Below, piece by piece: positions 1 to 20,509 of a DNA stretch of 20,509 bases. Positions within the stretch are counted from its first letter, which is position 1; each line of letters starts with the position of its first letter. The notes beneath the pieces were generated by a model that was not told the origin of the DNA, ran no database searches, and saw nothing but the letters and a program-made list of their open reading frames with translations. Origin of the DNA: a virus; the IMG/VR virus record IMGVR_UViG_3300032282_000396, positions 1 to 20,509 of that record. One strand, 5' to 3'. Made by a program: the position numbers and the translations under genes.

Positions 1-531
1 AAGCCCTACTACATGAAGAAGACTGGTGAAATCGTAAAGCCTGCCGATGGTTTCAATATCATCGTGACCGCCAACACGAAGGGTCGTGGTTCTGACGATG
101 GTCGCTATGTCGCTGCTACTATGCTTGACGATGCTTGGCTCGAGCGTTTTCCCATCACCATTGAGCAGGAGTATCCTTCTCCTGTCATTGAGAAAAAGAT
201 CTTGACGAACTACCTCAATGATGGTACTATGACTGAAGATGATAAGTCATTCATTGAGCATCTGACTGTATGGTCCGATATCATTCGCAAGACCTTCACC
301 GAAGGCGCTATCGACGAGCTCATTTCTACTCGTCGTCTTGTTCACATTGCACAGACGTTCCGCATGATTGGTGAACGTCAGAAAGCTATCCGCCTGTGCA
401 TTAACCGTTTCGACGAAGAGACCAAGACTGCTTTTCTTGACCTCTATACCAAGGTTGATCCTACGATCAATCCCGTCACCGAAACTCCTGCAGCCACTAC
501 TGCGGAGAAGTCTCAGGAAATCGCTTTCTGA
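1..531 (+). CDS. cobS: CobS-like AAA+ ATPase, C-terminal part (5' end outside window)
   Basis: The reading frame is open from base 1, so this is the C-terminal part of a longer protein; the first ATG at 13 is internal. It carries the second half of an AAA+ module of the MoxR/CobS type. A sensor-1 strand reads FNIIVTANTKGRG, an arginine-finger helix reads LDDAWLERF, and a sensor-2-like segment reads STRRLVHIAQTF. The spacing and the ANT-GRG pattern resemble CobS, the ATPase subunit of aerobic cobaltochelatase, which works with the VWA-domain protein CobT. CobS/CobT-like pairs are known in T4-superfamily phages, but their role there is not established. They could load cobalt into a corrin or act as a general remodelling ATPase. 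Walker A and B lie upstream of the window and were not seen. The winged-helix gene follows after 39 bases. The AAA+ family is sure; the CobS assignment is probable. Confidence 0.75.
   Translation, partial: KPYYMKKTGEIVKPADGFNIIVTANTKGRGSDDGRYVAATMLDDAWLERFPITIEQEYPSPVIEKKILTNYLNDGTMTEDDKSFIEHLTVWSDIIRKTFTEGAIDELISTRRLVHIAQTFRMIGERQKAIRLCINRFDEETKTAFLDLYTKVDPTINPVTETPAATTAEKSQEIAF
202..230 (+). promoter_or_regulatory. Possible sigma70-like promoter inside the CobS-like gene
   Basis: TTGACG at 202-207, a 17-base spacer, and TACTAT at 225-230. The same -10 hexamer and spacer occur in the intergenic promoters before genes 45 and 43. The predicted start is near 237, which would transcribe the winged-helix and bS21 genes. 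It lies in coding sequence, so chance occurrence is possible. Confidence 0.4.
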
Positions 532-570
532 GACTATAATCTAACCTAACTGAAACTTGGAGTATATAAT

Positions 571-837
571 ATGACTAAGACTGATTCGCTTCTCGCTGCT
601 CTCCGTACTGGTGAGGAACTTTCTGTTGCTCAGATCCGTCATCGCTTTGGTGCTGGTAATCCTCATGAGGTTGTCCGTTCGCTTCGCGAGCAGGGTCATG
701 CAATTTATCTCAATGAGCGCAAGAACTCAAAGGGTGAGACCGTTTCTAAGTATCGTCTTGGTAAGCCTTCGCGCAAGATGGTCGCTGCTGCTTATGCCAT
801 TCTCGGTGGTGCAGTATTCGACAGCCGCGCTGCTTGA
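571..837 (+). CDS. Small winged-helix DNA-binding protein
   Basis: An 88-residue basic protein. Its N-terminal half reads as a winged helix-turn-helix: helix 1 is DSLLAALRTG, helices 2-3 are SVAQIRHRFGAGNPHEVVRSLREQG, and the wing is HAIYLNERKNSKGETVSKYRLG. The pattern matches the small phage helix-turn-helix domain family often annotated HTH_39. A C-terminal alanine-rich helix (residues about 69-88) has no assigned role. The start is set by GGAG at 559-562 ahead of the ATG. It sits between the CobS-like gene and bS21 and is closed by a strong terminator directly after its stop codon. It may be a phage transcription regulator; its DNA target cannot be read from the sequence. Confidence 0.7.
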   Translation: MTKTDSLLAALRTGEELSVAQIRHRFGAGNPHEVVRSLREQGHAIYLNERKNSKGETVSKYRLGKPSRKMVAAAYAILGGAVFDSRAA

Positions 838-847
838 TACTATATAA

Positions 848-878
848 GGGAGGGGAAGTGATTCCCCTCCCATCTTTT
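848..878 (+). terminator. Rho-independent terminator after the winged-helix gene
   Basis: A perfect 10-bp stem (848-857 with 862-871, GGGAGGGGAA arm) has a 4-base GTGA loop and is followed by ATCTTTT. It separates the winged-helix gene from bS21, whose own Shine-Dalgarno starts only 5 bases further on. Confidence 0.85.
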
Positions 879-893
879 CAATGGAGTTTATAA

Positions 894-1133
894 TTGGCAA
901 CTGATAATCGTGAGCCCTGGGAACACCTCAAGGGCATTTCTGTCACTGTTCGCAATAATGATGTGAACGGTGCTTTACGCATTTTGAAAAAGAAAGTTCA
1001 GCGTGAGAACCTTATGCGGGATCTTGCTGAACGTGAACATTACACCAAGCCTTCTATTCAGCGTCGACTCAAGCATCAGCAGGCAGTTATTCGCTGGAAA
1101 AAAAAGCAAGCTGAGATCGCAGAAATGCTCTAA
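894..1133 (+). CDS. rpsU: Ribosomal protein bS21 homologue (phage-encoded)
   Basis: A 79-residue, strongly basic protein of the bacterial small-subunit protein bS21 family. After a short 14-residue lead it follows the bS21 pattern: VTVRNNDVNGALRILKKK (beta strand plus first helix), then QRENLMRDLAEREHYTKPS, then a Lys/Arg/Gln-rich second helix ending in KKKQAEIAEML. The motifs NNDV-ALR-LKKK-QRE and REHYTKPS resemble alphaproteobacterial bS21. The family binds the 30S platform near the 3' end of 16S rRNA, where it affects translation initiation. Translation appears to start at TTG 894, with GGAG at 883-886 seven bases upstream; no in-frame ATG gives a better start. It lies between a terminator and a glycosyltransferase gene. 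Phage-encoded bS21 is known in other large phages. It may replace host bS21 and bias initiation toward phage mRNA; that role is inference. Confidence 0.85.
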   Translation: MATDNREPWEHLKGISVTVRNNDVNGALRILKKKVQRENLMRDLAEREHYTKPSIQRRLKHQQAVIRWKKKQAEIAEML

Positions 1134-1148
1134 CGTGAGCATATATAC

Positions 1149-1156
1149 TATAAATC
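1149..1156 (+). promoter_or_regulatory. Possible T4-late-like promoter box
   Basis: TATAAATC lies between bS21 and the glycosyltransferase gene and matches TATAAATA at 7 of 8 positions. The predicted start is near 1162, ten bases before the ATG at 1172 and overlapping its GGAG, so the fit is imperfect. Confidence 0.3.
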
Positions 1157-1171
1157 ACTTTGGAGTAAATT

Positions 1172-2038
1172 ATGGCAGCAATGGAAGTTTCGGTATCAAT
1201 TGAAGAACTACGCACACGAAAGATTTTCGTGGCAACGCCAATGTACGGCGGAATCTGTGGTGGGCAGTATTGCAAGTCAACTGCCGACCTATCATCTATG
1301 GCAGCTCAATATGGCATGGATGTTCGATTCTTTTATCTATTCAACGAATCGCTGATCACCCGCGCACGAAACTATCTCGTGGATGAGTTTTTGCGTTCTG
1401 ACTGCACTCATCTAATGTTCATCGATTCTGATATCGGTTTCGACCCGAACGACGTTATCGCTTTGTCTGTTATCGCAGACCCTAAGAGCGATAAGGATAT
1501 TGTGTGTGGTCCCTATCCTAAGAAGTGTATCGCTTGGGAAAAGATCGTACGAGCAGTCGATAAGGGATTCGCCGATAAAGACCCCAACAATCTTGAGAAG
1601 TACGTTGGCGACTATGTGTTCAATCCCAAGGAAGGAACTGGATCTATTGCACTCGACGAACCAGTAGAGGTTCTTGAAGGTGGAACAGGCTTCATGATTA
1701 TTCAGCGCAAAGCTTTAGAAAAGTTTGCTGCTGCGTATCCTCAGTACGGTTATCTACCAGATCATGTTCGCACAGAACACTTCGATGGTACTCGCGAAAT
1801 CCTTCAGTATTTTCAGGCGGAAATTGACCCGAAATCCAAGCGTTATCTTTCTGAGGACTATTGGTTCTGTCAGAAGATGTGGGATATTGGCGTTAAGACA
1901 TGGTTGTGTCCTTGGATGAAGCTCCAGCATACTGGTTCATATGTGTTCGGTGGTTCGCTTATCGACCTTGCACAGATTGGTGCTGGTGCTACTGCCGACG
2001 AGTCTTCTATGCCAAATAAGATGGGTAAGAAGAAGTGA
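1172..2038 (+). CDS. GT-A fold glycosyltransferase
   Basis: A 288-residue soluble protein with glycosyltransferase family 2-like signatures. An N-terminal strand reads KIFVATPMYGG, followed by SLITRARNYLVDEFLRSDCTHLMF. The acidic metal/sugar-nucleotide motif DSD is at residues 85-87 (FIDSDIGFDP). The centre has GGTGFMIIQRKALEKF. A late LSEDYWFCQKMWDIGVKTW segment holds the SED typical of the catalytic-base region, ending in LQHTGSYVFGG. This layout is common in phage glycosyltransferases. The sugar and acceptor are unknown; modified phage DNA, a virion protein or host surface glycan are all possible. The start is supported by GGAG at 1162-1165. It ends just before the clamp promoter. A second, unrelated-looking glycosyltransferase lies at 3741, and a dioxygenase lies nearby. 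Confidence 0.8.
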   Translation: MAAMEVSVSIEELRTRKIFVATPMYGGICGGQYCKSTADLSSMAAQYGMDVRFFYLFNESLITRARNYLVDEFLRSDCTHLMFIDSDIGFDPNDVIALSVIADPKSDKDIVCGPYPKKCIAWEKIVRAVDKGFADKDPNNLEKYVGDYVFNPKEGTGSIALDEPVEVLEGGTGFMIIQRKALEKFAAAYPQYGYLPDHVRTEHFDGTREILQYFQAEIDPKSKRYLSEDYWFCQKMWDIGVKTWLCPWMKLQHTGSYVFGGSLIDLAQIGAGATADESSMPNKMGKKK

Positions 2039-2039
2039 C

Positions 2040-2068
2040 TTGACAACTCTGATTTACTATGATACTAT
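2040..2068 (+). promoter_or_regulatory. Sigma70-like promoter of the clamp gene
   Basis: TTGACA at 2040-2045, a 17-base spacer, and TACTAT at 2063-2068. The predicted start is near 2075, giving a short leader that contains AAGGAG at 2078-2083. It sits in the gap between the glycosyltransferase stop codon and gene 45. Confidence 0.8.
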
Positions 2069-2088
2069 ATGAATGATAAGGAGTACAC

Positions 2089-2757
2089 ATGATGAAGCTA
2101 TCTAAAGAAACTACGGAAATCCTAAAGAACTTTGCAGCGATTAATCCATCGCTCATCTTTCAGCCAGGCACAGTTCAAAAGACTGTCAGCCCACAAAAGA
2201 CTGTTCTCGCTAAGGCTAATATCAGCGAGAGCATTGCTACTGAGTTCGCTATCTACGACCTTTCACAGTTCATTAGCACTGTGTCTATGTTCGAAGACCC
2301 TGACCTGACTTTCGGTTCTGAGTCTGTCGTTATCAGTAACGGCAAGGCAAGAACAACTCTGCGTTATGCTAAGAGCGATCTTATCCAGTCTCCTCCTGCC
2401 AAGGAAATCAACCTGCCTTCGACAGAGATTTCTTTCACGCTTGAGGCTGGTGCGCTGCAGAGTGCGTTGCGTGCGGCTGGCGTTCTTTCGTTGCCTGAGC
2501 TTGGTCTAGTTGGTAAAAACGGTAAGGCTTATCTCACCGCACTCGATTCGAAAAACGAAGGGTCTAACACGTTCGAGTATGAAGTCGGTGAAGCTGCGGC
2601 GAACTATCGTATGGTCTTCAAGATTGATAATCTCAAGATTCTTAATCGCGAGTACGAGGTTCGGGTTTCTGCTAAGGGGATCTCGCACTTCAAGTCGAAG
2701 ACTGGAGACGTAGAATACTGGATTGCTACCGAACAGGCTAGTAAGTACGGTGACTAA
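2089..2757 (+). CDS. 45: Sliding clamp (DNA polymerase accessory protein gp45)
   Basis: A 222-residue homologue of T4 gp45, the trimeric ring that tethers DNA polymerase to DNA and in T4 also activates late transcription. The N terminus MKLSKETTEILKNFAAIN is close to T4 gp45 (MKLSKDTTALLKNFATIN). ANISESIATEFAIYDLSQF matches the first-domain core, and the C-terminal half keeps the FKIDNLKI and YEVRVSAKG strands of the second domain. Length is close to the T4 protein (about 228). Two adjacent ATGs (2089, 2092) are usable with AAGGAG at 2078-2083; T4 homology aligns the second Met with the T4 start. It has its own promoter and is followed by a UUCG-loop terminator, so it can be expressed independently of the clamp loader. 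The presence of T4-late-like boxes fits gp45-dependent late transcription. Confidence 0.95.
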   Translation: MMKLSKETTEILKNFAAINPSLIFQPGTVQKTVSPQKTVLAKANISESIATEFAIYDLSQFISTVSMFEDPDLTFGSESVVISNGKARTTLRYAKSDLIQSPPAKEINLPSTEISFTLEAGALQSALRAAGVLSLPELGLVGKNGKAYLTALDSKNEGSNTFEYEVGEAAANYRMVFKIDNLKILNREYEVRVSAKGISHFKSKTGDVEYWIATEQASKYGD

Positions 2758-2761
2758 TAAT

Positions 2762-2783
2762 AGGGGAGCTTCGGCTCCCCTTC
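2762..2783 (+). terminator. Terminator hairpin after gene 45
   Basis: An 8-bp stem (2762-2769 with 2774-2781, AGGGGAGC arm) is capped by a stable TTCG tetraloop, five bases after the gene 45 stop codon. The T-rich tail is broken (TTCCTACTTTT), so some read-through into gene 44 is likely. Confidence 0.75.
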
Positions 2784-2802
2784 CTACTTTTGATATGGAG
2801 CC

Positions 2803-3744
2803 ATGATGCGCGAAGAATTCCTCTGGGTTGAAAAGTATCGTCCTCATAAAATCGCAGACTGTGTTCTGCCTGATAATCTAAAGACCACGTTTCAGCAATT
2901 CGTGGACGACGGCAATATTCCTAATCTTCTTTTGAGCGGAACAGCAGGTGTAGGTAAGACTACTGTTGCTCGTGCTATGCTTGATGAAATCGACGCTGAC
3001 TATATCGTTATCAACGGATCTATGAATGGAAATATCGACACTCTTCGCAACGATATTCGAAACTTTGCTGCAACCGTATCGTTCGGCGGCGGCAGAAAGT
3101 ATGTTATCCTTGATGAGTCTGATTACCTTAACGCTAATTCCACTCAACCTGCTCTTCGCAATTTTATGGAAGAGTTCTCGTCTAACTGTGGTTTTATCCT
3201 TACATGTAATTTTGTCAATCGTATCATCGATCCTTTGCATTCTCGCTGCTCTGTAATCGAGTTTAAGATTGGTGCTAAGGAAAAGGCTACACTCGCTAAG
3301 GAATTCCTCTCGCGTGCGTGCGGGATCCTAGATCAGGAGAACGTAACCTACGATAAGAAGGTTCTTGCTGAAGTTATCATGAAGCACTTTCCTGATTGGC
3401 GTCGTGTTCTCAATGAGTTGCAGCGTTATGCTGCGTCAGGTAACATTGATGCTGGTATTCTTGCGTCGGTTGACAACGTAGAAATCAAAGAACTCGTCAA
3501 GTATCTCAAGGCTCGCGAGTTCGAGAACATGCGTAAGTGGGTTGGTCTTAACGCAAGTATGGACGTGAACGTTTTATTCCGTAGGCTTTATGATGCAGCA
3601 AGTGCTATCCTCAAGCCTGAGTCTATTCCTGCGCTCGTACTTGCGCTTGCGGATTATCAGTATAAGGCTGCGTTCGTGGTGGACCAAGAAATCAATATGT
3701 CCGCCTGTATGACTCAAATCATGATGGACTGTGAATTCAAGTGA
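2803..3744 (+). CDS. 44: Clamp loader large subunit (gp44)
   Basis: A 313-residue AAA+ ATPase matching T4 gp44 (319 residues), which with gp62 opens the gp45 ring and loads it at primer-template junctions. The N terminus carries EKYRPHKIADCVLP. Walker A is SGTAGVGKTTVA near residues 46-57, and Walker B with its DExD-type box is VILDESDYLN near residue 105. A sensor-1 strand reads FILTCNFVNRI, and the SRC arginine-finger motif is in HSRCSVIEF. Toward the C terminus FPDWRRVLNELQRYA gives the sensor-2 helix, followed by the collar region. Two consecutive ATGs (2803, 2806) are present. GGAG at 2797-2800 is two bases from the first and five from the second, so the second may be the true start. The stop overlaps the GTG start of the next gene, implying translational coupling. 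Confidence 0.95.
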   Translation: MMREEFLWVEKYRPHKIADCVLPDNLKTTFQQFVDDGNIPNLLLSGTAGVGKTTVARAMLDEIDADYIVINGSMNGNIDTLRNDIRNFAATVSFGGGRKYVILDESDYLNANSTQPALRNFMEEFSSNCGFILTCNFVNRIIDPLHSRCSVIEFKIGAKEKATLAKEFLSRACGILDQENVTYDKKVLAEVIMKHFPDWRRVLNELQRYAASGNIDAGILASVDNVEIKELVKYLKAREFENMRKWVGLNASMDVNVLFRRLYDAASAILKPESIPALVLALADYQYKAAFVVDQEINMSACMTQIMMDCEFK

Positions 3745-4445
3745 TTCCTATCTACATTCCTACTCGTGGCTTAGTGACTAAGTCTTACGACTCATTGCCT
3801 GATGCTCTCAAGGCTAACGTCGTTCTCATGGGACATGATAAGCCTATCGCAGAAAAGCGACAGATCATTCTAGATGGTGCTATCTCACTCAATCAACCAT
3901 TCTTTGTGATGGTCGACGACGATTGCACGTTCACACGCTACGAAGATGGAGTGTGTACAAATAAGCCTGCTACTGCTGAGGATTTCTCTGCTTTCTATAA
4001 GAAGGCTATGAAGCTATTCACTCGCTATAGTAATCTAGCGATGATCAGCGATCACCCACGAGCCTTTTCCAATACGGATAAAGAATACTCTGGTGGTTTG
4101 AGCAAGTTCGTGTTACACTATACGGATAGAGTAAAGTCTGCGCGATACGATCGCATTGGCTTATTCGAAGACGTTGACTTCTACCTCCAGCTCGCCCGCG
4201 AGGGAAAAGCTTATGTAAAGCTGAAAAGGCTTGCAACGTCGAACGACTCGCAGGACTACGTAGATATCGCCCCAGAACGTTATGAAGGAATCTTTAGAGA
4301 CTGGGCTGATAATTTTCCTAACGTGACTATCGACTGGTCCAAACCATCGGTGTTTGCTGGGAATAAAAAGATACCGGTGACTGTGAGATTCAAGTATAAC
4401 AAACTTGCGTCTCAATCTATCTTTGATATTATAGGAAATCTGTGA
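3741..4445 (+). CDS. Glycosyltransferase-like protein, possibly TET-associated (TAGT) type
   Basis: A 234-residue protein with an N-terminal nucleotide-sugar-binding pattern: IPIYIPTRG, a KRQIILDGA helix, and the acidic motif DDD at residues 59-61 within VMVDDDCTFTR. Later features include MISDHPRAFSN and LFEDVDFYLQLAREGKAYVKL, whose ED pair fits the catalytic part of a GT-A enzyme. The overall pattern resembles the TAGT family, described by Iyer, Burroughs and Aravind as associated with TET/JBP-type oxygenases in predicted phage DNA-modification systems. That family call is tentative; the glycosyltransferase fold is more secure. Translation starts at GTG 3741, overlapping the gene 44 stop by four bases. 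The gene is absent from this position in T4, where 62 directly follows 44. The next two genes may belong to the same insertion. Confidence 0.6.
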   Translation: MIPIYIPTRGLVTKSYDSLPDALKANVVLMGHDKPIAEKRQIILDGAISLNQPFFVMVDDDCTFTRYEDGVCTNKPATAEDFSAFYKKAMKLFTRYSNLAMISDHPRAFSNTDKEYSGGLSKFVLHYTDRVKSARYDRIGLFEDVDFYLQLAREGKAYVKLKRLATSNDSQDYVDIAPERYEGIFRDWADNFPNVTIDWSKPSVFAGNKKIPVTVRFKYNKLASQSIFDIIGNL

Positions 4446-5008
4446 TGAGCAAGATTGACGAACTCGCTAACCTTATACAAGAACAAACTCCGTGGCAACC
4501 AATTTCTTCAGTGAAGTCGCGTGGTGCTTACCATCCAGGCGTCAAGATGTCTGGCGTGTATCAACTCTCGACGCAACAGATCGACGAGTATGTTCACGAG
4601 GAAATCGGTTATGTAGGTATGTCCAAGAACGTCGAGGATCGTATTTACGGAGTCAAGCTCGGGTTCTACGGCAAGAAAAGCACCAATCACACAGCTGGAA
4701 AATGGTTGAAGTCGAGCGGATTTGATCCTGATACAACCTACTATCGTATCCTGTTCTGTGAAGAAGCTCTGAAGGTTGAGCGTATTCTACAGGAAGCTAA
4801 TAAGAAACTGTTCGGCTATACCTATAAGTGGCAAGGTGCTGGTGGAAATCAAGCTGGTCGAGATTTCCAGTTGCAGGAAATGATTAATGAGCTTTCTATC
4901 ACCTCTATCGTCGAAGACGTTATTCCTATGGTTGAGCGTAAGATTGGTCGTGAGCTACTGATTGCTCTCCTAAATAAAGAGATAACCATTAAGGCTATCG
5001 ACGAATAA
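4445..5008 (+). CDS. GIY-YIG-like protein
   Basis: A 187-residue protein with a recognisable GIY-YIG arrangement. SGVYQL (residues 36-41) gives the GIY half. IGYVGMSKNVEDRIYG (54-69) gives the YIG half and the downstream catalytic arginine (R66). A helix with candidate metal-ligand glutamates follows (EEALKVERILQEANKK, about 106-121), and then GGNQAGRD. Such domains are metal-dependent nucleases used by homing endonucleases, repair enzymes and restriction-type enzymes. No separate DNA-binding domain is obvious; the C-terminal 50 residues look helical. ATG 4445 overlaps the previous stop in a TGATG; a GTG at 4442 would add one residue. It sits where T4 has gene 62. Candidate roles are a homing-type nuclease, a nuclease acting on unmodified DNA, or a non-catalytic derivative. 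The fold call is moderately sure; the role is unknown. Confidence 0.6.
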   Translation: MSKIDELANLIQEQTPWQPISSVKSRGAYHPGVKMSGVYQLSTQQIDEYVHEEIGYVGMSKNVEDRIYGVKLGFYGKKSTNHTAGKWLKSSGFDPDTTYYRILFCEEALKVERILQEANKKLFGYTYKWQGAGGNQAGRDFQLQEMINELSITSIVEDVIPMVERKIGRELLIALLNKEITIKAIDE

Positions 5009-5017
5009 GGATATCAC

Positions 5018-5767
5018 ATGATAGGAGTAAATGGAACACCTTGGTTCGACTTAGAACCGTATCTAGATATGGATTCTTTGGAAAAACAAAAACATCTCAT
5101 CGCTATGGGACTAACATTAGCAAATAATTTGCGCGCTCCTACTGTAGGAACACAAGGAATATTCTACGACCAATCTATGATTGAGTTGGGAGATTTTGCT
5201 AAGAATGTGATGGAAGACCCAAACTACGAGTATAAGCAAATCCTTCCCATACTAAGGACACGCGGGAATGTTCGTATGTTCTGTAAGTATATGTATCCTA
5301 CTGTTGCTCTTAATGATGCAATTCATCTCAATACCGTTAAAGGCGGTTTAGATTATGCAAACAAACATCTACATGCAGAATGCGAAGATACTCTTGCTTT
5401 CAAGTATTTTGAGTTTCTGCGCAAATGGATAAATGACCAAAAGATATTCAAAGAATGGGGTCGTGTGATATTTTTTATCAACGAACCAGGCGTTCAGGTA
5501 GTAAAACATCGAGATTATCCGAGTGGTAAATCGCGTAGAGATAACATGATGTGGATTAACTTGGATAAACGTAAAAATTTTTGGATATGGGATGAAGAAA
5601 CCGATACTAAACATTATACTAATAGTCGCGGATTAATATTCGATAACGCCGATTGGCATGGAGTAGATCCCACCGAGTATATGGGATGGAGCTTACGAGT
5701 CGATGGTGTGTACACTGATGAGTTTTTGGATAAGTCTGGTTTGAGGGATTGGTTTATCAATGAGTAA
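5018..5767 (+). CDS. 2-oxoglutarate/Fe(II)-dependent dioxygenase
   Basis: A 249-residue protein with the double-stranded beta-helix signature of 2OG-Fe(II) oxygenases. The iron ligands read as H164-x-D166 (VVKHRDYP) and H214 (FDNADWHGVDP), followed 13 residues later by R227 (SLRVDG), the usual 2-oxoglutarate-binding arginine. Strands between them (NMMWINLDKRKNFWIWDEE) complete the barrel core. The N-terminal 110 residues are not recognised. Such enzymes hydroxylate proteins, small molecules or nucleobases. Proximity to two glycosyltransferases raises base hydroxylation followed by glycosylation as a hypothesis, but protein hydroxylation is equally open from sequence alone. The start is supported by AAGGAT at 5007-5012. 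The gene is visibly richer in A+T than genes 44 or 43, which suggests separate acquisition. Its 3' end overlaps gene 62 by eight bases. Confidence 0.8.
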   Translation: MIGVNGTPWFDLEPYLDMDSLEKQKHLIAMGLTLANNLRAPTVGTQGIFYDQSMIELGDFAKNVMEDPNYEYKQILPILRTRGNVRMFCKYMYPTVALNDAIHLNTVKGGLDYANKHLHAECEDTLAFKYFEFLRKWINDQKIFKEWGRVIFFINEPGVQVVKHRDYPSGKSRRDNMMWINLDKRKNFWIWDEETDTKHYTNSRGLIFDNADWHGVDPTEYMGWSLRVDGVYTDEFLDKSGLRDWFINE

Positions 5768-6158
5768 TCCCTTCATATATGTAACCAGTGTGAGCTCTAA
5801 TAAAAAAAACCTGATGAGGGGTTCTGAAAATGATGAGCTATCTGAAAAGGCTTATAAGCCGTATCTAACTAATCGTTCGTTATCGTTGTTCCACGACTCT
5901 ATTCTCCACGCTAACGAAATGAATATGCGTCCCCACCTCGACAACAAGCAACAATACGAGTATTTACTAAATACTTTGCGGAAGCGTAATAGGTTCTCCA
6001 AAGCAAAGTGGAAAAAACATGAACCTAGCGCATCCGTTGAGATGATCATGGAGTATTTCGGCTATGGTCGTGCTAAGGCAGAACAGGCTATGCGCGTATT
6101 GACCGATGACCAGTTGACCATGATCGAGAGTGCTCTCGACAAAGGTGGAAAAGGATGA
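5760..6158 (+). CDS. 62: Clamp loader small subunit (gp62)
   Basis: A 132-residue protein assigned to the phage clamp loader A subunit family (gp62). PYLTNRSLSLFHDSILHANEMN and YEYLLNTLRKRNRFSKAKWKK match the pattern of short gp62 proteins from cyanophage-type T4 relatives. It is shorter than T4 gp62 (187 residues). C-terminal helices (SVEMIMEYFGYGRAKAEQAMRVL) would contact the gp44 ring. gp62 forms the wedge of the gp44/62 pentamer that loads gp45. Position supports the call: it directly precedes regA, as in T4. It starts inside the end of the dioxygenase gene (8-base overlap) and its stop overlaps the regA ATG in ATGA, so translation is probably coupled. An A8 run lies near codons 14-16. 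In T4 genes 44 and 62 are adjacent; here they are separated by about 2 kb. Confidence 0.8.
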   Translation: MSNPFIYVTSVSSNKKNLMRGSENDELSEKAYKPYLTNRSLSLFHDSILHANEMNMRPHLDNKQQYEYLLNTLRKRNRFSKAKWKKHEPSASVEMIMEYFGYGRAKAEQAMRVLTDDQLTMIESALDKGGKG

Positions 6159-6562
6159 ACGCATCGGTTGAAAATATGATCGAAGTTAAGCTACGATCAG
6201 CAGAAGATTTCCTAAAAATTCGCGAAACATTAACTCGTATCGGAGTCGCTTCTCGACGCGATAAGGTATTGTTCCAGTCATGTCATATTCTACACAAACA
6301 GGGTCGATACTATATCGTTCACTTTAAGGAACTGTTTGCCCTAGATGGTAAGCCTACAAATTTCTCAGACGAAGATAAGGCACGTCGTAACACGATCACC
6401 AATCTGCTCGCCGAATGGGAGCTTATTGATATCGTGAATACCGAGCGCACGAATGATATCGTCGCACCACTAAACCAAATCAAAATCATAGCTCACAAAG
6501 AAAAGAATGAGTGGAAACTCGAAGCTAAATACAACATCGGTAAGAAGCGGACCGTTGATTGA
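6155..6562 (+). CDS. regA: Translational repressor RegA
   Basis: A 135-residue homologue of T4 RegA (122 residues), an RNA-binding protein that occludes initiation regions of early phage mRNAs, including those of the clamp, clamp loader and itself. The match is strong: MIEVKLRSAEDFLKIRETLT, then DKVLFQSCHILHKQGRYYIVHFKELF, EDKARRNTITNLLAEWELIDIV, and the C-terminal NEWKLEAKYNIGKK. The ATG at 6155 gives a seven-residue extension over T4. An in-frame ATG at 6176 aligns exactly with the T4 start but lacks a clear ribosome-binding site, while 6155 has GGTGGA at 6143-6148. The four-base ATGA overlap with gene 62 fits coupled translation. The clamp-45, 44, 62, regA order is the T4 order apart from the inserted genes. 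Confidence 0.95.
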   Translation: MNASVENMIEVKLRSAEDFLKIRETLTRIGVASRRDKVLFQSCHILHKQGRYYIVHFKELFALDGKPTNFSDEDKARRNTITNLLAEWELIDIVNTERTNDIVAPLNQIKIIAHKEKNEWKLEAKYNIGKKRTVD

Positions 6563-6621
6563 CGCTTTCTCTACCTTACTGAATTTATGTGTGGTGTTGG
6601 GGATATATCTCCTTCGCTACA

Positions 6622-6629
6622 TATAAATA
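6622..6629 (+). promoter_or_regulatory. T4-type late promoter upstream of hsp20
   Basis: An exact TATAAATA lies in the 122-base gap between regA and hsp20. The predicted start is near 6635, leaving a leader of about 50 bases that carries TAGGAGGT at 6671-6678. The rest of the gap holds a weak GGGGA-TATA-TCTCC hairpin at 6600-6613 and no other signal. Confidence 0.7.
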
Positions 6630-6684
6630 AACCGTGATGCCCTCGGGGTCACATACTTAACCTTGCCTAATAGGAGGTCATACT

Positions 6685-7137
6685 ATGAATAAAGACTACG
6701 CACAAATCCCATCTCCATTCGCATCTTTCGATCCTTTCTCTGTTGGTTTCGACAAGACATTCAAGCTGCTATCTTCGCAGTTGGATGGTATCGGTAAGAA
6801 CCTTCCTGGATATCCTCCATATAATATCAAGAAGGTCGATGATAACAAGTATGTTATTGAAATGGCTGTTGCGGGATTCGCAAAGACAGATATCGAGCTG
6901 ACTCTCGATGGTGGTAAGCTAACCATCGCTGGTAAGACTAAGGACTCCAGTGATATGGATAAGGCTACCGAGTTCTACTACTACAAGGGAATTGCAGAGC
7001 GTGCCTTCAATCGCACATTCACTCTCGCTGATACCGTAGTGGTAAACAATGCCGAATTGATGAACGGCATTCTCAAGGTCTGGTTGGAAAATTTTATTCC
7101 TGAAAGTCAGAAACCTAAGAAAATCAACATCGACTAA
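6685..7137 (+). CDS. hsp20: Small heat-shock protein (Hsp20 / IbpA-like)
   Basis: A 150-residue alpha-crystallin-type chaperone. The N-terminal arm contains FDPFSVGFDKTFKLLSSQ, and GYPPYNIKKVDDNKYVIEMAVAGF opens the alpha-crystallin domain exactly as in IbpA-like proteins. YYYKGIAERAFNRTFTLADTV, the A-L-NGILKVWLE segment and the C-terminal IPESQKPKKINID tail follow. The tail includes the short I-x-I-type anchor used in oligomerisation. Such proteins hold unfolding proteins without ATP and are found in several T4-superfamily phages, where they may protect assembling virion proteins. The start is fixed by a near-perfect Shine-Dalgarno (TAGGAGGT, 7-base spacing), the strongest in the window. A late-type promoter precedes it and a hairpin terminator follows, so it looks like a single-gene late unit with high expression. 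Confidence 0.95.
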   Translation: MNKDYAQIPSPFASFDPFSVGFDKTFKLLSSQLDGIGKNLPGYPPYNIKKVDDNKYVIEMAVAGFAKTDIELTLDGGKLTIAGKTKDSSDMDKATEFYYYKGIAERAFNRTFTLADTVVVNNAELMNGILKVWLENFIPESQKPKKINID

Positions 7138-7165
7138 TTACAACCCGTTGAGATTTTCGTAATGC

Positions 7166-7192
7166 AGCGAGCCGGGAAACTGGCTCGCTTTA
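7166..7192 (+). terminator. Terminator hairpin after hsp20
   Basis: A perfect 8-bp stem (7166-7173 with 7182-7189, AGCGAGCC arm) has an 8-base loop and is followed by TTTATCTG. It lies 28 bases beyond the hsp20 stop and 20 bases before the DUF1127 gene. Confidence 0.75.
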
Positions 7193-7211
7193 TCTGTTTC
7201 AGGAGACACAC

Positions 7212-7361
7212 ATGCTAGAATGGTTTAAAAGAACACGTCGATATTATACTGTTGTTAACGAATTGAGCAGACTATCAGATAGAGAACTCGCAGATATCGG
7301 TATCACACGACTAGATATTCATTATCTCGCAACAGAAATGATCTACAGACCTAAGATCTAA
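7212..7361 (+). CDS. DUF1127 small protein (49 aa)
   Basis: A 49-residue basic protein starting at ATG 7212 with AGGAGA at 7201-7206. Its N-terminal part is MLEWFKRTRRYYTVVN. The core LSDRELADIGITRLDI (residues 21-36) is the diagnostic pattern of DUF1127 (YjiS-like) proteins, which are abundant in Alphaproteobacteria and usually 45-75 residues long. Host members have been linked to RNA turnover, stress responses and phosphate metabolism, acting through RNA or protein contacts. The phage copy keeps the arginine-rich helix and the LSDRELADIG turn and ends soon after (ATEMIYRPKI). It lies between the hsp20 terminator and the endolysin gene. Its stop codon overlaps a late-type box. It might mimic or titrate a host DUF1127 regulator; this is inference. 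Family assignment is firm despite the small size. Confidence 0.85.
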   Translation: MLEWFKRTRRYYTVVNELSRLSDRELADIGITRLDIHYLATEMIYRPKI

Positions 7362-7367
7362 TAAATA
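7360..7367 (+). promoter_or_regulatory. Probable late promoter of the endolysin gene
   Basis: AATAAATA matches 7 of 8 positions of TATAAATA. The predicted start is near 7373, thirteen bases ahead of the endolysin ATG, and the leader would still contain AAAGGAGA. Late expression of a lysis gene fits this. Confidence 0.5.
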
Positions 7368-7385
7368 GCGCGAAAGGAGACTCCT

Positions 7386-8003
7386 ATGGCGCTAGTATCA
7401 TTTGAACAACTGAATGAATTCTTCGAAGATACGGACGAAGATATCATTCAAAAATATGTAGAATTCCTTAACGAAATGATGGAGTTCTACGAAATCAATA
7501 ATAAGAACCGCATATCAATGTTCCTTGCTCAAGTGGGACATGAATCTGGTGGTCTACGTACAATCAAGGAAAATCTTAACTATTCAGCCGACCGCCTCAA
7601 GGTGATTTTCCCTAAGTATTTTCGTGGAGTAGATACCTCAGCGTTCGCTAAAAATCCACAGAAAATTGCTAATCGTGTTTATGCTTCGCGCATGGGCAAT
7701 GGTGACGAAGCATCAGGAGATGGCTATCGTTACTGTGGTCGTGGACTAGTTCAGCTCACAGGTAAGTCTAACTATCAGGCATTCGCGCAGGATATGAACA
7801 TGTCACTTGAAGAAGCAACCGAATGGCTTGCAACTGAAGAAGGTGCCGCATGGTCAGCTGGTTGGTTCTGGGATTCTCGTGAGCTTAATCAGTGGGCTGA
7901 TAAGGGTGATATCGTTACTGTAACTAAGAAAATCAATGGTGGAACTATAGGTCTCGAAGACCGCAAATCTCATTATGAAGCTGCACTAGAAATCTTTTCA
8001 TAA
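7386..8003 (+). CDS. Endolysin, glycoside hydrolase family 19 (chitinase-like lysozyme)
   Basis: A 205-residue GH19-type muralytic enzyme that cleaves the peptidoglycan sugar backbone at the end of infection. The catalytic region reads FLAQVGHESGGL with Glu53 as the likely proton donor, followed by KENLNYSADRLKVIFPKYF, which holds the second acidic site near residue 62. Downstream are RYCGRGLVQLTGKSNY and AAWSAGWFWDSRELNQWAD, both characteristic of phage GH19 endolysins, then KKINGGTIGLEDRKSHYEAAL. No signal peptide or transmembrane segment is seen, so export needs the holin encoded 10 bases downstream. The start is supported by AAAGGAGA at 7374-7381. The gene sits inside the replication block between regA and 43, unlike the lysis genes of T4. 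Confidence 0.92.
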   Translation: MALVSFEQLNEFFEDTDEDIIQKYVEFLNEMMEFYEINNKNRISMFLAQVGHESGGLRTIKENLNYSADRLKVIFPKYFRGVDTSAFAKNPQKIANRVYASRMGNGDEASGDGYRYCGRGLVQLTGKSNYQAFAQDMNMSLEEATEWLATEEGAAWSAGWFWDSRELNQWADKGDIVTVTKKINGGTIGLEDRKSHYEAALEIFS

Positions 8004-8012
8004 GGAGATATT

Positions 8013-8486
8013 ATGCCTAAGTTCGGTTTACCAGATGATGAACCAGTTGCAGCTAAACCTGCGATGGATATGATTCCAGCTGCTACTAAGGGAGCAGCTG
8101 CTTCGATTGCTACTACATATATTGATAATACTCCACGTTCTGTTGCTCCCGCGCCCGCGATGCAGCTTTCTGAAGCAGCTCAGCTTGCTAAGATTGAACT
8201 GGAAAAGAAACAGTGGGAAGCAGAGAACTCCAAACAGAATGAAGACTGGATGGTGAAGAAATGGCGTCCTGCTATGGGCTGGTGTTATATGGTTATCTGT
8301 TGCCTTGATATGGCCATATTCCCTGTTGCCTGGAGCGTTGCTCAGGTCATGACAAAAACGCCTCTTGTTCAATGGAGTCCACTTACGCTGCAAGGCGCTG
8401 GCCTATTCCATCTAGCAATGGGTGCTGTTCTTGGTATTGCAGCTTGGTCTAGAGGACAAGAAAAGATTCAAGGCGTGGCGAAGTAA
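8013..8486 (+). CDS. Holin (GTA-type, 3TM family)
   Basis: A 157-residue protein following the endolysin by nine bases, with AAGGAG upstream. Residues 1-65 are Ala/Pro-rich and soluble; residues about 58-85 form a charged helix (AQLAKIELEKKQWEAENSKQNEDWMVKKW). Two hydrophobic segments follow: about 90-113 (MGWCYMVICCLDMAIFPVAW) and about 127-146 (LTLQGAGLFHLAMGAVLGIA). The WRPAMGW and WSPLTLQG-GLFH-AMGA-LG-AAWSRGQEK patterns are typical of the phage holin of 3TMs family, related to gene-transfer-agent holins. It would form membrane lesions releasing the endolysin. It resembles none of the T4 t-type holin features, so the lysis cassette is not T4-derived. Confidence 0.85.
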   Translation: MPKFGLPDDEPVAAKPAMDMIPAATKGAAASIATTYIDNTPRSVAPAPAMQLSEAAQLAKIELEKKQWEAENSKQNEDWMVKKWRPAMGWCYMVICCLDMAIFPVAWSVAQVMTKTPLVQWSPLTLQGAGLFHLAMGAVLGIAAWSRGQEKIQGVAK

Positions 8487-8496
8487 GGAAGTGAAA

Positions 8497-8838
8497 ATGA
8501 ATATTAATCCTATGAATATGAATGATGAAGATCGTAATACAACTGTCATGATGCTCCGTTTGCTTAACGGTGATGAAATCGTAGGTAAGGTTGGTGTTAT
8601 GGGTAATATGATTAAGGTCATTAAACCAGCAGCAGTCATGCTTAATCCAGGTCCAGGCGGCAAAGCTCAAATGGCTCTACTCGATTTCATCCCGATGGCT
8701 CGCACCAAAGAAATCATCCTAGACCCTCGTAATGTTATGTTCACTTACGAACCCAACGACCAAGTCGAAAATGCTTACAATCAGAATTTCGGTTCTGGTC
8801 TTGTGCTTCCTAAGAAAGGGATCTTGACAGCTGTTTAG
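8497..8838 (+). CDS. Sm-like (LSm/Hfq-fold) phage protein
   Basis: A 113-residue protein resembling the Sm-like protein of putative cyanophage origin solved by structural genomics. The Sm1-like strand set reads MMLRLLNGDEIVGKVGVMGNMIKVIKPAAVML. The second half reads ALLDFIPMARTKEIILDPRNVMFTYEP and ends with the typical tail VENAYNQNFGSGLVLP. Sm folds form rings that bind RNA, but RNA binding is not demonstrated for the phage branch. I place the start at ATG 8497 with AAGGAAG at 8485-8491; an upstream in-frame ATG at 8422 would overlap the holin gene by 65 bases. The gene lies between the holin and DNA polymerase genes, and the polymerase promoter's -35 box is embedded in its last codons. Confidence 0.75.
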   Translation: MNINPMNMNDEDRNTTVMMLRLLNGDEIVGKVGVMGNMIKVIKPAAVMLNPGPGGKAQMALLDFIPMARTKEIILDPRNVMFTYEPNDQVENAYNQNFGSGLVLPKKGILTAV

Positions 8839-8852
8839 TTTTATGGTACTAT
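8824..8852 (+). promoter_or_regulatory. Sigma70-like promoter of DNA polymerase gene 43
   Basis: TTGACA at 8824-8829, a 17-base spacer, and TACTAT at 8847-8852. It has the same hexamers and spacing as the gene 45 promoter. The -35 box lies in the last codons of the Sm-like gene. The predicted start (about 8859) coincides with the gene 43 ATG at 8858, implying a leaderless message. Confidence 0.8.
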
Positions 8853-8857
8853 AAGCT

Positions 8858-11374
8858 ATGTCAAAATTCTATACAAATGCAGTAGAGCACGGAAACAACA
8901 TTCTCGTTCGCGGTTACGATCGCGGCCGAGCTTTCGAAGAAAAGATCCCATATACGCCAACGATGTATCTACCATCTAAGCGTGAGAACGCTGAGTGGAA
9001 AGATATTCGTGGAAACAGTTTGGATCCTGTCGATTTCTTGTCAATGCGTGAAGCAAAAGACTTCATTAAGAAGTACGAAGACGTCAGCAATTTCAAGATA
9101 TATGGAATGCCTCGTTTCCTTTACTCTTATCTAAACGAAGAGTATCCTAACGAAATCGTATACGACCGCGACCTAATCAACGTAGCGAATATCGACATCG
9201 AGGTCAGCTCGGAGAATGGTTTCCCGAGCGCTGACGTAGCGGCGCAAGAAATCACCGCAATCACTCTCAGAAAAAATGGAATGTATTATGTGTGGGCATA
9301 TTATGATTATGTGCCTTCGCGCAACGACGTCTATTACTATCAGTGTAATAACGAGAAAGAGTTACTGACTAAGTTCCTGAGCGAGTGGAGTAACGGATAT
9401 CCTGATGTTGTGATCGGTTGGAATATCATGTTCTTCGATATTCCCTACCTCGTGCGTCGTATGAACCAGATTCTCGGTGAGTCAGCGACCAAAGCGTTCA
9501 GTCCGTGGCGTTTCTTTACTGATCGCAGAGTGAAACGTAAGTACGGCAAAGAAGAAAACGTATACACTATCGCTGGTGTTGCGACTCTTGATTATCTTGA
9601 GATGTATCAGAAATTCACTTACACTCAACAGGAAAACTATCGTCTCGACCATATTGGTTTCGTCGAGCTCGGTGAACGTAAGTTAGACTATTCTGAGTAC
9701 GATTCACTACATGATTTCTATATGAAAGATTTTCAAAAGTTCATCGACTATAACATTCGAGACGTTGAGCTTGTTGAGAAACTTGATGATAAGATGAAGC
9801 TTATTGATATGGCTCTCGCGCTCGCGTACGATGCGAAGGTGACGCTGCTAGATATCTTCACACAAGTGCGTATGTGGGACGTTATCATTCACAACCATCT
9901 ACATAAGCAAAAGATTGCGGTTCCGCTCGAAGGAGGCGGCGCTAAAGATGAAGCATATGTGGGTGCTCACGTTAAGGAACCTAAGCCTGGTGGATATGAC
10001 TGGGTGATGTCCTTCGACTTGAACAGTCTGTATCCGCATCTTATCATGCAGTATAATATCAGTCCCGAAACTCTGTATCGTGATGATCGTGGTCGTGCTG
10101 TGAAGACTAGCATTACTGTTGATGAGTTACTAGATGGTGAGATTCCATCTGTTCCTGCTGGATATGGTCTTGCTGCAAATGGTTGCTATTTCAAAAAAGA
10201 AAAGCAAGGATTCCTTCCCGAAATTATGGAGCGTATGTATAACGATCGCGTAGTGTATAAAGATAAGATGATTGCTGCTCAAAAGGAGCACGAGGCTACT
10301 AGCTCTAAGCAATCATACAATGATATTTCCCGATACAAAAATATGCAAATGGCTAAAAAAATCCAGCTGAACTCAGCTTACGGTGCTATCGGTAATCCTC
10401 ATTTCCGTTTCTTTGACATTGATCAAGCCACTGCTATTACTCTTGGTGGTCAGCTATCAATTCGTTGGGCTGAATCTGAGATGAATAAGTATCTCAATAA
10501 GCTATTGAAAACAGGGGATTATGATTATGTTATTGCGTCGGATACGGATTCGCTTTATATTAGCTTTGACAAGTTGGTACATAGCGTCTTTGGGAAAAGA
10601 ATTGAATCTGAGGGCTTATCTCCGCAACTCAAAGAAAAGATCGTTAATTTTCTGGATAAAGTGGCTTCAGAGAAAATGGAACCAGTTATTGACAGAATCT
10701 ATCAGGATCTTGCTGAACTTATGTCTGCGTTCCAGCAGAAAATGAATATGAAACGTGAGGTTATCGCTGATCGCGGCATTTGGACTGCTAAGAAACGCTA
10801 TATCCTAAACGTCCACGATTCTGAAGGCGTGCGCTACGCGAAACCTAAGCTGAAGATGCTAGGTATCGAGGCGGTCAAGTCGTCGACTCCTGCTGTGTGT
10901 CGTGAAGCTATTAAGAATGCGCTCACCATCATCATGAATCAACCAGAAGAAGAGTTGCATAAGTTTATCGCTGAGTTCAAAACGAAGTTCTATAAGCTGT
11001 CGTTCGAAGAAGTTGCATTTCCGCGTTCTGTTCAGGATGTCGCTAAATATAAAAATGAGACTAAGAGCGTTCCGATTCACGTTCGCGGTGCTCTAACATA
11101 CAATAACAAAATTAAGCAGCTCAAGCTCCAAAAAAGATATGAGCTCATCAAGGATGGTGAGAAGGTAAGATTCTCTTATCTCAAGATGCCTAATCCAATA
11201 CAAGATAATGTGATTACTGCGTTCGCTGCTCTTCCGCCTGAATTTAAGCTTGACGACTATATCGACTATGATACGCAGTTTGAAAAAGCATTCATGTCTC
11301 CGCTAAATGCTATTCTCGATACGATTAACTGGCACACCGAAAAGCAGAGCACACTAGAGGATTTCTTTGGATGA
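8858..11374 (+). CDS. 43: Family B DNA polymerase (gp43)
   Basis: An 838-residue replicative polymerase related to T4 gp43 (898). The N terminus aligns with T4 (MSKFYTNAVEHGNNI versus MKEFYISIETVGNNI), fixing the start. The 3'-5' exonuclease shows Exo I D113-I-E115, Exo II VIGWNIMFFDIPYL and Exo III YNIRDVELVEKL. The polymerase domain shows motif A SFDLNSLYPHLIM (D387), motif B KKIQLNSAYGAIGNP (about 500-514) and motif C SDTDSLYI (D562, D564). The C-terminal TLEDFFG matches the clamp-binding peptide of T4 gp43. All catalytic residues are present. No Shine-Dalgarno precedes the ATG, and the promoter places the transcript start at the ATG. T4 gp43 represses its own mRNA through a leader hairpin; a leaderless message could not carry one. 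Its stop overlaps the next gene in ATGA. Confidence 0.97.
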   Translation: MSKFYTNAVEHGNNILVRGYDRGRAFEEKIPYTPTMYLPSKRENAEWKDIRGNSLDPVDFLSMREAKDFIKKYEDVSNFKIYGMPRFLYSYLNEEYPNEIVYDRDLINVANIDIEVSSENGFPSADVAAQEITAITLRKNGMYYVWAYYDYVPSRNDVYYYQCNNEKELLTKFLSEWSNGYPDVVIGWNIMFFDIPYLVRRMNQILGESATKAFSPWRFFTDRRVKRKYGKEENVYTIAGVATLDYLEMYQKFTYTQQENYRLDHIGFVELGERKLDYSEYDSLHDFYMKDFQKFIDYNIRDVELVEKLDDKMKLIDMALALAYDAKVTLLDIFTQVRMWDVIIHNHLHKQKIAVPLEGGGAKDEAYVGAHVKEPKPGGYDWVMSFDLNSLYPHLIMQYNISPETLYRDDRGRAVKTSITVDELLDGEIPSVPAGYGLAANGCYFKKEKQGFLPEIMERMYNDRVVYKDKMIAAQKEHEATSSKQSYNDISRYKNMQMAKKIQLNSAYGAIGNPHFRFFDIDQATAITLGGQLSIRWAESEMNKYLNKLLKTGDYDYVIASDTDSLYISFDKLVHSVFGKRIESEGLSPQLKEKIVNFLDKVASEKMEPVIDRIYQDLAELMSAFQQKMNMKREVIADRGIWTAKKRYILNVHDSEGVRYAKPKLKMLGIEAVKSSTPAVCREAIKNALTIIMNQPEEELHKFIAEFKTKFYKLSFEEVAFPRSVQDVAKYKNETKSVPIHVRGALTYNNKIKQLKLQKRYELIKDGEKVRFSYLKMPNPIQDNVITAFAALPPEFKLDDYIDYDTQFEKAFMSPLNAILDTINWHTEKQSTLEDFFG

Positions 11375-11562
11375 GTAAGAGGTTAGGTCCAAACGATCTT
11401 GATAAGATGCCGTTTGAACAAAGAGAAAAATATAGAGATAAGATGCGAAAAGAAACAGCCTATACTAAATCTTTTAGTATGAGGCAATCTTTTGGTGCGG
11501 CTAGTGAAGTTAGGCATATATCTGTTGAAGACTACTTGAAGGAAAAACAAAATGGCAATTAA
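11371..11562 (+). CDS. Small hypothetical protein
   Basis: A 63-residue, charged, basic protein that I do not recognise. The ATG at 11371 overlaps the polymerase stop in ATGA, and its 3' end overlaps the next gene by 11 bases, so it is expressed as part of the polymerase transcript. The N-terminal half (LDKMPFEQREKYRDKMRKE) looks like a charged helix, and the C terminus is acidic/basic mixed (SVEDYLKEKQNGN). No transmembrane segment, signal peptide or metal-binding motif is visible. Tight packing supports it as a real gene. Confidence 0.6.
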   Translation: MSKRLGPNDLDKMPFEQREKYRDKMRKETAYTKSFSMRQSFGAASEVRHISVEDYLKEKQNGN

Positions 11563-11842
11563 AGTACCCGCAGAATATGCCGACTATGACTTTGGTTTCA
11601 CTGGAGTCGATGAAAGCGAAATCAAGCACGATGTTCTACAAGAACTAAACGCTAAGGGTCAGGCTCTTACCGATAAGGAAGAAGAGCTAGCTCATAAGAT
11701 TAAGGTTCTTGAAAGCATTATCGTACCTCTGCTGAATAATCTCATAAAGACAGCAGAAAAGGAATACATCTATTGGCCGAATCGTACTGAGAAGTGTCAG
11801 GAAATGTTAGATAAGGTTCTTAGAACCACACGAGGTCTATGA
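11552..11842 (+). CDS. Conserved-looking hypothetical protein
   Basis: A 96-residue acidic protein. Residues about 27-70 form a likely helical hairpin or coiled coil (heptad-like LQELNAKGQALTDKEEEL, then HKIKVLESIIVPLLNNLI). The C-terminal EKEYIYWPNRTEKCQEMLDK resembles a motif I associate with small uncharacterised proteins near uvsX in cyanophage-type T4 relatives; this resemblance is from memory and not tested. No function can be assigned. It overlaps the previous gene by 11 bases and the following membrane-protein gene by four (ATGA), within the polymerase operon. Confidence 0.65.
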   Translation: MAIKVPAEYADYDFGFTGVDESEIKHDVLQELNAKGQALTDKEEELAHKIKVLESIIVPLLNNLIKTAEKEYIYWPNRTEKCQEMLDKVLRTTRGL

Positions 11843-12657
11843 CATTTAGTTTCGACAGAGCACTTATTATGACGACGGGGATAGCACTCTCCGTCGTAGC
11901 TGCTTGGTATTCTGTCACAGGACTAACATCCATATTCGCTGGTGCTTTTTGGGCTATTGTTATCCTTGGTGGAACATTAGAAATAGGCAAGATCGTACTC
12001 GCATCATGGCTATACCGGAACTGGAGATACGTTCCGTTTCTAATGAAAGCATACTTTACTAGTGCGCTTCTGGTTCTTATGCTGATAACAAGTATGGGTA
12101 TCTTTGGATTCTTATCGAAAGCTCACCTAGATCAGGTTGCACCGAGTGGTGATGTAGCCGCTAAGATAGAACGAATAGATAGTAGCATCACGCGCGAGCG
12201 CACGCGCATCACGCGAGCGGAGCAGCAACTAAAGCAATTAGATACTGCGATTGATTCTATCATCAATAAGAATAATCGCGCTCAGACAGCTTTGCAATTG
12301 CGTAATCAACAGAAACCTGAGCGAGCCAGTATATCAGCTGATATGAAAGATGCTCAGGCTACTATAGAAAAGCTGCTCGACGAAAAAGCACCATTGCTTA
12401 AGGCTACACGAACATTAAAAAATGAAGTTGGTCCTATTCGTTATGTCGCTGAAATGCTATACGGCGCTGATAGTGAAAAAGACTTGGAGTCGGCGATACG
12501 CATTATGATTATGCTGCTAGTGCTAGTCATAGATCCGTTAGCAGTATTGCTTATCATAGCAGCAAGTAAGAATCTACGGCTCGAAGTTGATAAGCTAGAT
12601 GCAGTTCAGACGAACGGTGATTTCTGGGATCCTGTCACAATAGAAAAAACGTCTTGA
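11839..12657 (+). CDS. Membrane protein with periplasmic-size coiled coil
   Basis: A 272-residue protein of unknown function. There are three N-terminal hydrophobic segments, at about residues 9-30, 33-55 (with a buried Glu in GGTLEIGKIV) and 70-92. A long soluble stretch (about 105-200) is rich in heptads (IDSSITRERTRITRAEQQLK and later TIEKLLDEKAPLLKATRTL). A fourth hydrophobic segment (about 222-244, MLLVLVIDPLAVLLIIAAS) precedes a short polar tail. The buried charges and the DPLAV motif look conserved-protein-like rather than random. It would sit in the host inner membrane. Placement between polymerase and UvsX genes suggests early expression and possibly a membrane site for replication or host takeover, which is speculation. 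It overlaps the upstream stop in ATGA, and its own stop lies within the -35 box of the uvsX promoter. Confidence 0.75.
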   Translation: MTFSFDRALIMTTGIALSVVAAWYSVTGLTSIFAGAFWAIVILGGTLEIGKIVLASWLYRNWRYVPFLMKAYFTSALLVLMLITSMGIFGFLSKAHLDQVAPSGDVAAKIERIDSSITRERTRITRAEQQLKQLDTAIDSIINKNNRAQTALQLRNQQKPERASISADMKDAQATIEKLLDEKAPLLKATRTLKNEVGPIRYVAEMLYGADSEKDLESAIRIMIMLLVLVIDPLAVLLIIAASKNLRLEVDKLDAVQTNGDFWDPVTIEKTS

Positions 12658-12682
12658 CAATCACTCATAATTAGAGTATACT
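12654..12682 (+). promoter_or_regulatory. Sigma70-like promoter of uvsX
   Basis: TTGACA at 12654-12659, a 17-base spacer, and TATACT at 12677-12682. The predicted start is near 12689. A perfect TATAAT at 12682-12687 also exists but at a 22-base spacing. The -35 box contains the stop codon of the membrane-protein gene. Confidence 0.8.
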
Positions 12683-12727
12683 ATAATCATGTTGAAAGAT
12701 TGGTTCTTTTTGAGAAGGGAAAGTGAT

Positions 12728-13783
12728 ATGTCACTAAAAGATAAGTTGATTAAGAATAGTACAATCGAGTTCACGGCTACGTTAGAAAACAGTAAGATCT
12801 TCACTAAGAAAGACATGATCCCAACTACTGTGCCTATGATTAACGTGGCACTATCAGGTTCTGTGGACGGTGGTATTACTCCCGGACTAACTATGCTTGC
12901 TGGTCCTTCTAAGCACTTTAAGACTGGGTTCGCATTGCTCCTTGCGTCAGCATTCCTTAAGAAGTATGATGACGGCGTTATCCTGTTCTACGATTCTGAG
13001 TTCGGTACACCTCAATCGTATTTCAACACATTTGGTATTTCATTCGACCGAGTAGTTCATACGCCTATCATGGACGTCGAAGAACTCAAATTCGATATCA
13101 TGAAGCAACTAACCAATATCGAGCGCACCGATCGCGTTATGATCATCATCGATTCGATTGGTAATCTTGCTTCTAAGAAAGAAGTTGAAGATGCTCTCAA
13201 CGAAAAGTCTGTGGCGGATATGTCTCGCGCGAAGCAGCTCAAGTCGTTGTTCCGTATGGTGACTCCGTATCTCACGATGCGCGATATTCCTATGGTCGTT
13301 GTCAATCATACATATAAAGAAATTGGTCTGTATCCAAAGGATATTGTCGGAGGCGGAACTGGTTCCTATTACTCATCAGACGCTATTTGGATCCTTGGTC
13401 GTCAGCAAGATAAGGATGCTGATGGTATACAGGGTTATCACTTTGTTATTAACGTGGAGAAATCAAGATATGTCAGAGAAAAGTCAAAGATTCCAATCAC
13501 CGTATCATATGAGGGCGGTATTAACCGCTGGAGTGGTCTGCTTGATGTTGCTCTTGATGGCGGTTATATCGTAAAACCAAAGAATGGTTGGTATGCAACA
13601 GTCGATAAAGAAACAGGCGAAGTGCATACACCTAACGTGCGTGCGGCAGATATTGTAGATAATAAAGAGTTCTGGTTAAAAATGTTTAAAGAAACCGATT
13701 TCGGTAAGTATATCAAAGATAAATATTCTATGGCACATGGAGCGATTCTCGATGAAGCAGGAGACAATGATGACGCTGAGTGA
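12728..13783 (+). CDS. uvsX: RecA-like recombinase UvsX
   Basis: A 351-residue homologue of T4 UvsX (391 residues), the strand-exchange recombinase used in recombination-dependent replication and repair. MSLKDKLIKNSTIEFTATL aligns with the T4 N terminus. Walker A is GPSKHFKT at residues 59-66, followed by VILFYDSEFGTPQSYF. The Walker B strand reads VMIIIDSIGNLASKKEVEDAL, and VVNHTYKEIGLYPKDIVGGG forms the DNA-binding loop region. INVEKSRYVREKSKIPITV and YIVKPKNGWYA close the core, with an acidic tail (GDNDDAE) as in T4. I choose ATG 12728 because it matches T4 and has AGAAGGGA at 12713-12720. An in-frame ATG at 12689 coincides with the predicted transcription start and would add 13 residues if read as a leaderless start. 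Confidence 0.95.
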   Translation: MSLKDKLIKNSTIEFTATLENSKIFTKKDMIPTTVPMINVALSGSVDGGITPGLTMLAGPSKHFKTGFALLLASAFLKKYDDGVILFYDSEFGTPQSYFNTFGISFDRVVHTPIMDVEELKFDIMKQLTNIERTDRVMIIIDSIGNLASKKEVEDALNEKSVADMSRAKQLKSLFRMVTPYLTMRDIPMVVVNHTYKEIGLYPKDIVGGGTGSYYSSDAIWILGRQQDKDADGIQGYHFVINVEKSRYVREKSKIPITVSYEGGINRWSGLLDVALDGGYIVKPKNGWYATVDKETGEVHTPNVRAADIVDNKEFWLKMFKETDFGKYIKDKYSMAHGAILDEAGDNDDAE

Positions 13784-14000
13784 GTTTTGGAGTGACGATA
13801 AGAGTAAAACAGCCACTATCATATTGGATAATGGCACGTATGGCGTAGAGTTCTATGAGGATAATGAACTCATCGAGTATCGCACATTCCCTAATAAGTC
13901 GTTGCGATACGCAGAAGATGCTGCTGAGAATTTCACGCTCGGTATCTTGAGATTTGACCCTAGAGTTATTATCAAGGCACCTGATCATGAAAGTCATTGA
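13770..14000 (+). CDS. Small hypothetical protein downstream of uvsX
   Basis: A 76-residue acidic protein starting within the last codons of uvsX. Two tandem ATGs (13767, 13770) follow AGGAG at 13759-13763; the second has the better six-base spacing. It contains two beta-rich stretches (TATIILDNGTYGVEFYEDNE) and a helix (RYAEDAAENFTLGIL), giving a compact alpha/beta appearance. I recall similar small proteins with a YAED-AEN-GIL pattern between uvsX and 41 in cyanophage relatives, but this is unchecked and no function is known. It overlaps the next gene by 14 bases, consistent with a uvsX-41 operon. Confidence 0.65.
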   Translation: MTLSEFWSDDKSKTATIILDNGTYGVEFYEDNELIEYRTFPNKSLRYAEDAAENFTLGILRFDPRVIIKAPDHESH

Positions 14001-14331
14001 CAATCCAGTTGCTCCGCGTTATACTACTGTTGAGAGGTTGGATGTACCTAGCTTCATTTGCTTTCGTATCGAAGACGGCGAGTTCGAAGGCGTAGTATTT
14101 CACTATGAAAATCTAAAGATTTCCAGTGAACTTGAAGATAGCGACGAACCTTGGCTTAAATTCAATTATCACGTCATCGAATCTTTTTGGGCTGACGGAA
14201 TGTTTGAAGGTAAGCTCAAGGATAGTTTCGACGACACAGTAGCCTGTATTCTTCAAGACATTTTAATCAAGCAAGTAGGAACGATAGGTAATGAAGATAG
14301 AGCTAACGATTCTAAAGAATCTGGTGCATAA
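13987..14331 (+). CDS. Hypothetical protein upstream of gene 41
   Basis: A 114-residue acidic protein of no family I recognise. The start at ATG 13987 has AAGG about ten bases upstream, overlaps the previous gene by 14 bases, and is preferred over an in-frame ATG at 13954 deep in that gene. The body is beta-rich (SFICFRIEDGEFEGVVFHYE, then DEPWLKFNYHVIESFW), with a helix (DDTVACILQDILIKQV) near the end. Its last 41 bases overlap the start of helicase gene 41 in another frame. A sigma70-like promoter lies within its first codons, so 41 could be transcribed independently of this gene's translation. Confidence 0.65.
   Translation: MKVIDNPVAPRYTTVERLDVPSFICFRIEDGEFEGVVFHYENLKISSELEDSDEPWLKFNYHVIESFWADGMFEGKLKDSFDDTVACILQDILIKQVGTIGNEDRANDSKESGA
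13997..14025 (+). promoter_or_regulatory. Possible internal sigma70-like promoter for gene 41
   Basis: TTGACA at 13997-14002, a 17-base spacer, and TATACT at 14020-14025. Hexamers and spacing are identical to those of the uvsX promoter. It is located in the 5' codons of the hypothetical gene, about 265 bases ahead of the helicase start. Coding location lowers certainty. Confidence 0.5.
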
Positions 14332-15712
14332 TGAAGATTTTGCGCGTAAGACATTACCGTTTCTGAAAGAAGAGTATTTCGGTGACTCGTCTGAGCGTCA
14401 GGTGTTCAAGCGTATCAATGACTTTATGCTCAAGTACAATAATCGTCCCACTCGTGAAGCGATTGGGATTGATCTCGAGTCTAGCACTAATCTAAGCGAA
14501 GAAGAACATAAGCGCTCAATGGAACTGGTTCGCGAGCTTGTCGAACCAGAACCTTCTGACATGACTTGGTTACTTGAAACAACCGAGGGATTTTGTCAAG
14601 AGCGCGCAGTCTATAATGCCATCATGGATAGTATCGCTATTCTTGATGGTAAGGATAAAAACAGAACTAAGAACTCACTTCCAGAGATTCTGGCTGAGGC
14701 GTTGGGTGTATCGTTCGATAGTCATGTTGGTCACGATTTCATTGAGGATTTCGAAGAGAGATATGATTTCTATCATCGTAAGGAAGAAAAGATCCCGTTT
14801 GACCTTGAGTTGATGAATGCTATCACTCGTGGTGGATTATCGCGTAAGTCGCTCAACATTATTCTTGCTGGCACTGGTGCTGGTAAAACTTTGATGATGT
14901 GCCATCTTGCTGCGGCTAATCTCACGCTCGGTAAGAACGTTCTGTATATCACCATGGAAATGGCTGAAGAAAAGATCGCCGAGCGTATCGACGCTAATCT
15001 GTTGAATGTTCCTCTTGATGATCTTGGTCATCTTCCTAAGGATATGTACGACAGTAAGATTGCTCGCGTCAAGTCGAAGACCGAAGGCAAGCTTATCATC
15101 AAGGAGTATCCTACTGCGTCCGCGCACGTAGGTCACTTTCGTCACCTCCTGAACGAGCTCAATCTAAAGCGAAGCTTTGTACCTGACATTATTTACATCG
15201 ACTATCTCAATATCTGCTGCTCTTCTCGAATCAAGACAGGGTCTAACGTCAACAGCTATACCTATATCAAGGCTATTGCGGAAGAACTGCGTGGGCTCGC
15301 AGTCGAAAAGAACGTTCCTATCGTGTCTGCTACTCAGACAACTAGAACTGGCTATTCATCAAGCGATCCTGGCCTTGAGGATACTTCTGAGTCGTTTGGT
15401 CTTCCTGCTACGGCTGACTTCATGATTGCGTTGGTGCGTACTGACGAACTCGATGAGGCTGGTCAGGTTATGGTCAAGCAGCTTAAGAATCGTTATGCGG
15501 ATCCTGCCATCAATAAGAAATTCGTGCTAGGTATCGACAGAACCAAGATGCGCCTATTTGATACTGAAGCTTCTGCTCAGGACGATCTAATCGACGATAG
15601 TCGTGGTGGTAAGAAAAAGCGCTCCGATTCAGTTATGGATAATACCAAGTTCGGGATGGAAGATAGTGAACGCAGTAAGCCTAAAGCTAAGTTCGGAAAC
15701 TTCAAGTTTTGA
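14291..15712 (+). CDS. 41: Replicative DNA helicase (gp41, DnaB-type)
   Basis: A 473-residue hexameric 5'-3' helicase matching T4 gp41 (475 residues), which unwinds the fork and partners with primase gp61. The N terminus (ILKNLVHNEDFARKTLPF) aligns with T4, fixing the start despite a 41-base overlap with the preceding gene. Walker A is GTGAGKT at residues 194-200. LYITMEMAEEKIAERIDANLL, the Walker B strand FVPDIIYIDYLNICCS, SYTYIKAIAEELRGLAVE, a glutamine strand PIVSATQTTRTGYSS, and ESFGLPATADFMIAL follow in RecA-fold order. QLKNRYAD is the arginine-finger region. The tail is basic then polar and ends FGNFKF, similar to T4's LANELKF end. All ATPase motifs are intact. gp61 primase and gp59 loader were not found in this window. 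Confidence 0.96.
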   Translation: MKIELTILKNLVHNEDFARKTLPFLKEEYFGDSSERQVFKRINDFMLKYNNRPTREAIGIDLESSTNLSEEEHKRSMELVRELVEPEPSDMTWLLETTEGFCQERAVYNAIMDSIAILDGKDKNRTKNSLPEILAEALGVSFDSHVGHDFIEDFEERYDFYHRKEEKIPFDLELMNAITRGGLSRKSLNIILAGTGAGKTLMMCHLAAANLTLGKNVLYITMEMAEEKIAERIDANLLNVPLDDLGHLPKDMYDSKIARVKSKTEGKLIIKEYPTASAHVGHFRHLLNELNLKRSFVPDIIYIDYLNICCSSRIKTGSNVNSYTYIKAIAEELRGLAVEKNVPIVSATQTTRTGYSSSDPGLEDTSESFGLPATADFMIALVRTDELDEAGQVMVKQLKNRYADPAINKKFVLGIDRTKMRLFDTEASAQDDLIDDSRGGKKKRSDSVMDNTKFGMEDSERSKPKAKFGNFKF

Positions 15713-15715
15713 ACG

Positions 15716-15723
15716 GCTAAATA
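15716..15723 (+). promoter_or_regulatory. Late-promoter-like box (variant)
   Basis: GCTAAATA directly after the gene 41 stop shares the TAAATA core of the late boxes and the CTAAATAAA string seen before rlpA. It lies just ahead of a sigma70-like promoter, so the metallopeptidase gene may have tandem early and late promoters. A chance match is possible. Confidence 0.3.
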
Positions 15724-15732
15724 AATTCAGTC

Positions 15733-15761
15733 TTGACGAATGTGACTCGATGGAGTATCAT
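15733..15761 (+). promoter_or_regulatory. Sigma70-like promoter of the metallopeptidase gene
   Basis: TTGACG at 15733-15738, a 17-base spacer, and TATCAT at 15756-15761. The predicted start is near 15768, leaving about 21 bases of leader containing AAGGGAG before ATG 15789. This placement excludes the in-frame ATG at 15750 as the start. Confidence 0.7.
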
Positions 15762-15788
15762 AGTCCAATAAGCAAGAAGGGAGATGCA

Positions 15789-16331
15789 ATGGTCCCAGGA
15801 GCTTTGGAGTACGCGAATAATAAAGCCAAAATCAAAATAAGTGGTGGTGACAGACTTAAACGAAAACTAGTCAAACAAGCAGCAAAATGGATGCTAGGAT
15901 ATACTCTAGGTCCGCGTTTGGCTAGTAATATCATCCTCAAGATAAATATCACAGAAAAGCTCAAAGATTCTAATGTGTATGGTTCTGTGATATGGGAAGA
16001 TGATAATCACCGCCCGCGCGAGTACGATATGGAAATATGCAACTATCTAAAAGATAGGACGCTTTATAGGGTTCTCGCACATGAAATCGTTCATATTAGG
16101 CAATATGCTACAGGCGAACTCAAAGATCTAGCTTCCAAAGCTGACTATTGCAAATGGAAAAATGAACTAGTTCAGGCAGAAGGTCGTGGGAGTGGTTCGT
16201 ATTTCAATCTTCCTTGGGAAATCGAAGCTCGTCAACAACAGAATGTTATTCTAGGCGATTGGAAAAAAACCTACGGATATAAGTTTAGACAAAAAACAGG
16301 AGAACTATATAATGACGGCAACAATCTATAG
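15789..16331 (+). CDS. Zincin-like metallopeptidase
   Basis: A 180-residue protein with a clear zinc-peptidase motif: HEIVH at residues 98-102 in VLAHEIVHIRQYATGEL. A likely third ligand glutamate lies about 45 residues later in LPWEIEARQQQ (E144 or E146). The N-terminal 60 residues are basic (KAKIKISGGDRLKRKLVKQA), and residues 50-95 form mixed strands and helices (ILKINITEKL, YGSVIWEDD). No signal peptide or membrane segment is present, so it acts in the cytoplasm or virion. Similar small HExxH proteins occur in T4-like phages, where their substrates are unknown; the family looks SprT-like or a relative of it. The start is chosen at ATG 15789 because of AAGGGAG at 15777-15783 and the promoter position. 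Its 3' end overlaps the glutaredoxin gene by 20 bases. Confidence 0.75.
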   Translation: MVPGALEYANNKAKIKISGGDRLKRKLVKQAAKWMLGYTLGPRLASNIILKINITEKLKDSNVYGSVIWEDDNHRPREYDMEICNYLKDRTLYRVLAHEIVHIRQYATGELKDLASKADYCKWKNELVQAEGRGSGSYFNLPWEIEARQQQNVILGDWKKTYGYKFRQKTGELYNDGNNL

Positions 16332-16563
16332 TAAGGACGATTGTCCTTGGTGTGATAAAGCTAAGGCACTTATGACCGAATATGGTGAAGGATATAACGA
16401 AATCGTTATCGGTCGTGACATTACTCGTGAGGAATTCACACAGTCGTTTCCTGGAGTTAAAACTGTCCCATACACTATCATCGGAAGCCTGGTTCTGCCT
16501 TCGTACGAATCACTTGAGGAATACATAACTCATCCTGTCCGTAGACAGGCTTCGAAGTTCTGA
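16312..16563 (+). CDS. Glutaredoxin
   Basis: An 83-residue thioredoxin-fold protein with the dithiol active site CPWC in DDCPWCDKAKALM (cysteines at residues 11 and 14). A cis-proline segment TVPYTIIGSLVL follows and a C-terminal helix YESLEEYI. The length is typical of a minimal glutaredoxin. In T4-like phages such proteins (NrdC-like) reduce ribonucleotide reductase, supporting deoxynucleotide supply, although no nrd gene lies in this window. The start at ATG 16312 has GGAGAA at 16299-16304 and overlaps the metallopeptidase gene by 20 bases. The tRNA gene begins seven bases after its stop. Confidence 0.92.
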   Translation: MTATIYSKDDCPWCDKAKALMTEYGEGYNEIVIGRDITREEFTQSFPGVKTVPYTIIGSLVLPSYESLEEYITHPVRRQASKF

Positions 16564-16570
16564 TGGTTAA

Positions 16571-16646
16571 GCACCGATAGCTTAGTGGCTAAAGCCGGCC
16601 GCTCATAACGGTCTTATCGGGGGTTCGAGTCCCTCTCGGTGCACCA
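16571..16646 (+). tRNA. tRNA with CAT anticodon (Ile2 or Met)
   Basis: A full 76-base cloverleaf. The acceptor is 16571-16577 with 16636-16642 (GCACCGA/TCGGTGC, 7 of 7 pairs). The D arm is GCTT/AAGC at 16580-16595. The anticodon arm is GGCCG/CGGTC with loop CTCATAA and anticodon CAT at 16604-16606. There is a 5-base variable loop and a T arm GGGGG/CCCTC with loop TTCGAGT. Discriminator A is at 16643 and an encoded CCA at 16644-16646. The base pairs C4-G69 and C5-G68 are ones I recall as TilS recognition elements of tRNA-Ile2, whereas E. coli elongator tRNA-Met has U4-A69 and A5-U68. AUA-decoding tRNA-Ile (lysidine-modified) is therefore favoured, but not proven. It lies between glutaredoxin and rlpA. 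Confidence 0.93.
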
Positions 16647-16649
16647 TTA

Positions 16650-16657
16650 ACTAAATA
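16650..16657 (+). promoter_or_regulatory. Late-promoter-like box ahead of rlpA (variant)
   Basis: ACTAAATA, four bases after the tRNA CCA end, matches TATAAATA at 6 of 8 positions. The predicted start (about 16663) is within one base of the rlpA ATG at 16662. No Shine-Dalgarno is present, so the message would be leaderless. Confidence 0.4.
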
Positions 16658-16661
16658 AAAA

Positions 16662-17108
16662 ATGCACAAAATTTTAGCATTAATCGGCATATGTCTGCTT
16701 ACTGTAGGCTGTGCTTCACAGACTGTCGAACAACCAAAGCTTGCGAAAACGAGCTGGTATCAAATGGGTACAAGAACTGCGTCAGGAGAACGCTATAACC
16801 CAGATGGATTGACAGTTGCCCATAAATCGTACCCATTCGGTACTCTCCTAAAACTAACAAATCCCGAAAATAACAAAACCGTTATCGCAAGAGTAAATGA
16901 TCGTGGTCCGTTTGCTCATGGTCGCGATTTAGATGCTTCACGCGGAACTGCCCGAGAACTCGGGTTTCTAAAGAAAGGTGTTACATACCTACAAGTAGAA
17001 GTGATCCCACCAAAGAAATATCTCAATAGCGATTATTTCATCTACACAGCCACTAATACGAATAATCCATGGATGAAGACAGCTATGTTACAGAATGTCC
17101 ATGACTAA
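16662..17108 (+). CDS. rlpA: RlpA-like lipoprotein (double-psi beta-barrel)
   Basis: A 148-residue exported protein. Residues 1-16 form a lipoprotein signal (MHKILALIGICLLTVG) with the lipidated Cys at 17; the -3 position is Thr, slightly off the usual lipobox. The mature part follows the RlpA double-psi beta-barrel pattern: SWYQMGTRTASGERYNPDGL, TVAHKSYPFGTLLKLTN, the hallmark ARVNDRGPFAHGRDLDAS, and ARELGFLKKGVTYLQVEV. The conserved Asp in NDRGPF is the catalytic acid in family members that cleave glycan strands lacking stem peptides. There is no SPOR domain, so septal targeting by denuded glycan is not expected. The phage copy could aid late peptidoglycan cleavage, or modify the envelope against superinfection; both are inference. 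No Shine-Dalgarno precedes the ATG. Confidence 0.88.
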   Translation: MHKILALIGICLLTVGCASQTVEQPKLAKTSWYQMGTRTASGERYNPDGLTVAHKSYPFGTLLKLTNPENNKTVIARVNDRGPFAHGRDLDASRGTARELGFLKKGVTYLQVEVIPPKKYLNSDYFIYTATNTNNPWMKTAMLQNVHD

Positions 17109-17170
17109 GGAGGTGCTTTTTTGTCATGGTTCAGGGAGGAGCAATAACGCTCCTCCCTTTTTTCGTTTAG
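17107..17170 (+). promoter_or_regulatory. Orphan strong Shine-Dalgarno with mini-ORF over the terminator
   Basis: AAGGAGGTG (17107-17115) overlaps the rlpA stop codon and is a near-complete complement to the 16S rRNA 3' end. No normal gene follows. An ATG at 17126 opens a 14-codon frame (MVQGGAITLLPFFV) that runs through the terminator stem to TAG at 17168-17170. A TTG at 17121 opens an eight-codon frame at better spacing. It may be an attenuator-like leader peptide, or a relic of a lost gene. Confidence 0.35.
17134..17163 (+). terminator. Strong Rho-independent terminator after rlpA
   Basis: A perfect 9-bp stem (17134-17142 with 17149-17157, GGGAGGAGC arm) has a 6-base AATAAC loop and is followed by six Ts. 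It isolates the tRNA/rlpA unit from the late gene at 17189. Confidence 0.92.
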
Positions 17171-17175
17171 GATTA

Positions 17176-17183
17176 TATAAATA
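17176..17183 (+). promoter_or_regulatory. T4-type late promoter of the 466-residue gene
   Basis: An exact TATAAATA lies immediately after the rlpA terminator. Using T4 spacing (box at -13 to -6), +1 falls at 17189, exactly the A of the start codon, and no Shine-Dalgarno is present. Confidence 0.75.
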
Positions 17184-17188
17184 TATCT

Positions 17189-18589
17189 ATGGCAAATCCT
17201 ATCAGAATGGCGAGTGGTATAACTTCCTGTTACAAATACGTCAATTATGCTATTGAGGTATTGAGTAAAGACGCACCTATTGCGTTCATAAAAGAAAAAA
17301 ATGGTGGCGGTGACCCCATCATGTTGAACCCAACAAAAAGGTCTCGTGATCTTGCGATTAAAATTCTTAAGACTTTTATTGAAGGCAATAAGCTAAGAGC
17401 AGACATAGCAGACCTAAACGCATATAAAAATGCTATTGATAGCATAGAACTCGACACTTCTAAAGAAGCTGATAAATGGTTTAGTGTTGGGTCTATAATG
17501 AAAAGCAGTGAAAAAGTTCCGTTCGGTTATCTTGCCGAGGTACTACTCCAAGCTGCTATCGTTGCTAGATTCGTTGATGGTAGAACTGGTGGTAGTATCA
17601 ATGCTGCTCATGTAGCCAAATACATCAAACAGTTTCTTGTCGATAAGTCGGATTCTGGTGCATATACTGCCGTTAAAGGTCCATCCGATACCAAGAAATC
17701 TATCGCTAAAGCGTTCAAATATACAGTTCCAAACAAAAAAGCGTCAGTCGGTATAGATACTGTCTATGCATTCTACGTCCTCAACAGTTCGGCTTTTACA
17801 TATCTTAATGCTAGAAAATCTGTGTTGGCTTCTAGCGCAGATTTAGCGCCTTATATCGCTGATGCTTGTAGATATGTCAACTCTGGCGCATGTAAGGAAC
17901 ACGCTGAGTATTTTTATAACAACGGACGCAAAGATCGTATCGATATTGTTTCTACTAGTATCTCAGGTCAGGATAAGAAAAATCCTACGAAAGCTGATAT
18001 CGTGACTGCGTATTATGAGGGTTGGTCCGGAAATGATAAAGCTCCTGGCAAACCTATCGAGATGAAACTCAATCTTTCTGTTAAGATTAATCATGTCACT
18101 CAGGTTGGGCAGGCTTCTGGTCTTCATTCCGAAGCTATGAAAACTTTCGCTGGTGCAGTAGGTATTACACTTCCCGCCGCAACTATCGACAAGATCAATA
18201 AGATCAATCTTAAACCAATCACTACGCAATCACAGACTGATGTGTATAAATTAGTCTATAGTGAGATGTCGAAAGCTAACGACATTGATAAGCTTATAAA
18301 TGGTATTAGTTATTTTATCTCGTTCAATGATAAAACGATCACCATTGTAGATATCGGTGCTGGCCTCAAAGTGTATTTCGTCGAGAACCTTCAGATGTTG
18401 AAGAAACAGTTTAAAGGCAAAAAGTTATCAGCTAAGACTCGTGTTACAGGTGGCGGTAATTATGTTCTGGATGTGTATCTGGGCGAAAGTCAGATTTTAG
18501 AACTCAGCTCGAGAAAAACTGGTGGAATATTCCGTAATTTCGTAAACACTGGTGATGCGTTAAGAAACGTCTTAAGCAAACCTCTATAA
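17189..18589 (+). CDS. Unknown 466-residue protein with a possible PD-(D/E)XK motif
   Basis: A large soluble, basic protein that I cannot place in a family with confidence. The N-terminal third is mostly helical (TSCYKYVNYAIEVLSKDAPI, and VPFGYLAEVLLQAAIVARFV). The middle contains RIDIVSTSISGQ, then KADIVTAYYEGW with Asp270, and IEMKLNLSVKINHVTQVGQ with Glu291-x-Lys293. This D-x20-E-x-K spacing fits the PD-(D/E)XK nuclease core, but the match is weak and needs profile comparison. The C-terminal part is beta-rich (KTITIVDIGAGLKVYFVEN and GGNYVLDVYLGESQILEL). A perfect late-promoter box sets the transcript start at the ATG, so it is probably made late and could be a virion-associated or packaging-related protein. 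AAGGA and a ten-base gap lead into the next gene. Confidence 0.7.
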   Translation: MANPIRMASGITSCYKYVNYAIEVLSKDAPIAFIKEKNGGGDPIMLNPTKRSRDLAIKILKTFIEGNKLRADIADLNAYKNAIDSIELDTSKEADKWFSVGSIMKSSEKVPFGYLAEVLLQAAIVARFVDGRTGGSINAAHVAKYIKQFLVDKSDSGAYTAVKGPSDTKKSIAKAFKYTVPNKKASVGIDTVYAFYVLNSSAFTYLNARKSVLASSADLAPYIADACRYVNSGACKEHAEYFYNNGRKDRIDIVSTSISGQDKKNPTKADIVTAYYEGWSGNDKAPGKPIEMKLNLSVKINHVTQVGQASGLHSEAMKTFAGAVGITLPAATIDKINKINLKPITTQSQTDVYKLVYSEMSKANDIDKLINGISYFISFNDKTITIVDIGAGLKVYFVENLQMLKKQFKGKKLSAKTRVTGGGNYVLDVYLGESQILELSSRKTGGIFRNFVNTGDALRNVLSKPL

Positions 18590-18599
18590 GGACCCCGAT

Positions 18600-18971
18600 A
18601 TGTCAAAAGTAATCTTAAAGTATGAATTCACATCAACACGACCAGATCTTCCATTTGGGGATATTCCTGATTGGACTGGTGATGATGCATTAGTATCTGA
18701 ACAATTTAGAAAACAGATATTGCAACCATTAACCTATTTGTATATGGGATACACCCATTACTCAAATAACTCTATTAGAGCAGCAAGATATTCATTCGCG
18801 AACACAGAAATGGCGATGGAATATCATACGAGACGTAGACAAGCAAATGCTGCTATCTATGCAGCAGTAGAAACAATCAGACAAAGAAAAATAAGCAACG
18901 GCGAATCAGCTCCACTGTCACCCAGATATATTCTGGTTGATGAAAACGGTAACGAAACTATTCTAACGTAG
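18600..18971 (+). CDS. Hypothetical protein, co-transcribed with the 466-residue gene
   Basis: A 123-residue protein, not recognised. AAGGA at 18589-18593 precedes the ATG, and the gene begins ten bases after the previous stop, so both are likely on one late transcript. The N terminus is strand-like (KVILKYEFTSTRPDLPFG). The centre is helical and rich in Tyr, Arg and Ala (YLYMGYTHYSNNSIRAARYS, then AMEYHTRRRQANAAIYAAVE), and a short C-terminal strand ends in ILVDENGNETIL. There is no membrane segment or signal peptide. An intergenic region follows with a consensus promoter that points back across this gene on the opposite strand. Confidence 0.65.
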   Translation: MSKVILKYEFTSTRPDLPFGDIPDWTGDDALVSEQFRKQILQPLTYLYMGYTHYSNNSIRAARYSFANTEMAMEYHTRRRQANAAIYAAVETIRQRKISNGESAPLSPRYILVDENGNETILT

Positions 18972-18993
18972 TTGACCGCTTCGTAACACTCAT

Positions 18994-19022
18994 ATTATAT
19001 CATGTTACCTTTGTGTTGTCAA
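18994..19022 (-). promoter_or_regulatory. Perfect consensus sigma70 promoter on the minus strand
   Basis: Read on the minus strand: TTGACA (19022-19017), a 17-base spacer, and TATAAT (18999-18994), a complete consensus match. The predicted start is near 18987, transcribing leftward as antisense to the genes at 18600 and 17189. No minus-strand gene is visible downstream. Confidence 0.7.
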
Positions 19023-19030
19023 GACGTTTT

Positions 19031-19038
19031 TATAAATA
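19031..19038 (+). promoter_or_regulatory. T4-type late promoter of the nucleotidyltransferase gene
   Basis: An exact TATAAATA with +1 predicted at 19044 gives a leader of about 71 bases before ATG 19115. It lies nine bases from the -35 box of the opposite-facing promoter. Confidence 0.7.
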
Positions 19039-19042
19039 AAGG

Positions 19043-19069
19043 GAGCAGAAAGCTAAGGCAATCCTGCTC
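19043..19069 (+). other. 5' leader stem-loop on the predicted late transcript
   Basis: A 6-bp stem GAGCAG (19043-19048) with CTGCTC (19064-19069) encloses a 15-base loop at the very 5' end of the predicted transcript. A smaller GCGG/CCGC pair (19081-19084 with 19101-19104) follows just ahead of the AGGAG. It could stabilise the mRNA or regulate access to the start. Confidence 0.4.
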
Positions 19070-19114
19070 TCAAATCATTTGCGGTTAGGGTACGCCAGTC
19101 CCGCTAGGAGTGTG

Positions 19115-20296
19115 ATGAAAAGTTTTAAGAGTTTCGTAGTGGAAACTGCGTTTTCTGCCGAAGAAGACAAATCTCACTACACGCACATCGAAGATGAGCT
19201 GTACGTTTCGGGTGCAGGTTCTTTCGCTAAGATCAATGGGTTTTTCCATGACCTTATCAAAGGCATTCCAGAAACTGTAAATCAGACTAAGATTGACGGT
19301 GCTCCTAGCGTATTCTACGGCTACAACGATGGTAAGTTTTTCGTAGCCACTAAGTCTATCTTCAACAAAGATCCTAAGATTAACTACTCGGTCGACGATA
19401 TCGAGCGTAATCACGGTCATGCGCCTGGGCTCGTAGCTAAACTAAAGCTCGCTCTGGAATTCCTCCCACTAATCACTAATAATCGTAACGAAATCCTTCA
19501 GGGCGATATGATGTTCGCTAAGTCGGATTTGCGTAAGGTTAAGATTGATGGTGTGCTTCATTGGTTGTTTAAACCCAACACAGTTATCAATGCTGTTCCT
19601 GTCGATTCAGATTTGGGTAAACAAATTGGTCGTGCGGCTATTGGTTTCGCGCCTCATACGAAGTATAATGCTGCTGGAAGTCGTGTAACGGTTCAAGCTC
19701 GTGATAGCAAGCATAACGCTCATGTATTCCTTATGCCTATCGACGCTCCTATGCTAGGCGAAGTAGGTCATATCCAGGGATACGTCAACGAAATATCCAC
19801 AATGCTTGCGTCGCTTCCTAAGTCTGCTCTTGCTTATGTTTCTACACCAGAAATGAGCAAATGGTTTCTGCAATATGCTAACGATGTCATTCGTAACAAT
19901 ACGGATCAGTCATATGATGGATTCGTCAATTTTATGACGACCAAGCTGCAAAAAGAAATCGACAAGGTTAAGAGCGATAAGGCTAAAGCTGCTAAGCAAC
20001 AGACTCTTGACGACACGATTGCTAGCATCAAGCAGAACTCCAAAGGCATTGCTGCTGTGTTCGAGGTTCATACCGAAATCGCTGGCATGAAAGATAAGAT
20101 CATTGACGAGCTGGATAAGTATCAGCCCATTCGTAGATATTTCGAAAACGAGTTCGGTGGTCTTGTTAAAACAAATCCTGAGGGGTATGTGTTACTTGGA
20201 AAACACGGCACAGCTAAATTAATCAAGCGCCGCGTATTCAGTGCGCAGAACTTTGCTGCTGGCGCATACAGAAAAGCAGGAGCGAAAGATGAATAA
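19115..20296 (+). CDS. Ligase-like nucleotidyltransferase
   Basis: A 393-residue protein with covalent nucleotidyltransferase features. Motif I is KIDGAP with the candidate AMP-acceptor lysine K59. FFVATKSIFNKDPKINYSVDDI holds the motif III-like region, EILQGDMMFAKSDL resembles motif IV (E/QG-type), and LHWLFKPNTVINAVP follows. A Lys/Arg-rich segment near the C terminus (KLIKRRVFSAQNF) could supply motif V-type lysines. Similar proteins occur in cyanophage-type T4 relatives, often beside an NMN-adenylyltransferase-like gene, as here. The substrate is unknown; RNA/DNA end joining or another adenylyl transfer is possible. The C-terminal third is helical, with KEIDKVKSDKAKAAKQQTLD. I start at ATG 19115 (AGGAG at 19106-19110) rather than the in-frame TTG at 19079. 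The stop overlaps the next gene by eight bases. Confidence 0.75.
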   Translation: MKSFKSFVVETAFSAEEDKSHYTHIEDELYVSGAGSFAKINGFFHDLIKGIPETVNQTKIDGAPSVFYGYNDGKFFVATKSIFNKDPKINYSVDDIERNHGHAPGLVAKLKLALEFLPLITNNRNEILQGDMMFAKSDLRKVKIDGVLHWLFKPNTVINAVPVDSDLGKQIGRAAIGFAPHTKYNAAGSRVTVQARDSKHNAHVFLMPIDAPMLGEVGHIQGYVNEISTMLASLPKSALAYVSTPEMSKWFLQYANDVIRNNTDQSYDGFVNFMTTKLQKEIDKVKSDKAKAAKQQTLDDTIASIKQNSKGIAAVFEVHTEIAGMKDKIIDELDKYQPIRRYFENEFGGLVKTNPEGYVLLGKHGTAKLIKRRVFSAQNFAAGAYRKAGAKDE

Positions 20297-20509
20297 GTCG
20301 GTTGTAATCGTTCCGCTTGGTAGATTTAATCCTCCTCATAAGGAACACGAAAATCTAGTCAATGCTGTGTTGAAGTTGGCTAAGTCGACTCATAGCGATG
20401 CTAAGATATTCGTTTCGCGCACAGTAGATAAGAAAAAGAATCCGCTGACTGCCCCAGAAAAGATTAAGTTTTTAAACAAAATGTTTCCAGGACATAAGGG
20501 TCTGTTCCA
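20289..20509 (+). CDS. NMN-adenylyltransferase-like nucleotidyltransferase (3' end outside window)
   Basis: The first 73 codons are present; the gene runs off the window. The N terminus is a Rossmann-type nucleotidyltransferase start: VVIVPLGRFNPPHKEHENLV, with the GRFxPxHxxH nucleotide-binding motif (H17, H20). AKIFVSRTVDKKKNPLTAPEKIKFLNKMFP follows, where the serine/threonine-rich loop and the P-L-EK-KF helix match phage NMN-adenylyltransferase or cytidylyltransferase-like proteins. Family members join ATP or CTP to a phosphate-bearing substrate. A role in NAD synthesis is one option and fits NAD-salvage genes of other large phages. The eight-base overlap with the ligase-like gene suggests that the two proteins act together. 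The C-terminal ISTxK-type motif is outside the window, so the substrate class cannot be judged. Confidence 0.8.
   Translation, partial: MNKSVVIVPLGRFNPPHKEHENLVNAVLKLAKSTHSDAKIFVSRTVDKKKNPLTAPEKIKFLNKMFPGHKGLF

Follow-up and report, generated by a model that had tools for sequence, protein, structure and literature searches.

A cargo slot between clamp-loader genes 44 and 62 of a T4-like environmental phage holds a TAGT-family glycosyltransferase, a predicted GIY-YIG nuclease and a member of an undescribed 2OG-type dioxygenase family

Cytosine hypermodification in phages can combine TET/JBP dioxygenases with glycosyltransferases of the TAGT family. The TAGT of T6-type coliphages has been proposed to add a second glucose to glucosyl-hmC (PMC13390438). 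The free-standing GIY-YIG homing endonucleases of T4 (Seg proteins; PMC2988022) reside between conserved genes and are patchily distributed. Prolyl-4-hydroxylase (P4H), PHD2 and the Asp/Asn beta-hydroxylases belong to the 2OG-oxygenase fold class and carry its HxD...H...R active-site residues. In isolated cyanophages, the junction between the clamp-loader genes 44 and 62 is occupied by an N-MTase and a 2OG oxygenase (S-CAM8) or by a 2OG oxygenase and a cytosine MTase (S-SZBM1). The window described here, which is the whole 20.5-kb stretch of an IMG/VR virus contig with a T4-like replication block, has the same slot with the same kinds of cargo as these cyanophages, but the genes are different, and no TAGT is annotated in the cyanophages.

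The genes running from gp45 to regA all lie on the plus strand, with overlaps of the ATGA or GTGA type at most junctions (Table 1). The gp44/TAGT and TAGT/GIY-YIG junctions are start/stop overlaps (GTGA and ATGA, the GTG start of the TAGT gene overlapping the gp44 stop), and the gp62 start overlaps the preceding gene by eight bases, an arrangement that fits translation coupled to that of the clamp loader. The dN/dS ratio is approximately 0.06–0.07 in all three inserted genes, indicating strong purifying selection, so the genes encode retained proteins and are not chance ORFs. ORF positions, Pfam/PHROG matches and dN/dS thus confirm the preliminary description of three intact, co-directional genes between gp44 and gp62 (3741–5767). 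The same description mentioned another glycosyltransferase gene at 1172. A role for it as a partner of the inserted genes was rejected: phrog_1574 matches 75 ORFs in 91 locus sequences, most of which have it upstream of gp45, and this places the gene outside the insertion as a core gene of the neighbourhood. A phage-encoded ribosomal protein S21 (894–1133; 4e-15), kept in relatives, is also found near gp45.

Table 1. Annotated genes of the replication block and the gp44–gp62 slot in the window.
Feature	Position	Strand	Basis
Glycosyltransferase-like protein (phrog_1574), upstream of gp45	1172..2038	+	phrog_1574 9.5e-60
gp45	2089–2757	+	Pfam/PHROG
gp44, clamp-loader large subunit, left slot border	2803..3744	+	phrog_168 1.2e-120; Pfam Gp44_lid 1.4e-15
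TAGT-family glycosyltransferase, 234 aa	3741..4445	+	PF20691 1.3e-9; phrog_842 3e-8
Predicted GIY-YIG nuclease, 188 aa	4442..5008	+	Pfam GIY-YIG E 0.017 (below cutoff); motif residues
2OG/Fe(II)-type dioxygenase, 249 aa	5018..5767	+	15-sequence alignment; AF2; Foldseek
gp62, clamp-loader small subunit, right slot border	5760..6158	+	phrog_225 2.1e-32; Phage_clamp_A 3.5e-8
RegA translational repressor, downstream neighbour	6155..6562	+	Translat_reg 4.7e-44
gp43-like polymerase, 838 aa	in the window		position and appearance
UvsX and gp41-like helicase	same replication block		

The gp44/gp62 junction of these T4-like phages serves generally as a cargo slot. Across 80 gp44 loci, the two genes are separated by a gap that varies from 0 to 2365 bp and holds diverse cargo, showing that the insertion, singled out in the preliminary description, is not special to this phage. 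Approximately 49 sequences, the window included, carry at least 100 bp in the gap, and approximately 32 carry less; in one long relative (G045), the slot is empty. The cargo includes GIY-YIG, HNH-like and T5orf172 proteins, TauD and 2OG-FeII_Oxy_3 oxygenases, cupins, FkbM methyltransferases, and N6/N4-MTase-like proteins.

The 234-aa protein matches PF20691 (TAGT) at 38.7 bits against a cutoff of 27.5, a modest match that covers profile positions 58–195 of 205 (about 140 aa); TAGT is the sole Pfam family matched, phrog_842 (beta-glucosyl-HMC-alpha-glucosyltransferase) is the sole PHROG, and all ten slot TAGT records exceed the PF20691 cutoff. The earlier assignment of this protein as a glycosyltransferase is upheld and narrowed to the family of the T6-type DNA glucosyltransferases. 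A DDD sequence at residues 59–61 is invariant in nine homologues and, by analogy, is predicted to be the acidic metal-binding motif of a GT-A enzyme. The protein resembles the T6-type enzyme in its above-cutoff family match, the DDD motif and its T4-like phage genome, but its profile match is partial and its gene resides in the clamp-loader slot rather than at the T-even glucosyltransferase locus or beside a TET gene. TET (PF12851) was not matched in the window or in the slot-TAGT contigs, nor did these contigs, all of them fragments, yield dCMP-hydroxymethylase (PF00303), which could have supplied hmC; no contig unites a slot TAGT with TET, the window itself spanning only 20.5 kb.

The preliminary description called the 188-aa protein GIY-YIG-like, and this holds at the level of motif residues, although the Pfam match falls below its cutoff (15.9 versus 22.6 bits). 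Gly38-x-Tyr40, Tyr57-x-Gly59, Arg67, Glu113, and Asn136, whose roles as the GIY, YIG and catalytic residues were assigned by eye, are invariant in five homologues. GIY-YIG genes are patchily present in the slot, and the protein is probably a free-standing homing endonuclease, resembling the T4 Seg proteins in its location between conserved genes, its motif residues and its patchy distribution, but differing from them in its sequence divergence and in a conserved C-terminal region of its own. A 186-aa GIY-YIG-like ORF, recognised by eye and lacking a Pfam match, is located between gp45 and gp44 in G045 (L215:12879-13438), one junction upstream of the slot.

The 249-aa protein found no match in tblastn searches of phage records, in the scan of close relatives, or in Pfam, PHROG, NCBIfam and PDB sequences. 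Homologues were recovered from IMG/VR with a degenerate DNA pattern for NEPG-x5-HRD[FY]; an earlier pattern (FD..D..HG...R.DG) had returned 27 matches, of which the five read were all unrelated. The alignment-based scan then identified 17 viral loci and no member in bacterial genomes, and the protein thus represents an undescribed phage family outside Pfam, PHROGs and NCBIfam. His164-x-Asp166, His214, and Arg227 are invariant in 15 aligned homologues and correspond to the HxD...H iron triad and the 2OG-binding arginine. The AF2 model built on this alignment reached a pLDDT of 83.2 and a pTM of 0.82 (pLDDT only 37 from the single sequence). In Foldseek searches, P4H and PHD2 were the top PDB matches (E approximately 1e-6, probability 1.00), with TM-scores of only 0.3–0.5, so that the closest subfamily is uncertain, and viral Asp/Asn/Pro hydroxylases were matched in BFVD. 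The modelled fold and the invariant residues show the protein to be a predicted member of the 2OG/Fe(II) oxygenase superfamily with a double-stranded beta-helix fold, as the preliminary description had proposed from the sequence. It differs from P4H, PHD2 and the Asp/Asn hydroxylases in having an extra N-terminal helical half and no significant sequence match to them, and in the searches made it occurs in phages only.

The neighbourhoods of this family outside the slot suggest acyl or small-molecule chemistry. Off-slot homologues adjoin a fatty-acid desaturase in 13 of 16 loci, including contigs of 453 and 524 kb, and lie near PP-loop SGG(I/L)DS proteins (11 and 10 loci) and putative GNATs (10 loci), although several of these loci are near-duplicates and the counts are not independent. 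Further 2OG-type oxygenases and FA_hydroxylase are also found nearby, in some cases with ACP, TauD or Rieske proteins. Two loci (L164 and L165) have no desaturase/PP-loop context. A conserved phage cluster (L157-L163, L166, L168-L172) comprises the desaturase, two PP-loop SGG(I/L)DS proteins, GNAT-like proteins, FA_hydroxylase and several 2OG/TauD oxygenases, with ACP and Rieske proteins in some members, on contigs of up to 524 kb; a literature search on the desaturase/ACP cluster found nothing relevant. One contig (L151:5720-12018) carries two full-length paralogues of the dioxygenase family and, adjoining them, several other HxD-type oxygenase-like ORFs.

The TAGT and the dioxygenase each occur without the other, and are therefore independent cargo rather than an obligate pair. 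The TAGT gene lies directly after gp44 in eight contigs (L001-L004, L006-L009), while a ninth (L005) starts inside it; all nine lack the dioxygenase. The cargo downstream of TAGT varies, with none in L003 and L005. Conversely, the dioxygenase is the only slot cargo in L153 (82% identity), which groups with L018/L019 in the gp44 tree (support 100/100), away from the window. Such single-cargo cases are few: TAGT alone in L003 and L005, and the dioxygenase alone in one contig.

Relatives of this phage encode the enzymes of cytosine methylation, oxidation and glycosylation elsewhere in their genomes. G013 (139 kb, gp44 81% identical) carries a C5-MTase and a TET/JBP protein, and beside the TET gene an NTP-transferase/kinase fusion, a HAD-like protein and a TAGT; G045 (158 kb, gp44 87%) carries an MTase, a TET and the same NTP-transferase/HAD/TAGT cassette. 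PF12851 was matched in G013 and G016, and C5-MTase (PF00145) in G003, G004 and G013, and also in G045. G003 and G004 carry TAGT in the slot and the C5-MTase at the same locus, approximately 10 kb upstream. Of the long relatives, the closest is G001 (55 kb, gp44 97%), which also has a slot TAGT and gave no PF00145 match within its 55 kb; at the MTase site (L141:18112-19368), where sister phages have a block of peptide deformylase-like, C5-MTase and SAM-MTase-like genes, it carries a DruA-like gene (PF14236, 4.3e-18) and one for a 212-aa protein, and the pathway may therefore not be universal. The TET relatives define a conserved locus of T4-like phages (L135, at G013:105000-124999, L203 and L177-L212), which recurs in 36 loci. 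Downstream of the TET gene lies one or another of at least three cassettes: NTP-transferase/kinase, HAD and TAGT; epimerase-like and TAGT-like proteins; and a methyltransferase-like set. TAGT was matched in 14 of the 30 TET-locus records tested, and TET contigs and slot-TAGT contigs share two metagenomes (3300043446 and 3300043395), which is suggestive only. G013 and G045 resemble known TET/JBP–TAGT systems in uniting a C5-MTase, a TET and a glycosyltransferase cassette; the window differs from such systems in that its adjacent oxygenase is no TET and in that MTase and TET were not seen in its 20.5 kb.

The preliminary description offered, as a plausible reading, the TAGT and its neighbouring dioxygenase as one replication-coupled unit that oxidises and then glycosylates DNA bases. 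Adjacency and shared direction, the TAGT family assignment, the genuine 2OG-type active site and fold of the dioxygenase, and the cytosine MTase beside a 2OG oxygenase in S-SZBM1 agree with such a unit, which could also include the GIY-YIG protein, but it is very improbable. PF12851 matched none of the 15 family members, whereas sister phages encode real TETs elsewhere, and TET is absent from the top 50 PDB fold matches; the nearest folds are instead those of prolyl and Asp/Asn/Pro hydroxylases, an outcome that the preliminary description had counted against its own proposal. The separate occurrence of the two genes and the desaturase/PP-loop context of most dioxygenase homologues argue further against a pair. 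There is likewise very little chance that the dioxygenase is an AlkB-like enzyme of nucleic-acid repair or demethylation: such a role would suit a replication operon, and the PDB fold search lists human ABH2 at rank 50, but P4H and PHD2 outrank it, the AlkB Pfam profile matched 0 of 15 members, and the neighbourhoods of the homologues point to acyl/PP-loop functions rather than repair.

That the slot TAGT has no part in DNA modification, and works as a GT-A enzyme on glycans of the host envelope or on a protein of the virion, is also unlikely. The short, moderate PF20691 match, the lack of the G003/G004 C5-MTase in G001, and the failure to find either PF00303 or PF12851 in the TAGT-slot contigs would agree with such a function; on the other hand, the only families matched are TAGT and a PHROG named for a DNA glucosyltransferase, sister phages carry C5-MTase and TET, and the gene sits within the replication operon. 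Cytosine oxidise-then-glycosylate chemistry is plausible in this phage group, and this part of the preliminary reading is supported by the slot TAGT and by the C5-MTase, TET/JBP and NTP-transferase/HAD/TAGT genes of relatives; its choice of the neighbouring oxygenase as the oxidiser is not supported.

The reading favoured with moderate confidence is that of a cargo slot whose TAGT acts on modified cytosine, with TET and MTase encoded elsewhere, a homing GIY-YIG nuclease and a dioxygenase that is an independent passenger. Small genes would be gained, lost and swapped between gp44 and gp62, where their translation appears to be coupled to that of the clamp loader. The TAGT would most likely serve as an accessory glycosyltransferase that adds a sugar to modified cytosine in phage DNA, and its acceptor, a hydroxymethyl group or a first sugar, would be supplied by a C5-methyltransferase, a TET and a sugar cassette elsewhere in the genome, as seen in the sister phages. 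The GIY-YIG nuclease probably mobilises the slot by homing, and the substrate that the dioxygenase hydroxylates is probably not a DNA base but a side chain of a protein, or else a small or acyl-type molecule. A more specific and decidedly tentative proposal is that the clade makes hypermodified cytosine by means of a C5-MTase, a TET and a cassette that adds the first sugar, the slot TAGT being an optional second glycosyltransferase; the sugar coat might then be diversified through cargo swaps, possibly by homing.

Genes for a glycosyltransferase and a dioxygenase that stand side by side in a phage operon do not necessarily serve one pathway, and the clamp-loader operon contains a widely used cargo slot, one of whose passengers has led to a phage 2OG-oxygenase family outside Pfam and PHROGs. 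Environmental T4-like phages encode a complete candidate pathway for cytosine methylation, oxidation and glycosylation, which makes hypermodification in uncultured phages directly testable.

Follow-up and report, generated by a model that had tools for sequence, protein, structure and literature searches.

The window analysed here, the whole 20,509-bp stretch taken from a virus record of a T4-like phage, contains a near-perfect sigma70-type promoter pointing against the genes, and this promoter belongs to a cassette of approximately 50 bp, consisting of the promoter and a conserved first-transcribed stretch (RTGT...GGTCA). Judged from sequence comparison, the cassette is placed opposite to genes at fixed stations in related genomes, is under strong selection and is kept whichever gene it overlaps. 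We consider, at a probability of roughly 45%, that it makes an untranslated RNA that primes phage DNA replication at an R-loop-type origin; transcription at the cassette, its timing, the R-loop and the priming are the parts of this reading that we infer. The initial annotation of the window contained no such role and proposed silencing of the neighbouring late genes or an unrecognised small RNA.

The window has a G+C content of 43% and encodes a clamp loader, a DNA polymerase, a UvsX-like protein and a DnaB-like helicase. Its DNA polymerase reaches a best identity of 52% to phages of the named collection, and a DNA-level search of phages using the window as query returned 0 matches. A lone tRNA-Met(CAT) gene is located at 16571-16646 on the plus strand. 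The credible genes all lie on the plus strand, as annotated initially, and the features surrounding the promoter are the following.

17189-18589, plus strand: 466-aa gene, phrog_3560, function unassigned; next in the antisense path, and preceded by a late-type promoter at 17176-17183
18600-18971, plus strand: 123-aa gene, function unassigned; antisense RNA would enter its 3' end first, and it is swapped for other genes in relatives
18973-18993, minus strand: discriminator and first-transcribed stretch ATGAGTGTTACGAAGCGGTCA, conserved by comparison with relatives; predicted +1 is the G at 18987
18994-18999, minus strand: -10 hexamer TATAAT, exact match, extended by a preceding TG
19017-19022, minus strand: -35 hexamer TTGACA of the antisense promoter, exact match; TTGAC identical in all 32 distinct uvsY cassettes
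19031-19038, plus strand: opposite-facing late-type promoter TATAAATA, 8 bp from the antisense -35; kept in all 16 close relatives of the locus
19115-20296, plus strand: DUF6267/phrog_455 gene, 393 aa from the ATG; constant right-hand neighbour of the cassette

On the minus strand, at 18994-19022, the sequence TTGACAACACAAAGGTAACATGATATAAT matches TTGACA-N17-TATAAT exactly and is the single occurrence of TTGACA-N15-19-TATAAT in the window, in agreement with the uniqueness claimed initially. A match with the 17-bp spacer is expected 0.01 times in a window of this kind and was seen in 1 of 100 shuffles. Sigma70-type promoters were defined by -35 and -10 hexamers 16-18 bp apart and a purine start 6-8 nt past the -10; here the hexamers match in 12 of 12 bases, the spacing is 17 bp, TG stands ahead of the -10 and a G is found at +7, whereas the runner-up sites, on the plus strand, score 11 of 12. 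The predicted start is in accord with the RNA 5' end near 18987 suggested previously. The adjoining late promoter of opposite direction was likewise found as described, but its distance from the -35 is 8 bases rather than nine. In the leader of the DUF6267 gene (19044-19104, plus strand) two alike short hairpins, GCAG..CTGC and GCGG..CCGC with TAAG and TACG loops, were observed; by eye, the relatives L020 and L021 display apparent compensatory changes and L022 and L023 are without the first copy. These hairpins gave no match against Rfam at E 5, and the fold z-score of the region is only -1.2.

Relatives of the locus were collected using the DUF6267 gene as search query, yielding 16 close loci of at least 73% identity. 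All 16 retain the antisense promoter, at a score of 11-12, together with TATAAATA on the plus strand; the alignment displays conserved blocks TGACC, TATTATA, GTCAAG and TATAAATA separated by changed spacers. Among the distant DUF6267 relatives (44 of 64 loci, those under 60% identity) an antisense promoter of score at least 10 was found in 0 of 44. The gene to the left of the cassette varies, with at least four clearly different genes among the DUF6267 relatives. It is the 123-aa gene in the window, L009 and L012, the 466-aa gene in L011 and L022 (with a distant 466-like gene in L010 and L023) and a short gene in L020 and L021, and four more distinct 3' ends, compared over the last ~240 nt, are present in L013, in L014-L017 with L024, in L018 and in L019. 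In several of these loci the TGA of TGACC doubles as the stop codon of the upstream gene.

The same TGACC could also be a sense -35 for the downstream gene in a bidirectional promoter with a shared -10, the antisense half being a by-product of symmetry. With its shared AT-rich -10 and a -35-like TGACC standing opposite, this arrangement resembles the pseudo-symmetrical bacterial promoters described in the available text of PMC12825309 and PMC10268837. A distance of 17-18 bp separates the TGAC core from the shared TATA region, and L010 possesses TTGACC-N18-TATAAT with a sense score of 11. However, the sense half is weak in the remaining 15 of the 16 DUF6267 relatives, with a best score of 7-9 against 11-12 for the antisense direction, uvsY has a separate sense promoter of its own, and it is the antisense half that is conserved; we regard this explanation as very improbable.

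The extent of the element was assessed by scanning IMG/VR with the pattern TTGACR-N17-TATAATA-N3-4-RTGT-N7-9-GGTCA, which returned 77 stretches (a count of stretches, not of independent genomes) against 3 in a control with the last block scrambled. By place, 23 of the 77 are at uvsY, 16 at gp25, 16 at DUF6267, 5 at gp17, 9 at small-terminase-like genes and 4 in sense orientation, with 4 unplaced; all 60 at the uvsY, gp25, DUF6267 and gp17 stations are antisense. Counting the window itself adds one DUF6267 case to the 16. The same pattern gave 11 matches in a collection of bacterial genomes, which were seen as a list only.

Conservation was counted in two sets chosen independently of the pattern, the best 80 of 210 UvsY relatives and 49 gp25 relatives. 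Within the best 80, an antisense promoter matching at least 11 of 12 bases is present in 43 of 43 loci that have sufficient flanking sequence at UvsY identities of at least 60% (15 of these 43 reach a score of at least 11 for the sense uvsY promoter), in 9 of 16 loci at 40-59%, eight of them with the GGTCA stretch and one chance-like, and in 0 of 20 below 40%, one further locus being too short. For gp25 the antisense promoter is found in 11 of 11 loci at identities of at least 53%, in 1 of 28 (L360) from 40% to below 53% and in 0 of 5 below 40%, and five more loci were too short; over the range of 40-59% the count is 8 of 35, seven of which are at 53-58%. These tiers indicate that the element is bound to a clade and strongly kept inside it. 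Across 32 distinct uvsY cassettes TTGAC is invariant, as are the last five bases of TATAAT, the first T being present in 31, and the positions of the 17-bp spacer are mostly variable. The cassette is absent from uvsY in all five cultured relatives examined, a sample of five of 944 matching records, and blast matches in the cyanophages S-RIM12 and Syn33 turned out to be ordinary sense promoters upstream of purC and were set aside. It is very likely, on this comparative evidence, that the antisense promoter is under selection. A chance origin is ruled out by its rarity, the scrambled control and the locus-wise conservation, and the data support a genuine, selected antisense promoter beside a divergent late promoter at the window site. 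The conservation in relatives proposed initially as a check was thus observed, the site being both conserved and repeated.

Near-complete relatives have about three cassette copies each, and the stations at which the cassette is antisense are beside the DUF6267 gene, before uvsY and between gp5 and gp25-gp6. In G001 (154,689 bp) a relaxed scan for the promoter plus the GGTCA stretch identified exactly three sites, all antisense, at the DUF6267 locus, upstream of uvsY and between a 622-aa gene and gp25-gp6; equally strong sense promoters of this genome are without the GGTCA stretch. The UvsY assignment rests on the phrog_231 match of the homologue in G003. The 622-aa gene was at one stage taken as gp5-like, but it is not recognisable as gp5, and gp5 is the preceding gene (phrog_430 match and T4 gp5 structures). 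G013 (139,058 bp) contains antisense copies at uvsY and gp25, a third copy in sense, driving a 131-aa gene, and one additional, weak match, and G017 has antisense copies at uvsY and ahead of a gp17-like terminase. The copy at the gp5/gp25 station is antisense in G001, G013, G014 and others.

Further placements were noted during the scan. In L151, L164, L168, L204 and L217 an antisense cassette separates a 134-aa gene from the gp17-like large terminase. The sense-oriented cassettes of L183, L210 (G013), L171 (G015) and L185 drive a 124-131-aa protein beginning MAILPIYYT... or MGMMPVYFT..., one with a weak phrog_4593 match. A small-terminase-like gene, named by eye, is preceded by a similar promoter plus GGTCA in L155, L156, L161, L173, L174, L192, L207, L220 and L221, in a phage group that is apparently unrelated. 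The uvsY gene has its own sense promoter, TTGACA-N17-TATTAT, a few bases past the antisense -35 (2987-3015 in L122, likewise in G001).

The cassette might produce an antisense regulatory RNA that silences the overlapped late genes early, or a small RNA acting elsewhere. The 60 antisense matches at the four stations are in keeping with this, and there is a precedent of antisense transcription in a T4-like phage, CfrI of cyanophage S-PM2, which, according to the accessible text of PMC2984593, ties psbA to a homing endonuclease gene at a single locus. The cassette differs from CfrI in being repeated and independent of the overlapped gene. Because the upstream gene is repeatedly swapped while the cassette persists, gene-specific silencing is unlikely; no constant target is found, the overlap starts at 3' ends, the RNA common to the copies amounts to ~20 nt and an Rfam search gave no match. 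The purpose proposed initially for the promoter, to silence the 123- and 466-residue genes, is not supported, given the replacement of the left gene and the copies beside other genes at uvsY and gp25, and we regard an antisense regulatory RNA of either type as improbable. A promoter for a minus-strand gene was ruled out at the antisense copies, since a conserved antisense ORF downstream of the promoter was sought in relatives and not found, in line with the earlier judgement that no minus-strand frame is credible.

The strongest rival to the origin reading is an insulator, in which early antisense RNA polymerase would collide with or block sense read-through, so that uvsY, gp25 and DUF6267 obey their own promoters and the RNA product is irrelevant. 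It ranks first because the upstream gene's stop codon directly adjoins the cassette and because, at uvsY and DUF6267, the cassette forms a back-to-back pair with a sense promoter. Nor does it depend on the identity of the upstream gene, and a search for sense terminators detected none at the cassette of the window, against strong ones elsewhere in the window, at 848, 2762, 7166 and 17133. However, an insulator would be needed at many other gene boundaries, yet a genome has only about three sites; the conservation of the first-transcribed stretch is left unexplained, and a copy drives a gene in sense in G013 and G015. We consider the insulator unlikely.

The stretch following the -10 was compared within and between genomes. 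Its mean identity is 0.77 over nine within-genome pairs from five genomes, against 0.58 between genomes at the same locus, and the spacers give 0.48 within and 0.50 between. In four of the five genomes the stretch is more alike within than between genomes (0.80-0.93 within), with the exception of G013, whose three stretches are just 0.50-0.59 identical. Past the first ~20 transcribed bases no sequence common to the copies was detected. The within-genome likeness, although from few genomes, may be a sign of a trans-acting reader or of gene conversion. A phage protein binding the stretch from the -10 to GGTCA as a DNA operator could set the moment at which transcription passes between the antisense early promoter and the late promoter that overlaps it, in which case the RNA would be incidental; the likeness in four genomes, the equally diverged spacers and the two promoters 8 bp apart at the DUF6267 locus would suit such an operator. 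However, the neighbour at uvsY is an early-type sense promoter and not a late one, the stretches of G013 are dissimilar, and conservation of the full -35 and -10 argues that transcription itself matters, making the operator a rather remote prospect.

In T4, PeSL are early promoters that drive genes in sense and have an adjoining stem-loop. Like these, the cassette is a short early-promoter element at the edges of exchanged genes, and it could be a mobile promoter cassette kept for recombination or module shuffling, in keeping with the different genes joined at its edge at the DUF6267 locus and with the likeness of copies within genomes. However, it is antisense, no stem-loop terminator lies beside the window's copy, the uvsY and gp25 stations are fixed over deep divergence with no shuffled neighbours at uvsY, and the conservation of the -35 and -10 exceeds the needs of recombination homology. 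We give this possibility very little credence.

The origins of T4 are the textbook case of transcript-primed replication. To our knowledge, no T4 origin counterpart exists for the DUF6267 and gp17 stations, and we know of no mapped origins in uncultured T4-like phages. In the GenBank record of T4, oriE is placed within gene 5 with the remark '(-) strand direction; primer RNA is complement of gene 5 transcript', oriF is just upstream of uvsY and the oriG primer runs opposite gene 34. T4 has an antisense TTGATG-17-TATAAT at 79349-79377, with the oriE coordinate, 79355, at the edge of its -10; a late promoter TATAAATA lies 409 bp from it on the plus strand, at 79786. As far as the accessible text of PMC3016281 goes, oriE depends on an early promoter, minimal oriF and oriG contain a promoter and an unwinding element with promoter-driven R-loops, and no local motif is apparently common to all T4 origins.

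Two of the three stations of G001, uvsY and gene 5, are thus near T4 origins, and the gp5/gp25 copy has an oriE-like place and orientation, being antisense and opposite to late transcription. Like the cassette, the oriE primer promoter is of the sigma70 early type and antisense to a late gene, baseplate gene 5, and it shares with the gp5/gp25 station the opposite late promoter nearby and the gene 53-5 ... 6 neighbourhood. However, oriE has a weaker promoter (TTGATG), is inside gene 5 and possesses same-strand repEA/repEB and a cluster of 12-nt iterons, whereas the gp5/gp25 cassette has a near-perfect promoter, is located just past the 622-aa gene that follows gp5 and has no iterons. Both oriF and oriG are promoter-driven R-loop origins, the former directly upstream of uvsY, as is the uvsY station, and the latter with a primer opposite late gene 34, but their promoters are MotA middle promoters with an AT-rich unwinding element downstream, an element not clearly seen at the cassette, and the oriF primer is sense to uvsY whereas the cassette is antisense. 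The T4 origins, in contrast to the cassette, are without a conserved first-transcribed stretch.

The constancy of the cassette at a few fixed stations, where it opposes mostly late genes, the T4 origin annotation and the findings of PMC3016281 together lead to the origin-primer reading. Selection, rarity (about three sites per genome), specificity, indifference to the overlapped gene and the match with T4 stations were counted in its favour. According to the mechanism envisaged, host RNA polymerase would initiate at the antisense sigma70 promoter in the early phase of infection and produce an untranslated RNA. This RNA would stay paired to its template as an R-loop, and the phage DNA polymerase would extend it as the primer of the leading strand, in the manner of T4 oriE, oriF and oriG. 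In the late phase, transcription in the opposite direction would start from the adjoining late promoter or, at uvsY, from a sense promoter.

Duplex stability, repeats and base skew were also evaluated. In a pooled comparison of the 150 nt downstream, 40 cassettes were significantly less stable than 418 gene ends, homologous loci not being independent. Within genomes, the DUF6267 site of G001 alone of six is exceptional, with 0 of 83 gene ends equally unstable, the proportions for the other five being 5/43, 12/43, 17/49, 26/49 and 8/23. No clear downstream AT-rich unwinding element is seen at the cassettes, which counts against an origin, and no repeat cluster of the iteron type was found in ~0.9-1 kb at four cassette sites, which weighs on the same side. 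So do the sense direction of the T4 uvsY primer, the DUF6267 and gp17 stations with no known T4 counterpart, the five cultured relatives lacking the cassette at uvsY and the conserved first-transcribed stretch, which is foreign to T4 origins. The third-codon-position GC skew reaches its minimum close to the uvsY copy (G001, 96.7 against 93.2 kb; G013, 114.5 against 114.3 kb); however, the predicted change at the gp25 copy was not seen and the pattern follows the structural-gene block, and GC skew was dropped as non-diagnostic for origins.

More tentatively, the cassette may be a single standardised module for origins that joins a perfect sigma70 promoter to a conserved ~20-nt RNA 5' end and is placed at about three fixed stations, its copies staying alike within most genomes perhaps through a phage factor that reads the stretch, with the antisense copies priming against late transcription. 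In the accessible literature, which includes PMC3037559, PMC2988021 and PMC3014915, most subscription papers being out of reach, no earlier report of this cassette was found. If the cassette is not an origin, it would still be a selected antisense transcription element at three stations, which is unexpected in itself. If it is, origins would be callable from sequence in uncultured T4-like phages, and the repeated cassette offers a way to ask directly whether origins commonly rely on antisense early promoters.
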